The notes below the pieces were generated by a model, which saw only the letters and a program-made list of their open reading frames with translations, made no database searches and was not told the DNA's origin. Position numbers and translations under genes: made by a program. A stretch of DNA of 64,000 bases from an uncultured Ignavibacteriota bacterium (GTDB lineage: Bacteria; Bacteroidota; Ignavibacteria; UBA10030; UBA8401). The stretch is from NCBI GenBank assembly GCA_903884005.1, contig CAISDA010000020.1, positions 124,001-188,000 on the forward strand, given 5' to 3'. Positions within the stretch are counted from its first letter, which is position 1. Every line of letters begins with the position of its first letter. Below, piece by piece: positions 1-64,000 of this stretch.

Positions 1-1095
1 CTCGGCCGGCTGTCGGAGTATCAGCTCGGTGCCCGCATGCATGGCAAATATCACGGCGATCATGCGATCATAAAAAAGGCGCTCAATAAAACGGGAGACT
101 CGCTCGCCGACGCGATCTCGAAAGTGGCCGGATCGGTAACCAGCCTGCGTGAAGCGATAACAAACATCTCGGAGAAGGTCGAATCGGTCTCCTCGGGCGC
201 GTCGGAGCAGGCCCGGGCGATCGAAGAGACATCCGATACTCTCAGGAAGCTCTCCGTCACCTTTCAGCAGGCGGTGTCGAACACGGAGGAAGCGCAGCGA
301 AATATTCAGCGATCCTGTACATCGATGGTGACGGCAAAAGATGTAATGACAAGGATGATGGACGCGATGGGCGAGATACGGTCGGCCTCGGACAGCACGG
401 CAGCGATTGTACAGGAGATCAACGCCATTACGACACAAACCGACGTGCTTGCATCGAGCGCCGCCGGTAAAGCGGCGAAGGTGCGATCATCGGCGGGAGC
501 GTTCGGCGTCGTGGCGTCCAAAATTGGCAGCCTTTCCGTCTCATGCAGGGAGGCGGCGGTTGCGTTGAAAGTGTTGTTGAAGGCAAATACCGCAGAGCAA
601 TCGGTGCAGGAAAATGATCAGTTGCAGTCTCTTATCGACAACCTTAACAAGATCGCGAAGGTTTCCAATTTCCTCGGCCTCAACGCCTCAATTGAGGCGT
701 CGCATGTAGAGGCAGCCGGCGAAGCGTTTGAACTGCTTACGGAAGAAGTGCGTCAACTGGCGCAGCGGTCGGCTTCCTCGGCAAGGAAAACTGAACTCTT
801 GATCAATCAATCCATCGAGTTGGCGAAAAAGGGACAGCAGATCACGGAGGAACTCGGTGGCCATATGGATGTCACGCTGGAGGCCACGAAGAATGTCGAA
901 CGGATGACCGAAGAGATCGCAATTGCGACGAACGACAGCGCGAGCCGGGTCGAAGAGATACATCAGGCCGTTCGGGATATCAACGGCGTGACGATACGTA
1001 ATGTTACGGCCGCTCGTGAATCGATGGCGGCGATCACCGATCTCAAGGGGCAGTCTGCCGCATTGGATGCGCTGGTGAAAAAATTCCAGTTCTAA
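1..1095 (+). CDS. Methyl-accepting chemotaxis (MCP signalling domain)-like protein, 5' end outside window
   Basis: Frame is open from base 1; MCP-type heptad helices and hairpin tip 'NFLGLNASIEASHVEAAGEAFELLTEEVRQLAQRS'. Confidence 0.8.
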   Translation, partial: LGRLSEYQLGARMHGKYHGDHAIIKKALNKTGDSLADAISKVAGSVTSLREAITNISEKVESVSSGASEQARAIEETSDTLRKLSVTFQQAVSNTEEAQRNIQRSCTSMVTAKDVMTRMMDAMGEIRSASDSTAAIVQEINAITTQTDVLASSAAGKAAKVRSSAGAFGVVASKIGSLSVSCREAAVALKVLLKANTAEQSVQENDQLQSLIDNLNKIAKVSNFLGLNASIEASHVEAAGEAFELLTEEVRQLAQRSASSARKTELLINQSIELAKKGQQITEELGGHMDVTLEATKNVERMTEEIAIATNDSASRVEEIHQAVRDINGVTIRNVTAARESMAAITDLKGQSAALDALVKKFQF

Positions 1096-1103
1096 CTGTG
1101 CTC

Positions 1104-2366
1104 CTAAAATTCTTCGCCTGCGACCCGCTTTATATCGGCGCCGAGCAGAGTAAGTTTTTTTTCGATCGATTCGTATCCGCGGTCGAGATGGTAGACCCGG
1201 AGCACTTCTGTTTCGCCTTCAGCCCGGAGTCCGGCGAGGATCAATGCGGCCGATGCGCGCAGGTCCGTCGACATCACCTTTGCACCCTCCAGTTTTTTCA
1301 CGCCGCGGATGGATGCGATATTATCATTCAATTCGATGACCGCACCCAGACGCACGAGTTCGGGCACGTGCTTGAACCGGTCCGTATAGATCGTATCGAT
1401 GACGGTCGACGGCCCGTGTGCGACGGACATGAGCGAGATCCATTGCGCCTGCATGTCTGTCGGGAATCCGGGATAGACCGATGTGACAATATTCACGGGC
1501 GTTATTTTTTTCGGCGCTTCGATCGTGATGGACGATTCGCCGATCGTCAGCTTTGCGCCGGCGTCGATCAGGCGGGATGTTACAGCCGAAAGATGGGACG
1601 GATCGCATTTGTCGACGATGATCTTTCCGCCGCACATTGCTCCCGCCACGAGCATCGTGCCCGCCTCGATCCGGTCGGGGATGGTGGAACAATTGGCCGG
1701 ATGGAGCGCGTCCACGCCTTCTATTTCGAGCGTCGTGGTGCCGATGCCGTGGATCCTGGCTCCCATGGCGACCAGGAATTGCAGCAGATTGGTAATCTCC
1801 GGTTCAATTGCCGCATTCTCGATCTGTGTCGTTCCCTTGGCGAGCACCGCTGCCATGGCGATATTGCCGGTTGCCCCGACAGACGATACGGAGAATGAAA
1901 TGCGCGTGCCCTTCAGCCGTTTGGCTTTGGCGATGATATATCCGCTTTCCATGTCGATCGACGCGCCGAGCTTTTTCAGCCCTTCAAGGTGAAGGTTCAC
2001 CGGACGCGGCCCCCACGCGCAGCCGCCGGGCAATGAGACCCGCGCCTTCCCGTACCGCGCCACCAGGGGGCCCAGCACATAGATCGACGCCCTCATTTTT
2101 TTTACATGTTCGTACGGCGCCTCGAATTTGTTCACACGGAATGTGTTGACCTTCAGCGTCGTTCCCGCGCGTTCGGTGGTCACCCCCATTGTTTGCAGAA
2201 GCTTCGACATTGTGGCCACATCGCGCAGCTCGGGAGTATTGGAGAGTTCGTAGTTGCCGCTTGCGAGCAATGTGGCGGGCATCAGCGCAAGGGACGCGTT
2301 CTTTGCCCCGCCGATCGTGACAGTGCCGTGCAATTTTTTAGTGCCTTGAATGATAAATTTATCCAC
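1104..2366 (-). CDS. murA: UDP-N-acetylglucosamine 1-carboxyvinyltransferase
   Basis: 'GTVTIGGAKNASLALMPATLLA', 'SLPGGCAWGPRPVNLHLEGLKKLGA' with the active-site Cys loop; length 420 aa. Confidence 0.96.
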   Translation of the reverse strand: MDKFIIQGTKKLHGTVTIGGAKNASLALMPATLLASGNYELSNTPELRDVATMSKLLQTMGVTTERAGTTLKVNTFRVNKFEAPYEHVKKMRASIYVLGPLVARYGKARVSLPGGCAWGPRPVNLHLEGLKKLGASIDMESGYIIAKAKRLKGTRISFSVSSVGATGNIAMAAVLAKGTTQIENAAIEPEITNLLQFLVAMGARIHGIGTTTLEIEGVDALHPANCSTIPDRIEAGTMLVAGAMCGGKIIVDKCDPSHLSAVTSRLIDAGAKLTIGESSITIEAPKKITPVNIVTSVYPGFPTDMQAQWISLMSVAHGPSTVIDTIYTDRFKHVPELVRLGAVIELNDNIASIRGVKKLEGAKVMSTDLRASAALILAGLRAEGETEVLRVYHLDRGYESIEKKLTLLGADIKRVAGEEF

Positions 2367-2413
2367 ACGTACATCCTTCTTAAAAATGAACTGCAGTGAC
2401 GTCTGGCTGACTG

Positions 2414-3334
2414 CTATTTTCCGTTGCGCGTTGTGACAAGCTCCCGTATCGTGCGGATATGGTCGGGGCCCGTGCCGCAGCAGCCGCCGATAATATTCAC
2501 GCCAAGATCAAGGAGCCGTTCGGCCTTCGGCCTGATGATGTCCGGAGTTTCGTGATACACGGCGACGCCGTCCGTCATCACCGGCATTCCCGCATTGGCC
2601 TTTGCCAGGATCGGCTTGTCCGTCAGCGGACGCATGGCGCCGATAATGCCGATCATTTCATCGAACCCGTTGCCGCAATTCGCGCCAAGCACATCGGCGC
2701 CCGCATCCGTCAGTGCGCGCACCGCATCTTCCACAGACACGCCCCACATGGTCGAGAATGAACTTCCATGCTGTTCGAATGTCATCGTCGCGATCACCGG
2801 AAGCGCCGAATGTTCTTTTGCGGCACGGACCGCCAGAAGCGCTTCCTCGATCGCCATCATCGTTTCAACCTGAATCACGTCGACGCCGGCCGCGGCGAGC
2901 GCGGCGATCTGCTCGGCGAATGCCTCGTACACATCCGCTTCCAGGGCATCGCCGACCGGTTCGAGCATTGTGCCGGTCGGGCCGACGGATCCGCTGATAT
3001 AGAGCACGCCGTTCCTGCCGTTCGAACGGGCGATCTCCATCGCCTCGCGCGCAAGCGCGACCGCATGCGTGCAGAGGTCCTGCAATCTGTGTTCGAGATT
3101 GTGCGAATGCAGCCTGAAGCGGTTGCAGCCGAATGTGTTCGTCTCTATCATGTCGGAGCCGGCCAAAAAATAGTCCGCGTAGATATCACGGATGACCCCG
3201 GGATGCGTGACATTGTATTCTTCCGAACAGCCGCCGGAAGAGATGCCCCGTTTTTGCAGTTCTGTTCCCATTGCCCCGTCACAGACCAGAATTTCTCCGC
3301 CGTGGAGGCGCTGAAGGATCGTTGAATACGTCAT
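2414..3334 (-). CDS. Homocysteine S-methyltransferase family protein (MetH N-terminal-like, stand-alone)
   Basis: 'ILVCDGAMGTELQKRG', 'GANCGNGFDEM' and 'GGCCGTGPDHIR' Zn-ligand motifs; start chosen at MTYSTILQRL. Confidence 0.88.
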   Translation of the reverse strand: MTYSTILQRLHGGEILVCDGAMGTELQKRGISSGGCSEEYNVTHPGVIRDIYADYFLAGSDMIETNTFGCNRFRLHSHNLEHRLQDLCTHAVALAREAMEIARSNGRNGVLYISGSVGPTGTMLEPVGDALEADVYEAFAEQIAALAAAGVDVIQVETMMAIEEALLAVRAAKEHSALPVIATMTFEQHGSSFSTMWGVSVEDAVRALTDAGADVLGANCGNGFDEMIGIIGAMRPLTDKPILAKANAGMPVMTDGVAVYHETPDIIRPKAERLLDLGVNIIGGCCGTGPDHIRTIRELVTTRNGK

Positions 3335-3545
3335 GATGATGTGCGTTGAAGGTGATTGATGATATGACACAACTGAATAGTCTATTGAAGGTAAAAACAA
3401 ATTTGCGATGATTCAACCCATTCCGAATCTTTTATGCGAATCTTTTTTGAGAATCGATCAGCGCCGCCCGTGCCCTGCCCCGCAGGCGCGGGCGATGCAG
3501 CCGCTTCTTTCTTTTCCTCCGAAAAATTCCTATTTTAGAAGCACT

Positions 3546-4370
3546 ATGACAAAAGAAATCCGCATACACTCGGTGACGCTCGGCGGGAACATGCCGCTGG
3601 TCGTTATTGCCGGTCCCTGTGTCGTCGAAAACAGAGACATGATCCTCACGACCGCAGAGCGCATCGTCGCCATTGCCGGAGCGCTCGGGATGCCGGTCAT
3701 TTTTAAATCTTCGTACAAAAAAGCCAATCGCACCAGCCTCACGGGGTTCGTCACGATCGGCATGGACGAGGCGCTAAAGATACTGCTGGAAGTGAAAACA
3801 CAGTTCGGCGTTCCCATCCTGACCGATGTGCATTCGCCCGAAGAGATCACGGCCGCGGCGCAGGTTGCCGACGTGCTGCAGATCCCCGCGTTCCTCTGTC
3901 GTCAAACCGATCTGCTGCTGGCGGCGGGCGCGTCGAAGCGCGTCGTAAATATCAAGAAGGGGCAGTTTCTTGCGCCCGAGGACATGAAGCATCCGATCGA
4001 CAAAGTCGCATCGACCGGCAATGACATGATCTGCGTGACGGAGCGGGGCGCTTCGTTCGGTTATCATAATCTCGTTGTCGATATGCGGTCGCTCGCGATC
4101 ATGCGGTCGTTGGGCTATCCGGTGATCCTGGATGCGACGCACTCCGTGCAGCTGCCCAGCGGAGACTCGGGGCGAAGCGGAGGCCAGCCCGAATTTATTT
4201 TCCCGATCGCGCGCGCCGGCGTCGCCGTGGGCATCGACGGACTCTTTCTCGAAACGCATCCGAACCCTGAGGCCGCATTGAGCGATGCGGCAAGCCAGCT
4301 TCCGCTCGATTTGCTGGAGCCGCTCTTGAAACAGATCAAACAAATTGACGAAACAGTGAAAGCCTTTTAA
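3546..4370 (+). CDS. kdsA: 3-deoxy-8-phosphooctulonate synthase
   Basis: 'VIAGPCVVENRDMI', 'FKSSYKKANRTS', 'DATHSVQLPSG'; start at MTKEIRIHS. Confidence 0.95.
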   Translation: MTKEIRIHSVTLGGNMPLVVIAGPCVVENRDMILTTAERIVAIAGALGMPVIFKSSYKKANRTSLTGFVTIGMDEALKILLEVKTQFGVPILTDVHSPEEITAAAQVADVLQIPAFLCRQTDLLLAAGASKRVVNIKKGQFLAPEDMKHPIDKVASTGNDMICVTERGASFGYHNLVVDMRSLAIMRSLGYPVILDATHSVQLPSGDSGRSGGQPEFIFPIARAGVAVGIDGLFLETHPNPEAALSDAASQLPLDLLEPLLKQIKQIDETVKAF

Positions 4371-4414
4371 TGCGCGCCCGCCGCAGCGCAACAGCGGCGG
4401 CAGACACAAAGACT

Positions 4415-5398
4415 ATGAGCACAACAGACATTCAGAAAGGCCGCGAGGTGATCCGCATCGAAGCCGCGGCACTGACGGCCTTGGAACAGAAGATCGGCGA
4501 CTCGTTCGCCTCTGCCGTCGAAACGATCTTTGCCTGCAAGGGACGGATCATTGTGACGGGCATGGGAAAATCGGGGCTCGTCGGACGGAAGATCGTTGCG
4601 ACGATGAACTCGACCGGCACCGCGGCGCTGTTCATGCATCCGTCCGATGCGGTGCACGGCGATCTCGGCATGGTCCGATCGGACGACACGGTGATGTGCA
4701 TTTCGAAGAGCGGCGACACGATGGAATTGCTCCAGCTGCTGCCCATGTTCAAGCGCATCGGCGTTCCGGTGATCTCGATGACCGGCGTGCTCTCGTCACC
4801 CCTTGCGAAAGGGTCCGATGTGGTGCTGGACATTTCCGTAGAGGAAGAAGCGTGCCCCATGGACCTGACGCCGACGGCCTCCACCACTGCCACACTGGCA
4901 ATGGGCGACGCCCTTGCCGTGACGCTGCTGGAGAAGCGGCATTTTACGAAAGACGATTTTGCGCGTTTTCATCCGGGCGGCAACCTGGGCAAGCGCCTGT
5001 TGCTGAAGGTGGAAGAATTTATGGCGCAGGGAGACGACATCCCGATCGTGCGTTTGAAGACGTCGCTCCGTGATACGATCCTCGTGATGACATCAAAACG
5101 TCTTGGTGCCGCAATTGTGGTCGATGAGCACGGCAGGCTGCGCGGCATCATCACGGACGGCGATCTCCGTCGCCTGCTGCAAAAAAACACGGATGTTTCG
5201 GGGTTCGTTGCCGAAGAGATCATGTTCACCCGTCCGAAAACCATCGCTCAGGGCGTGCTCGCGGCGCACGCGCTGCAGGAGATGGAATCGTTCAAGATCA
5301 CGCAATTGGTGGTCGTTGACGGCGCCGGGAAACCGGTGGGAATGCTGCACCTTCACGATCTCGTGAATGCTGGTCTGTCGAACGACAATGCGGGGTAG
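4415..5398 (+). CDS. kdsD: Arabinose-5-phosphate isomerase (SIS + CBS domains)
   Basis: 'IIVTGMGKSGLVGRKIVATMNSTGT', 'FHPGGNLGKRLL', C-terminal CBS pair; adjacent to kdsA. Confidence 0.93.
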   Translation: MSTTDIQKGREVIRIEAAALTALEQKIGDSFASAVETIFACKGRIIVTGMGKSGLVGRKIVATMNSTGTAALFMHPSDAVHGDLGMVRSDDTVMCISKSGDTMELLQLLPMFKRIGVPVISMTGVLSSPLAKGSDVVLDISVEEEACPMDLTPTASTTATLAMGDALAVTLLEKRHFTKDDFARFHPGGNLGKRLLLKVEEFMAQGDDIPIVRLKTSLRDTILVMTSKRLGAAIVVDEHGRLRGIITDGDLRRLLQKNTDVSGFVAEEIMFTRPKTIAQGVLAAHALQEMESFKITQLVVVDGAGKPVGMLHLHDLVNAGLSNDNAG

Positions 5399-5936
5399 CC
5401 GACGGACATACGCGCTTCTGGCCGCGGCGGGACTGATGCTGTGCGCCGGATGCGAAGAAAAAATCAAGCCTGCGGCCGTCGGAGGCCTGTCGTCCGCATC
5501 CATGCCGACGCAGGAAAGCTGGAACACCACGGTCACATTCACCGATTCGGGCGTCGTGAAGGCGGTACTCACAACAGGACACCTGGCGATGTTCGAACAT
5601 TCGCGCACGACGCTGCTCGATTCGAGCGTGCACGTCGACTTTTACGACGAGCATGGAAAACATTCCAGCGTGCTCACTTCACACTCGGGAAAAGTGGACG
5701 AAGCGACGAACAATCTCGAGGCCGAAGGGAACGTCGTAGTGACGTCCGATAGCGGCGTCGTCGTGCGCACGGAAAAAATGAAATGGGATAATGTGAAACA
5801 GCAGATCCTGTCGGACGAGTTTGTGCGCATCACCTCGTCGAAGGAACAGCTGCAGGGCCGCGGGTTCGAATCGGATCAGAATCTCCGCAACTACAAGGTC
5901 TTTCACGTCACCGGCAGCGTGCAGGCGGCCCAATGA
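5388..5936 (+). CDS. lptC: LptC-like LPS export lipoprotein
   Basis: Lipobox-like 'AGLMLCAGCEE'; LptC/OstA-like strand pattern 'NNLEAEGNVVVTSDSGVVVRTEKM'; position between kdsD and lptA/lptB. Confidence 0.78.
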   Translation: MRGSRRTYALLAAAGLMLCAGCEEKIKPAAVGGLSSASMPTQESWNTTVTFTDSGVVKAVLTTGHLAMFEHSRTTLLDSSVHVDFYDEHGKHSSVLTSHSGKVDEATNNLEAEGNVVVTSDSGVVVRTEKMKWDNVKQQILSDEFVRITSSKEQLQGRGFESDQNLRNYKVFHVTGSVQAAQ

Positions 5937-7219
5937 TTGTCATGAGCAAACGCAGCACTCTTGCCGCCGGAATATTCATCATCGTGTGCGCGCTGGGGGC
6001 GTGCCCCATTGCTGCGTCCGCGCTGCAACTGGTGGAACTTCACCATGCAGACAGCCTGGTCGGCAGAACGCTGCCGACCGGCGAGGCAATACGCGAGTTG
6101 AGCGGCAGCGTGCACTTCACCCAGGGCAACGTGCGCGTGTGGTGCGACCGCGCCATACAGCATCTTGTGAAGAACGAATTTGATCTGATCGGCCGCGTGC
6201 GCGTGATCCGCGACACTGTCACGCTCACATCAACAATCGGACACTACTACGGCGCGACGAAACAGGCATACGCCGAACAGGGCGTGCAGCTGAAGACGCC
6301 GAACGTGACGCTGCTTGCCGACCGGGGAACATACTACACCGACGAGCGGCGCGCATTTTTTACGCAGAACGTGCACATCATCGATTCGGCAACGACGATC
6401 GATTGCGATGAGATGACATATTATGAGAACGAGAGAAAATCCATTGCGAACGCCCGCGTCAAGATCGTCAATGCGGGAAACAATGCCACGATGTACGGCG
6501 GCCATCTCGAACACTTCGATGAAACGCACTACAGCAACATGACGATCGAGCCCTCCATGGTGCAGATAGACACAAGCGCCAAGGGCGAGATAGACACGCT
6601 CACGATCAGAAGCACGGTGATGGAATCGTACGACGATTCGACCAAGCGCGTGATCGCGACGGACAGTGTCACCATCGAACGCGCCGAGTTGGCGGCACGC
6701 GCGGGCAGTGTGCGGTATTCGAGGAACGAAGACCGCATCGAAATGAACCGGAAGCCGATCGTGTGGTACGACCGTCACCAGGTCACCGGAGACACCATCT
6801 CGATCTTCCTTGTGAAGAGGCGATTGGAGCACGCGGTCGTTCGTGGACACGCCTTCGCGTTATCTGAGTCGGACAGCGCGTTCCCGCACCGGTTCAACCA
6901 GCTTACCGGCCGGCTGCTGACATTGCGCTTCACAGACAATAAATTGTCGACAGCGGTCGTCGAGCAAAATGCCGTGAGCCTCTATTTTCTGTACGACGGC
7001 GCCGTCGCCAACGGTGTCAATAAGACAAGCGGCGATTATATTTCGATGTCGTTCAAAGACGGCAAACCCGACATCATTCGGATCCTGAAGGGGATTGAAG
7101 GGATGTATTATCCCGAACCGATGATAGAGCGAAACGATCAGGCGTTCAATCTCGACGGATTCGTGCTGCGCACGGACCGTCCGAGAACCGGCACCACGGC
7201 AAAAAGGAGCGGTAGGTAA
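5933..7219 (+). CDS. LptA/OstA-like periplasmic LPS transport protein (long form)
   Basis: Signal peptide, repeated OstA-type beta-strand pattern ('[26 protein letters not shown]'); ATGA overlap with lptC and overlap with lptB. Confidence 0.75.
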
Positions 7220-7986
7220 TGGGCGAGACAACAAGGACGGCACTCCGTTCGGAACGACTCATGAAGCGATACAAAAAACGGACCGTGGTCGATGACGTCT
7301 CGGTGCACGTGGAACAGGGAGAAGTTGTCGGCCTGCTCGGACCGAATGGAGCGGGGAAAACGACGACGTTCTACATGATCGTCGGCATGATCCGCCCCTC
7401 CGGAGGCCGGGTGTTTCTCGATGACAAGGACATCACGCGTCTGCCGATGTACAAGCGGGCGCGCGCCGGGGTCGGGTATCTGCCGCAGGAACCGTCCATC
7501 TTTCGCACGATGAGCGTTCGCGATAATATTCTCGCCGTGCTGCAAATGACGCAATTGTCGAAGAAGGAACAGGATGTCCGGTGCGACAACCTCATCGAAG
7601 AATTCGGACTCGGCCACGTGCGGAAAAGCTTGGGGTATGTGCTCTCCGGCGGAGAACGCAGGCGCACGGAGATCGCGCGCGCGCTTGCGACCGATCCGAA
7701 ATTTATTCTGCTGGACGAGCCGTTCGCCGGCATCGACCCGATCGCAGTCGAAGATATCATGAAGACGGTGAAGGGGCTGGCGACGCGGGGCATCGGCGTG
7801 CTCATCACCGATCACAATGTGCACGAGACGCTCACGATCACGGACCGTTCCTATCTGTTGTTCGAGGGGCGCATTTTAAAATCGGGAACGGCCGAGCAGT
7901 TGGCCGCCGATCCGGAAGCACGGAGATTGTATTTGGGAGAAACATTCACGCTGGACAGGTACGAGCATACGACGGGTAAAAGTTAA
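7219..7986 (+). CDS. lptB: LPS export ABC transporter ATP-binding protein
   Basis: Walker A '[14 protein letters not shown]', '[16 protein letters not shown]', Walker B '[16 protein letters not shown]'. Confidence 0.95.
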
Positions 7987-8073
7987 TTCACTATATCATC
8001 TGTGCACCGAGGCACGTACGGGCAGCCGCAGGGCGGCCGCGCATGAGCCTCATGCAGGAAAGCGAAAAATTCT

Positions 8074-9090
8074 ATGGTTGTTGTTGTCGAACAAAATTCG
8101 TCCGAAAAGTTGATCGAGGGCATCATCAAAGTGCTGAACGATTTCGGATTCGATGTGCACAGGTCCACGGGCATGAACCAGACGGTGCTTGGCGCCATCG
8201 GGGTGCAGCCGGATTTCGATCTGCGCCAGCTTGAAGTGCTGCCCGGCGTGGCGCATGTCTACCGGATCACCGAGCCCTATAAGCTCGCCAGCCGTTCATT
8301 CCATCCCGAGCCGAGCCGCTACCAGATCGGCGGTACGGTTATCGGAGGGGACGCGATCGTCGTCATGGCGGGGCCGTGCTCGGTTGAAAGCGAAAAACAG
8401 ATATTCGCGATCGCCGAATGCGTCGCAAAGAGCGGCGCGACATTCCTGCGGGGCGGCGCGTATAAACCCCGTTCCTCGCCCTATGCGTTCCAGGGACTCG
8501 GCGTTGAAGGGCTGCGATTGCTCCGGCGCGCGGCCGATGCGTTCGGCCTGAAGACCGTCACCGAAGTGATGGACAGTTCCCAGATCGAGTCGGCGCTCGA
8601 ATTTGCAGACATCATTCAGGTCGGCGCCCGTAACATGCAGAATTATACGTTTCTACGGGAACTCGGCAAGATACAGACGCCTGTCATGCTCAAGCGCGGC
8701 CTCGCAGCGACGTTCGAAGAGTGGCTCATGTCCGCGGAATATATTCTTTCCGGCGGCAATAAACACGTGATGCTGTGCGAACGCGGCATCCGCACGTTCG
8801 AGCCGTCGACACGCAACACGATGGATATCGGGGCGATACCGATGATCCATTCGCGGAGCCATCTGCCGATCATCGCCGATCCGTCGCACGGTATAGGCAT
8901 ACGCACGAAGGTGATGCCGATGGCGCGGGCAGCTGTTGCCGCCGGCGCCGACGGGATCATCGTCGAGGTCCATAACGATCCGGACCACGCAAAATCGGAC
9001 GGCGCACAATCGCTCTTTCCTGAACAGTTCACCGAGATGATGGGACAGCTCAGCGCCATTGCCTCTGTCATAGGAAGAACCATTGCATGA
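8074..9090 (+). CDS. aroF: 3-deoxy-7-phosphoheptulonate synthase (ferredoxin-like N-domain type)
   Basis: 'MAGPCSVESEKQIF', 'FLRGGAYKPRSSPYAFQGLG', 'DPSHGIGIRTKV'. Confidence 0.94.
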   Translation: MVVVVEQNSSEKLIEGIIKVLNDFGFDVHRSTGMNQTVLGAIGVQPDFDLRQLEVLPGVAHVYRITEPYKLASRSFHPEPSRYQIGGTVIGGDAIVVMAGPCSVESEKQIFAIAECVAKSGATFLRGGAYKPRSSPYAFQGLGVEGLRLLRRAADAFGLKTVTEVMDSSQIESALEFADIIQVGARNMQNYTFLRELGKIQTPVMLKRGLAATFEEWLMSAEYILSGGNKHVMLCERGIRTFEPSTRNTMDIGAIPMIHSRSHLPIIADPSHGIGIRTKVMPMARAAVAAGADGIIVEVHNDPDHAKSDGAQSLFPEQFTEMMGQLSAIASVIGRTIA

Positions 9091-10211
9091 GACGGCCCGC
9101 GTTGAAGAAAGGACGGAAACCGTTGCCTGAAATACGCACTGTCGCGATCATCGGACTGGGCGTCATCGGCGGGTCTCTGGCGATGGCGCTGAAGCAGCAC
9201 TATCCGCAGATCCACGTGACCGGCTGCGCGCGCGAGGCCGCGCTTGCGGCAGCCAGGAAGAAGAACATTGCCGACGCATACACCTTGTCGATCCATGACG
9301 CCGTTGCATCGGCGGACCTTGTTTTCGTCTGCACTCCGGTCCATACGATCCTCCGGATGCTTCCCGAGATCGCCGATGCGGTGCAGGCGCATGCGATCGT
9401 GACGGATGTCGGCAGCACAAAAGAAGCCGTCTGTCTCTACGCGAAAAAACTGTTCAGGAAGAAGGGTGTCTTCATCGGCGGACATCCGATGGCCGGCTCC
9501 GAAGGCAGCGGCATCGCGTTTGCCGACGCGCTGCTGTTTCAAAATGCGGTCTATGTGCTGTGTCCGGCGACAGGCGCTGACACCCCGGTGCTTGCCTCGC
9601 TGCTGCAGGCGTTCGGCGCGCGCGTGATGATCATGAAGCCGCTCGAGCATGACCGGATCGCGGCGTGCATCAGCCATGTGCCCCAACTCGTCGCTGTCGC
9701 GCTGATGAACCTTGCGGGAGCCAGAAACAAGGACAACGAGGCGTACCTGCAATTGGCCGCCGGCGGTTTCAGGGATATGACGCGCATCGCCTCGAGCCAG
9801 TACGCGATGTGGAACGATATTCTCGCCACGAATACCAAACAGATCCGCATGGCGCTCAGCCGCCTGCAGGAGATCCTCTTCCGCTTCGAGGAACATTTGA
9901 ACCAGCGCGACCTCGCATCGTTCGAACGCGACTTTACAAAAGCGAAGACGCTCCGCGATGCGATCCCGAAAAATGTCAAAGGGTTCCTCGCTCCGCTCTT
10001 CGACGTGTATGTGATGGCCGAGGACCGCCCCGGCATTCTTGCGGAGATCACCGCGGAGCTTGCCGCAAAAGGCATCAACATCAAGGACATCGAATTGCTG
10101 AAGATCCGCGAGGGCGAGGCCGGAACATTCCGCGTGGCATTCGCATCCGCGGCCGCCGCCGACAACGCCATCGCGGCGCTCGCGAAGATCAACATCAAAG
10201 CGGGCCGATAA
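9087..10211 (+). CDS. tyrA: Prephenate dehydrogenase with C-terminal ACT domain
   Basis: 'VAIIGLGVIGGSLAMALK', 'GGHPMAGSEGSG', C-terminal 'DRPGILAEITAELAAKGINIKDIEL' ACT. Confidence 0.9.
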   Translation: MRRPALKKGRKPLPEIRTVAIIGLGVIGGSLAMALKQHYPQIHVTGCAREAALAAARKKNIADAYTLSIHDAVASADLVFVCTPVHTILRMLPEIADAVQAHAIVTDVGSTKEAVCLYAKKLFRKKGVFIGGHPMAGSEGSGIAFADALLFQNAVYVLCPATGADTPVLASLLQAFGARVMIMKPLEHDRIAACISHVPQLVAVALMNLAGARNKDNEAYLQLAAGGFRDMTRIASSQYAMWNDILATNTKQIRMALSRLQEILFRFEEHLNQRDLASFERDFTKAKTLRDAIPKNVKGFLAPLFDVYVMAEDRPGILAEITAELAAKGINIKDIELLKIREGEAGTFRVAFASAAAADNAIAALAKINIKAGR

Positions 10212-10254
10212 TAGTGTCATGACCATGGCCGGCATGACGCCGGGAGGTGTGCCG

Positions 10255-10719
10255 ATGGGAACAGAAATCGAACGAAAATACCTGGTGCGTTCGGACGAAT
10301 GGAAACAAATGGCACGACGGAAATTCTACCGTCAGGGATATTTGTCGACGGAAAAAGCACGCGTCGTGCGCGTGCGGACGATCGATGACGCGGCATTTCT
10401 GACCATTAAAGGCGTGACGGTCGGCGTGAGCAGAAGCGAGTTCGAATATGCAATACCAGTGGACGATGCGAACTTTATGCTCGACACATTGTGCGAGAAA
10501 CCGATCATTGAAAAGTTCAGGACAACAATCGAATTGGCCGGATTGGTCTGGGAGGTCGATGAATTCCGCGGCGACAATGACGGCCTAGTGGTAGCGGAAG
10601 TGGAGCTCTCGGATGAACATCAACACATCGAACTTCCATCGTGGATCGGTGAAGAGGTGTCGGGCGATCCGCGCTATAGTAATTCAAATCTGATACACCA
10701 TCCTTTTACACAATGGTAG
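10255..10719 (+). CDS. CYTH domain protein (inorganic triphosphatase-like)
   Basis: N-terminal 'MGTEIERKYLV' ExExK signature, 'FLTIKG', 'VAEVELSDE'; start could also be 10219. Confidence 0.88.
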   Translation: MGTEIERKYLVRSDEWKQMARRKFYRQGYLSTEKARVVRVRTIDDAAFLTIKGVTVGVSRSEFEYAIPVDDANFMLDTLCEKPIIEKFRTTIELAGLVWEVDEFRGDNDGLVVAEVELSDEHQHIELPSWIGEEVSGDPRYSNSNLIHHPFTQW

Positions 10720-10792
10720 AGAACGCTTTCGCATGGCATCGATGGGTGCTGCCGGCGTTTCCCCACCCCCCACGTGCCATATTGGAGCTGTC

Positions 10793-11977
10793 ATGAAGAA
10801 AAACTATATTCTGCCGATCGTCGTGCTCTCTGCAATACTTTTTGCCCGCCACAGCTCAGCCCAGACGACAATAAGGATTAATGAAGTGTATACCAGAGGC
10901 GTCGCCGGTAATCTCGATTGGGTCGAGATCTATAACACGGCAGCAGCGCCGATCGATATCAGCGGATTCAAGATATACGACGCCGGCGGAAAGACCGGAG
11001 CGAAGACAAAGAAATTATTTCCCGCCGGCACCGTGGTGCCTGCAAAGGGGTTCGTCGTCATTGCCACGGATACGGCAACATACGCCGGCGATCAAAGCGC
11101 GTTCGGGCTCGGAAGCGGCGGCGACAGCGTCTGGGTGGAAAACGCCGCGGGTGCGCTGCTCGACTCTGTCTACATTCCGGCACTCGGGCTGGACACGACG
11201 TTCGCGCGCGTACCGGATGGATCGAAGACCTGGGTAAAAACATCTCCGGCCACAAAAGGCGTATCGAACGTTGTCATCAAAATGAATGAGATCTATGCGA
11301 ACGGAGTTGCGGGAGCGCTGGATTGGATCGAACTCTATAATTCCTCGGCGGCTGCGGTGAATATCAGCGGATATAAAATTTACGATATCGGCGGACAGTC
11401 GGGATCGAAAGGAAAGAAACTCATCCCCGCCGGCACGAACCTGGCATCCAAGGGATTTTTTGTCGTGATCGTCGATACGGCAAGCTTCGCCGGCGACACG
11501 ACAGGGTTTGGATTATCGAGTGCCGGAGAGACAGTGTGGCTTGAAAACGCGTCGGGAGTGGTCATCGATACGGTGGCGTTCCCGGCCATGGTGAAGGATA
11601 CCTCATACGCGCGCAAGCCCGACGGTTCCAATGCGTTCGTGAAATTGACACCGACTTCCAGGGGCGTCACAAACGGCACTGCGACGTCGGTGAAGCAGAC
11701 CGGCACAGCCGCCGAAAGTTACAGCCTTGAGCAGAATTACCCGAATCCGTTCAATCCGTCGACAACGATCCGGTTCGCGCTGCCGGGCGCGCAGTTGACA
11801 ACGGTCACAGTGTATGATGTGCTGGGGAAAAAGGTGGCGACACTGGTGAACGAAGTGAGGGCGGCAGGCACGCATTCGGTGCAGTTCGACGCTCGCGGCC
11901 TGACAAGCGGCATGTATTGGTATCTGCTGCGCGCGGGCGCGTATTCGGAAATCAAAAAAATGATCGTCGTAAAATGA
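10793..11977 (+). CDS. Secreted protein with two lamin-tail-like domains and T9SS-type C-terminal sorting domain
   Basis: Signal peptide; duplicated 'INEVYTRGVAGNLDWVEIYN...ISGFKIYD' / 'MNEIYANGVAGALDWIELYN...ISGYKIYD'; tail 'EQNYPNPFNPSTTIRFALP'. Confidence 0.85.
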   Translation: MKKNYILPIVVLSAILFARHSSAQTTIRINEVYTRGVAGNLDWVEIYNTAAAPIDISGFKIYDAGGKTGAKTKKLFPAGTVVPAKGFVVIATDTATYAGDQSAFGLGSGGDSVWVENAAGALLDSVYIPALGLDTTFARVPDGSKTWVKTSPATKGVSNVVIKMNEIYANGVAGALDWIELYNSSAAAVNISGYKIYDIGGQSGSKGKKLIPAGTNLASKGFFVVIVDTASFAGDTTGFGLSSAGETVWLENASGVVIDTVAFPAMVKDTSYARKPDGSNAFVKLTPTSRGVTNGTATSVKQTGTAAESYSLEQNYPNPFNPSTTIRFALPGAQLTTVTVYDVLGKKVATLVNEVRAAGTHSVQFDARGLTSGMYWYLLRAGAYSEIKKMIVVK

Positions 11978-12032
11978 GCCGGCAGTAATGCTCCGCCTCC
12001 TGCGCTCATGTGACCCCGGGAGGCGGGATGTG

Positions 12033-12449
12033 CTATTCGCTTTGTGAGGCGCTGCTTGAGGCGGCGCTGCTTTTTTCGCCGGGGCTGCTCTTGGCGCTGT
12101 CGCCCGCCGGGCTTTCCGACTTCGTGCTTTCTGATTTCGGGCTTTCCGTTTTCGAATTTTCCGGCGTCGAACTTTCCGACTTCGCATTTTCAGGTTTCGA
12201 GCCTTCGGACTTCACTTGGTCATCCTTCTGGCCGGATGCGCCCGATGGTGAGATCACACTGCCGTTCTTTTTGTAATCGGTCTGATAAAATCCCTTGCCC
12301 TTGAAGATAAAGCCCGACCCGTTGCTGATGATACGCACCAGGTTCGGTGTATGGCATTCCGGACACTCCACGAGCGCGTCGTCCTTCATCGATTGAAAAG
12401 CTTCCATTGTGTGCTTGCACTGCGTGCATCGGTATTCATACGTCGGCAT
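12033..12449 (-). CDS. FmdB-family zinc-ribbon protein with Ser/Lys/Glu-rich low-complexity tail
   Basis: 'MPTYEYRCTQCKHTMEAFQSM...VECPECHT' zinc ribbon; tail 'KSESSTPENSKTESPKSESTKSES'. Confidence 0.88.
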   Translation of the reverse strand: MPTYEYRCTQCKHTMEAFQSMKDDALVECPECHTPNLVRIISNGSGFIFKGKGFYQTDYKKNGSVISPSGASGQKDDQVKSEGSKPENAKSESSTPENSKTESPKSESTKSESPAGDSAKSSPGEKSSAASSSASQSE

Positions 12450-12496
12450 TATTGCATGTCTCGCTTTCTCTGTTTAAAACGTGTTGTTCGTGAAAC

Positions 12497-12595
12497 ACTG
12501 AAGTAACTCGCAGCAACCCGCACCGCTTCGCTCGAGCATGCGAGATACCATCTCGCCCTACATGCGCACCGATGCAACGGCGGCGGGTTACTTCA
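12497..12595. repeat. Nested inverted repeat (cruciform) at the 3' end of the aspartate aminotransferase gene
   Basis: Outer arms GAAGTAAC(tcgcagc)AACCCGC 12500-12521 versus GCGGGTTACTTC 12583-12594; inner GCATG-CGAGAT-acc-ATCTCG-ccta-CATGC at 12536-12565. Confidence 0.75.
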
Positions 12596-13781
12596 ATTGT
12601 TGAAATCCCTTTTTCATCCGATCCGCCGCTTTCTGTAACTCTTCCATCGAGCATGCGTACGAGAGACGAATATTGTTCTTGGCACCGAACCCGCTGCCCG
12701 GCACAGTCACGACGTTGCACTCTTCGAGCAGGTATTGAGTGACATCGTCGCCGCTCTTGATCTTTTTTCCGTTGAACGATGTGCCGTACAAGCCGCTCAC
12801 ATTCGGGAACAGATAGAACGCTCCCTGCGGCGTCGGGCACGTGACGCCTTCCATGGCCCGGAGTTCGCCGAGCATGTAGTCGCGGCGTTTCTTGAATTCT
12901 GCCGTCATCGCATGCACCTCATCCTCCGGTCCGGCTATGGCCGCCGCCGCCGCGCGCTGCGAGATCGAGCACGGTGCCGAGGTGACCTGGCTTTGCACTT
13001 TATCGGCCGCATCCACGATTGGTTTTGCCGCGGCCATATAGCCGATGCGCCATCCCGTCATCGAATACGCTTTCGATACGCCGTTGATCGTGATGACGAG
13101 GTCTTTGATGGTCGGTATCGACGCGAGGCTGAAATGCCGCGCCCCGTCGTAGATCACCTTTTCGTAAATCTCGTCTGCGATCACATAGATGCCCGTTTTG
13201 CGCACGACCTCGCCGATCGCTTCGAGTTCGCTCTGCGTATAGACCGAGCCGGTCGGATTCGACGGCGAGCAGAGAATGAGCGCCTTGGTTTTTTTCGTGA
13301 TGGCCCGCTGCAATTGTGATGCGGAGATCTTGAAATCGGTGCGTTCGGTCGTCTTGAGGATGACGGGAACGGCGTCGACCAATTTCACGGCTTCCGGATA
13401 ACTCACCCAGTAGGGGGCGGGGATGATCACTTCATCGCCTTTGTTGCAGATCGCCTGCAGAGCGTTGAAGATCGAGTGTTTCGCGCCGTTCGAAACGAGA
13501 ATGTGCGACGGATCGACCGAGATGTTGTTGTCCCGGCGGAGCTTGTCGGCGATCGCCGAGCGCAGTTCAATGATGCCGGCATTCACCGTGTATTTCGTGA
13601 AGTTTTCCTCGATCGCCTGTACGGCCGCCCGCTTGATGTGTGCCGGCGTGGGGAAGTCCGGTTCACCCGCGGTCAGACTGACGACGTCGATGCCGTCGGC
13701 CTTCATTTTTTTTGCAATAGCGGTGAGGGCGAGTGTGAGGGATGCCTCGGCGTTCGCGACTTTTTTCGATAACGATTTCAC
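12588..13781 (-). CDS. aspC: Pyridoxal-phosphate aspartate aminotransferase (class I/II)
   Basis: 'VSLTAGEPDFPTPAHIK', 'NGVSKAYSMTGWRIGYMA' PLP lysine motif. Confidence 0.92.
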   Translation of the reverse strand: MKSLSKKVANAEASLTLALTAIAKKMKADGIDVVSLTAGEPDFPTPAHIKRAAVQAIEENFTKYTVNAGIIELRSAIADKLRRDNNISVDPSHILVSNGAKHSIFNALQAICNKGDEVIIPAPYWVSYPEAVKLVDAVPVILKTTERTDFKISASQLQRAITKKTKALILCSPSNPTGSVYTQSELEAIGEVVRKTGIYVIADEIYEKVIYDGARHFSLASIPTIKDLVITINGVSKAYSMTGWRIGYMAAAKPIVDAADKVQSQVTSAPCSISQRAAAAAIAGPEDEVHAMTAEFKKRRDYMLGELRAMEGVTCPTPQGAFYLFPNVSGLYGTSFNGKKIKSGDDVTQYLLEECNVVTVPGSGFGAKNNIRLSYACSMEELQKAADRMKKGFQQLK

Positions 13782-13794
13782 GTCGGTCGTGTCC

Positions 13795-14286
13795 TTATAA
13801 TGTCGTGGGAAATAGTGTTGTCATTTTTTTATACACTGACGCCGGAATGAATTCCTTATAGTCTCCGTTGAGCCGCGCAAGTTCGCGGACGATGCTCGAA
13901 TTCAAGTACGTGTAGCGTTCGTGCGGCATGAGAAAAACGGTCGCGATTTCGGGCGCCTGGTTGCGGTTCATGAGCGCCATCTGAAATTCAAATTCGAAGT
14001 CCGAGATGGCCCGCAGGCCGCGGATAAGCGCGCAGGCCGAATTTTTCCGTGCGAAATTCACCAGCAGGCCGTCGAAGCGGACCACCGTCGCATTCGCATA
14101 CTGCCGCTCGTCGATGATTTCCTGGATGAGCGCAACGCGTTCGTCTCCTGAGAACAGCGGCGACTTCGATGAATTGTTCGCCACGGTCACGATGACCTTG
14201 TCGAACAGACCGAGTGCGCGTTCGAGGATGTCGAGATGGCCGTTGGTGATCGGGTCAAACGTTCCCGGGTACAGTGCTGTCTTCAT
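13795..14286 (-). CDS. coaD: Pantetheine-phosphate adenylyltransferase
   Basis: 'MKTALYPGTFDPITNGHLDILERA', 'LIRGLRAISDFEFEFQMA'. Confidence 0.96.
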   Translation of the reverse strand: MKTALYPGTFDPITNGHLDILERALGLFDKVIVTVANNSSKSPLFSGDERVALIQEIIDERQYANATVVRFDGLLVNFARKNSACALIRGLRAISDFEFEFQMALMNRNQAPEIATVFLMPHERYTYLNSSIVRELARLNGDYKEFIPASVYKKMTTLFPTTL

Positions 14287-14830
14287 TGCCGCCGATAAAA
14301 TAAGTGACTGCCGTCCGTCCGTACGCCCGTTCGATGAGCGCGCGGCACAGCGGCGATGGTTCAAAATGAAAATGCGTCGGATGCTCGATCACCAGCATGC
14401 CCTCGGGCTCGAGAACGCCGCTGGCGAATATTTTCCCCGGCAGTTGGTTGAGCGTCGCGAGCGAATACGGCGGGTCAGCGAAGACCACGCTGTAGCGCTG
14501 CCGCGGCGCAGCGAGCACCTGATCGACGGACCCGAAGATGAGCGTGGCATCGGCTTCCGCCTTGATCAGCGCGATGTTCGCCTGAAGGAAGACGAATGCC
14601 TTGCGGTCATATTCTACGAACGTCGCATGCACGGCCCCGCGGCTCATCGCCTCGATGCCCACGCTGCCGCTGCCTGCATAGAGGTCCAGCACCGTGGCCG
14701 TCCGCCAATCGATGCGCGTCTGCAGCGTATTGAAGATCGCGCTTTTCACGCGGTCGGTCGCCGGCCGCACGGACAAATCTGCAACGGTCGTCAGGCGCCG
14801 TCCCTTATACTTCCCTGCAATAACACGCAT
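14255..14830 (-). CDS. rsmD: 16S rRNA (guanine966-N2)-methyltransferase
   Basis: 'MRVIAGKYKGRRL', 'VLDLYAGSGSVGIEAMSRGA', 'VVFADPPY'. Confidence 0.94.
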   Translation of the reverse strand: MRVIAGKYKGRRLTTVADLSVRPATDRVKSAIFNTLQTRIDWRTATVLDLYAGSGSVGIEAMSRGAVHATFVEYDRKAFVFLQANIALIKAEADATLIFGSVDQVLAAPRQRYSVVFADPPYSLATLNQLPGKIFASGVLEPEGMLVIEHPTHFHFEPSPLCRALIERAYGRTAVTYFIGGNEDSTVPGNV

Positions 14831-14835
14831 ATCCG

Positions 14836-15786
14836 TTATTCCGTTCTCATTGCCAGCCCGACGGCTGCTGTGAATTCATGGCGGCGCGCTTTGATGTCGG
14901 CGAGTCCCTTGAGCGATGCCGGAAGCACGACGATCTTGAACGGATCGATGAGTGCGACCGGAATGTTGAGCGACCGCGCAAGCGACTCGCACGTCTGATA
15001 CGATGCCGCGCTGCCATGAATAAAAACTTGTTCCGCTCCCGATGCGCGCACGAAATCGAACACCATCCGCGTGTCGTTGCCGGTGAACGGACGGATCTGC
15101 ACATCGACCGATGTGCCGTGCACGATCGTGCTGGCCGTCAATGCGGTGTCGTCCATGCCGATCATGAGCGTCGGCTGTTCGGCGAGTGAAGGATAATTTT
15201 CTTTGAGCGCGTTCTCGGCGCAAAAATGCTGGACATCGACGATGTGGAGCGATCCCTTGAGCAACTCAGCGGTGCCCTTGAGGAACGACACGAAGGCTTT
15301 TCGTACGCCGACCACGACAGTCTGCGCAACACCCGTTGATGCGTCCTCCGAAAGCCGATACGTGACCACCGCATGCGACGAATCGCCGGCGTCATCGGCA
15401 AATTGGCGCAGCTCCCAGAGCGCCTGTTCTTTCCGGCCGCGGGCGTCGAGCACGGTGTCCATCGGCACGGTCTGCAGCATCAGCATTCCCGTATTCATGC
15501 CGAACGACAGGCGTTTTGCACTGACGCCCAGCGACTTGAACACGTCCTTTAATTCCGCGGCGAACGCTTTTTCGCGCTGGTGTATGTCGTCTCCGGAGAA
15601 GAGCGCCGGATTGTCGAACTTCACCTGCGATTCGTAGGACCCTGCTGCCGTCAATGTGCAGCCGTTGGCGTTGTGCGTTAATTCCACGACAGTCACGTGC
15701 GAGTGTTCGAGTATGATGCCGGTGAAGCGTTCCGGTTTTTTAAAGGATGTCAGCATAGGACCATGTTCCGCAAGAGACAGCGACAT
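14836..15786 (-). CDS. PilM-like (actin-fold) protein, tentative
   Basis: Fold-level resemblance to PilM ('FTGIILEHSHVTVVEL', 'VVVGVRKAFVSFLKGTAELLKGSLHIVDVQHFCAENAL'); canonical 'LDIGSSSVK' not conserved. Confidence 0.45.
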   Translation of the reverse strand: MSLSLAEHGPMLTSFKKPERFTGIILEHSHVTVVELTHNANGCTLTAAGSYESQVKFDNPALFSGDDIHQREKAFAAELKDVFKSLGVSAKRLSFGMNTGMLMLQTVPMDTVLDARGRKEQALWELRQFADDAGDSSHAVVTYRLSEDASTGVAQTVVVGVRKAFVSFLKGTAELLKGSLHIVDVQHFCAENALKENYPSLAEQPTLMIGMDDTALTASTIVHGTSVDVQIRPFTGNDTRMVFDFVRASGAEQVFIHGSAASYQTCESLARSLNIPVALIDPFKIVVLPASLKGLADIKARRHEFTAAVGLAMRTE

Positions 15787-16217
15787 TAGTGTCCGGTCTC
15801 GGATGTGACTGTGATCTTTTCACGCAGCCGTTCAAATTTTTTTGGCCCGATTCCCGCAACCTTCGTTACATCGTGGACGGTTCGGAAGCGTCCATGCGCC
15901 GCGCGATAGGCAAGGATCCGGTCGGCCAGTTTCGGGCCGATGCCGGGAAGCGCAATGAACTGCATGCGGCCGGCCTTGTTCAGGTCGACCGCGCCGTGCG
16001 CAGTATCGGCACCGGCGGTCATCGGCGCACGAGTGCGCGCGGCAAAGACCGAATCGGTCTGTGCATACTCGAACGACCGGTCGGGCGGCGGGCCGGTCGC
16101 GGCTCGGTATGCTTTAATGCCTGCGCCGGCAAGAAACACGACGGACAGGACGAACAGGATCTTCTGTTCGTTCCTGGTGAACACAAAAAAGTCGCGAACC
16201 GTGCGGAAGACGTTCAT
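15786..16217 (-). CDS. Membrane-anchored helix-hairpin-helix protein, ComEA-like
   Basis: N-terminal TM helix; 'VDLNKAGRMQFIALPGIGPKLADRILAYRAAHGRFRTVHDVTKVAGIGPKKFERL'. Confidence 0.85.
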   Translation of the reverse strand: MNVFRTVRDFFVFTRNEQKILFVLSVVFLAGAGIKAYRAATGPPPDRSFEYAQTDSVFAARTRAPMTAGADTAHGAVDLNKAGRMQFIALPGIGPKLADRILAYRAAHGRFRTVHDVTKVAGIGPKKFERLREKITVTSETGH

Positions 16218-16232
16218 GGCGCCGCGTCCGGA

Positions 16233-17390
16233 TTACGTGAACACGCTCTTCATTTTTTCAAAAAATGACTTGTTCTTGCTTTTGTCCTCGTCCGTCGGAA
16301 TAACATGCTCGCATGACGCGAGCTGCTTCAGCAGATCTTTTTCTTTCGAACTTAATTTATTCGGCACCCATATCTGAATGCGTATGAGCTGGTCGCCGCG
16401 GCCGTAGCTGTTGAGGTGCGGAATGCCTTTCTCCTTCATGCGGAGCATTTTGCCCGGCAGCGTGCCGGGTTCGATCTTGATCTTCGAGTGGCCCGTCAAT
16501 GTTGGCACGTCAAGGTCTGCGCCGAGCGATGCTTCGGGAAAACTGATGAGCGCATTGAAGATCACATCGTCGCCGTTGCGGATGAACGATTCATGCTTGA
16601 GCTCTTCGAATTCGACGATGATGTCTCCAGCGGGCCCGCCGCGGCGCCCAGCGTTGCCCTGGCCCTGGAGGGTCAGATAATTCCCTTCAGAGACGCCGGC
16701 CGGCACGGTGATCTTGATCGTCGACTCGCCATGTTCGCGGCCTTCACCCTCGCACGCGGTGCACTGGTCCTTGATGACGTTGCCCGTTCCACCGCAATGC
16801 GCGCATGTGGAAATGTTCACGAACTGGCCGAACATCGATCGCGACACCTGGCGCAGTTCGCCCGTACCGTTGCAGTGCGGGCACGACGATTTCGACGAGC
16901 CGGGTTTTGCACCCGATCCGCTGCACGTCCCGCAGGTTTTCCACTTTTTCACCTTGATCTTTTTTTCGGTGCCGCCGGCGATCTCCTCAAGCGTCAATTT
17001 CAAGCGCAGACGCAGGTCCGACCCCGGTTGACCGGTCTCGCGCCGGCGCTGCTGCTGCTGCGTGCCGCCGAACATTTCCTCGAAGATGGAATTGCCTCCG
17101 AAGATGTCGCCGAAACTCGAGAAAATATCGTTGACGTTCTGATAACTCCTGAAATCGGTGCCCCTCATGCCCTCATGCCCGTACTGGTCGTACCGCTGGC
17201 GCTTCGTAGGATCGCTCAGGGCCTCATAGGCTTCGGCGCCTTCCTTGAATTTGTCTTCGGCCTCCTTATTATCCGGGTTCCTGTCCGGATGATACTGGAG
17301 CGCCAACTTGCGGTATGCTTTCTTGATCTCCTCGGGCGTGGCCGAGCGGCCGACGCCTAATATCTCGTAAAAATCTCGTTTCGATGGCAT
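16233..17390 (-). CDS. dnaJ: Chaperone DnaJ
   Basis: '[35 protein letters not shown]', G/F region, four CxxCxGxG-type zinc motifs. Confidence 0.97.
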
Positions 17391-17412
17391 AGGGTGAACA
17401 CTTCATTTCTGG

Positions 17413-18063
17413 TTAATCGACTTCCGATGCGGTCGGCTGATCCGTTACTTTCGGCATTTCAGCCGAGACAATGACTTTTGCATGGCGTATCACCTTCTCA
17501 TGCAGCTGATACCCTTTTTCCACTTCTTCAATGATCGTGTGTGCCGGCACATCACTCCGGGGTACCTGCAGCAGTGCGTCATGAAAATCGACGCTGAATT
17601 CCTTGCCCATGCACTCCAGTGCAACGAGCCCCTGCGACTGAAGGACCTTGAAAAATTTCGCCGCGATCATGTCGACGCCCTTATAGAACGGGTCGTCTCC
17701 TACAGCCGCTTGTCCCGTCTTGAGCGAACGGTGAAGATCGTCGAGCACCGGCAGGAGTTGCACAATGATCGATTCGCCGGCATACTTGGCGAATGAGAGA
17801 AAATCGTTTTCGGTACGGCGCTTGTAATTGTCGAATTCGGCGGCTTTGCGGAGCAGCTGGTCCTTCAACTGCGCGACCTGCTGCTCGCATTCTGCATACT
17901 TTGCGGCCAGGGCTTCGCGTTCGCCAAGCGCCTGGGGAAGATCATGTTTTTCCGTGTTCTGTTGAGCTGCCGATGATGTGTCTGGTGTCTGTTCCATGTA
18001 CTTTCGTCTTGTTAAAAAAAAACAGTGAGGACCCTGAAGATCCTCACAGCGTGCTGCGTGCAA
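17413..18063 (-). CDS. grpE: Nucleotide exchange factor GrpE
   Basis: 'LRKAAEFDNYKRRTENDFLSFAKYAGESIIVQLLPVLDDLHRSL' and C-terminal beta domain 'DFHDALLQVPRSDVPAHTIIEEVEKGYQLHEKVIRHAKVIVS'. Confidence 0.95.
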   Translation of the reverse strand: MHAARCEDLQGPHCFFLTRRKYMEQTPDTSSAAQQNTEKHDLPQALGEREALAAKYAECEQQVAQLKDQLLRKAAEFDNYKRRTENDFLSFAKYAGESIIVQLLPVLDDLHRSLKTGQAAVGDDPFYKGVDMIAAKFFKVLQSQGLVALECMGKEFSVDFHDALLQVPRSDVPAHTIIEEVEKGYQLHEKVIRHAKVIVSAEMPKVTDQPTASEVD

Positions 18064-18079
18064 TGTGCGGCGAACCGGT

Positions 18080-19114
18080 TCACGGCGGCGAGAACATGCC
18101 GGAGATCGTTTTGGCCACGTAGTCGACGAGCGGGATCATCTTCGAATAATTCATCCGCTTGGTGCCGATGATGCCCACCGACCCGGTGCTGTTGCCGACG
18201 GTGTATGTTGATGTGACGACGCTGTACTCCTTGAGCTGCTTCACGTCGTTTTCGTCGCCGATCGAGACCGCGATGATGCCGTTGTTGCTTTCCGTTTTCT
18301 CGAGCACATGAACGATCATGTCCTCATTGTCGAGCAATTCGATGATGCTGCGGTAGTGGTCGGCATGGTCGAATTCGGGCTGCGAGAGGATCCCCGCTGT
18401 GCCGCCGATATGCAGCTTCTCGATCGAGCTCTGTTCGTCGAATAATTTGTCGACCGAATCGATGAAAAGACTGATCAATCCGGTCTCCTCGCCGCGCATG
18501 TCCTGCACGCGGTCGTAGAGCGTCGTGCGTATTTCCGTCAGCGCAAGGCCGGCAAGGCGTTCGTTTAAGAGGCGCCCCACGTCGTCCAGTTTCGCGCGCG
18601 GGATCTCGGTGCTCACTTCCATCGTGATGGTCTTCACCAGCCCCGAGCGTATCGACATCACGACGAGAATGCGCGGCCCCGTGAGCGGGACCAGTTCAAG
18701 CTTGTCGAGAATGCCCGTGTTCAGGCGCGGTGCGGACACCACGCCCAGCTGATGCGAGATCGCTCCGATGAGTTTGGATGTCAGCCGGAAGACCGTCTCC
18801 GGATCGGCGCCCGATTGCAGCTGCGATTGGATGGTCGTTTGATCTTCCTGCGACAATTGTTCGAATTCCATGAGCGAATCGACGTAGCACCGGTACCCCT
18901 TGTCCGTCGGAACGCGCCCGGACGAGGTATGGGGATGTCCGATGTATCCGAGATATTCCAGATCGGACATGACATTCCTCACCGTCGCCGGACTTAAGCC
19001 GATGTCGTGATGCTTGGCAATGTATCGAGAGCCGATCGGGGTGGCGGTTTGTATGAAGCTGTAGACGATGCTTCGTAAAATCGTGCGTTCCCGATCGCTC
19101 AGCAGTTCCTGCAT
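18080..19114 (-). CDS. hrcA: Heat-inducible transcription repressor HrcA
   Basis: 'LSDRERTILRSIVYSFIQTATPIGSRYIAKHHDIGLSPATVRNVMSDLEYLGYIGHPHTSSGRVPTDKGYR'; start chosen at MQELLSDRE with upstream GGGAGAGG. Confidence 0.95.
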   Translation of the reverse strand: MQELLSDRERTILRSIVYSFIQTATPIGSRYIAKHHDIGLSPATVRNVMSDLEYLGYIGHPHTSSGRVPTDKGYRCYVDSLMEFEQLSQEDQTTIQSQLQSGADPETVFRLTSKLIGAISHQLGVVSAPRLNTGILDKLELVPLTGPRILVVMSIRSGLVKTITMEVSTEIPRAKLDDVGRLLNERLAGLALTEIRTTLYDRVQDMRGEETGLISLFIDSVDKLFDEQSSIEKLHIGGTAGILSQPEFDHADHYRSIIELLDNEDMIVHVLEKTESNNGIIAVSIGDENDVKQLKEYSVVTSTYTVGNSTGSVGIIGTKRMNYSKMIPLVDYVAKTISGMFSPP

Positions 19115-19132
19115 ACCTCTCCCGTGCAAAGT

Positions 19133-19194
19133 GAACCTGACTACGAGAACCTGATAGAGCAATAAAAAGTACAAATTTTCTGCTCGGTTGTCAA
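19133..19194 (-). promoter_or_regulatory. Putative sigma70 promoter and direct-repeat leader of hrcA-grpE-dnaJ
   Basis: Minus strand TTGACA (19194-19189), 17 bp, TACTTT (19171-19166); then TCAGGTTC twice at 14-bp spacing (19154-19147 and 19140-19133). Confidence 0.55.
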
Positions 19195-19248
19195 GAAACT
19201 CGCCGCGTGCGAATGGTTTTATTCCTCATCGGTGCGGAACTGCCATGG

Positions 19249-20004
19249 TTACTTCTGCTGAGACCGAGATTGAATTTGATGGAGTTTTTTTTCAACCTGC
19301 GAATGAATGTCGATAATTGCATCGTCTCCCGCATATTTCGTATAGACGACGTCCGACAGTTCCACCAGCGAACGCACCACGGCTTCGATGACGGACGACT
19401 GTTTGCGCAGATCTGCGACGAGCTGCAGTATCGGCTCGGCCGTGTCCTTGTCCAGCGTCTTGTTGATGTGGCGCTCCGTGATGGAGGAGCGGAGCATGAT
19501 AATGGCAAGCGAGTTGTTCACATGGTGTGCGATCGTCCGCACGGTGGTTTGGAACATTTGAATGGCGATTCGCTGCTTTTCCTCTTCGACCCGTTTTTCA
19601 TCGCGTTCTCGAACCTCCCTGCGGAAGAGATAGCGTTCATGCACGCCCTCCAGGAGAATGGGCAGATGATGCAATTCCAGTCGTTCTTTCCGCGCATAGT
19701 CGTACGCCCCGTATTTCATCGCCTTGACGGCGATATCGTCCGTGCCTGCCGCCGTCAGCAGGATCACCGGCGTATCGATTGCGTTGTCGCTCATCCATTG
19801 CAACACCTGTATCCCCGTCATGGTGCCGAGGTAGTAATCCAGCAGGATGATATCGACGGGCGTCTCGCGCAGAATGTCCATTCCCTCTTCTCCGGAATCC
19901 GCTGTCAAGACCGTGAAACGCTCGCTCGACCGCAGGTCCATGGCCAGGACGGTAGAGAACGCCTTTTCGTCGTCGACGATCAATACTGTGAGTGGAGTCT
20001 TCAT
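19249..20004 (-). CDS. Response regulator receiver domain plus DHp-like helix, no HATPase domain
   Basis: REC 'TVLIVDDEKAFS...IILLDYYLGTMTG...PVILLTAAG'; downstream 'QMFQTTVRTIAHHVNNSLAIIMLRSSI'; ends at 251 aa. Confidence 0.8.
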   Translation of the reverse strand: MKTPLTVLIVDDEKAFSTVLAMDLRSSERFTVLTADSGEEGMDILRETPVDIILLDYYLGTMTGIQVLQWMSDNAIDTPVILLTAAGTDDIAVKAMKYGAYDYARKERLELHHLPILLEGVHERYLFRREVRERDEKRVEEEKQRIAIQMFQTTVRTIAHHVNNSLAIIMLRSSITERHINKTLDKDTAEPILQLVADLRKQSSVIEAVVRSLVELSDVVYTKYAGDDAIIDIHSQVEKKLHQIQSRSQQK

Positions 20005-20126
20005 CGTTGCCTTTCAAAGCTGGATTGTACCGGAGACCGGCGTAATGTGCCATGGGACGGATCGTAACGCTCACCGTACATGGAACAGCAAAACCGTATG
20101 AAAGGTTTATGTGTCAATGATAATAT

Positions 20127-21299
20127 TTATTTTTTCAATATCCAAAAAATTATTCCGGCTGCGGCGGATAATGCCGCACCGAAATAAAAAGGCGACGGAA
20201 CGCCGACATAATTCCATAAGAGGCCCGCAATGAGGCTCGAGAAGAATGTCGCAAATCCCGTGACGGTATAGAAGAAACCGATCGCCGTGCCGCGCTGTCC
20301 CGAAGGCACCATCTCTGCGATATACGCCTTCCCGACGCCTTCATTCATCGCCATGAACAGGCCGTAGGCGGGGAACAACACCCACATGAGCTCCTTCTGC
20401 TGCGCAGCCGCGAATCCGGCATAGACCGCTGAAAATAAAAACAGGGAGGCGGTGAGCACGCGTTTCGCACCGAACCGGTCTGCCAGTTTTCCGAAGGGAT
20501 AGGAGAGCAGCGAGTAGATGCTGTTGAAGAGCACATACAGGAGCACGGTTGTCTGCGTCGAATACCCGAGATGCTGCGAACGCAGTATGAGAAAGGCGTC
20601 CGAACTGTTGCCAAGCGTGAAGAGCATGCTCACGGCAAGGAATTGCCTGAACGGCACGCCGAATTGAGACACGGACATGCTCAGCGGCAGCGGCGTCTGC
20701 CGCACATCATGGTTCGGTTCCCTTACGAATACGATCAGCACGCACACGCCGATGAATGCGGGGATGGATGCGATGAGAAAAATGAGGGAATAGTGATTGT
20801 GCACGAGCGCCAGCAGCATGAGCGCCGTCAACGGGCCGATGATGGCTCCGATCGTGTCCATTGACCGGTGAAGCCCGAACGCCGCCCCGCGCGCGCCGGC
20901 ATCGGTCGAGTCGGCAATTAACGCATCGCGTGCGGCGGTGCGGATCCCCTTGCCGAACCGATCCATGAAGCGCGCACCCAGCACTGCCGTCCAAGACGCT
21001 GCAAACGCCAGCAGCACCTTTGCCGCAGACCCGAGCACATATCCTGATGCCACAAATCCCTTGCGGTTGTGCAGTCTGTCAGAGAGCCATCCCGAAAACA
21101 CCTTTAAGATGCTCGCGGTGGCTTCGGCGGTTCCTTCAATGAGCCCGATCGCAGCCACGGGCGCGCCGAGCGTCACGGTGAGAAAAATCGGAATGATCGG
21201 ATACGCCATCTCGGATGCGAAGTCGTTCAACAGGCTTACCCATCCAAGGGCAAGCACGTTTTTATTTTTGAGGACGTCGTGGCGAGAACGTGTTTTCAT
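20127..21299 (-). CDS. MFS transporter
   Basis: Multi-TM hydrophobic protein, 'SGWLSDRLHNRKGFVASGY', 'RFMDRFGKGIRTAARDALIADS'. Confidence 0.88.
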   Translation of the reverse strand: MKTRSRHDVLKNKNVLALGWVSLLNDFASEMAYPIIPIFLTVTLGAPVAAIGLIEGTAEATASILKVFSGWLSDRLHNRKGFVASGYVLGSAAKVLLAFAASWTAVLGARFMDRFGKGIRTAARDALIADSTDAGARGAAFGLHRSMDTIGAIIGPLTALMLLALVHNHYSLIFLIASIPAFIGVCVLIVFVREPNHDVRQTPLPLSMSVSQFGVPFRQFLAVSMLFTLGNSSDAFLILRSQHLGYSTQTTVLLYVLFNSIYSLLSYPFGKLADRFGAKRVLTASLFLFSAVYAGFAAAQQKELMWVLFPAYGLFMAMNEGVGKAYIAEMVPSGQRGTAIGFFYTVTGFATFFSSLIAGLLWNYVGVPSPFYFGAALSAAAGIIFWILKK

Positions 21300-21714
21300 C
21301 GGGCAAGAGTGGTGAATAGTGTGTGATTCTCCAGAGCGATGTTTTTTTACGAAAAACACGGAAGAGTGAAAGCAATAATGATGTCACTCCGAACAAAGAG
21401 TCAACCCCAGTCTCACAAAAAATACACGAATCCCGAATGAAAAGCAATGACACGTATCCCCCGGCGCGTCCGTCCGCGCGGCGATCCCCGCGTCGAACGA
21501 TGTGATACCGATGAGCGCGTCGAGTACCCTGGGCAACGCCGGCCTTTACCGATCGGGCCATGACATCAGACCAGGAGACGCGTGCCGCGGGTGTATCATA
21601 TGTAAAAATAATTTTCGTTATTACATATTGGTAGGTGTACAGTCTCTGCTTCAGAGAAATCGTACAATGCAGCGACCCATTGCATTACGAGGCCGTTTAT
21701 CTGTCGAGGAACGT

Positions 21715-24135
21715 ATGAAATCCTTTTGTGAGTTGCTTGCCATCCTGTGTGTGTGCGTTGCCCAGGCGTTCTCCCAAACAAAACCCGACATCATTATTTT
21801 TGACGACGGAGACAATGCAACATTCCACGACGCGTCGGTCGGCGTTGTCACATCGCCGAGCACGCTTGCGCGTGGAGGAGGGGGCGACAAATTGATCGTC
21901 GACGCCTCGCAGCATTATTCGGGGAGCAAGAGCGGAAAGTTGGAATGGAAGTCGGCCCCGGGAGGCGATTGGAAAATGTTTATCGCGAGCGCCGGGTGGC
22001 TTTCGTTGAATGCCGCAGCCTACGACAGCCTCGTGTTCTTCGTCAATTCGCGTGGTGCGATCGCCGCAGCGCAGCTGCCGACGATCGGACTCGAGACAAG
22101 TTCGAATAAAGTATCCGTTCTTGCCGGCCTCGCTTCGTATCTTCCGGCCGGCACAGACGCAGACACAACAACATGGCAGCGCATTGCGCTGCCGCTCACG
22201 GTGTTCTCAGGATTCGATCTTTCGATTCTCAAGGATGTGAACTTTCACCAGAACGCGGCTGACAATATTCTGCACACGATGTGGATCGATAATATCCGCA
22301 TCGTCGTGAAGGGAAGCACACCCGATACGACGAAGCCCGGCGCAGTGCACAACCTTGTGTCGCGTTCAGGCGACAAAAGCATCGTCCTGCACTGGGATCG
22401 TACTGCGGACAAGAACACCGCCGGATACAATGTCTACAGGGCTGCAAGCATGTCGGGGCCGTTCTCCACAGTCTCGGCTTCCGTAGCATCGATCGCAGGG
22501 TTTTCCGATTGCTCGGTGTCGAACGGCCAAACGTACTATTACTGCGTGAGGGCTGTCAATGCAAGCCACACGGAAAGCTCGGCGTCGGACACCATTGCCG
22601 CTACGCCCAACGCCTTCGCCAATGACGATGCATTCCTGAATTATGTCGAACAGACGGCATTCGATTATTTTTGGTACGAGGCAAATTCCGCGAACGGACT
22701 CATCAAGGACCGCAGCACGCAAACGTCGTTGTGCAGCATCGCCTCGGTCGGATTCGGCCTGACGGCGATAGGGGTCGGTATCGACCGGGGTTGGATCACA
22801 CGCACTGAAGGACGGCAAAGAACACTCGTTACGCTCAATACATTTTGGAATGGCCCCCAAAGTGAACTCTCATCCGGCGTCATCGGCTATAAAGGATGGT
22901 TCTATCATTTTTTGGATATGACCACAGCCGTGCGATCGGGGACCACGGAACTCTCGTCCATCGATACCGGACTGTTGCTTGCCGGCATACTTTACTCCAG
23001 ACAATATTTTACAGGAGCCGACTCGGCCGAAACGATGATCCGGTCTCTCGCCGATTCGATCTACCGGCGTGTTGATTGGAATTGGATGTGCAATGGCGCA
23101 TCATCGCTTACGATGGGATGGGACCCGAATTCCAAATTTATCTCTGCCCGATGGATCGGCTTCAGTGAAGCGAGCATCCTCTATATTCTGGGCATGGGGG
23201 CTCCCGTCGCACCGCTGTCTGCGCCGTCGTGGACCGCGTGGACGAGCGGCTATACCTGGTCCCTCAACAAATGGCTTGGCGATTATTTTGTCGATTATCC
23301 CCCTCTTTTTGTGCATCAATATTCGCATTGTTGGGTCGATTTCCGAAACATTGCCGATGAGTACATGAAACTGCATGGCATCACATATTTCGAAAATTCG
23401 CGGCGTGCCACGCTCGCACAGCGCCTGTATTGCATGGACAATCCCAAAATTTTTTTCGGTTACGGTCCGAACATGTGGGGTATCACGGCCTCCGATATGC
23501 CGACAGGATACGGTGAGCGCGGTACAAATAAGAACGACGACGGAACGATCAATGCGACAGCCCCGGGAGGTTCAATGCCGTTTGCTCCCGAATTCTGTAT
23601 GCCCGCGCTGCGGAACATGTACGACACGTACCGGACAACAATCTGGACGGCGTACGGATTCTGTGATGCGTTCAATCTGAGTGTGAGCCCTGCCTGGTGG
23701 GACGCGAACGTGCTGGGGATCGATCAGGGGCCGATCATCATCATGGCGGAAAATTATCGCACGGGCAGCGTCTGGAAAACATTCATGAAAGACAAATACA
23801 TTGCGAGCGGATTGGCGCGCGCGGGATTCACAACGGTGACGGCCGCTGCCGAGGGAACACAACAGGCGCCAGCGGAATTTGCCTTGCACCAAAATTATCC
23901 CAACCCCTTTAATCCCTCAACGGAGATTCGATATTCGATCCCGTCTGCGGGAAGGGTTGTGCTGACAGTATTTTCCGTTTTGGGAAACGCGGTTGAGCGT
24001 CTCGTCGACGCCGATCAGGCTTCCGGCGCATATTCGGTCATGTTCAACGCGTCGCAATATGCAAGCGGAGTCTATTTCTACACATTGCGCTGCGGCACTT
24101 CGTCTCTGTCGCAAAAAATGATGCTGCTTCGGTGA
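21715..24135 (+). CDS. Secreted glucoamylase-like glycoside hydrolase (GH144-like) with N-terminal CBM-like region, FN3 and T9SS tail
   Basis: 'EQTAFDYFWYEANSANGLIKDRS...CSIASVGFGLTAIGVGIDRGWI', FN3 'VHNLVSRSGDKSIVLHWDRTADKNTAGYNVYRA', tail 'HQNYPNPFNPSTEIRYSIP'. Confidence 0.78.
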   Translation: MKSFCELLAILCVCVAQAFSQTKPDIIIFDDGDNATFHDASVGVVTSPSTLARGGGGDKLIVDASQHYSGSKSGKLEWKSAPGGDWKMFIASAGWLSLNAAAYDSLVFFVNSRGAIAAAQLPTIGLETSSNKVSVLAGLASYLPAGTDADTTTWQRIALPLTVFSGFDLSILKDVNFHQNAADNILHTMWIDNIRIVVKGSTPDTTKPGAVHNLVSRSGDKSIVLHWDRTADKNTAGYNVYRAASMSGPFSTVSASVASIAGFSDCSVSNGQTYYYCVRAVNASHTESSASDTIAATPNAFANDDAFLNYVEQTAFDYFWYEANSANGLIKDRSTQTSLCSIASVGFGLTAIGVGIDRGWITRTEGRQRTLVTLNTFWNGPQSELSSGVIGYKGWFYHFLDMTTAVRSGTTELSSIDTGLLLAGILYSRQYFTGADSAETMIRSLADSIYRRVDWNWMCNGASSLTMGWDPNSKFISARWIGFSEASILYILGMGAPVAPLSAPSWTAWTSGYTWSLNKWLGDYFVDYPPLFVHQYSHCWVDFRNIADEYMKLHGITYFENSRRATLAQRLYCMDNPKIFFGYGPNMWGITASDMPTGYGERGTNKNDDGTINATAPGGSMPFAPEFCMPALRNMYDTYRTTIWTAYGFCDAFNLSVSPAWWDANVLGIDQGPIIIMAENYRTGSVWKTFMKDKYIASGLARAGFTTVTAAAEGTQQAPAEFALHQNYPNPFNPSTEIRYSIPSAGRVVLTVFSVLGNAVERLVDADQASGAYSVMFNASQYASGVYFYTLRCGTSSLSQKMMLLR

Positions 24136-24215
24136 CGTTGAATATGAACAATGAGTAATGACTCGGGCGGCTGGCCCGACAAACGGAAAATTACCTATCT
24201 ACTCGTATCGCATGT

Positions 24216-26930
24216 ATGCCCGATTATAGACTCACGCTTGATCCATCACGTGCACGCTCCACGGTTTCGCTCAACGGCGTCTGGGAGATCGCCGGCGGCG
24301 ATGCCGCAGCCCCGTCGATGCCCTTCGAACGCACTGTTCCCGTGCCGTCTCTAGTGGATTGTGCCGAGCCTCCGTATCAATGGCAGCAGTACGACTATCA
24401 TTGGTACCGCACACACTTTTCCATCCACGGGGAAGGGGAGATCCGTTCGTTGTTTCTGAAACTGTATCAGAGCATGTTCGGCACGGCGGTCTGGGTCAAT
24501 GGTGAAAAGGCCGGCGAGTCCATCAGCTGCTACACGTCGCAGGAATACAAGGTCGACGAATACTGCAACGACGGTCTGCCCAACGAAATTCTCGTCCGCG
24601 TCGGCGCAAAACAGACGCTGCCGCCCGAAAGCGCCGTCGGGCACGATCAGGAGATGCATGTCTATACTCCCGGCATTTGGGGAGACGTCGAGGTGTTTGC
24701 ATGCGGAGAGGCACGCGTGAATTCGATGCAGACCGTGCCGCATCCGGAACGGAACGTCGTCGAAGTGCGCGTCGTGGTCGAAAACTATTCCTCCACGTCG
24801 CGTCATATTACCGTCACTGGATCTGTGTGCGAGAAACGATCGCGCCGTCCGGTCTCCGACGCCATTCCCAAACAGGTCGCGCTCTCCGCCTACGGCAGTG
24901 AACTCATCGTCTTTCAGATCCCCATCGAAGGGATGCAGCTGTGGTCCGTCGAGTCGCCGTTTCTCTACGAAGCGGCGATGACCGTGGTTGAAGGCGGCGT
25001 GCTTCACGATGCAGCCCCGGCGGTGTTCGGCATGCGCGATTTTACGATCGTCGGGTCCGACTTTTATTTGAACGGGAAAAAAATATTTCTGCGCGGCGGC
25101 AATATTGCGCTCCACCGATTCTTCTCCGACCCGCAGCGCGGAGTGCTCCCATGGGACGAAGCGTGGGTGAAAAAAATTCTCGTCGATATTCCCAAGGAGC
25201 ACCATTTCAATTTTTTCCGGAACCACATCGGCCCGCTCTATCACCGGTGGTACGACATCGCGGATGAGCACGGCATCCTCCTGCAGAACGAATGGCGGTT
25301 CTGGCCTTCCACGGGCACGAAGCCGCAGATCATGAAGGAATTCACCGAATGGATCACGGATGCCTGCAACCATCCGAGCGTTGTGATGTGGGACCCGCTC
25401 AATGAATCGTCCGACGATGTCATCCGGTACGAGATCGTCCCCGAAATGAAGCTGCTCGATCCGACGCGTCCGTGGGAGTCGGTGGACTGCATGGAACAGC
25501 ATCCGTACATTTATTCGCTGGGCATGGTGCTGAACAACAGGAAATTCGGCTTCGCCACGTCGCTGGGCGAGATAGAAGCATCGCCGACGCCGTCCGTTGT
25601 GAACGAGTTCCTGTGGTGGTGGCTGAACACGGAGAATGCCCCGACCTCGCTCATGGAAGGCGTGACCGAACGATGGCTGGGACGCAGCTACACCCGCGAA
25701 GAGCTGATCGAACGGCAGTCGTTTCTGGCGCAGGAGCTCTGCGAGCTTTTCCGGCGCATTCGCGTGAAGGCGATCCAGCCGTTTGTCTATCTCAGCAACA
25801 GCGACGGCCCGACGGGAAATTGGTTCGAAGGGCATATCGCCGACGCCCGCCCGAAGCCGGTGCTTGCCGCGCTGAAAAATGCGTTTGCGCCGTTCGGTCT
25901 GAGCATCGAGCTCTGGGACCGCCATTTTTTTGCGGGAGAGAAAAAAAACGTGCGCATCGTCGTCTTCAACGATACGCAGAAGGACAAGCGGGGAACGCTC
26001 CGAATTTCCCTGCACCCGGAAGCCAAGAGCACAGGTCTGTCCACCGCCATCGAGTGCGAGACGGTGCACGTCACGGTCCCTGCAGCCGACCTTGTGTCGG
26101 CGCATGTCACTTTCACGGTGCCGGATCATACCGGAACGTATACGCTCAGTGCCGAGCTGATCCCCGAACCCGATATGTCGCTCTTCGCCGCCAGCGCCAA
26201 TGCTCATGACGAGCCGCCGTCGACCGCTCGCAGCGAAAAGGCCGTGCATGTGTTCGAACCCGTGGCGGTCTATCCCAGTCTGTATGCCGGACGGTGTGCG
26301 GTGCTTGACCCGAGCGGAGAGATCCAGTCGTATCTGAAACTGCCGAAAAAAGAATTCACACTCGATCGCGATACCGCTGTGCTCATCACGCACGGAAATA
26401 TTATCGCGCATCCCCTCTACCAGCGCTCGGTCAACGAGATCTCCGCATTCGTGCAGACAGGCGGAACGCTGATCGTCATAGAGCCTGAATATAAAATTAT
26501 CGGATCTGCCGTTGTGACGCTCGTCCATGATGTGGAGCTCACGATCGCGCATCGCCCGGATCCGGACAAGGGCGGATATGATTCGTATGTCTTTGCAGAA
26601 GACGAATCACATCCGCTGTGGAAGGGGATCGCGAAGGAGCACATGATGATGTTCAACGGCGCGTATGGAGGAGAGGTTGTGTCGCAATACGATGTAACGC
26701 CCTCTGCGCATCATCGCGTGCATGCATCGTGCGGCCTCGGATTGACGGTGAAGGCGCTGTTCGAAATGCAGTATGCCAAAGGAAAGATCCTCGTTTCGCG
26801 CCTGCAATGCCGCGGACGCCTCACGGACACACCCGGCTCGCAGAATCTCTATGCGCGCCGCGTCGATCCCGTCATGCAGTGTCTGCTCATCAACATGATC
26901 GAGTACGCCGAATTGAAAATTCGCCTGTAG
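24216..26930 (+). CDS. Glycoside hydrolase family 2-like protein
   Basis: GH2 sugar-binding 'SLNGVWEIAGGD', 'GTAVWVNGEKAGE', 'VMWDPLNESSDD' acid/base-type NE motif, 'VVNEFLWWW' candidate nucleophile. Confidence 0.75.
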   Translation: MPDYRLTLDPSRARSTVSLNGVWEIAGGDAAAPSMPFERTVPVPSLVDCAEPPYQWQQYDYHWYRTHFSIHGEGEIRSLFLKLYQSMFGTAVWVNGEKAGESISCYTSQEYKVDEYCNDGLPNEILVRVGAKQTLPPESAVGHDQEMHVYTPGIWGDVEVFACGEARVNSMQTVPHPERNVVEVRVVVENYSSTSRHITVTGSVCEKRSRRPVSDAIPKQVALSAYGSELIVFQIPIEGMQLWSVESPFLYEAAMTVVEGGVLHDAAPAVFGMRDFTIVGSDFYLNGKKIFLRGGNIALHRFFSDPQRGVLPWDEAWVKKILVDIPKEHHFNFFRNHIGPLYHRWYDIADEHGILLQNEWRFWPSTGTKPQIMKEFTEWITDACNHPSVVMWDPLNESSDDVIRYEIVPEMKLLDPTRPWESVDCMEQHPYIYSLGMVLNNRKFGFATSLGEIEASPTPSVVNEFLWWWLNTENAPTSLMEGVTERWLGRSYTREELIERQSFLAQELCELFRRIRVKAIQPFVYLSNSDGPTGNWFEGHIADARPKPVLAALKNAFAPFGLSIELWDRHFFAGEKKNVRIVVFNDTQKDKRGTLRISLHPEAKSTGLSTAIECETVHVTVPAADLVSAHVTFTVPDHTGTYTLSAELIPEPDMSLFAASANAHDEPPSTARSEKAVHVFEPVAVYPSLYAGRCAVLDPSGEIQSYLKLPKKEFTLDRDTAVLITHGNIIAHPLYQRSVNEISAFVQTGGTLIVIEPEYKIIGSAVVTLVHDVELTIAHRPDPDKGGYDSYVFAEDESHPLWKGIAKEHMMMFNGAYGGEVVSQYDVTPSAHHRVHASCGLGLTVKALFEMQYAKGKILVSRLQCRGRLTDTPGSQNLYARRVDPVMQCLLINMIEYAELKIRL

Positions 26931-27210
26931 GGCGCACAGAGTCTCGTCCTGTCCTGCCGCAACGGCGCTTCATCCGGCTGCGAAAAAAAACCACACAAGG
27001 ATCTATCCCCGGCGGTTTGGCCGCACTTCCGCTATTGCCGCGTCATTCCCGCGCGTGGCACAAAAAAAAGAGAATGATTTCCCTCCTTCGGTCCGGGACG
27101 GAAGAGCGCGACGGACATTCTACGACATTCTCTATAGGAAAAAATCAGACGAAAAAATATTAAATTAAAATTTTAAAAATAATGCTTCTGAGATTAATAT
27201 TTTCTAAATT

Positions 27211-27236
27211 CCTACAAACCGTGTAGGATGTATAAT
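27211..27236 (+). promoter_or_regulatory. Putative promoter/operator upstream of the histidine kinase gene
   Basis: Inverted repeat CCTACA-aaccg-TGTAGG (27211-27227) directly upstream of TATAAT (27231-27236). Confidence 0.45.
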
Positions 27237-27339
27237 GTGTGCGCATCCGTACCATCGTCGACCGGCGTTGTGCGATGCCGGCAAGAGAGCCAAATAGCAA
27301 GCTGATTGGCACTGTCAACTACGATTATTACACTGAACT

Positions 27340-28464
27340 TTGGACAACCCAACATTAGAATCGAACTCAGGCAGTCAGGCCCATACGGATGAGCCGCAGG
27401 CTGGCGGTCAATTGAACGATTATCTCCAAAAGATCATCAATTCAATTGCCACTCCGGTCGTTGTCAAGGACAAACACCACCGGTGGGTGCTGCTCAACGA
27501 TGCGTGCTGTTCATTCATCGGACGGACTCGCGAGGAACTCAGGGGAAAAACCGATTACGATTATTTCCCGAAGCAGCAGGCGGATGTATTCTGGGAGATG
27601 GACGATCAGGTGCTGCTGACGCGGCGGGAAAATATCAACGAAGAGCAGCTGACCGATTCGAACGGCGTCACCCATACGATCCTGACCAAAAAAAATATCT
27701 ATGTCGATGCGGCGGATGAACCGTTCATCGTCGTTGTCATCACGGACATTACCGACAGAAAAAAATTCGAAGATGCACTGACCAGCTCGCATCAGCAGCT
27801 CAGGAAACTTTCTGCCCATACCGAAGCGATGGTCGAAGAAGAACGCACGCGGATCGCCCGCGCAGTGCATGACGAACTCGGACAGTCGCTCACAGCATTG
27901 AAGATGGACTGTGCATGGCTGGAGCGGCGCTTTACCGAAGGGCAGACCGATCTTCTTGCACGCACGCAGATGATGGCGCGCATGATCGACGAAACCATCA
28001 CGACCGTTCGCCGGATCTCGATGGAACTGCGGCCTGAAATGCTGGACGACCTCGGCCTCGCGGCCACGCTCGAATGGCAGCTCCAGGAATTCAAGAAGCG
28101 GACAGGGATCGACTATACCGCGAGCATCATACCGAAGGACATCCGGGTCGGCGATACGATCAGTACGGCGGTGTATCGCGTGTTCCAGGAAACATTAACC
28201 AACATCGTCCGGCACGCGCAGGCGACCAGAATCGATGTGCTCCTGACCGCGGATGCGCACATGCTGCTCATGCAGGTTCGCGACGACGGCATCGGCATGA
28301 CGAACGAACAGCGCACACAGACCGCATCGCTGGGTCTGCTGGGCATCCGCGAACGCGTCGGTTTTCTCGGCGGCGTCACAGAGATCGGCGGAGAGCCCGG
28401 ACACGGAACGACAATTGAAATCAAAATTCCACTTACCCATACAAATTTTGGAGGTACACCATGA
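27340..28464 (+). CDS. PAS-domain sensor histidine kinase (HisKA_3 / NarX-like)
   Basis: PAS 'INSIATPVVVKDKHHRWVLLNDACCSFIGRTREELRGKTDYDYFP'; H-box 'RIARAVHDELGQSLTALKMD'; HATPase 'GIGMTNEQRTQTASLGLLGIRERV'. TTG start; exact start uncertain. Confidence 0.92.
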   Translation: MDNPTLESNSGSQAHTDEPQAGGQLNDYLQKIINSIATPVVVKDKHHRWVLLNDACCSFIGRTREELRGKTDYDYFPKQQADVFWEMDDQVLLTRRENINEEQLTDSNGVTHTILTKKNIYVDAADEPFIVVVITDITDRKKFEDALTSSHQQLRKLSAHTEAMVEEERTRIARAVHDELGQSLTALKMDCAWLERRFTEGQTDLLARTQMMARMIDETITTVRRISMELRPEMLDDLGLAATLEWQLQEFKKRTGIDYTASIIPKDIRVGDTISTAVYRVFQETLTNIVRHAQATRIDVLLTADAHMLLMQVRDDGIGMTNEQRTQTASLGLLGIRERVGFLGGVTEIGGEPGHGTTIEIKIPLTHTNFGGTP

Positions 28465-29093
28465 TTCACATTCTCATCGTCGATGACCACGTTATTATCC
28501 GGCGCGGCTTAAAAGATATTCTTTCGGAAGACCCCGAATGCTCAATCGCCGGTGAAGCAGGGACCTACGAGGAAATGATGGGGTTGATGAAAACGACGAA
28601 GATCGACGTGATCCTTTTAGACCTGGGACTGCCCGATAAGAATGGATTGGATATTATAGAAGAGGTTGTCGGGAAAAAAAATACACCCCCGATTCTTGTG
28701 CTCTCCGTGCATTCCGAAGATCATTACGGCGTGCGCGTGCTGAAAGCGGGAGCATCGGGCTACATGAACAAGGAAGTCGCGCCCACCGATCTCATTGCTG
28801 CGGTGAAAAAAGTTGCCGGCGGCGGAAAATACGTCTCCGCCACGCTTGCCGAAAAAATTGCGGGACGCCTCTATGCCGATGCCGACATGGCCATTCACGA
28901 CCTGCTCTCGAACCGTGAATTTCAAGTGATGAAAATGATCGCCTCGGGCAAGACGCTCACCGAGATCGGCATTGAGCTCGGACTGAGCGTGAAGACCATC
29001 AGCACATACCGCATGCGCATCATGGAAAAAACACGTATGCGAACGAATTCCGAGCTGACGCATTACGCGTTCCAACACAAGCTCGTGGAATAA
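28461..29093 (+). CDS. NarL/FixJ-family response regulator
   Basis: REC 'ILIVDDHVIIRRGLKDIL', 'DVILLDLGLPDKNGLD', LuxR HTH 'LSNREFQVMKMIASGKTLTEIGIELGLSVKTISTYRMRIMEK'; ATGA overlap with kinase. Confidence 0.96.
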   Translation: MIHILIVDDHVIIRRGLKDILSEDPECSIAGEAGTYEEMMGLMKTTKIDVILLDLGLPDKNGLDIIEEVVGKKNTPPILVLSVHSEDHYGVRVLKAGASGYMNKEVAPTDLIAAVKKVAGGGKYVSATLAEKIAGRLYADADMAIHDLLSNREFQVMKMIASGKTLTEIGIELGLSVKTISTYRMRIMEKTRMRTNSELTHYAFQHKLVE

Positions 29094-29158
29094 CACCGCC
29101 GGCCGCACGGCACGACCCTCATCCGCACAGTGCGCGCTGGAACGGCGTATTCGAACGT

Positions 29159-29194
29159 ACCATTGTAGGGCGAGATGTCATCTCGCCCTATGGT
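29159..29194. repeat. Perfect palindrome between convergent genes (REP-like or bidirectional terminator)
   Basis: TAGGGCGAGATG-t-CATCTCGCCCTA at 29166-29190, flanked by ACCA (29159) and TGGT (29191), then GTTTTA. Confidence 0.75.
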
Positions 29195-29231
29195 GTTTTA
29201 AATACGGACCGCGAATTCGCAGACGGCATCA

Positions 29232-29885
29232 TCACGACGCTTTGAGCATCTCTTCGGGTTTCACGCCGCAGTCGACACAGCCGGGATTTTTCGTCGCCAG
29301 GATGAATCCGCCGCATTTCGGACAGATGTAAAACGGGACGCGCGAGATCGCCCCGTCCTTCTCCGCCGCTTCCTTGAACAGCTTCAGCTGCTGAGCGTCC
29401 GCCCGCTGATATTTTCTAAACTGAGCCGCGACATCATTTAAATGTTCGGCTTCTGCGGTGGCGATCAGATTCGGATACATCGATTCGCTTTCGATCTGCT
29501 CGTCGCTGACCGCCATTTTCAGCGTTTGCAGCGTTGTGCCGACGGTGACTTTCTCGGGAGTGTACAGCCGGGGCGTTGCCCCGAGCGCCTTCATTTGCTC
29601 AAGATGGGCGGACGCGTGTATGGCTTCGGCCTTTGCCGCCGCTCTGTACATCCGTGCGACGTTCGTGAAATATTCCTTTTCCGCTTTTTTGGCAAACAGC
29701 TCGTACGTAAGGGCGAGCCGCGCTTCACGGTTGTACGCGGTCTGCAGATTGTCGGGTGTGATGAGCTGCCTTTTTTCGATCTCTTCCTGCTGCCTGCAGC
29801 CGATGAATGTGCCGGAAGCAATGAGAACCAGGGCTGTGATGGTGAGCACAAATGAACGAGGGTTGAACGGGTAAGTGCGTGTCAT
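29232..29885 (-). CDS. Lipoprotein-type rubrerythrin
   Basis: Lipobox-like 'LVLIASGTFIGCRQQ'; ferritin-like 'NREARLALTYELFAKKAEKE', 'ATAEAEHLNDVAAQF'; rubredoxin-like 'YICPKCGGFILATKNPGCVDCG'. Confidence 0.88.
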   Translation of the reverse strand: MTRTYPFNPRSFVLTITALVLIASGTFIGCRQQEEIEKRQLITPDNLQTAYNREARLALTYELFAKKAEKEYFTNVARMYRAAAKAEAIHASAHLEQMKALGATPRLYTPEKVTVGTTLQTLKMAVSDEQIESESMYPNLIATAEAEHLNDVAAQFRKYQRADAQQLKLFKEAAEKDGAISRVPFYICPKCGGFILATKNPGCVDCGVKPEEMLKAS

Positions 29886-30038
29886 GGCAGTATCCTCCTT
29901 AGTGAACGTTCACGCTTGCAGGATTGACGCCGTTGTTGTGCCGCTTGGTACAAGACAAGGTACAACGAAATTAGAGAAAAAGAAAGTGCTGCGCCCCTGC
30001 GCGTCTACACCCTCTGCGTGGGGGGGACGCGCAAAAAA

Positions 30039-31289
30039 TTATTTCCGGACAAGGCACACCATGATCTCCACATCGTCCGTGCCGGGAAACATGTCGAAGG
30101 GTACGGCCTCGGCAAGGGCGTAGCCCGAGTCGTCCCAGCGCTTGAGTTCGGCTGCGAGTATATCGATGTTGCAAAAGATATGCACGACGCGCGCGGGGCT
30201 GAATTCGGCGATCGCTTCGATCACGCCGGGCTTCGTGCCGCTGCGCGGGGGATCCAGCAGCACTTTCACCGCATCGCCATGGTGCTTCATGAAACGGGGA
30301 AGCGCCTCATCCGTTATGTCGGACGCGATGAACCTGCACTGCGAGGCGCGCTGGCGTTTTGCGTTCGCCGCCGCATCGGTGATCGAATCGCGCGACATCT
30401 CCACGCCGGTGACGGCCTGCACCTGCTCAGCCAGGCAAAGCGAAAATAATCCGTACCCGCAGTAGAGATCGTACAGATGGTCCTTCTTGTCCAACTGCAG
30501 CAGCGAGCCGGCCTTCGATGTGAACTCCTCCAGAATGGAATGGTTGATCTGAGAGAACGACAGCGGCGAATAGAGGAACTTCTTCGATCCGACGGCATGG
30601 AAGAGCGCCGCATTGCCGAAGAGTTTGTGCAGCACCAGCTGTCGCTTTTTTTTCGCCGCCGCATTGCCGGACAGATAATACTTGGACCGTTCGGGATCAA
30701 CGAACACGAACACGCCGACGACGGCCGGCACGTGCTTCGTGAGGTATTTCGAGAACGACGTGAACATCTGCCGGTCGTGAGGCGAGTATGACGCCGTATT
30801 CAGGATCACGGTGAGTTCATCCTGGCTGCCCTTCACAATCACGTACGTGAGAAATTCGGCGATGTCGCTATGCTCGTTTTTCGCGATGTAGGAGGCCGCC
30901 GCCGCATATACCAGAGCGTGTCCCTTCGGTTCGATGACGCACTCGCCGATCTCGATGCCGAACGTGTTTGACCGCGATTCGTCCATGCCCAGCAGGCCGA
31001 GCGTCGGCTTCCCTTTGGACAGAAAAATTTTCCGTTTGCTGACCGTGCGGTAGTTCCGGCCCTTGGGCGAGATCACCAGGGGAGAGAGAGAACCCGGAAG
31101 CTGCTGTTCCTGCCAGAAGCGCTGCAGGGCATTGGCTTTCACCGTCCATTCAACGTCATAGCCGGTGCGGGAGGCGGAGCACAATTCGCAGCGTTTGCCC
31201 TGCGGTGTCCGGCATTCGTTGTTGTGCAATGCCCGCAGGGGGAGATGTGACGCTTCGGTGCGTAATGCTTCGCTGAATGTGCTCATCAT
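30039..31289 (-). CDS. TrmA/RumA-family class I SAM-dependent RNA methyltransferase
   Basis: 'LYDLYCGYGLFSLCLAEQV', 'VLLDPPRSGTKPGVIEAI', 'HIFCNIDILAAELKRW'; N-terminal Cys cluster. Confidence 0.85.
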   Translation of the reverse strand: MMSTFSEALRTEASHLPLRALHNNECRTPQGKRCELCSASRTGYDVEWTVKANALQRFWQEQQLPGSLSPLVISPKGRNYRTVSKRKIFLSKGKPTLGLLGMDESRSNTFGIEIGECVIEPKGHALVYAAAASYIAKNEHSDIAEFLTYVIVKGSQDELTVILNTASYSPHDRQMFTSFSKYLTKHVPAVVGVFVFVDPERSKYYLSGNAAAKKKRQLVLHKLFGNAALFHAVGSKKFLYSPLSFSQINHSILEEFTSKAGSLLQLDKKDHLYDLYCGYGLFSLCLAEQVQAVTGVEMSRDSITDAAANAKRQRASQCRFIASDITDEALPRFMKHHGDAVKVLLDPPRSGTKPGVIEAIAEFSPARVVHIFCNIDILAAELKRWDDSGYALAEAVPFDMFPGTDDVEIMVCLVRK

Positions 31290-31490
31290 GTACTTTCGCT
31301 GTGAGGCAATGTAATTGAAACAAATTGTTCGAGGCTGACCGGATGGTGCGACGAAGGAAGTCCCTTATGTAACGATATCCGTCAGTGCAGTCCATGTAAA
31401 ATACAAACAATCCGGGGTCAAAACAAAACCGGTGTGCTTGCGGGGCGCAGCCATTTTTAATTTCCAGCTTTTCTTGCTACATTAAACCAA

Positions 31491-31838
31491 ATGGACTCTA
31501 AATATTTTCGAAAAATTAAAAAGAAACTCGCGCCCCGAAGCATCGGCGAACAGTTGTGGTCGCACAAACGATGGACCGCATTCGGCGTCGTTGTGTTCAT
31601 CGGACTCCTCATCGTCGTCTTTGCCGATAACGGTGTGATGCAGCGCCGCAAGCTCGAACGGGACCGGGCCGTCCTGATGGAAAAGATCCGAGTCGCCGAA
31701 GAAGATCAGAAGCGCCTTCGCGAGCAGTCGCGCGCGCTCGACGGCGATAAGAAAGCGGTCGAAAAAGTTGCCCGCGAAAAATACGGCATGGTCCGTGAAG
31801 GCGAAAAGGTGTACAAAATAGTACCTCCCAAACAATGA
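31491..31838 (+). CDS. FtsB/DivIC-like septum formation initiator
   Basis: Single TM plus coiled coil; 'KVAREKYGMVREGEKVYKIVPP' C-terminal signature. Confidence 0.82.
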   Translation: MDSKYFRKIKKKLAPRSIGEQLWSHKRWTAFGVVVFIGLLIVVFADNGVMQRRKLERDRAVLMEKIRVAEEDQKRLREQSRALDGDKKAVEKVAREKYGMVREGEKVYKIVPPKQ

Positions 31839-33133
31839 CAATGGACCCGGCCACAACCCCCTTTGCAGAACGGGTCCGTCCTCGGACGCTCCAGGAGTTC
31901 ATCGGACAGCAGCATCTTGTCGGTGAGGGCAAACCGCTTCGCCTCATGGTCGAGTCGGACAGCGTCCGCTCATTCATCCTCTGGGGCCCTCCGGGAGTCG
32001 GCAAGACGACGCTCGCACGCATCATTGCCAACCGGACCCGCTGTGAATTCTTCGCGCTCAACGCCGTCTCGTCGGGCATCAAAGATGTCCGCGAGATCAT
32101 CGCCAAAGCGATCGACTTCCAAAAAACGGGCAAAAAGACGATTCTCTTCATCGACGAAATTCACCGGTTCAACAAGGCGCAGCAGGACGGACTGCTGCAC
32201 AGCGTGGAGAGCGGAGTGCTCACGCTGATCGGCGCCACGACCGAAAATCCCTCGTTCGAAGTGATCTCTCCGCTGCTCTCGCGCATGCGCGTGTACGTGA
32301 TGGAGCCGTTGAACAAAACGGAGTGCGACCAGATGCTCGCGCAGGCGCTCGCAGCCGATCCGGTGATCAACACGTCGACAGTCGACGTGCCGGACCAGGA
32401 TTTCCTTGTCTATCTCTCGGGGGGCGACGGACGCAAACTGCTCAATGGATTGGAGATCGCATTCCAGCTGGCGGCCCCCGATGACCGCGGTCTTCGTGTG
32501 ATCACGAAATCGACGCTCGAAGACGCATTCCAGCGGAAATATTCGCTCTATGATAAAAAAGGCGAACAGCATTACGACATCATTTCGGCATTCATCAAGT
32601 GCATCCGGGGCAGCGATCCCGACGCCGCCGTGTACTGGCTCGCGCGCATGCTCGACGGGGGAGAGGATCCGAAATTCATCGCGCGGCGGCTCATCATTCT
32701 CGCCTCTGAAGACATCGGCAATGCGGACCCGGTCGGATTGATGATCGCCACAGACGGATTCACCGCGGTCGATTATGTCGGCATGCCCGAGGCGCGGATC
32801 ATCCTGGCGAACGTTGCCACGTATCTTGCCTCGGCGCCGAAGAGCAACGCGTCGTATCTGGCAATCGACGCCGCGCTCGAGGACGTGCGGCGCATGCCCA
32901 ATCTGCCGGTGCCGATCCATCTGCGCAACGCGCCCACACAGTTCATGAAGCAGCTCGGGTACGGGGAGCAGTATAAATACGCGCACGACTACCCCAATCA
33001 TTTTGTCGATCAGCAGTACTTGCCCGATGCGCTGAAAGAAAAGATCTATTATCACCCCACGGAAAACGGACGCGAAAAGAGCATCAAGGAGCGGTTGGAA
33101 TTCCTGTGGAAGAAACGAAAACCGAATACATAA
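31835..33133 (+). CDS. rarA: Replication-associated recombination protein A (AAA+)
   Basis: 'PFAERVRPRTLQEFIGQQHLVG', Walker A 'GPPGVGKTTLARI', 'FIDEIHRFNKAQQDGLL'. Confidence 0.95.
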   Translation: MTMDPATTPFAERVRPRTLQEFIGQQHLVGEGKPLRLMVESDSVRSFILWGPPGVGKTTLARIIANRTRCEFFALNAVSSGIKDVREIIAKAIDFQKTGKKTILFIDEIHRFNKAQQDGLLHSVESGVLTLIGATTENPSFEVISPLLSRMRVYVMEPLNKTECDQMLAQALAADPVINTSTVDVPDQDFLVYLSGGDGRKLLNGLEIAFQLAAPDDRGLRVITKSTLEDAFQRKYSLYDKKGEQHYDIISAFIKCIRGSDPDAAVYWLARMLDGGEDPKFIARRLIILASEDIGNADPVGLMIATDGFTAVDYVGMPEARIILANVATYLASAPKSNASYLAIDAALEDVRRMPNLPVPIHLRNAPTQFMKQLGYGEQYKYAHDYPNHFVDQQYLPDALKEKIYYHPTENGREKSIKERLEFLWKKRKPNT

Positions 33134-33172
33134 TCGCCGCGTCTGGACACGCATCGTCTCTCTTCACAAAGG

Positions 33173-36100
33173 TTGTGCGATGAGCAAACCGCGTGTCGCC
33201 GGTGCTTCCAAATTTTTTTTCACCCCGGAGGGGTGACCGTTATTCACGAGCATCCGAAATATTGTGTGTTCTTTCCGTTCGTACGCCGCGCCGCCAGCAT
33301 CGTGAACTGCGCATGGGAGCCTCTGCGCCTTCTTCGCACGATCGCCGTCGGCGTGGCCGCACCACTTGTTATGCACTACTCGGCGCAGGCGCAGGTCGCG
33401 GACTCGCTCCGCGGGCGGGATACCATCTCGCCCTATAATGCCGCTGCGACCGCCGGGAACCAGGGTGCGGACTCTCTCCGCGGGCGGGATACCATCTCGC
33501 CCTATAATGCCGCTGCGACCGCCGGGAACCAGGGTGCGGACTCGCTCCGCGGGCGAACCGCCATCTCGCCCTTTGCTGCCCCTGCAGCGGCAGTGAAGGA
33601 ACTCCCGGACACCCTCGCCATCGCGCGCGCCGATTCAACGAAGAAGCCAGCGAGCGGCATCGATTCATCGGTCGCGTACACGGCGTCGGACTCCATCGTG
33701 TTTTCGTATCCGACGAGGATCATGAAGATGTTCGGCAAATGCGATGTGAAGTACAAGACCATGGCGCTCAACGCCGAACGCATCAATGTCACGTGGAGCG
33801 AGAACAAGCTGGACGCGTACGGCGTGCTCGATTCGTCGCGGGCCGGCAATCCCGATTCGATCAAGCAGCGGTACTCCGGCATGCCCGTGATGGTGGACGG
33901 CAGCGAAAAATACGAAGGCTTCAAGATCGCATACAATTTTAAGACGCAGAAGGGACGCATCACGCTCGGTGAGACCGCGAAAGACCAGGGCTACTACTAC
34001 GGCGAGCACATTAAGAAAATCGAGCCCGACGTTCTCTTCATCGCCGACGGCATGTTCACGACGTGCAGCCTCGGACATCCGCACTATTATTTTTTGAGCC
34101 CCGAAATGCGCGTGACGGTGAAGGACAAGATCGTGGCGCGCCCGATCTATCTCTACATTGCCGACGTTCCTCTGTTCGTGCTGCCCTTCGGCGTCTTCCC
34201 GAGCCAGAGCGGCCGCCGCTCCGGCATCATCGCTCCCGCCTACGGAGACGACGCGCTGCAGGGACGCTACATTTCGCATCTCGGATATTATTTCGCGCTG
34301 AGCGAGTATTACGATCTGGCTCTCTCGGGCGATTGGTATGCAAGCGGCACGTGGCGCGCACGGTCGCACATCCGCTACACGAAGCGGTACGATTTCACCG
34401 GAGACATCAACGTCGAATATTCGCGCACGAAGATCGGCGAGCCGATCGATTACAACCGCCAGGACCAGGAAAATTATTACGGGTCCATTCGCCACAGCGA
34501 AAATTTCGATCCCACAACGCAATTGAACGTGAATTTCACGTTCGCGAGCAACAATTCTTTTCTGGCGACGAACAATTATTCCCGCCGGCTGGAGCAGCAG
34601 ATCTATTCGAATGCGACCTTCACTAAATCGTGGGAGGGCACGAACAATCTGCTGAGCGTCAACATCCAGCGTGTCCAGGATCTGGTGCACGGCTCGATCG
34701 ATGCAACGGTGCCTGTGCTCAGTTTTTCAAATTCGCAGATCTATCCGTTCCGTTCGGCGAAAAAATCGCGCCCCGGCTCCACGGACGGCAATGAATCGAA
34801 ATATTCGTGGCTCGAGATGCTCGGCATCTCCTATAATGGCACGGCCGAACACATCGAGAAAAAAACCAGGACGTCGGACACGGTGGACTTCACGCGCTAC
34901 AGCCGCAGCGGCGTGAATCACAATCTCGGATTTTCCATCGCGCCCAAGGCGGGGTTCTTCACCGTCCAGCCGTCGTTCTCGTACCAGGAGCGCTGGTACG
35001 ATAAGAGCACGACATTCGTCCGCATCGATTCCGCAACACACGCGCCCGTGTTCGAGGACGCCAAAGGCGTAAACGCGCTGCACACATTCAGCACCGGTGT
35101 GTCTGTGTCCACAAAGCTCTACGGCATGCTGCGGTCGCCCATTCCGGGACTCGCCGGGTTCAGGCATACGGTAACGCCGTCCCTCTCGTATTCGTACACG
35201 CCCGATTTTTCGAAACCGTTCTGGAACTATTACGGCACCTACACCGACGCGCAGGGCGTCCAGCAGAAATACAGCCGCTATGCAGGCGAAGTCTTCGGCG
35301 GCGCCCCGGAAGGCGAATCGCAGTCTCTCAGCCTCAGCATCGGCAACCTCTTTGAAACAAAAACGGCGCCGAAAGATACGACCGTGAAGGAACAAAAATA
35401 CCAGTTGCTCAATGTGAACGCGTCTGTTGCGTACAATTTTGCGGCCGAGCAGCAGCGTCTCTCCCCGCTGAGCCTGAGCTATCGGACCAGCATCGGCGAG
35501 ATCCTGAGCCTCAGCGGCGCTGGCACATACAATTTTTACCTGTACGACCAGCCGCTCCGAACGCGCGTGAACCGGTTCCTCATCAACAACGGCGGCGGGC
35601 TGGCGCAGCTGACGAATTTTTATATCAGTCTCTCGACATCGCTCAGAGGCGAAAAAAAGCGCGCGCAGACCACCGAGCAGGTCAGCGACAGTCTCCGCAT
35701 CGACGAAAAACGCCGCTCGCTGCAAAGCGGCTTCCGCACCGTCTATGACGAGGACATTCCCGATTTTTCAATACCGTGGAATCTCGCGGCTACATTCACG
35801 TTCAACCAGTCGCAGGAGGATCCGCAGCAGATCTTCCGCTCCGCCAACCTCGGGCTCAACGGCGGATTCAACCTCACCGAGAATTGGCGCTTCACGGCGT
35901 CGGCCAGTTACGATGTCGTGAGCCGGCAGTTCGCGGCGCCGAGCATCAACATCTATCGCGACCTGCATTGCTGGGAAATGACGTTCAGTTGGCAGCCGAT
36001 GGGCACGATGGCCGGCTACCGCCTGGAGATCCGCGTGAAGGCCCCGCAGCTGCAGGACATCAAGCTCACGAAGCAGTCGCACTCCAGCGGCTATTATTAA
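33173..36100 (+). CDS. lptD: LptD-like LPS assembly outer membrane protein (start uncertain)
   Basis: 'FTTCSLGHPHYYFLSPEMRVTVKDKIVARPIYLYIADVPLFVLPFGVFPSQSGRRSGIIAPAYG', then beta-barrel-like C-terminus. Confidence 0.87.
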   Translation: MCDEQTACRRCFQIFFHPGGVTVIHEHPKYCVFFPFVRRAASIVNCAWEPLRLLRTIAVGVAAPLVMHYSAQAQVADSLRGRDTISPYNAAATAGNQGADSLRGRDTISPYNAAATAGNQGADSLRGRTAISPFAAPAAAVKELPDTLAIARADSTKKPASGIDSSVAYTASDSIVFSYPTRIMKMFGKCDVKYKTMALNAERINVTWSENKLDAYGVLDSSRAGNPDSIKQRYSGMPVMVDGSEKYEGFKIAYNFKTQKGRITLGETAKDQGYYYGEHIKKIEPDVLFIADGMFTTCSLGHPHYYFLSPEMRVTVKDKIVARPIYLYIADVPLFVLPFGVFPSQSGRRSGIIAPAYGDDALQGRYISHLGYYFALSEYYDLALSGDWYASGTWRARSHIRYTKRYDFTGDINVEYSRTKIGEPIDYNRQDQENYYGSIRHSENFDPTTQLNVNFTFASNNSFLATNNYSRRLEQQIYSNATFTKSWEGTNNLLSVNIQRVQDLVHGSIDATVPVLSFSNSQIYPFRSAKKSRPGSTDGNESKYSWLEMLGISYNGTAEHIEKKTRTSDTVDFTRYSRSGVNHNLGFSIAPKAGFFTVQPSFSYQERWYDKSTTFVRIDSATHAPVFEDAKGVNALHTFSTGVSVSTKLYGMLRSPIPGLAGFRHTVTPSLSYSYTPDFSKPFWNYYGTYTDAQGVQQKYSRYAGEVFGGAPEGESQSLSLSIGNLFETKTAPKDTTVKEQKYQLLNVNASVAYNFAAEQQRLSPLSLSYRTSIGEILSLSGAGTYNFYLYDQPLRTRVNRFLINNGGGLAQLTNFYISLSTSLRGEKKRAQTTEQVSDSLRIDEKRRSLQSGFRTVYDEDIPDFSIPWNLAATFTFNQSQEDPQQIFRSANLGLNGGFNLTENWRFTASASYDVVSRQFAAPSINIYRDLHCWEMTFSWQPMGTMAGYRLEIRVKAPQLQDIKLTKQSHSSGYY
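33398..33604 (+). repeat. In-frame tandem repeat, 69-bp period, about 2.5 copies, inside lptD N-terminal region
   Basis: ADSLRGRDTISPYNAAATAGNQG twice, then diverged ADSLRGRTAISPFAAPAAA; copies start at 33398, 33467 and 33536. Confidence 0.95.
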
Positions 36101-36255
36101 GCGTGCGAAACGATTCACCGCGCCGCAGCGTTAGAGAGAGTACAATTACACGCAGGCACTACTCTCACTCGGTGTCATTCTAAAAGAAGCGCAGGAGCGC
36201 ACCATACAACGCCCTGCACGCTGCCGATGAATGATGCATTGATGAAAACGCATTC

Positions 36256-38154
36256 ATGTCCAACAGACTTTCCAAAGAAAAATCTCCGTACCTGCTCCAG
36301 CATGCAGAGAACCCCGTAGACTGGTACCCGTGGGGAACCGATGCATTCGAAAAAGCGCGGGCCGACGGCAAACCCATCTTCCTTTCCATCGGCTATTCAA
36401 CGTGCCATTGGTGTCATGTGATGGAGCGCGAGTCGTTCGAAAATCACGACACGGCCGCGTTCTTGAACGAACACTTTGTGTCCATCAAAGTTGACCGCGA
36501 AGAGCGTCCCGACATCGATCGTGTCTATATGGCTGCGGTCCAGACGATGACAGGCGGCGGCGGATGGCCCATGTCTGTGTTCCTCACGCCGGAGTTGAAA
36601 CCGTTTTACGGCGGCACCTATTTTCCTCCGGCCGACATGTATGGCCGTCCGGGATTCCCTTCCGTGCTCGAGCGCATTCGTCAATTCTGGGTCGAGGAGC
36701 GAGGGAAGATCGAAGAGTCGGGCGAGCAGCTGCTCGAGGCGCTTCGCGAACAGAATGACGCGGATGGGGAGCGTGTCGAACCGAACGAGCGGCTTCTCGA
36801 TGCGGCGTTCGAGACCATCGCCGCGAGTTACGACACTGAGCACGGCGGATTCGGACACGGGGCAAAATTTCCGCGGCCCGCGGTGTTCACATTCCTCTTC
36901 CGGTACTACAGGCGCACGGGGAACGAGAACGCACTCCGTATTGCGCTCACGAGCCTGATGGCGATGGCCAGCGGCGGCATGTACGATCATCTCGGCGGCG
37001 GGTTCCACCGGTATTCCGTCGATCCGCAGTGGCGTGTGCCGCATTTCGAAAAGATGCTCTTCGATCAGGCGCAGCTTGTGCGCGTCTACACCGATGCCTA
37101 CGCGATCACGCACGATGCGTTTTTTGCCGAGGTCGCCCGCGGCACCATCGGCTATGTGATGCGCGAGTTGACAGACGCACGCGGCGGATTTTTTTCAGCC
37201 GAAGATGCGGACAGCCATGAAGACGGTTCGCCGCACGCCGCACGCGAGGGGGCGTATTATGTGTGGACACGACGGGAGATCGATGCTGCGCTCACGACGG
37301 ACGAATCGCGGATCTTCACTCTTTATTATTCCATCGATGCGCAGGGCGCCGGGCGCGGGAACGTGGCGTCCGATCCGCACGGCGAATTCGGCGGAAAAAA
37401 TATTCTCTTCGCGCCCCATACGCTTGTGCAGGCGGCGGATCTGTGCATGATGGGCGTTGAGGAAGCCGGTGCGCTGCTTGAGTCGGCACGAAAAAAAATG
37501 CTGGCCCTGCGATCCATCCGGCCGCGGCCGTTGCTGGACGACAAGATCATCGCCGGATGGAACGGACTCATGATCGGCGCGCTGGCGCATGCGGCGTCGG
37601 TGCTCGGGGATGAACGCTGTCTCACCGCCGCAGTGAGGGCTGCGGAATTTGTTGCGGCTGAGCTTTATGATGGCGATCGAAAGATCCTCTACCGCCGGTA
37701 TCGCGGCGGCGAAGCGTCGAACGAGGCGCACCTGGATGACTATGCATGCGTGGCCGCAGGTATGCTGGACCTCTACGAGGCGACGTCGGATGGACGATGG
37801 AAGGATGTTGCCGTTGCGCTCACGGGCATACAGGAGGCGGCCTATTGGGATTCGGCCGCAGGCGGATTCTATGACACATCGGGGAAAGATCCGTCCGTGC
37901 TCGTGCGCATGAAAGAAATGTACGACGGTGCCGAGCCTGCAGGCAATTCTGTCGCGGCAATGAACCTGGTCCGGCTCTCCCGTATGGCCGACACGCCGCG
38001 GTATCAGGCGCTTTCTCACGCGACGCTCAGATGCTTTTGTTCTAAAATTCAGGGGATCCCGCACATGATGCCCTTGCTGCTGAGCGCGGTTGACGAATGG
38101 CTGCTACAGCCTGAGTCCGCCTGTACAGAAGAATCGTGCGCTGTTCCCCCCTAG
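36256..38154 (+). CDS. Thioredoxin-domain protein, DUF255/SPATA20-YyaL family
   Basis: '[32 protein letters not shown]', '[16 protein letters not shown]', '[13 protein letters not shown]'. Confidence 0.94.
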
Positions 38155-38362
38155 ACCATACGCAACAGGAAAAAATGCAGGCGGGAGATGAAAAAATGTT
38201 TTTTTTTAGAGCCGGCACTTAAAAAGTATTTGCTTTTATTTGAAATTTTACAGAAATTGTTAATTGCACGTCATACTATATGTATAGATGCCGGTAGTTT
38301 CAGCGGAATATACTGTGTACAGCGGCGAACATCGATCCTTCCACGAGCGAGGAGAGTACGAG

Positions 38363-38704
38363 ATGAAAATAAAAATGGAATTGAAAGGCGACATTGCGGT
38401 CATCGGGCCGAAAGGGTCACTGGTTGGAGGGGAAGAAACGGATGAACTGCGTTCGGCTGTTGCTCAGCTTCTGGAAAAGGGAAACACGAAATTGATCGTG
38501 GACCTTGCCCAGGTGGATTATATGAACTCGACGGCAATTGGCGCATTGGTCTCCGCACACACATCATATGCGAATCGTTCGGGGAAAGTCATTCTCTGCA
38601 ATGTGAATAAAAAAATTACGAATATCTTTGTGGTGACTAAACTTTCGATGATTTTCCAGATCGAGGAAACGCCGGCGGAAGCCGAACTCGCGCTGACGAA
38701 ATGA
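38363..38704 (+). CDS. STAS-domain anti-sigma factor antagonist-like protein
   Basis: 'GDIAVIGPKGSLVGGEETDELR', 'KLIVDLAQVDYMNSTAIGALVSAH' with candidate phospho-Ser. Confidence 0.9.
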   Translation: MKIKMELKGDIAVIGPKGSLVGGEETDELRSAVAQLLEKGNTKLIVDLAQVDYMNSTAIGALVSAHTSYANRSGKVILCNVNKKITNIFVVTKLSMIFQIEETPAEAELALTK

Positions 38705-38770
38705 TCGGCCAAGCATGATAGTTAATTTTTTGTTTTTTTTATCCATTATTTTTTTACAAGGAGCAGTTCT

Positions 38771-39514
38771 ATGAAACAGGGTATTTTCAACACCATGGTC
38801 TTTGTTCTCGCTTTTGCCATCGGGTTCACCGTGTATTATACGGTGTTCGGCACCGCACCGAAAGAAAGCATTCTCCACGATTTATTCACTGGCGGTCCGC
38901 TTATCGCGTGCTTGATGGCCTTATCCATCATGGTATTGACATACATTGTGGAACGGTTGCTCTCGCTCCGTAAAGCTGCGGGCAAGGCTCCGCTGCCGAA
39001 ATTCCTGACTGTCCTCGTGAAGCATGTCAACGACGGCGACGTCACGAAAGCCGTCGCGGCGTGCGACGCCCAGCGCGGTTCGCTTGCCAATATCGTTCGC
39101 TCAGGTCTGTCGCGTTTCAACGAACTGCGCGGAGAAAAGATGGACAAAAAAGACAAGATGGCCGAAGTGAAGCGCGTCATCGAAGAAGCCACCATGCTTG
39201 AAATGCCGATCCTCGAAAAGAATCTTATCGCCCTGTCCACGATCGCCTCGATCTCGACATCGGTCGGTCTTCTCGGAACAGTTATCGGCATGATCCGTGC
39301 GTTCGCCGCACTCGCCAAAGCCGGTTCCGCCGATGCGGTCGGACTCTCCAAAGGTATCTCCGAAGCGTTGTTCAACACTGCCGGCGGTATCGCGCTCGCC
39401 ATTGTGTCCATTGTTGCCTACAACTTCTTCACGACGAAGATCGACGGCATGACGTACATGATCGACGAAGCCAGCAAGGATATCATTGAAAACCTGCAAA
39501 CCAAAGCCGAATAA
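38771..39514 (+). CDS. exbB: MotA/TolQ/ExbB proton channel family protein
   Basis: 'LLGTVIGMIRAFAALAKAG', TM arrangement; followed by two exbD and tonB. Confidence 0.93.
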   Translation: MKQGIFNTMVFVLAFAIGFTVYYTVFGTAPKESILHDLFTGGPLIACLMALSIMVLTYIVERLLSLRKAAGKAPLPKFLTVLVKHVNDGDVTKAVAACDAQRGSLANIVRSGLSRFNELRGEKMDKKDKMAEVKRVIEEATMLEMPILEKNLIALSTIASISTSVGLLGTVIGMIRAFAALAKAGSADAVGLSKGISEALFNTAGGIALAIVSIVAYNFFTTKIDGMTYMIDEASKDIIENLQTKAE

Positions 39515-39534
39515 TTTAAGGTCAAGAGATACTT

Positions 39535-39993
39535 ATGTCTAAAAAACGAGTTGGTGTTAAAGTGGATATGACGCCGATGGTGGACGTCGGGTTCCTGCTG
39601 TTGACGTTCTTCATGTTGACGACGCAGTTCAAACCCGAGGACGCTGTCGAAGTTCAATTGCCCGAATCTCATTCGGTATTCAAGCTTCCCGATGCGGATG
39701 TCATAACGATATCGATCGGCAAGGACGGCAAAACATTTCTCGGCTTCGATTCACAGGTAATGCGCGGAAACATCTTCGGTGAAGCAAACAAACTTCGCGC
39801 CGGCATGGAAGTTCAGCCGGACGTCGATCACCTGGGACAGCTTTTGATCCGCGCTCGCACGATGAACCCGAAATTGAGAACAGTGATCAAATCGGACAAG
39901 GATACGGAATATGATGTTGTGGAACGCGTGATGAGCCTGCTTCAGAAGGTCAACATCACACGGTTCAATCTTGTCACGAATCAGGCAAAATAA
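39535..39993 (+). CDS. exbD: ExbD/TolR family protein (copy 1)
   Basis: 'VKVDMTPMVDVGFLLLTFFMLTTQF'. Confidence 0.94.
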   Translation: MSKKRVGVKVDMTPMVDVGFLLLTFFMLTTQFKPEDAVEVQLPESHSVFKLPDADVITISIGKDGKTFLGFDSQVMRGNIFGEANKLRAGMEVQPDVDHLGQLLIRARTMNPKLRTVIKSDKDTEYDVVERVMSLLQKVNITRFNLVTNQAK

Positions 39994-40012
39994 TTGAAGA
40001 AGGATATAAATC

Positions 40013-40528
40013 ATGGCTGATGTACAGGCGTCTCAATCGCGCGGAAAACAAAAGCATTCCAAGAAGAAGTCGCATCGTGTCGGTGTACGTATCGATATGA
40101 CTCCCATGGTGGACGTTGCATTTTTGCTGTTGACATTCTTCATGTTGACGACAACGATGGCGAAGCCCCAAACCATGGAGATCAATCTGCCGCCTGGTGA
40201 TGCAAATGTTGAAGTCGCAGAATCGAACCTTTTAACGGTGCGCGTAGTTCCCACAGAAAAAGACACAATTTGGATTTATACCAATGTGGGCGTCGACAAA
40301 CCTGTGAAAATTGAAGGCAGTCGTGCGAAATCGATTCATGCGCTGGGCAAGTTGCTGTTCGACAGTCAAAAAGCCAATCCCAAGCTCATTACCCTGCTGA
40401 AGATCGACCGCAAGGCGAAGTATGTGGATATGGTGAACATCATGGACGAGATGAACCTCGCGGAAATAACGCGATTTAGTCTCGCACCGATGGGGGATGT
40501 GGACAAAAAAATTCTCGAAAAAATTTAG
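40013..40528 (+). CDS. exbD: ExbD/TolR family protein (copy 2)
   Basis: 'VRIDMTPMVDVAFLLLTFFMLTTTM'. Confidence 0.94.
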   Translation: MADVQASQSRGKQKHSKKKSHRVGVRIDMTPMVDVAFLLLTFFMLTTTMAKPQTMEINLPPGDANVEVAESNLLTVRVVPTEKDTIWIYTNVGVDKPVKIEGSRAKSIHALGKLLFDSQKANPKLITLLKIDRKAKYVDMVNIMDEMNLAEITRFSLAPMGDVDKKILEKI

Positions 40529-40568
40529 CACAATAGACAATTCATTGTTGAAGTTAAGGAGTTAATTT

Positions 40569-41306
40569 ATGGCAGGCGCAACAGCAAATGTGAGCGGGCC
40601 GTACGGGGTTATTGAGCTGCGCAAGCTCTATCCGAAAAATATCACGCGAGCTCTCATTATCGCCACGCTCATACATTTTGCAGCGATTGGATCGTACTAT
40701 GTCATGCAGTGGTTGAAATCGGAAGATGAACCCATTTATTCGGCACGCGTCGTATTGAAGTATTCGGACCTCGGTCCGCCTCCGTCGTTGTCAAGCTCTG
40801 CGGCGGCGCCCTCGGTGTCTGTTGCGGGTCCTTCGGCGAAACCCACGGTCGGTACGCCTGTTCCGGTGCCGGATGCGGAGATCAGCCCGGAAGCGACGAT
40901 TGCCACGCAGACGGAAATGGCGAACGTGAGCGGGGCCTCTGTTGAAGGCGCCGCCGGTGCCGGCGGAACCGAGATCACCAATGACATGAAGATCGAAGAC
41001 GACGGTCCTCCGCCGGATTTCGTGCCGGTGGAAAAACAGCCGGTCCCGATCAAGAATCCCCCCCCGTCGTACCCTGAAATTGCCCGGCGTGCCGGCGTTG
41101 AAGGTACCGTGTGGGTGAAGATCTGGGTCGACAAGGAAGGCAAGGCAAAGAAGGCGCAGGTCATTAAATCGGATGCCGAACTGTTCAACCAGAACGCCAT
41201 CGATGCGGCCTTACAGTGGACGTTTACTCCCGCTGTGATGAACAATGGCCCGGTTGCCGTGTGGGTATCCATTCCCTTCAAGTTCAAACTGAACCAGGCC
41301 CGGTAA
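40569..41306 (+). CDS. tonB: TonB family energy transducer
   Basis: N-terminal TM, Pro-rich linker, C-terminal 'YPEIARRAGVEGTVWVKIWVDKEGKAKKAQVIKSDAELFNQNAIDAALQWTFTPA'. Confidence 0.93.
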   Translation: MAGATANVSGPYGVIELRKLYPKNITRALIIATLIHFAAIGSYYVMQWLKSEDEPIYSARVVLKYSDLGPPPSLSSSAAAPSVSVAGPSAKPTVGTPVPVPDAEISPEATIATQTEMANVSGASVEGAAGAGGTEITNDMKIEDDGPPPDFVPVEKQPVPIKNPPPSYPEIARRAGVEGTVWVKIWVDKEGKAKKAQVIKSDAELFNQNAIDAALQWTFTPAVMNNGPVAVWVSIPFKFKLNQAR

Positions 41307-41310
41307 CAGA

Positions 41311-41538
41311 GTGATGGATCCCAGCAGGCTTGTTATCTACGTCGGATATGCCATGGCAGCAGTATTTTGCTGCCTTGGCATTATTGTTCTATATGGTGGG
41401 GTGCCAGGGATCGAGATTCCTCCGTCGCACGTCCGGACTCTGACCGGATGTGCCATGTTGCTGTATTCCGTGTTTCGCTTCATCACCACACGCACCAAAG
41501 ACAAGCAGAATCATGAGGATAACTCCCCGCTGGACTAA
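41311..41538 (+). CDS. Small two-TM membrane protein
   Basis: 75 aa, hydrophobic segments, tightly spaced in the tonB cluster and overlapping the next gene. Confidence 0.65.
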   Translation: MMDPSRLVIYVGYAMAAVFCCLGIIVLYGGVPGIEIPPSHVRTLTGCAMLLYSVFRFITTRTKDKQNHEDNSPLD

Positions 41539-42436
41539 TATCATCGTGTTGTGTACGGCGGTCACGAGCCTCTGGTGGAGCGGATGTTCCAAGAGCGGCG
41601 AGGGATCGCCCACGAGCGGAAAGGCCACGATCTATGCGTCGGAGGACATCTATCCGGCCATTGAACTGGAGGTCCAGGCGTTCGAACAGCAATACGAGAA
41701 CGCACGGATCACCCTGCTGACCGCGTCGCCCCGCGAAGCGATTGCGCACCTTGTCAACGACAGCGTCAAACTTGTCATCGTTTCGCGGCAGCTCACCGCC
41801 GACGAAGCGGCGGTCATCACGAGCCACTCCATCGCCATCGATTCTGTGCTCGTCGCCTACGACGGTATAGCCGTTATTGCAAACACGGCGAACGCCATGC
41901 AACATGTCTCACTAGAGCAGCTCCGCGCTCTTGCCGACGGCAAAAAACCGTCGCTTAAAAGCGTCGGCGGAGCCTCTGCCGACAATGTGATCCTCGCCTT
42001 CGGGGGCAGGAACTCCGACATGCGCGAAGAGCTTGCACTGCGACTCATTGCCGGCGCACACTACATCGACGCCATTGCGCCCTGCACGACAACGACGCAT
42101 GCCGTCGCGTTCGTGGCGGGGCACCCGGCTGCTGTCGGGTTTATCGGGCTCAGCTGGACGAAGCAGCTCCCCGCATCTGTCGCCGTGCTCGCTGTCGGCG
42201 ATCCGTCATTCAAACGCCTGCCGTATTACGATACGCTGGAATATTTTCCTCCGCATCCGGCACACCTCTACAGAAATTATTATCCGCTCCGCCGTTCCAT
42301 CTATGTGCTCTCCCGCGGCACTCATGTCAATGTCGACAAGGGATTTCTGGCATTTCTGGCCGGCAGAGAAGGTCAAACTGTATTTAACAAAAATGGATTG
42401 GTCCCTGCAACAATGCCTATCCGATTAGTTCCGTAA
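41513..42436 (+). CDS. PstS-like substrate-binding lipoprotein
   Basis: Lipobox 'SLWWSGCSKSG'; 'KATIYASEDIYPAIELEVQAFEQQY', 'VLVAYDGIAVIAN'. Confidence 0.75.
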   Translation: MRITPRWTNIIVLCTAVTSLWWSGCSKSGEGSPTSGKATIYASEDIYPAIELEVQAFEQQYENARITLLTASPREAIAHLVNDSVKLVIVSRQLTADEAAVITSHSIAIDSVLVAYDGIAVIANTANAMQHVSLEQLRALADGKKPSLKSVGGASADNVILAFGGRNSDMREELALRLIAGAHYIDAIAPCTTTTHAVAFVAGHPAAVGFIGLSWTKQLPASVAVLAVGDPSFKRLPYYDTLEYFPPHPAHLYRNYYPLRRSIYVLSRGTHVNVDKGFLAFLAGREGQTVFNKNGLVPATMPIRLVP

Positions 42437-42474
42437 CACTCCTCGTATTTTTTTACCAGAACAAGGTCACTATC

Positions 42475-44199
42475 ATGAAGCATTTCAGCAAAGCCATTTT
42501 CCTATTCCTTTTAACTGCGACCGTGTATGCAGCCCAAGATCCGGCGACACAGGGCAGGGATGCTCTCAAACGCAAAGCCTATGACGATGCGGTCAGCGTG
42601 CTGAGCACGGCGTTCAAGGCCAGCTCGCGCAACGCGGAAATTTGCTATCTGCTCGGCGAGGCGTACAGTCAGAAGGCGAATTACGATTCGGCCGAATATT
42701 TTTTGAACCGCTCGCTCGATCTGAACGACGAATACACTCCTGCGTACATTTCCATTTTTCCAGTACTCGCCAAAAAGAACGCATGGGACAAGCTCAATAA
42801 GCGGTTCCTGACGGCGACAAAATACGACAAGAAAAATCCCGCGATCCCCTATGCGCTCGGCATGATCTATCTCGAAGTGGATTCGCTGGACAAGGCGATC
42901 CTCAATTTTTCGAGGGCGCGGGACCTGGATGAGAAATATGTCGACACGTATATAGGGCTGGCCGAAGCATACGCAAGGCAGAATGTCGGCGCCATGGCGA
43001 TCGCCAATTATCAGAAGGCCATCGAAGTGGCCCCGAAAGACCCGAGCGTGCATTACCGCCTCGGCAAATCGTTCTATAAGAACCGCCAGTACAGCGAGTC
43101 GGCTAAAGAATTTCAGGAGGCGATCAATCTCGACCCGAAAAACGACGCGGTCATTTACGAGCTGGCCGACCTCTACTACCGTGCAAAACTCTATAAAGAG
43201 GCGGCGAAATTTTTCGAAAAATACGTTGCGTTGAAGCCCGATAATGCCGTCGCGACCGACCATTACGCAAAGTCGATGTACAACTCCAAACAATACAAAG
43301 ATGCTGTGCCCGTGCTTGAAGTGGCGATCAAAAAGAACCCGAAAGTGTTCGACCTGAAACCGATGCTGGCGCACTCGCTCTATGTTGCCAAAGAGCATAA
43401 ACGGTCGGCGGATCTCTACCAGTCGCTGCCGCCCGATTCGCTGAGCCTCGAGGATTTCATCCGCGTCGGGCGGTCGTCCATGATCCTGAAAGATACGGTA
43501 AGCGCCATAGCCGCTTTCGAAAAAGCCGGCTCGCTGGACACCGCATCGGCCGAGGTCTCGGGCGATCTGGCCGCTATCTTCATGGCCAAAAAAAATATGC
43601 GGAAGGCCGTCACCTATTACATGCGCAAGTTGAAATCCGAGCCTGAAAATAAGAGCGCCGTCTATTACGGGGCATTCTGTTACAGTGTGCTCGAAAAATT
43701 CGACTCCGCCAAAACCTTGTATAAGCGCTTTGTCGAACTTGTGCCGCAAAGCGTCCAGGGCCACATGTCTCTTGCTCAGGCGTATGCAAACCAGGACTCG
43801 CTCTCGATGACGAAGAAGGTCTATGCTCAGACGCTGTCGCTTATCGACAGTCTTGCAGAGGCCGATACGCTTGCGGCTGCGAAGAAAGACGAAAAATACG
43901 GCCCGCAGTACATCAGCGTCTACCGTACGCTCGGTGTCATGTATTACCAGGAAAAAGACTATCCTGCGGCGATCGCGTCGATCCTCAAGGCGCTCACGTA
44001 CGAACCGAAGAAGAAGGATGAGAACCTGCACCTCTTCCTCGCCCAGATGTATAATGTGGCGCGGAGTTCGAAAACACTGTCGACCGACGAGGCCGTTGCG
44101 TACCGCGACAAGGCAGTGGCCGAATACAGCGTCGTTCTCCAGATCAATCCGAAGAATGCAACGGCGCTCAAAGAGCGCAAACAAATTGTCGATAAGTAA
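42475..44199 (+). CDS. TPR-repeat protein
   Basis: Signal peptide plus multiple tetratricopeptide repeats (e.g. 'PSVHYRLGKSFYKNRQYSESAKEFQEAINLDPKN'). Confidence 0.9.
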   Translation: MKHFSKAIFLFLLTATVYAAQDPATQGRDALKRKAYDDAVSVLSTAFKASSRNAEICYLLGEAYSQKANYDSAEYFLNRSLDLNDEYTPAYISIFPVLAKKNAWDKLNKRFLTATKYDKKNPAIPYALGMIYLEVDSLDKAILNFSRARDLDEKYVDTYIGLAEAYARQNVGAMAIANYQKAIEVAPKDPSVHYRLGKSFYKNRQYSESAKEFQEAINLDPKNDAVIYELADLYYRAKLYKEAAKFFEKYVALKPDNAVATDHYAKSMYNSKQYKDAVPVLEVAIKKNPKVFDLKPMLAHSLYVAKEHKRSADLYQSLPPDSLSLEDFIRVGRSSMILKDTVSAIAAFEKAGSLDTASAEVSGDLAAIFMAKKNMRKAVTYYMRKLKSEPENKSAVYYGAFCYSVLEKFDSAKTLYKRFVELVPQSVQGHMSLAQAYANQDSLSMTKKVYAQTLSLIDSLAEADTLAAAKKDEKYGPQYISVYRTLGVMYYQEKDYPAAIASILKALTYEPKKKDENLHLFLAQMYNVARSSKTLSTDEAVAYRDKAVAEYSVVLQINPKNATALKERKQIVDK

Positions 44200-44270
44200 A
44201 CGCACTGGGCTTGGCAACACACGAATTCATATCCATTTACCATCCACCACACAACGCAAAAGGTGACACT

Positions 44271-45308
44271 ATGACGCAGAGACTCAAGACATTCGTTGCA
44301 CCGTTGCTCGTTTCCCTTCTGTTCCTCGGATCATCGTTCTTCGTTGCCTCGTGCAGCAAGCCGGCCCCGCCGGAAGTGAAGGGATGGGCGTTCTATCAGG
44401 ATTCCTACGGCATGGAATTCCAGTATCCCAAAGACTGGCAGGTGATCGACGAGGCGAGCACGATCCGCATCTATCCGTCGCCGGAAGTCGCCCAGCGCTT
44501 CGGCCCGCCTCCGCAGGAAGATGCCACCGCCGGCGTCGAGATCCGGTTCGGTTCTGAAAAATTCAAGGCCGTCAACATGGGAACGCTTGCCGCCTACAAG
44601 GAAGCCGCGGTCGCCAAGATCAAAGAAGCGAATACACTCGACAAAGAATGGCAAATGACCGTGAAAAATCTGCCGGCTGAGGTGATCTCGTATCACGCAA
44701 AGATCAGCTCGCGTACGACGATCTACGGCAAGCGCATCGTTCTGGCGCACGACAGCGCGTTTTACTTTATGAATTTTGAAGCGTTCAATACGGATTACGA
44801 AGGATTCCAGCCGTATGTCGATTCAATCATCGCATCGTGGAAACTTCCCAAGCCGAAAGAAAACTACAAGGACCCGAACGCCGCCTCCAAGCCGTCTGCC
44901 GAAGTGTCACGGTATCAGAGCGACGTGATCGAGATCCAATATCCGGATAATTTCGAATGCAAGCCTGTGCCGAAAAAAGGCAAGACCGAATTTGCGGTGA
45001 ACATTGAAGGGCTCCGTCAGGATTGCAACATCACCATAGACGTGTTCCCCGCCGAAAAATTGTCCGTCGACAAGGTGTTCGACCAGAACAAAGGCAAGTT
45101 CAATCCGAAATCCACAGGCGACGCAAAGATCGACGGCAATGCCGCTAAATTCCTCGTGACCTCCGTCAATCCCACGATCGACCGCAAGGTGTTCTTCACC
45201 GTGAAGAACGACAAGGTCTACCGCGTGATCCTGACATGGTTCAAACCGATGGCCGCAGACTTCCAGCCCGCTTTTGAAAAGGCCGTCGGCACACTGAAGC
45301 TGAAATAA
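44271..45308 (+). CDS. Lipoprotein with two PsbP-like segments
   Basis: Lipobox 'FFVASCSKP'; 'DSYGMEFQYPKDWQVID' and 'SDVIEIQYPDNFECKP'. Confidence 0.6.
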   Translation: MTQRLKTFVAPLLVSLLFLGSSFFVASCSKPAPPEVKGWAFYQDSYGMEFQYPKDWQVIDEASTIRIYPSPEVAQRFGPPPQEDATAGVEIRFGSEKFKAVNMGTLAAYKEAAVAKIKEANTLDKEWQMTVKNLPAEVISYHAKISSRTTIYGKRIVLAHDSAFYFMNFEAFNTDYEGFQPYVDSIIASWKLPKPKENYKDPNAASKPSAEVSRYQSDVIEIQYPDNFECKPVPKKGKTEFAVNIEGLRQDCNITIDVFPAEKLSVDKVFDQNKGKFNPKSTGDAKIDGNAAKFLVTSVNPTIDRKVFFTVKNDKVYRVILTWFKPMAADFQPAFEKAVGTLKLK

Positions 45309-45331
45309 GCGCTTCATCCTCCGTTTGTTCT

Positions 45332-45369
45332 GCACGGGCACGAATGTCATTCGTGCCCGTGCTGTTTTT
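45332..45369 (+). terminator. Rho-independent terminator
   Basis: GCACGGGCACGAAT-gtc-ATTCGTGCCCGTGC followed by TGTTTTTG. Confidence 0.88.
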
Positions 45370-45437
45370 GTCATGTTGGATGGAATTCCGTATATTGTTT
45401 GGACTGCTTGGTGTAGGACCACTCACTTTTTCACAGG

Positions 45438-46004
45438 ATGCTTTGTATGCACAATCTTAAAGATCTGCCGACCGGACCCGACGCTCCGCGCGTTGTCAAC
45501 GCCATCATCGAGATTCCCAAAGGCAGCCGCAATAAATATGAATACGACACCGCTCTCGGCATCATGAAACTCAGCCGTGTGCTGTATTCCTCCATTCATT
45601 ATCCAGCCGCATACGGGTTCGTGCCGAGCACGCTGTGGGACGACGGCGATCCTTTGGACATTCTCATCCTCATCAATGAACCGCTGGCAACAGGCGTGTT
45701 GGTGGAAGCGAAGCCGATCGGTATTCTGCGCATGCGCGATGAAAAAGAAAACGACGACAAGGTGCTGGCAATAGCGCTCAACGATCCGACCTATCGGTCC
45801 ATCCGCGACATCAAGGATGTGCCGGAACACATGCTGCTCGAGATCGAGCACTTCTTCCAGACGTACAAAAAATTGGAACACAAACATGTTGAAAGCCTCG
45901 GATGGGATAATGTGCTCTCGGCGCAGGATTCCATTCGCCGGTCGCAGGAGTTGTATAAAAAGTCGATAAAAAAACGTTCGCCCAAAAAGTCTTCCGCCCT
46001 GTAA
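45438..46004 (+). CDS. ppa: Inorganic pyrophosphatase
   Basis: 'NAIIEIPKGSRNKYEYD', 'YPAAYGFVPSTLWDDGDPLDILILI'. Confidence 0.95.
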   Translation: MLCMHNLKDLPTGPDAPRVVNAIIEIPKGSRNKYEYDTALGIMKLSRVLYSSIHYPAAYGFVPSTLWDDGDPLDILILINEPLATGVLVEAKPIGILRMRDEKENDDKVLAIALNDPTYRSIRDIKDVPEHMLLEIEHFFQTYKKLEHKHVESLGWDNVLSAQDSIRRSQELYKKSIKKRSPKKSSAL

Positions 46005-46027
46005 TACCCGGTGCCCGATTGATGTTT

Positions 46028-46087
46028 CGAACGGCGCTCACCACTGACCCCGCATGTGTCGCACAGGTCTGTGGTGAGCGCCGTTCG
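46028..46087. repeat. Long inverted repeat, 21-nt arms with one mismatch
   Basis: CGAACGGCGCTCACCACtGAC (46028-46048) versus GTCtGTGGTGAGCGCCGTTCG (46067-46087); loop contains TGTG-tcg-CACA; no T-tract. Confidence 0.85.
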
Positions 46088-46228
46088 TGCATGGGGCATA
46101 CCGCGCTTCCCTTGCCGGTGCGACTCTGCCCGTCCGCCGGGAACTTGCACATTATTCTTATGTTTATTAGTTTGATGCAGGTGGGGCGCCTGCTGGCCAA
46201 TTCGGCTTTTTGACCAACGGGAGGACGT

Positions 46229-46915
46229 ATGAAAAAAATAATTACACTGTGCTGTGTTGTGTCGTTATTCGCCGCACTGACAACGGTGCACGCGCAAGTC
46301 AATTACGGCACGCAAGTCCAGCCTATTTTTGATGCACAATGCGGCTGCCATTCTCCATCCTTTTCAGGGTGGGATGTGAGGAGCTACGCAACGGTGATGG
46401 CAAGCATCGGCAATCAATACGGAACCAAAATTGTGCTGCCTGGCAACTCGGCGGGGAGTCCGTTATACAATAAAATATTTTCCTCCGCACCGCTCCGTGG
46501 AGAGCGGATGCCGCAAGGGGGGCCGTTTCTGACTGCTGCTCAGATCACCCTCATAAAAAATTGGATCGACGAAGGGGCAAAGGAGAAAGTGACCGCAGCG
46601 GTGGCGCGGATATCGCCCGGCATTCCCGGAATATTTTCGCTGTCGCAAAATTATCCTAACCCATTCAATCCGACGACGCAGATCACATTTTCGATCGCGG
46701 ACAGCCGGATGGTCACGCTGACCGTTTTCGATATACTCGGGCATGAAGTTGCAGCACTCGTGAACGGAAGAATGGACGCGGGCACATACACGGCACAGTG
46801 GAACGCAGCGGGAATCGCGAGCGGGATGTATCTGTATCGGTTACGCGCGGCTGATCTATCGAATGGGCATCGAAGCGAATTTACCGAAGTGAAACGGTTA
46901 GTGGTGCAGAAATAG
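46229..46915 (+). CDS. Secreted cytochrome-c-like (PSCyt1-type) protein with CXCH motif and T9SS tail
   Basis: 'YGTQVQPIFDAQCGCHSPSFSGWDVRSYATVMAS...ERMPQGGPFLTAAQITLIKNWIDEGAKE', then 'SQNYPNPFNPTTQITFSI'. Confidence 0.8.
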   Translation: MKKIITLCCVVSLFAALTTVHAQVNYGTQVQPIFDAQCGCHSPSFSGWDVRSYATVMASIGNQYGTKIVLPGNSAGSPLYNKIFSSAPLRGERMPQGGPFLTAAQITLIKNWIDEGAKEKVTAAVARISPGIPGIFSLSQNYPNPFNPTTQITFSIADSRMVTLTVFDILGHEVAALVNGRMDAGTYTAQWNAAGIASGMYLYRLRAADLSNGHRSEFTEVKRLVVQK

Positions 46916-46986
46916 CGTCCATCATTGCGCGAAACGAGATCCGCGTTCGTGATGCCGGCGTCTTGGTCGTTGCAAGGGAATGGGTG

Positions 46987-47536
46987 TATGCTCACGGATG
47001 CGGAAAAACATTATTTATTGGCAGTTGCTCGTCATGCGCTGAAAGAGGAAGTCTGCGGCAGTGCCGGTTCGGGGCCCGATCCTCTCGAGACTCCGGCATT
47101 GATGCAGACCGTGGGGGCGTTCGTGACGTTGAACAGCGGGCGCGAACTCAGAGGGTGTCTAGGGCTCCTCTCGTCGGACCGTCCGCTGGTTGAAACCATC
47201 GCGGTCATGGCGCGGCGCGCGGCTTCCGAAGATCCGAGGTTCTCTCCCGTTTCTGCAGAGGAGGTCGATGGCCTGACGCTCGAGCTTTCGATTCTCTCCG
47301 TGTTCCGTCCGGTCACCTCGGCGCACGATGTCGTGATCGGGAGGGATGGCCTGCTCATCCAACGGGGAGCGAAACGCGGCCTTCTCCTTCCGCAGGTGGC
47401 AACGAAGCACCATTTCACGCCTGAAAAATTTCTTGAAGAGACATGTATCAAAGCCGGCTTGCACCGGCACGCGTGGAAGGATGAGGGAACCGAACTCATG
47501 GCATTCACGGCGGAAGTGATAGAGGAGGGTGAGTGA
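46987..47536 (+). CDS. AmmeMemoRadiSam system protein A (AMMECR1 family)
   Basis: 'GAFVTLNSGRELRGCLGLLSSDRPLVETIAVMARRAASEDPRFSPV'. Confidence 0.93.
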
Positions 47537-48372
47537 TAACGAGCGAAAGTGTGGCCCGAAAAGCAGCCGTCGCGGGCATTTTCTATCCGGGCACAAAAAA
47601 TCAACTGCAGGCCGAAGTCGCGAATTTATTGCATGGTGCGCCTGTTGCGGACGATGATGGATCGCTTGTCGCGCTGATCGTTCCGCACGCGGGGTACGCA
47701 TATTCAGGAGCGACAGCGGCGAAAGCATTTGCGCTGATGAATGGCCGCACGATCGATGTGTGCATACTCGTCGGTCCGAGTCATCAGGAATACTTTCAAG
47801 GAGTCTCGGTATATCCGGGCAGCGCCTATATGACACCCTTGGGCCGGATAGACATAGACACGGACCTTCGCGACGCGGTGCTCGGCGGTTCCTCCGTTGT
47901 GCATGCATCGCTCGAGGGTCACAGAAGCGAGCATTCGCTTGAAGTGCAAATTCCGTTCCTGCAATCGGTCCTGCCGAACGTAAAAATACTTCCTCTTGTC
48001 ATGGGAGATCAGCACGCCGAGCTCTGCCTTGCGCTGGGTGAAACGCTTGCATCGGCAGCGCGGAACCTGAACGTGGTGCTCGTCGCAAGTTCCGATTTAT
48101 CCCATTTTTATACGGCATCGGTGGCGCGAAAAAAGGACAGGGAAGTGATCGCTCTTATTGAACAGTACAACGTCCGTGAATTGATGAACCGGCTCGACAC
48201 CGCCTCGTGTGAAGCGTGCGGCGGCGGGCCGATCGCGGCTGTTATGACAGCCGCTCATCTCCTGGGCGCACACCGCGCATCTATCGTGCATGCCTGTAAT
48301 TCCGGCGACGTGACGGGAGAAACCCATCGCGTTGTCGGATATTGTTCGGCGGCGCTCTGGAAAAAAACGTGA
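47533..48372 (+). CDS. AmmeMemoRadiSam system protein B (MEMO1 family)
   Basis: 'KAAVAGIFYPGTKNQLQAEV', 'LIVPHAGYAYSGATAAKAF', 'VGPSHQEYFQGVSVYPG', 'HSLEVQIPFLQ'. Confidence 0.95.
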   Translation: MITSESVARKAAVAGIFYPGTKNQLQAEVANLLHGAPVADDDGSLVALIVPHAGYAYSGATAAKAFALMNGRTIDVCILVGPSHQEYFQGVSVYPGSAYMTPLGRIDIDTDLRDAVLGGSSVVHASLEGHRSEHSLEVQIPFLQSVLPNVKILPLVMGDQHAELCLALGETLASAARNLNVVLVASSDLSHFYTASVARKKDREVIALIEQYNVRELMNRLDTASCEACGGGPIAAVMTAAHLLGAHRASIVHACNSGDVTGETHRVVGYCSAALWKKT

Positions 48373-49202
48373 AGCCATCCATTACGCTCATCGGCGCAGG
48401 TGCCGTCGGCACTTCGCTGGCCCTTGCCCTCCGGGCTCAGGCATATCCCATCCGCACTATCGTCAGCCGCTCACGCCTCACGGCGCACACACTGGCCAGA
48501 CGCGTGGGCTGCAAAACATCCCTCGCGGCGGACGCTCTCCGCCTGCCCCCTGACGGCGTGGTGTTCATCGCGGTTCCGGACGACGCACTGTCCGCGGTCG
48601 TCGAACGGCTCTGCGAGGCTCAGACCGGCCGGAGCAGGGCGATTGTCGTCCACACCTCGGGTGCCCTGCCTGGCGAGCTTCTCGGTTCCCTCAGGCAATT
48701 CGGCGTCGCGATCGGTTCCTTTCATCCATTGATGCTGTTTCCCCGCGGCCGTTCGACGGGAAAAGAGTTCGCCGGCTGTCCTGTTGCCATCGAAGGAGAT
48801 GAGCGTGCGACGGCCTCCATGCGCGCGATCGCGCGCACGATCAAGGCGAAGCCCTTTCTCATCCCGCCGGAAAAAAAAACGCTCTATCACGTTGCCGCTG
48901 TTTTTGCAAGCAATTATTTCGTAACTTTGTTGTCTGCCGTCGAGCGTACGGGAGCCGCGCTCAATATTCCCCGCGAGGAGATCGCGGCGCTCTTCCAGCC
49001 GCTCATCCGGCAGACACTCGATGCCGTGCTTCACTCATCACCTCGCGAGGCGCTCACCGGGCCGATTGCACGGAACGACCGCGATACCATCCGCAGGCAC
49101 ATTGACGCATTGAAAGACCTCGGCGACGAGCAGACGCTCTCGCTCTATATCGAACTCGGACTCGCGACAGCGCGTCTGGCGAAGGAAAAAAATGAAGGCT
49201 GA
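48369..49202 (+). CDS. Rossmann-fold / DUF2520 domain protein (GTG start)
   Basis: 'ITLIGAGAVGTSLALAL', 'VFIAVPDDALSAVVERL', 'GSFHPLMLF', 'YHVAAVFASNYFVTL'. Confidence 0.9.
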   Translation: MKPSITLIGAGAVGTSLALALRAQAYPIRTIVSRSRLTAHTLARRVGCKTSLAADALRLPPDGVVFIAVPDDALSAVVERLCEAQTGRSRAIVVHTSGALPGELLGSLRQFGVAIGSFHPLMLFPRGRSTGKEFAGCPVAIEGDERATASMRAIARTIKAKPFLIPPEKKTLYHVAAVFASNYFVTLLSAVERTGAALNIPREEIAALFQPLIRQTLDAVLHSSPREALTGPIARNDRDTIRRHIDALKDLGDEQTLSLYIELGLATARLAKEKNEG

Positions 49203-49992
49203 TCTCCACACTCATACGTACCTCTGTAAACACGCCGACGGCATCGCCGAAGACTATGTCCGCTCCGCGGTCGACCGCGGACTGACCATGATCGGCTGCA
49301 CCGACCACGCTCCGATGCCCGACAATTACGATGAAAAGCATCGGATGACGCTCGAACAATTTCACGCCGACTATAAACCGGCCGTTCTGGAATTGCGCGA
49401 ACGCTTTAAGAACGTCATCGACGTGAAATTCGGCGTCGAAAGCGATTTCTTCCCCGGCACCGAACAATGGGTGCGCGATTTTCACGATGCCAACGACTTC
49501 GATTTCGTCATCGGGTCCGTGCACTATCTCGGCGAATGGGGATTCGACAATCCCGTCTTCGTGCACCGGTACGACGAAGAGAATATCGACAGCGTCTATG
49601 AACGCTACTTCAATCACATCAGGCGCTCCGCCGAATCGGGACTGTTCGACATCCTCGGCCATTGCGATCTGGTGAAAAAATTCGGCCACCGTCCGACCAA
49701 AAATATGGACGAGATCGTGCGCGAGACCATGAAGGTCGTCAAAGCCTGCGACATCGTCGTTGAGATCAATACATCGGGGCTGCGCAAGCCCGTGCAGGAA
49801 ATGTATCCGAGCGAAGAGATATTGAAAATTATAGGAGAGCTCCATATTCCGCTGACGCTCGGGTCCGATGCGCACATGCCTGAGGATGTGGCCCGCGATT
49901 TTGACCGGGCAAGACCGCTCATCGAACGCTACGGCGGCGGCGTTGTGTCCGTCTTCACCAAACGCCAGCGGAGCGAAGTGAGGGTCTCGTAA
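49192..49992 (+). CDS. PHP-domain histidinol-phosphatase, HisJ family
   Basis: 'MKADLHTHTYLCKHADG', 'GCTDHAPMP', 'FVIGSVHYL', 'LTLGSDAHMPEDV'. Confidence 0.9.
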   Translation: MKADLHTHTYLCKHADGIAEDYVRSAVDRGLTMIGCTDHAPMPDNYDEKHRMTLEQFHADYKPAVLELRERFKNVIDVKFGVESDFFPGTEQWVRDFHDANDFDFVIGSVHYLGEWGFDNPVFVHRYDEENIDSVYERYFNHIRRSAESGLFDILGHCDLVKKFGHRPTKNMDEIVRETMKVVKACDIVVEINTSGLRKPVQEMYPSEEILKIIGELHIPLTLGSDAHMPEDVARDFDRARPLIERYGGGVVSVFTKRQRSEVRVS

Positions 49993-50438
49993 TGCGCCGT
50001 GTCGATGTCCGGGTGTACGTGATCGCAGCGCTTGCCGCACTCGCCGCGGGATTGGGTGTGTACCGGGTGCTTCATCCCGGTGATGCCGGCGCGCCGTCGG
50101 GGGGCGCGGTGCTTGTGCTGCCGGCCGATATTTCATCGGACCGCATTCGCTCGCTGATCGACACCACGGCACAAGCGCTGGGCGCACCGAAAAAATTCAT
50201 CGCACGCAGAAGTATCGTCGATTCAGCGCGCGTCGTGCTCGAATCGTCGATCGGCGTGCCTGCGGCATTCGACGAGTTGCATCTGATCACCGTGCTGACG
50301 GATTCAGTCCGTACGGGCGGCCTGACGATCACCGCCGCGAAAAATTTGAAGGAAAAAACAACGACGATCCGTTTTTGGAACCGTGACCACGCGTGCATTT
50401 ATCGATGCATCCTCTATAGAAAGGAATTACACCATTAG
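49992..50438 (+). CDS. Hypothetical protein with N-terminal TM/signal segment
   Basis: ORF adjoining its neighbours on the same strand; no recognised family. Confidence 0.55.
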
Positions 50439-50460
50439 CACAAAAGAAGAAATTGCAGTG

Positions 50461-51903
50461 ATGGACAAGATCGTATCGCTGGCCAAGCGCCGGGGATTTG
50501 TCTTTCAATCGAGTGAAATTTACGGCGGCCTCAACGGCTGCTGGGATTATGGTCCATTGGGCGTCGAGATGCTCAACAACCTCAAGCAGGCATGGTGGCG
50601 TTCCATGACCTTCCGCGACGATGTCGAAGGATTGGATGCCTCCATCCTCATGCACCCGCGGGTCTGGGAAGCGTCGGGGCACGTGGCTAATTTCACCGAT
50701 CCGATGGTGGACTGCAAGCAGTGCAAGTCGCGCTACCGCGTCGACGTGCTGCTGGAGGAAACATCCGTGAAGAAAAAGAAAGAAATCCTCCGCGCGCTCG
50801 AACCGGAGGCGTTCGCCGGCCAGATGCAGGACCAGAAGGTCATCGACGAATTTGCGGCCCGCGCGGCCGTGGACGAGACGGCGGCCACCATCATCCAGAA
50901 CCTCATGACATGCCCCAACTGCGGCGCGAAGCAGTCGTTCACCGCAGCGCGGCAGTTCAATTTGATGTTCAAGACCTTCGTGGGCCCGGTGGAAGACACC
51001 AACAGCGTCGTCTTCCTGCGTCCCGAAACCGCGCAGGGCATCTTTGTCAACTTTCTGAACGTGCAGAACGCGTCGCGGCAAAAAATCCCGTTCGGCATCG
51101 CGCAGATCGGCAAGGCGTTCCGCAACGAGATCAACACGAAAAACTTTTTGTTCCGCACGCGCGAGTTCGAACAAATGGAAATGCAATACTTCGTGAAGCC
51201 GGGAGAGGAAGACAAGTATTTCGAATACTGGCGCGAGCAGCGCATGCAGTGGTTCATCTCGCTCGGCATGAAGCCCGACGCTCTGCAATGGCACAAGCAC
51301 GACAAACTTGCGCATTATGCGAAAGCGGCATTCGATATCGAATATAAATTCCCGTTCGGCTGGGGAGAGATCGAAGGCATACACAGCCGCACCAATTTCG
51401 ATCTGTCGCAGCACGAAGAATTTTCGGGCAAGAGCATGCGCTACTTCGACGATCAGACCAAGGAAAAATACATCCCGTTCGTGATCGAAACATCGGCGGG
51501 CGCCAGCAGGTCGTTCATGGCATTCCTGACGGCCGCGTATACCGAAGAAATGGCGCCGACCGGAACCGGCGGCGAAGAGCAGCGTGTTGTGCTGCGTCTC
51601 CATCCGAGCCTTGCGCCCATGAAGGCGGCCGTGCTGCCTTTGGTGAACCGCGACGGCATGGACGAAATCGGGCGCAAGCTCACCACCGACCTGCAGCGGT
51701 CGTTCCGCGTTTTTTACGACGACAGCGGCGCCGTCGGCCGCCGGTATCGCCGGCAGGACGAGATCGGCACGCCGTACTGTTTCACTGTCGACTCGCAAAC
51801 GCTCACGGATCAAACTGTCACCGTGCGCGACCGCGACACGATGCAGCAGGAGCGGATCGCTCTCGATGCCGTCAAGTCGTATTTAGCAGACCGTATTCTG
51901 TAA
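50461..51903 (+). CDS. glyS: Glycyl-tRNA synthetase (single-chain, alpha2-type)
   Basis: '[34 protein letters not shown]', '[14 protein letters not shown]', '[25 protein letters not shown]'. Confidence 0.96.
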
Positions 51904-51932
51904 TATCATCCGCCATCCGGAAGCACGGCCTC

Positions 51933-52925
51933 GTGTTGTTCTGCCGGATGGCGCATTATGCGCCTCCCATGACGATACAGCAGATATTCATCAATCCCGC
52001 GGACGTCCGGCTGCGCGCAGGCTGGCGTATGGCCGCCTTCCTCGGCACATTCATGCTCCTCGATGCCGCGGTCATGTCGGCAGTCATTCCGCTCTTCACG
52101 CTCACGGGGATCGACCGTTCGAATGTGGTCATGCTCGGCATCACGTATTTCGTACTGTTCTGTGTCACCTGGGCCGCCTGCACGTTCCTCGAGAAACGGC
52201 CCCTGCGCTCTGTGGGACTCGGTGTGCATGACGGCACGGGGAGGGAACTCGCGCAAGGCCTTGCCCTCGGCACGATCATGATGGCGGCAATTTTCGGCTT
52301 CAATATCGCGTTCGGCTTTGCATCCTACAGCCTTAAAACCCTTTCGCTGCACGAGGTCATGGCTATGACCTCGTACTGCGTCGCGGAGTTTATGCTGGTC
52401 GCCTTCGGCGAGGAACTCCTCTTCCGAGGGTATTTGTTTCAAACATTGATCGAAGGGACCTCGAAACTGATCGCGGTGCTGCTCTTTGCCGTGTTCTTTG
52501 CCCTCCTTCATCTGGGCAACCCGGATGTCACCGTGTTTTCGCTCGTCAACATCGCCATCGCGGGCGTCTGGCTCTCGGTCGCGTATTTTAAGACGCGCGG
52601 CCTGTGGCTGCCGATCGGCCTCCATTTTTCCTGGAATTTTTTCCAGAGCCATGTGTTCGCATTCCCCGTCAGCGGTTTGAAAATGCACGACAAGCAGCTC
52701 GGCGTCCTCTACGATAACGGCCCTTCGTGGCTCACCGGCGGCGCATTCGGTCCCGAAGGCGGCGCCCTTGCGACCGTTGTGCTCATTGCGGGAACTCTGC
52801 TGATCTGGTACGCGCCGCAGTTCACTGTCTCTGCCGCCGCGTGGGCACCCGGCCCCGTTCCCGAAGCGGGCCAGATTCTGTCGGCGGAGGCAGCGTATAC
52901 TCCATTTACCGATGAGACGATTTGA
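51933..52925 (+). CDS. CPBP-family (CAAX-like) intramembrane metalloprotease
   Basis: 'AFGEELLFRGYLFQTL', 'VFFALLHLGN', multi-TM. Confidence 0.9.
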   Translation: MLFCRMAHYAPPMTIQQIFINPADVRLRAGWRMAAFLGTFMLLDAAVMSAVIPLFTLTGIDRSNVVMLGITYFVLFCVTWAACTFLEKRPLRSVGLGVHDGTGRELAQGLALGTIMMAAIFGFNIAFGFASYSLKTLSLHEVMAMTSYCVAEFMLVAFGEELLFRGYLFQTLIEGTSKLIAVLLFAVFFALLHLGNPDVTVFSLVNIAIAGVWLSVAYFKTRGLWLPIGLHFSWNFFQSHVFAFPVSGLKMHDKQLGVLYDNGPSWLTGGAFGPEGGALATVVLIAGTLLIWYAPQFTVSAAAWAPGPVPEAGQILSAEAAYTPFTDETI

Positions 52926-53010
52926 AAATTAAAACGCAGCGCTTACCTAACATACGCGCAGTGCTATGTCCGATGTAATGCACGACGACACCGAAAAAAT
53001 TGAATCAATG

Positions 53011-54165
53011 ATGAAATATTTTGTCGTGCTCCTGCTCGTTCTTTTGGCCGGAGTATCGCAGGCACGCGCGCAGTGGATCTCGGATCCGGAGTACGAAGTG
53101 CACGCACAGCGCGGGATCGCATCGGTGTATAATCTGGAATTCGACAAGGCGGAAACCGAATTCCAATGGTTAACGGCGAAGTATCCCAGTCACCCCTCGG
53201 GGAAATTTTTTCTGGCAATGGTGGACTGGTCGCGCATTGTGTTGGACATCGATAACGAATCGTTCGACGAGCGTTTTATCGCCAAACTGGATGATGTCAT
53301 CGATATGTGCGATGAGATGCTCGACAAGAATGAAGACGATGTGGCCGCGCTGTTTTTTAAAGGCGGCGCCCTCGGCTTTCGCGGCCGCCTCTATGCGCAC
53401 CGCGGGAGCTGGATGAAGGCCGCCAACGACGGGCGCCGGGCTCTCCCCATCGTTCAGCGTGCGTATAAGATCGCGCCGGATAATTACGATATATTGCTCG
53501 GCATTGGAATTTATAATTATTACGCCGAAGTTATTCCCGAACAGTATCCCGTTGTGAAACCGCTCATGATTTTTTTCCCGAGCGGGAACCGCACAAAAGG
53601 CATTGCACAGCTGATCCAGGCGGGGCTCCATGCAAAGTACGCCGGCCCCGAAGCAAATTATTTTCTCCTTCAGCTGTACTATTCCTATGAGAAGGACTTC
53701 GCCAAGGGCATCGAGATCGGCCGTGCGCTGATGGACCGTTATCCGAAAAACGTGATGATGCACCGGTATCTCGGCCGCTGCAGTATCAGCCTCTCGCGAT
53801 GGTCCGACACACGGGATGTGTTTCGCGAGATCCTCGATCGCTGCGCCAAGGGTTGGATCGGATACGGCGAGAACTGCGAACGCGAAGCGTTTTACTATCT
53901 CGGTGTGAGCGAAATGAATCTCGCACTCCACACCGAAGCTCTGCAGCATTTGTTCCAGTGCGACCAACTCTGCCGCCGCCTCGACAGTAAAAAAGAATCC
54001 GGGTTCATGGCCCTTGCAAATTTAAAGATCGGCATGATCTACGATATGCAGATGAGACGGGACGATGCCGTCGGGCAATATCACAAGGTCCTGAAGATGA
54101 AGAAATACGAAAATTCATACGATCTGGCTGAACGCTACCTGGCTGCGCCGTGCGTCAAACCGTGA
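53011..54165 (+). CDS. Secreted TPR-containing protein
   Basis: Signal peptide 'MKYFVVLLLVLLAGVSQARA'; TPR-like helical repeats. Confidence 0.72.
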   Translation: MKYFVVLLLVLLAGVSQARAQWISDPEYEVHAQRGIASVYNLEFDKAETEFQWLTAKYPSHPSGKFFLAMVDWSRIVLDIDNESFDERFIAKLDDVIDMCDEMLDKNEDDVAALFFKGGALGFRGRLYAHRGSWMKAANDGRRALPIVQRAYKIAPDNYDILLGIGIYNYYAEVIPEQYPVVKPLMIFFPSGNRTKGIAQLIQAGLHAKYAGPEANYFLLQLYYSYEKDFAKGIEIGRALMDRYPKNVMMHRYLGRCSISLSRWSDTRDVFREILDRCAKGWIGYGENCEREAFYYLGVSEMNLALHTEALQHLFQCDQLCRRLDSKKESGFMALANLKIGMIYDMQMRRDDAVGQYHKVLKMKKYENSYDLAERYLAAPCVKP

Positions 54166-54207
54166 CGATGGTGCCGGCGCGGGGAATTTTCATAGAATAC
54201 ATACCGC

Positions 54208-54963
54208 ATGAAGCAGACTCTTATCATCATCGCCGCCGGACTCCTCGCCTCCGCGGCCGAAATCGTCGGCGGCAGCCTGGTCGTGCTCAAAAGCACCATG
54301 CCGAAAAAGATCCAGGAATATCTGCTCGCGCTCGGGGCGGGCTTCCTGATGTCGCTCGTGATCGTCGAGCTGATCCCCGAAAGCATTGCGGGCATCGGCA
54401 CATCGGCGCCCATTTGGATACTCCTCGGATTCAGCGTCATTCACCTCGTGGAACACACCATCGTTGGGCATTTGCATTTTGGCGAAGAGACGCATGACGA
54501 GGTCATGATCTCGAAGGTGGCGAGTTATTCGGCATTCGGCGGTTTGTTCATCCACGCGTTCTTCGACGGCCTGGCCATCTCGGCCGGTATGCTCTATAAT
54601 TTCCAACTGGGGGTGATGATCTTCTTCGCCATCCTGCTCCATAAGTTTCCCGAGGGACTGACGATCGCCTCGATCATGCTGGCGGCGCACCATCCCAAGA
54701 AGACGGCGCTCCTTGCATCGGCAGGCATCGGCCTGAGCACAATGCTGGGCATCCTGATGATCTTCTTTCTGAAGAATGTCGACGCGCAGGTCACCGGATT
54801 TGCCTTCGCGTTTTCGGCGGGTTCGGCGCTGTATGTGGGCGCCAGCGATTTGATCCCCGAGATCAATCACTCGCACAATCGCGTGATCCCGGTGTTCGTG
54901 TTCGTGGGCATGCTGCTGTTTTATATGAGCGCGATGCTCGTCAAGGCGCTGGTGGGTGCGTAA
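54208..54963 (+). CDS. ZIP-family metal transporter
   Basis: 'HLVEHTIVGHLHFGEETH', 'IHAFFDGLAISAGM', 'LLHKFPEGLTIASIM'. Confidence 0.9.
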   Translation: MKQTLIIIAAGLLASAAEIVGGSLVVLKSTMPKKIQEYLLALGAGFLMSLVIVELIPESIAGIGTSAPIWILLGFSVIHLVEHTIVGHLHFGEETHDEVMISKVASYSAFGGLFIHAFFDGLAISAGMLYNFQLGVMIFFAILLHKFPEGLTIASIMLAAHHPKKTALLASAGIGLSTMLGILMIFFLKNVDAQVTGFAFAFSAGSALYVGASDLIPEINHSHNRVIPVFVFVGMLLFYMSAMLVKALVGA

Positions 54964-54979
54964 GAGCACGGTGCTGCTG

Positions 54980-55924
54980 TCACAAATTGATTCCCACGGT
55001 GATTCTGCTGAGACTGCCGATGTCGCCGAGCGACGAATAGGCGTAGTCGAAGCGCAATTTTTCAAGAGCGATCCCGCCCCCGAACGACAAGCCCGCCATC
55101 CCCGCCGATGTTCCGATCTTCAACTCGCGGCGCCGCTCGTTGCTGTACCCGGCGCGGAATTGTACCGCCTTGCCCAGCTGCAGTTCGCCGCCGAACGAAA
55201 ATTGTTTGAAGTGATCCCCGAACGCCTCCTGCTTGTCCGTCAGTTTGTGGAACGTAAAACTCAACAGGAACGGAAGATGCTGCGGCTTGATCGTCGCGCC
55301 GATCGTGACGTCCAGCGGAAGGGGTTCCTTGGTGCCGTCATACGTGGAAAGCTGCGTGCCGACATTCGTGGCGCTGGCTCCCAGCGTCACCGGATTGTTG
55401 CCGGGAAGAACGTAAACGACGCCGATGTCGCCGGCCGCTCCCGTCGATGAATAGTCCGCGATGGATGAATGAATGAACTTTGCCGTCACGCCGCAATACA
55501 GATTGTCGTCCAACTCCCGCGCCATGCTGACGGAGAATGCCAGGTCGGATGCCCCGAATGTGCCCAGATACGTCCCATTGTTGTCGTATCGGTCCATCGT
55601 GCCGTACGTGTAATACTGAACGCCCGCATGCATCATGCCGACGCCTTCCACATTCTGATTGTACGAGGCGAATCCCGAATTGATGCCCTCGAGATGTCTC
55701 GCATACCCGAAGGATGCCTGACTCTCCTTGACTGTTGCAAGTGCCGCCGGATTATAAAATACGGCTGACGGATCGTTAAGGACAGAGACAAAACTTCCGC
55801 CCATCGCTGCGGCCCGCGCGCTGACATCGTTGCGTAAAAATTCGTACGTCGTGGTTTGGGCTTTCAGCAATCCCGCCATGCAGGCGAGCATGCAGCACAG
55901 CAGTATGTTCAGACGCATTCCCAT
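54980..55924 (-). CDS. PorQ/PorV-like outer membrane protein (type IX secretion-associated)
   Basis: 'YEFLRNDVSARAAAMGGSFVSVLNDPSAVFYNPAALATV', 'GGIALEKLRFDYAYSSLGDIGSLSRITVGINL'. Confidence 0.82.
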   Translation of the reverse strand: MGMRLNILLCCMLACMAGLLKAQTTTYEFLRNDVSARAAAMGGSFVSVLNDPSAVFYNPAALATVKESQASFGYARHLEGINSGFASYNQNVEGVGMMHAGVQYYTYGTMDRYDNNGTYLGTFGASDLAFSVSMARELDDNLYCGVTAKFIHSSIADYSSTGAAGDIGVVYVLPGNNPVTLGASATNVGTQLSTYDGTKEPLPLDVTIGATIKPQHLPFLLSFTFHKLTDKQEAFGDHFKQFSFGGELQLGKAVQFRAGYSNERRRELKIGTSAGMAGLSFGGGIALEKLRFDYAYSSLGDIGSLSRITVGINL

Positions 55925-56065
55925 GCAGTCGATCCTTTCAAAACGTGATAGTACATTCCTGTAAAAGTTACCATATTCGATGCCGAAAAACAAGAATGCT
56001 TTCATCTCAATCAAATTATTTCTATTTTCGTATCACGACAATTCAATTCAATAGATGGCGCAATC

Positions 56066-57754
56066 ATGAAGCGAACATTCACTGTCTCTGCCGTTGCCGC
56101 GCTGTGTGCTCTTCTCCTGTGGGGGTGCGCGGGCCAGCAGGCACCCGAAGGCGGCCCCGTAGACACGGAACCGCCCGAGATCATTTCCACATACCCCGCG
56201 CCGAATACCGTCGACTATCGGGACAAACGCATCGCCTTCGAGTTCAGCGAATATGTCGACCGCCGTTCCGTGGAAGATGCGGTCTTCATCTCTCCGTTCC
56301 TGAGCGATATCGAATTCCAATGGAGCGGCCGCGAAGTTGAAATTCTGTTTCACGATGCGCTGAAATCGGCGACGACGTATGTGATCACCATCGGCACCGA
56401 TGTCAAAGACATCCATAACAATCGGATGGCGCGCGCCTTTACGGCCGCATTCTCCACCGGCAGCGTCATCGACCGCGGCTCCATCGCAGGCAAAGTGTTC
56501 GATCAAAAACCCGACGGCGTCATGATCTTCGCATACCGCCTGAACGGGATCCGTCCTGATACGCTGAACCCGTCGACGCTGAAACCCGACTATATCAATC
56601 AGACCGGCCGCAGCGGCACATACGCTCTCACGCATCTCGCCTTCGGCACGTATCGGCTCTATGCCATCCGCGACGAATATCATGATCTTCTCTACAATCC
56701 TGAGGTCGACGCCGCCGGAACACTGACGCACGATGTCGAATTGACACCGCGCGACTCGCTGCAGACGGACTGCAATTTTACGATCGCGATTGAAGATACG
56801 TCCGCTCCGCGCCTCTTCACCGCCGATGCGCCCGATGCGCGGCATCTCGTGCTCAAGTTCAACGAGCCTCTCGATACGGCGTATATCGCACCCGGCATGT
56901 TTTCCATTGTCGATACGCTCTCCGGGCGCCCGCTGGCCGTAACGCGCGCCTTCATCACCGATCCGTCGCTGCCGACTTCCGTGACGCTCTTCACCGCGAC
57001 GCAGGAAAAGGACGCAGGCTATCGTGTGTCGGTGGACGGCGTGGTCGACCGCGCTGCACATGCTGTCTCCGCACTTGCGCGCGCATTGCCGTTCCGAGGC
57101 TCCGATACACCGGATACGACGGCGCCGCATCTGCTCATGACAACGCTGCGCGACACCACTGCGCGCATCTTCGTTGGCGCCGATTTCCGATTCGATTTTT
57201 CCGATGCGCTGTCTCCCTCCGTTGACCATGCATTCGCATTCATACGGGGCGATACGGCGGACGTTCCCTTCACGCTGCTGCATTCATCGAGTGCGGGCGT
57301 GACGCTGACACCCGTACGCGAGCTTCTTCCCAAAGCCCGCTATGCGGTCCGGCTGCGCATGGATTCGGTCAGGAGCATGTCCGGACGCGGACTGAGAGAC
57401 AGCCTGCGTGTCTTTCATTATACAACGATCGATCCGGATAATTTCAGCAGCATCGACGGCGCCGTGCTGAATCCGATGTTCGCCGATACATCGACGGTCA
57501 TCGCTGAAGCGTTGACTGTTGTGGAAAAACCGGGGAAGGTGCCGCGTTGCGTGGTCGGAAAGGATAAGTCGTTTTCGTTTCCGTTATTGCAAGAGGGATT
57601 GTACTCGATCCGCGTATTCAGCGATCATAACAGGAATGGACAACTCGATGCCGGGCACGTCTTCCCGTTCAGGGCGTCTGAACCGTTCGTTATCGGCCGC
57701 GATACGATAAAAGTGCGCGCCCGCTGGCCTGTTGAAGGCGTCGTCATTCGATGA
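56066..57754 (+). CDS. Lipoprotein with Big_5-type Ig-like domains
   Basis: 'LLLWGCAGQQAPEGGPVDTEPPEIISTYPAPNTVDYRDKRIAFEFSEYVDRRSVEDAVFISP'. Confidence 0.83.
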   Translation: MKRTFTVSAVAALCALLLWGCAGQQAPEGGPVDTEPPEIISTYPAPNTVDYRDKRIAFEFSEYVDRRSVEDAVFISPFLSDIEFQWSGREVEILFHDALKSATTYVITIGTDVKDIHNNRMARAFTAAFSTGSVIDRGSIAGKVFDQKPDGVMIFAYRLNGIRPDTLNPSTLKPDYINQTGRSGTYALTHLAFGTYRLYAIRDEYHDLLYNPEVDAAGTLTHDVELTPRDSLQTDCNFTIAIEDTSAPRLFTADAPDARHLVLKFNEPLDTAYIAPGMFSIVDTLSGRPLAVTRAFITDPSLPTSVTLFTATQEKDAGYRVSVDGVVDRAAHAVSALARALPFRGSDTPDTTAPHLLMTTLRDTTARIFVGADFRFDFSDALSPSVDHAFAFIRGDTADVPFTLLHSSSAGVTLTPVRELLPKARYAVRLRMDSVRSMSGRGLRDSLRVFHYTTIDPDNFSSIDGAVLNPMFADTSTVIAEALTVVEKPGKVPRCVVGKDKSFSFPLLQEGLYSIRVFSDHNRNGQLDAGHVFPFRASEPFVIGRDTIKVRARWPVEGVVIR

Positions 57755-57791
57755 GCCCATGCGGCACGGCCTGCGCCAAGCGCCGGGACGT

Positions 57792-58376
57792 TCACCGTGC
57801 AAGCGCACTGTCGATCATCTGGGGCAGGGGCATGCGAGGAGGCAGATGCAGAATCACCCTGTCCGGAACCAGCCATGCGCCCGGATATCCTTTCGATTGG
57901 ACCTGCTCCAGCGCTCTTTTTGCTTCAGACCGCGATTGAAAGTCACCGATCCTCACCCGATACGTCGGTGAATCGAACATCACATATACCCACCACGTAT
58001 CAAATGCCGCAAGCAGCGCATTGCGCACCGATGCCGATTCCTCGTAACTGTTCGTATTGATCGCCTGGACGCGGAACCCTTGAACCGTCTCGGGCGCCGC
58101 AGCGGTGACATGGTTCACATAGACAGGCGCATGCGCCGCCGATGCAGGGAGCTGGACAGGCGCATCGTATGTGGATGGACGGAAGGAGCGCTCGTAGAAG
58201 AGTATCTTCTCGGCGCGCCTCGAAAGTGAATCGCCTGGCGCGCCCGGCGCTGCGTGTGCGATGGCGGCATCCGGCTCCATTACCGCCGCTCCACAGAGTG
58301 CCGCGCCTGCGGCAAGAGCGAGGACCGCAGCGATATGCCGTACATGGCGTGTCATTCGGTTCTCCGTACGACCCAC
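57792..58376 (-). CDS. SPOR-domain protein (1)
   Basis: 'QGFRVQAINTNSYEESASVRNALLAAFDTWWVYVMFDSPTYRVRIGDFQSRSEAKRALEQVQSKGYPGAWLV'. Confidence 0.85.
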   Translation of the reverse strand: MGRTENRMTRHVRHIAAVLALAAGAALCGAAVMEPDAAIAHAAPGAPGDSLSRRAEKILFYERSFRPSTYDAPVQLPASAAHAPVYVNHVTAAAPETVQGFRVQAINTNSYEESASVRNALLAAFDTWWVYVMFDSPTYRVRIGDFQSRSEAKRALEQVQSKGYPGAWLVPDRVILHLPPRMPLPQMIDSALAR

Positions 58377-58879
58377 GCGTGCTCATACTCCTTCGGAAAT
58401 TGCTCCTTCATCTTCGCGGCAAATTTCAGCGCTTCGCGCTGTGTGGCAAATTTTCCTATGAATACCCTGTAGAGTTTCAAGGCATCGTCGAAGACGAGCG
58501 ACGCCGGTGCGTTGTATCGTTTCCCGAGCACGGCTTTCGCCCGCAGCGCGTTGGTCTCTGCTTTGAATGCTCCGATCTGCACACCGAATGATGTCGCCGC
58601 CGGTGCGCGCCGCTGCACGATGACCGGAGTATGTTCGGGACGGCGGTTCTTCTGAGCCGATTCTACTTCGATGGTGTCTTCTTTTGTTGTGAATCCCTGC
58701 CTGTTCGTCTGCCCGGACACGGCCGGCATCACGGCAGGGGGAACGACGGTTGTCGTATCCTGCCTGACGGCGGACTGTTTCTGGTCTTCGTCACCGAGTT
58801 CACTCGATGCAGTGCATCCGCCGAGCAGCGCGCTCACGATGAGCGCACACACGTACAGCATAACCGGTTGTGACTTCAT
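58352..58879 (-). CDS. SPOR-domain lipoprotein (2)
   Basis: Lipobox 'VSALLGGCTAS'; 'FGVQIGAFKAETNALRAKAVLGKRY...LYRVFIGKFATQREALKFAAKMKEQFP'. Confidence 0.88.
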   Translation of the reverse strand: MKSQPVMLYVCALIVSALLGGCTASSELGDEDQKQSAVRQDTTTVVPPAVMPAVSGQTNRQGFTTKEDTIEVESAQKNRRPEHTPVIVQRRAPAATSFGVQIGAFKAETNALRAKAVLGKRYNAPASLVFDDALKLYRVFIGKFATQREALKFAAKMKEQFPKEYEHAWVVRRTE

Positions 58880-58920
58880 AAGTGTTGTCCGTATGATTCC
58901 CGCATAAATCCATGATGATG

Positions 58921-61317
58921 CTATACTCCGTATGGCACCCAGATGTTCTTCACCTGTGTCGATTTCAGCAGCAGTTTTTCGGTGCTCATGGATTTCCACT
59001 GTACCGGTTTTCCGTTGGACACCCAGGTCTGCTTCATGTTGCTGATGGAGGCTTCTTCCACGACCTTGCTGCCTCCGGCCGTACCGAAGAACCAGACCGC
59101 ATCGACATCTTCATGCGCACCCAGTTCTTTGGCCAGCGCTTCCGGATTCTGCGCGGTCAGCATGTTGATGACGCCGGACGGGATATCGGAATGCTGAATG
59201 GTCTGTACCATGTCCATTGCGGTCAAGGCGTGTTTGCCGGAAACGGCCACCACGGTATTTCCCATCGCAATGGCCGGCGCAAGGATGGACACCAATCCGA
59301 GCAGTGGCGAAGCGTCAGGGGCACGCATGCCGATCACACCGAGCGGTTCGCGAAGTCCCACCACCATCCGTCGTCCGAGGACCGGCTGCACCGTGCCGCC
59401 GAATTTATCGGCGTACGCCGCAAAATCGAACAGACGGCTCACAGCGAGGTCCACTTCCGTCTCAGCTGCTGCAAGCGATGAGCCCGTTTGGGCGGCGATG
59501 CCTGCTGCAAAGCGCTGCTTTTCGGCCGCGAGATTTTCAGCCCAGAAATAGAGGATCTGCGCGCGCAGATGCGCCACCGAATCGAACCAGGATGGAAAAG
59601 CAGTGCGCGCCGCTTCAACGGCATTGCGGAGATCTTTTCTGCTCGCATCTCCCACAACCGCCAGCAGATCGTTCGACGGAGAAGTGACGGAGAAACTTCC
59701 GGCGCCGTCGGGACGGGCCAGCTTGCCGCCGATGAGAAAGCGGAACGTCCTGTCGACACCCCAAGGGCGGTCCACAGACAGTGGTGCAGGGGCCGGAGCC
59801 GGGATGACATCGGCGGGGATGTCGCCGTGCGGTGCTTCCACCAGCACATCATACATCCCTTCGCGTCCGCCTTCGCGTCCGTACCCGCTTTCCTTGTATC
59901 CGCCAAAACCCGCGGCGGCATCGAAGAGATTCGTCGAGTTGATCCAGATCGTTCCCGCTTTTACTTTCCGCGCCACATCCATTGCGGTGTCAATATCCTG
60001 CGACCAGATAGACGCCGCCAACCCGAAGCGCGTGTTGTTGGCGAGCTGCACGGCTTCTGCAGGCGTGCGGAATGTGAGCGCGACCAGCACCGGACCGAAT
60101 ATCTCTTCCTGTGCGATCGTATGAGACGGCTCCACGCCGGTGAAGAGCGTGGGCTTTAAAAAATATCCTTCCTTCGGACACATGACATTCTCGGGCTGCC
60201 ACATCGCGGCGCCCTCGTTTGTGCCGAGTTCCATCATGGCCGTAATTTTTTTGAACTGCTCTGCATTGCTGATCGCGCCCATGTCCATGGTCTTGTCCAG
60301 CGGATTGCCGACGCGCAATTTGCTCATGCGCCGCTTCAGACGCTTGATCACGTCATCATGAATTCCTTCCTGCACCAACAGGCGCGATCCGGCACAGCAG
60401 ACCTGCCCCTCGTTGAACCAAATGCTGTTGACGATCCCTTCGATGGCCGAATCCAGATCGGCATTTTCGAAGACGATGAACGGCGACTTCCCGCCGAGCT
60501 CCATCGTGAGATGCTTCTGCGACCCGGCTGTTCCTTTTCTGATGATGCGTCCGACGTCGGTCGATCCGGTGAATGTGACTTTCCACGGAACCGGATGTTC
60601 GTACATCACCGTCCCTGTCTTCGAATCACCGGTGAGAATATTCACCACGCCGGGGGGGAGCTTCACTTCATTCATCAGGATGTCGGCGAGCAGCAATGCC
60701 GTCAGCGGCGTCGACTTCGACGGCTTGAGGACGATCGTATTTCCCGCGGCAATGGCGGGTGCGATCTTCCATGCCAGCATGAGAAATGGAAAATTCCACG
60801 GAACAATCTGCGCGATCACTCCGCCGGGACGGTATCCCGAAAATTCCCGCTCCATGGTCTGCGCCCATCCGGCATGATAATAAAAATGCCGGATGACCAC
60901 CGGAACATCGATGTCTCTCGTTTCCCTGATCGGTTTTCCGTTGTCGAGCGATTCCAGCACCGCGAACAATCGCGCATGTTTTGCAATGGCGCGTGCGATG
61001 GCATACAGGTACCGTGCTCGCCGATGTCCGGAGAGTGCGCTCCACTCCGGGAATGCATGTTCGGCGGCGTTCATTGCCGCATCCACATCTTCCTGCGTTC
61101 CAAGAGCGATGTCCGCTAGCGCGTCGTCATTTCGCGCCGGGTTGAAGGTCTTGAAGTATCCGCGCTTTTTCGGCTGCCGCCATGCTCCGTCGATATAATG
61201 TGAAAATTTCGAACCGTTGGTGCTCAGCCATTCGCGTGCCTTGGTGTCCGATTCAGGCGCCGGTCCGTAATCTAATGTATCAATGAGAGAAGAAAGTTTA
61301 TCACGATTCATGGTCAT
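58921..61317 (-). CDS. Two-domain aldehyde dehydrogenase, ALDH16-like
   Basis: Full ALDH domain with 'MELGGKSPFIVFENADLD' and 'FNEGQVCCAGSRLLV', fused to a second partial ALDH domain ('FLIGGKLARPDGAGSFSVTSPSNDLLAVV'); 798 aa. Confidence 0.9.
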   Translation of the reverse strand: MTMNRDKLSSLIDTLDYGPAPESDTKAREWLSTNGSKFSHYIDGAWRQPKKRGYFKTFNPARNDDALADIALGTQEDVDAAMNAAEHAFPEWSALSGHRRARYLYAIARAIAKHARLFAVLESLDNGKPIRETRDIDVPVVIRHFYYHAGWAQTMEREFSGYRPGGVIAQIVPWNFPFLMLAWKIAPAIAAGNTIVLKPSKSTPLTALLLADILMNEVKLPPGVVNILTGDSKTGTVMYEHPVPWKVTFTGSTDVGRIIRKGTAGSQKHLTMELGGKSPFIVFENADLDSAIEGIVNSIWFNEGQVCCAGSRLLVQEGIHDDVIKRLKRRMSKLRVGNPLDKTMDMGAISNAEQFKKITAMMELGTNEGAAMWQPENVMCPKEGYFLKPTLFTGVEPSHTIAQEEIFGPVLVALTFRTPAEAVQLANNTRFGLAASIWSQDIDTAMDVARKVKAGTIWINSTNLFDAAAGFGGYKESGYGREGGREGMYDVLVEAPHGDIPADVIPAPAPAPLSVDRPWGVDRTFRFLIGGKLARPDGAGSFSVTSPSNDLLAVVGDASRKDLRNAVEAARTAFPSWFDSVAHLRAQILYFWAENLAAEKQRFAAGIAAQTGSSLAAAETEVDLAVSRLFDFAAYADKFGGTVQPVLGRRMVVGLREPLGVIGMRAPDASPLLGLVSILAPAIAMGNTVVAVSGKHALTAMDMVQTIQHSDIPSGVINMLTAQNPEALAKELGAHEDVDAVWFFGTAGGSKVVEEASISNMKQTWVSNGKPVQWKSMSTEKLLLKSTQVKNIWVPYGV

Positions 61318-61427
61318 GTCTTTCGAAAATAAAATGGTGAGCTGAAGAGAGCCGCCAGGGCCTCATCGATCCCTATGTGATGTCCTTGGCAAAAAAAAAA
61401 TTGAGCGCACAGGGATCATGTCGCGTG

Positions 61428-62429
61428 TTATCCCATCGGATGATATTGCGCGTTGGCATACCGGCCGAATGCAAGGTGTCGAAGCTGGCGCTCGATGTCG
61501 GTCAACAACCCGCTTGCGCCCATTCGGAACAGCTGCGGTTGTGTATACTCCGGACCCAGTTCTTCGAGCATGAGCGTCAGCCACAGCATTGCATCTTTCG
61601 CCGTGCGGATCCCGCCCGCCGGTTTAAACCCGATCTGCTTTCCCTTCACCATGCCCATGTCGTGAAACCGTCGTATCTGACGGACCATGATCAATCCAAC
61701 CGGCAGCGTTGCATTTGTCGGCTCATAGCCGGTCGAGGTCTTGATGGTGTCCGATCCGCCGAGAATCGCCACTGCGGACGCCGCGGCGATATTGGCGAGT
61801 GTTTCAAGATTTCCAACGCCCAGAATCGTCTTCAGCTTCGCTCTGGTGCCGCACATTTCACGGCAGGCGACGATCTCATCGTAGAGCGATTTCCATTTCC
61901 CGGTGAGCACCTTCTCGCGGCTGATCACGATATCAATTTCGGTCGCTCCGGCTTTGATGGCCATGTCAATTTCGGCAAGCTTGATCTTCATGAACGTCTG
62001 CGCGGCCGGAAAGCCGGTCGCCACAGAGGCGACCGGAATGCGTCCATGCAGCGCTTCCACGGCCGTCTTGACCTGGGCGGGATACACGCACACCGCCGCC
62101 GTTGTGAGCGGCTGCATGGCGACGCCGAGGGCGGCAATGATTTCCTGTTCCACGGGCGCCAGCGCTTTTGCGCACAGCCGCGCAACCTTGCCCGGCGTAT
62201 CGTCGCCTGAGAGCGTGGTCAAATCGATGCAGCGGATGGCGGTGAGATACGCGGCCGCCTGGGCTTCGACCTTGAATGTCCGCCGCGTGCCGAGCTCTGA
62301 GGCTCTGGCTTCGACCGCGCTTCGGTTCACCCGTATCGATTGGATGAGGCCGGCGTCGAATGGAAGCGGCGAATGTACCGCAAAGGCCGCGGCCTTGGGT
62401 GCGCCGGGACGTTTGTTCTCTTTTATCAT
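61428..62429 (-). CDS. deoC: Deoxyribose-phosphate aldolase
   Basis: 'RCIDLTTLSGDDTPGKVARLC', 'ATEIDIVISREKVLTGKWKSLYDEI', 'KLKTILGVGNLE', 'IKTSTGYEPTNATL', 'GFKPAGGIRTAKDAMLWL'. Confidence 0.94.
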   Translation of the reverse strand: MIKENKRPGAPKAAAFAVHSPLPFDAGLIQSIRVNRSAVEARASELGTRRTFKVEAQAAAYLTAIRCIDLTTLSGDDTPGKVARLCAKALAPVEQEIIAALGVAMQPLTTAAVCVYPAQVKTAVEALHGRIPVASVATGFPAAQTFMKIKLAEIDMAIKAGATEIDIVISREKVLTGKWKSLYDEIVACREMCGTRAKLKTILGVGNLETLANIAAASAVAILGGSDTIKTSTGYEPTNATLPVGLIMVRQIRRFHDMGMVKGKQIGFKPAGGIRTAKDAMLWLTLMLEELGPEYTQPQLFRMGASGLLTDIERQLRHLAFGRYANAQYHPMG

Positions 62430-62532
62430 GAAGCCTCGTGTCGTTTCGTCAAGAGCACTCCGGCAACAGCGAAATGCGTTGGTTTAGGGGGATTAATTTT
62501 TGACAACTGCTCACCATGCTACACAATCAATA

Positions 62533-62744
62533 GACATTCTGAAGGAGCTTGAGCGACTGAAGAATCTTGCCGGCTGCTCACACGATGCAAGATTCTTCGC
62601 TTGCGCTCAGAATGACAGAGTACTGGTGTCGTAGGCATGAAGATTCTTGGCGCAGCCAAGATGAAACCTCAGGATGACAGAGTACTTATGCCATAGAGCA
62701 TGAAGATTCTTGACTCTGTCAAAACGAGAACCTCATGATGACAG
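62533..62744. repeat. Composite intergenic repeat: one inverted and three direct 'AAGATTCTT...GAATGACA' units
   Basis: Inverted copy 62533-62568; direct units starting at 62589, 62640 and 62703, each ending in a GATGACAG-type segment. Confidence 0.8.
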
Positions 62745-62808
62745 TGTTTTCCGAGCGCGCTGAGAAATCATGCTTGCGATGTTGCTCTTGCGGGCCCGGC
62801 TCTCTCAG

Positions 62809-64000
62809 TTACGCCTGCAGCTGCTCGAGGCTTGCCGCGAGCTTGCCGATGGTTTGCGAAAAATTCTCAAGCTTGTCGTTTTCTTTTTGCAGAACGTCCG
62901 CCGGCGCCTTCGAAACAAAGGTTTCATTCGAGAGCTTTGCCTGCACGCCTTTCAGTTGACCCTGCAAGCGCGCAATTTCTTTTTCAAGACGGCTGCGCTC
63001 GACCGCAAAATCGATGAGCCCTTCAAGGGGCACAAAGACTTCCTGGCCGCTCACCACCGAGCTTGCCGAATATCCGGGCTTGGCCAGCGCAATGCCGGCG
63101 GTGACCGCGTCGGCGCGCGTCATTTTTTGTATCGCCGCCGCGTTGTCTCGGAGCACGAGGGCTTTCGCTTCGTCGCTGCAATTGACGACGATCGAAATGC
63201 CCTTCGTCGGTACCAGATTCATTTCGTTGCGTATCGTGCGCACGGCGCTGATGACGTTCTGCAGAAATTCCATCGAGCGCTCGGTGTCCGTATCGATCGC
63301 GCCTTCGTCGCAGACCGGAAGCGGCGCGATCATGATGCTCTCGCCGTTCTTCCGCTCAGTGAGTCCCTGATAGAGCTCTTCGGTGATGAACGGCATATAC
63401 GGGTGGAGCAGCTTCAGCGTCTCTTCATAGATCGTCAGCGCGCGCGTGATGATCGCATATTTTTCCGCCGGGTTCGTCGACGCCTGTATCCGGTTCTTTG
63501 CGAACTCGACATACCAATCGCAGAAGTCGTGCCAGAGGAAATCGTAGACGATCTTCACCGCTTCGTTGATGCGGAAATTTTCCATCGCCGACGTCTGGTC
63601 CTTCACGGTGCTGTTGAAGCGCGAGATGATCCAGCGGTCCGAAAGATCGGCGGCCGACGAATCGTCCGCCGCAGGGATCGGCGCCGACCCGGCTTCGGCA
63701 AGGATCGCCTCTTTGTTCATGAGCAGGAAACGGCCCGCGTTCCAGATCTTGTTTGCGAAGTTCCGTCCCATCTCGCACTTCTCGTTCGAATACATCACAT
63801 CCTGTCCGAGCGGCGCGAGGTAGAGCACCGTGAAGCGAAGCGCATCGGCGCCGAATGTCGCGATGACGTCGAGCGGGTCGGGCGAGTTGCCGAGCGACTT
63901 GCTCATTTTCCTGCCCTGGGCGTCGCGTATGATGCTCGTGAAATACACGTGCTTGAACGGGATCTCTCCGCGGAATTCGAGTCCCGCCATGATCATGCGC
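62809..64000 (-). CDS. valS: Valyl-tRNA synthetase, C-terminal portion (5' end beyond window)
   Basis: 'GRKMSKSLGNSPDPLDVIATFGADALRFTVLYLAPLGQDVMYSNEKCEMGRNFANKIWNAGRF'; C-terminal coiled coil. Confidence 0.95.
   Translation of the reverse strand, partial: RMIMAGLEFRGEIPFKHVYFTSIIRDAQGRKMSKSLGNSPDPLDVIATFGADALRFTVLYLAPLGQDVMYSNEKCEMGRNFANKIWNAGRFLLMNKEAILAEAGSAPIPAADDSSAADLSDRWIISRFNSTVKDQTSAMENFRINEAVKIVYDFLWHDFCDWYVEFAKNRIQASTNPAEKYAIITRALTIYEETLKLLHPYMPFITEELYQGLTERKNGESIMIAPLPVCDEGAIDTDTERSMEFLQNVISAVRTIRNEMNLVPTKGISIVVNCSDEAKALVLRDNAAAIQKMTRADAVTAGIALAKPGYSASSVVSGQEVFVPLEGLIDFAVERSRLEKEIARLQGQLKGVQAKLSNETFVSKAPADVLQKENDKLENFSQTIGKLAASLEQLQA

Follow-up and report, generated by a model that had tools for sequence, protein, structure and literature searches.

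How did a palindrome that is scattered between genes come to be repeated inside the coding sequence of an outer-membrane assembly protein? The question is raised by the lptD-like gene at 33233-36100 (forward strand) of the window, by which we mean the whole stretch of 64,000 nucleotides that was analysed. The reading frame is open from 33173 with a likely GTG start at 33233, and the product of the 33173-36100 frame is matched over its full length by the Pfam family PF19838 (LptD_2, E=1e-113); the gene has orthologues in 59 of 60 relatives. As described earlier for the N-terminus of this protein, three units of 69 bp (23 amino acids) stand head to tail at 33398-33604 on the forward strand, in frame and with an exact spacing of 69 nt. 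These are unit 1 (33398-33466, ADSLRGRDTISPYNAAATAGNQG), unit 2 (33467-33535), which is a near-identical recent duplicate of unit 1 with 96% identity, and the diverged unit 3 (33536-33604) with 75%; the tandem copy number comes from a MAG and could be affected by assembly.

The product has the features of an LptD, namely the LptD_2 domain, a signal peptide and, in the aligned N-termini, the conserved N-terminal domain. The signal peptide was judged by eye: a run of hydrophobic residues closing with SAQAQ immediately precedes unit 1, shares its frame and aligns with the signal peptides of orthologues; the units would therefore lie within the secreted protein if LptD works here as usual, and DTISPYNAAATAGNQGADSLR is the peptide sequence expected from their translation. 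It is highly improbable that the repeats belong to the 5′ untranslated region and have been mistaken for coding sequence, the true start lying further downstream. In-frame GTG codons are present at 33593 and 33698, and most N-terminal REPs in annotated reading frames are artefacts of this kind according to Di Nocera et al. 2013 (PMC3733652), but a downstream start would remove the SAQAQ stretch that aligns with the orthologues, and all three units hold the frame with no stop codon. Structure prediction from 9 sequences gave a mean pLDDT of 39 over the N-terminal 350 residues; over residues 1-144 the confidence is low, which would suit a flexible linker without proving anything. Search for a promoter-like site within 33050-33700 gave none. 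As a separate observation, a hairpin (TCACCCCGGAGGGGTGA) at 33220-33236 overlaps the likely Shine-Dalgarno sequence and the GTG start; it is similar to a different type of short palindrome and could influence how lptD is translated.

The imperfect palindrome reported for the first two units was recovered as GGGCGGGATACCATCTCGCCC at 33413-33433 and 33482-33502, where it can form, in DNA or mRNA, a hairpin of a 9-bp stem and a 3-nt loop (-15 kcal/mol), while unit 3 carries only GGGCGAACCGCCATCTCGCCC (33551-33571) and the stem is no longer formed. The segments attributed to the element are 33413-33451 in unit 1 (the palindrome and 18 nt downstream), 33482-33520 in unit 2 and the degenerate 33551-33586 in unit 3, all on the forward strand. 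Two intergenic relatives that had been placed near 12520-12567 and 29166-29190 are real, with their palindromes at 12538-12558 and 29168-29188. The former lies in a full-length composite element of B type at 12503-12605 on the forward strand (profile E=4e-28), and the latter is a perfect palindrome with a GTAG tag in an element at 29154-29196 on the reverse strand.

The preliminary description had proposed a whole-genome scan for the palindrome and held that finding no further copies would count against its reading. The window contains 10 matches to a degenerate form of the pattern against 0.12 expected from shuffles, and the 4.5-Mb genome contains 190 forward matches and 171 reverse ones when up to 2 mismatches are allowed, where the reversed control gave 0. 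Many sites are counted twice, since the pattern is self-complementary; extrapolation from 40 sites in 864 kb gives about 210 copies, or roughly 200, genome-wide. With the loop (AAC or ACC) used to orient them, 102 copies showed a common 9-bp stem and 3-nt loop, with CTAC (66 copies) or CTGC (19) at one end and GTAG in 0 of 102 at the other, and read on the opposite strand they give GTAGGGCGAGATGKTATCTCGCCC, a GTAG-tagged REP. The tag of the lptD copy itself reads ATAG. Composite forms have recurrent neighbours, GCACCGCTTCGCTCGAGC on the left and TACAATGCTGCGTCTGCGAAAC or TACATGCGCACCGATGCAACGGCAGCGAG on the right. In eight hand-chosen representative forms, which serve as a description and not as a sample statistic, 98.6% of the cells were paired and 4 of the 9 stem pairs were changed on both sides, with none when the partner was slid. 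The dispersed palindrome is thus a GTAG-tagged REP family by its stem-loop, its tag and its high copy number, the superfamily being defined by a palindromic stem-loop of 20-40 bp with a stem of 5-13 bp and a GTAG or GYAG tag at one end only. An Rfam assignment was tried and rejected, the sole hit being a chance match to HgcC, whose 22 bits lie below the cut-off of 50.

The position of the copies relative to genes was surveyed in the 864 kb, in which a simple codon-based caller marked about 92% as coding. Here 37 of 40 copies (up to 2 mismatches) are intergenic or at gene edges, and the remaining three comprise both intact units of lptD and a copy that supplies part of the C-terminal tail of a methylpurine-DNA glycosylase. 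By type of gap, 26 copies are unidirectional, 10 convergent, 1 divergent and 3 inside genes, against 223, 34 and 46 background gaps of the first three types; placement is predominantly extragenic, between unidirectional or convergent genes, and divergent gaps are almost never used. The glycosylase copy (C6:5535, at the locus L164 4926-5594) is read in the same GRDTIS frame as in lptD, and begins at about residue 204 of 222, after the Pfam match has ended at residue 189. No other convincing gene-internal copy was found among 131 sampled sites (up to 4 mismatches, partly overlapping the 864-kb set) nor among 56 copies in the sister genome; within the sample, gene-internal placement is confined to the lptD units. 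Three further candidates were set aside: the tails in L016 and L116 belong to weak ORFs, and an in-gene pair of the sister genome (L219) was left uncounted, as it seemed to lie upstream of a frame that itself scored weakly.

This placement bears upon the likeness to Rickettsia that was drawn in the preliminary description. A protein-coding palindromic family which, like the Rickettsia palindromic elements (RPEs, reviewed in PMC10969869), inserts into genes preferentially or recurrently could point to lptD and the glycosylase tail, both in one frame, but the great excess of intergenic and gene-edge copies in largely coding DNA, and the lack of a convincing internal case in about 130 sampled copies or in the 56 of the sister, make it scarcely credible. 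Palindromic repeats standing in frame within protein genes are what the two have in common. RPEs are about 150 bp long and often in genes, whereas the present element is of about 21-45 bp and almost always intergenic; RPE-4 and RPE-6 carry a CGTC tag, and the copies here GTAG or GCAG (PMC10969869 and PMC3733652); and RPEs enter many unrelated genes in frame again and again, which is not the case here. The closeness of the analogy is not supported, the family avoiding genes and having lptD as its sole internal case in the sample.

How much of the lptD unit belongs to the element was examined next to the dispersed copies. With the 69-bp unit as query, about 40 other places were found, each aligning only at the palindrome and its neighbour (unit positions about 7-53). 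Free local alignment being uninformative, the flanks were compared by a palindrome-anchored, gap-free test against random coding 17-mers: of the 17 nt on the right, 14 agree with another copy (P=5e-5), and the left 17 nt resemble other copies at the level of random coding sequence (P=0.50). The shared sequence is thus the palindrome and about 18 nt downstream. From the 45-bp similarity to 12520-12567 that had been reported, the palindrome and the right side hold and the left side does not; the best partner of the unit is also another copy, the intergenic G000:C46:5132, with 34 of 39 nt identical and no gap. These comparisons bear on the idea that the units are a native linker repeat (ADSL...) which resembles the dispersed palindrome by chance or by convergence. 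The linkers of relatives are rich in DSL and DT and variable in length, and the left half of the unit has no significant similarity to the element, as that idea would have it; but the exact 21-nt core belongs to a genome-wide family, the right flank is matched as well, and 13 residues translate identically in the lptD element and an intergenic copy, so that a native repeat is very unlikely.

The relatives were analysed for the state of lptD outside this genome. The earlier reading would have been contradicted by the same repeats, with divergent DNA, in LptD of distant relatives, and alignment of 22 LptD N-termini showed the 23-aa units in none. Instead, their signal peptide ends in AQ or a similar sequence and is followed by a short linker, rich in DS and DT and differing in length, and then by SGIDSVVTY. 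Between AQ and SGID there are 86 codons here, or 40 after subtraction of two units. The sister has 25, and the difference of 15 codons is close to the size of one element. The sister is the sole congener compared, and its LptD, at 78% identity, is too distant for a clean empty site.

The order of events can be read from the units. Unit 3 reads CGA and GCT GCC, as the intergenic copies do, against CGG and GCC GCT in units 1 and 2; as unit 3 keeps bases that are changed in units 1 and 2, they were not its source. By these bases, unit 3 and the pair descend from an older unit, and units 1 and 2 represent a recent duplication. The direction from element to gene is supported by the ancestral bases of unit 3 together with the absence of the units from orthologues.

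On this evidence the repeats in lptD are best read, with a probability of about 0.83, as one GTAG-tagged REP copy that entered in frame and was followed by tandem duplications, which upholds in outline the earlier proposal of insertion and in-frame duplication. One element, with its 9-bp stem, its loop of 3 nt and GTAG at one of its ends, would have entered the low-complexity linker that joins the signal peptide of LptD to its LptA-like domain, with a net gain of about 15 codons and a left boundary that is not placeable. The insert would have been tolerated because the element has no stop codon in this frame (GRDTISPYNAA...) and because linker length differs from one relative to another, and it was perhaps near neutral. 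A 69-bp stretch of element and linker would then have been tandemly duplicated, probably by slippage or unequal recombination; the copies would have diverged into unit 3 and the ancestor of units 1 and 2, and this ancestor would have been duplicated again recently. Two separate insertions instead of a single one with duplications are a less probable alternative.

Whether the insert has become useful is a further question. All five differences between lptD and G000:C46:5132 over 39 nt are synonymous third-position transitions which leave GRDTISPYNAAAT unaltered, an outcome with P of about 0.002 if five transitions fell at random, though for a comparator picked as the best match and for 5 changes only. 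Two of them, CGA to CGG and TAC to TAT, are derived relative to nearly the whole family, and the other three are polarised by one or two subtype copies only. The five changes would fit a long residence in a translated gene, in small numbers. It is possible, with a low probability, that the selfish REP is now a maintained protein module, in which purifying selection acts on GRDTISPYNAAAT and the units are being multiplied to serve as a periplasmic spacer. More broadly, selection may keep and multiply the units for a useful peptide or hairpin, as a periplasmic spacer or in mRNA control, for example; this is suggested by the synonymous pattern, the amplification and the intact 9-bp hairpins of units 1 and 2, but the sequence of unit 3 is altered at the amino-acid level with loss of its hairpin, and all aligned relatives do without the units, so we regard it as unlikely. 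The term "exapted" in the preliminary description implied a benefit to LptD that is without support in this analysis.

Insertion followed by duplication finds its better comparison in the intragenic GTAG REPs of PMC3733652. In-frame REP insertions are rare but already described for other bacteria, and that survey describes REPs within genes, including in-frame ones at the N- or C-terminus, clusters reiterated along with flanking DNA, and REPs between unidirectional or convergent genes. The likeness extends to the short palindrome and loop, the GTAG at one end only, the hundreds of copies, the sub-families with compensatory stem changes, the prevailing gap types and the occasional copies that stand in frame within genes, in some cases at the N- or C-terminus. 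The present case differs in its host, a Bacteroidota-like MAG, for which the survey reported CGTC and not GTAG repeats; in having no RAYT gene found; in an intragenic copy tandemly duplicated with gene sequence as a 69-bp unit; and in its target, lptD not being among those named in the text consulted.

A Y1/RAYT transposase (PF01797) gave no match in this genome or in the sister, which is 71% complete, and the same search was positive in most relatives and in 5 control genomes. One to nine Y1 transposases occur in most of the relatives that are without the palindrome family. Loss of the transposase after spread of the REPs would explain its absence, and PMC3733652 suggests such loss for species lacking REPtrons. 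The gene that marks RAYT-mobilised REPs (REPtron or REPIN) was thus not detected alongside this family. Like REPINs and BIMEs it has some copies in close pairs, although in this genome these are mostly in the same orientation; in a relative (G015) copies form GTAG...CTAC dimers, and one of these (L065 1497-1545, GTAGGGCGAGATTCCATCTCGCCCAGTCGAATTGGAAATTCGACCTAC) has two different hairpins with GTAG tags outward and is REPIN-like.

These data document a route from an intergenic hairpin repeat to a tandem protein repeat in an outer-membrane assembly protein gene, with dispersed source copies, orthologues that are without the units and an order of events. They also add a GTAG REP family outside the phyla covered in the 2013 survey, and two congeneric genomes without detectable RAYT bear on how REPs spread or persist in its absence. 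In the sister genome the REPs use other stems (GGGCGAAAT, GGGCGAAAC and GGGCGAGCT) and, in 51 of 56 copies, carry the same tag at one end and not at the other. Upstream of the sister lptD (L030 1199-1320) there is an inverted pair of GTAG REPs with a GGGGCGTAT palindrome, preceded by a ROK-type kinase gene; the window has no such gene between rarA/mgsA and lptD. The window also contains two other tandem repeats, one of 62 bp in 2.2 copies at 62606-62744 and one of 15 bp in 6.9 copies with 70% match at 12111-12213.
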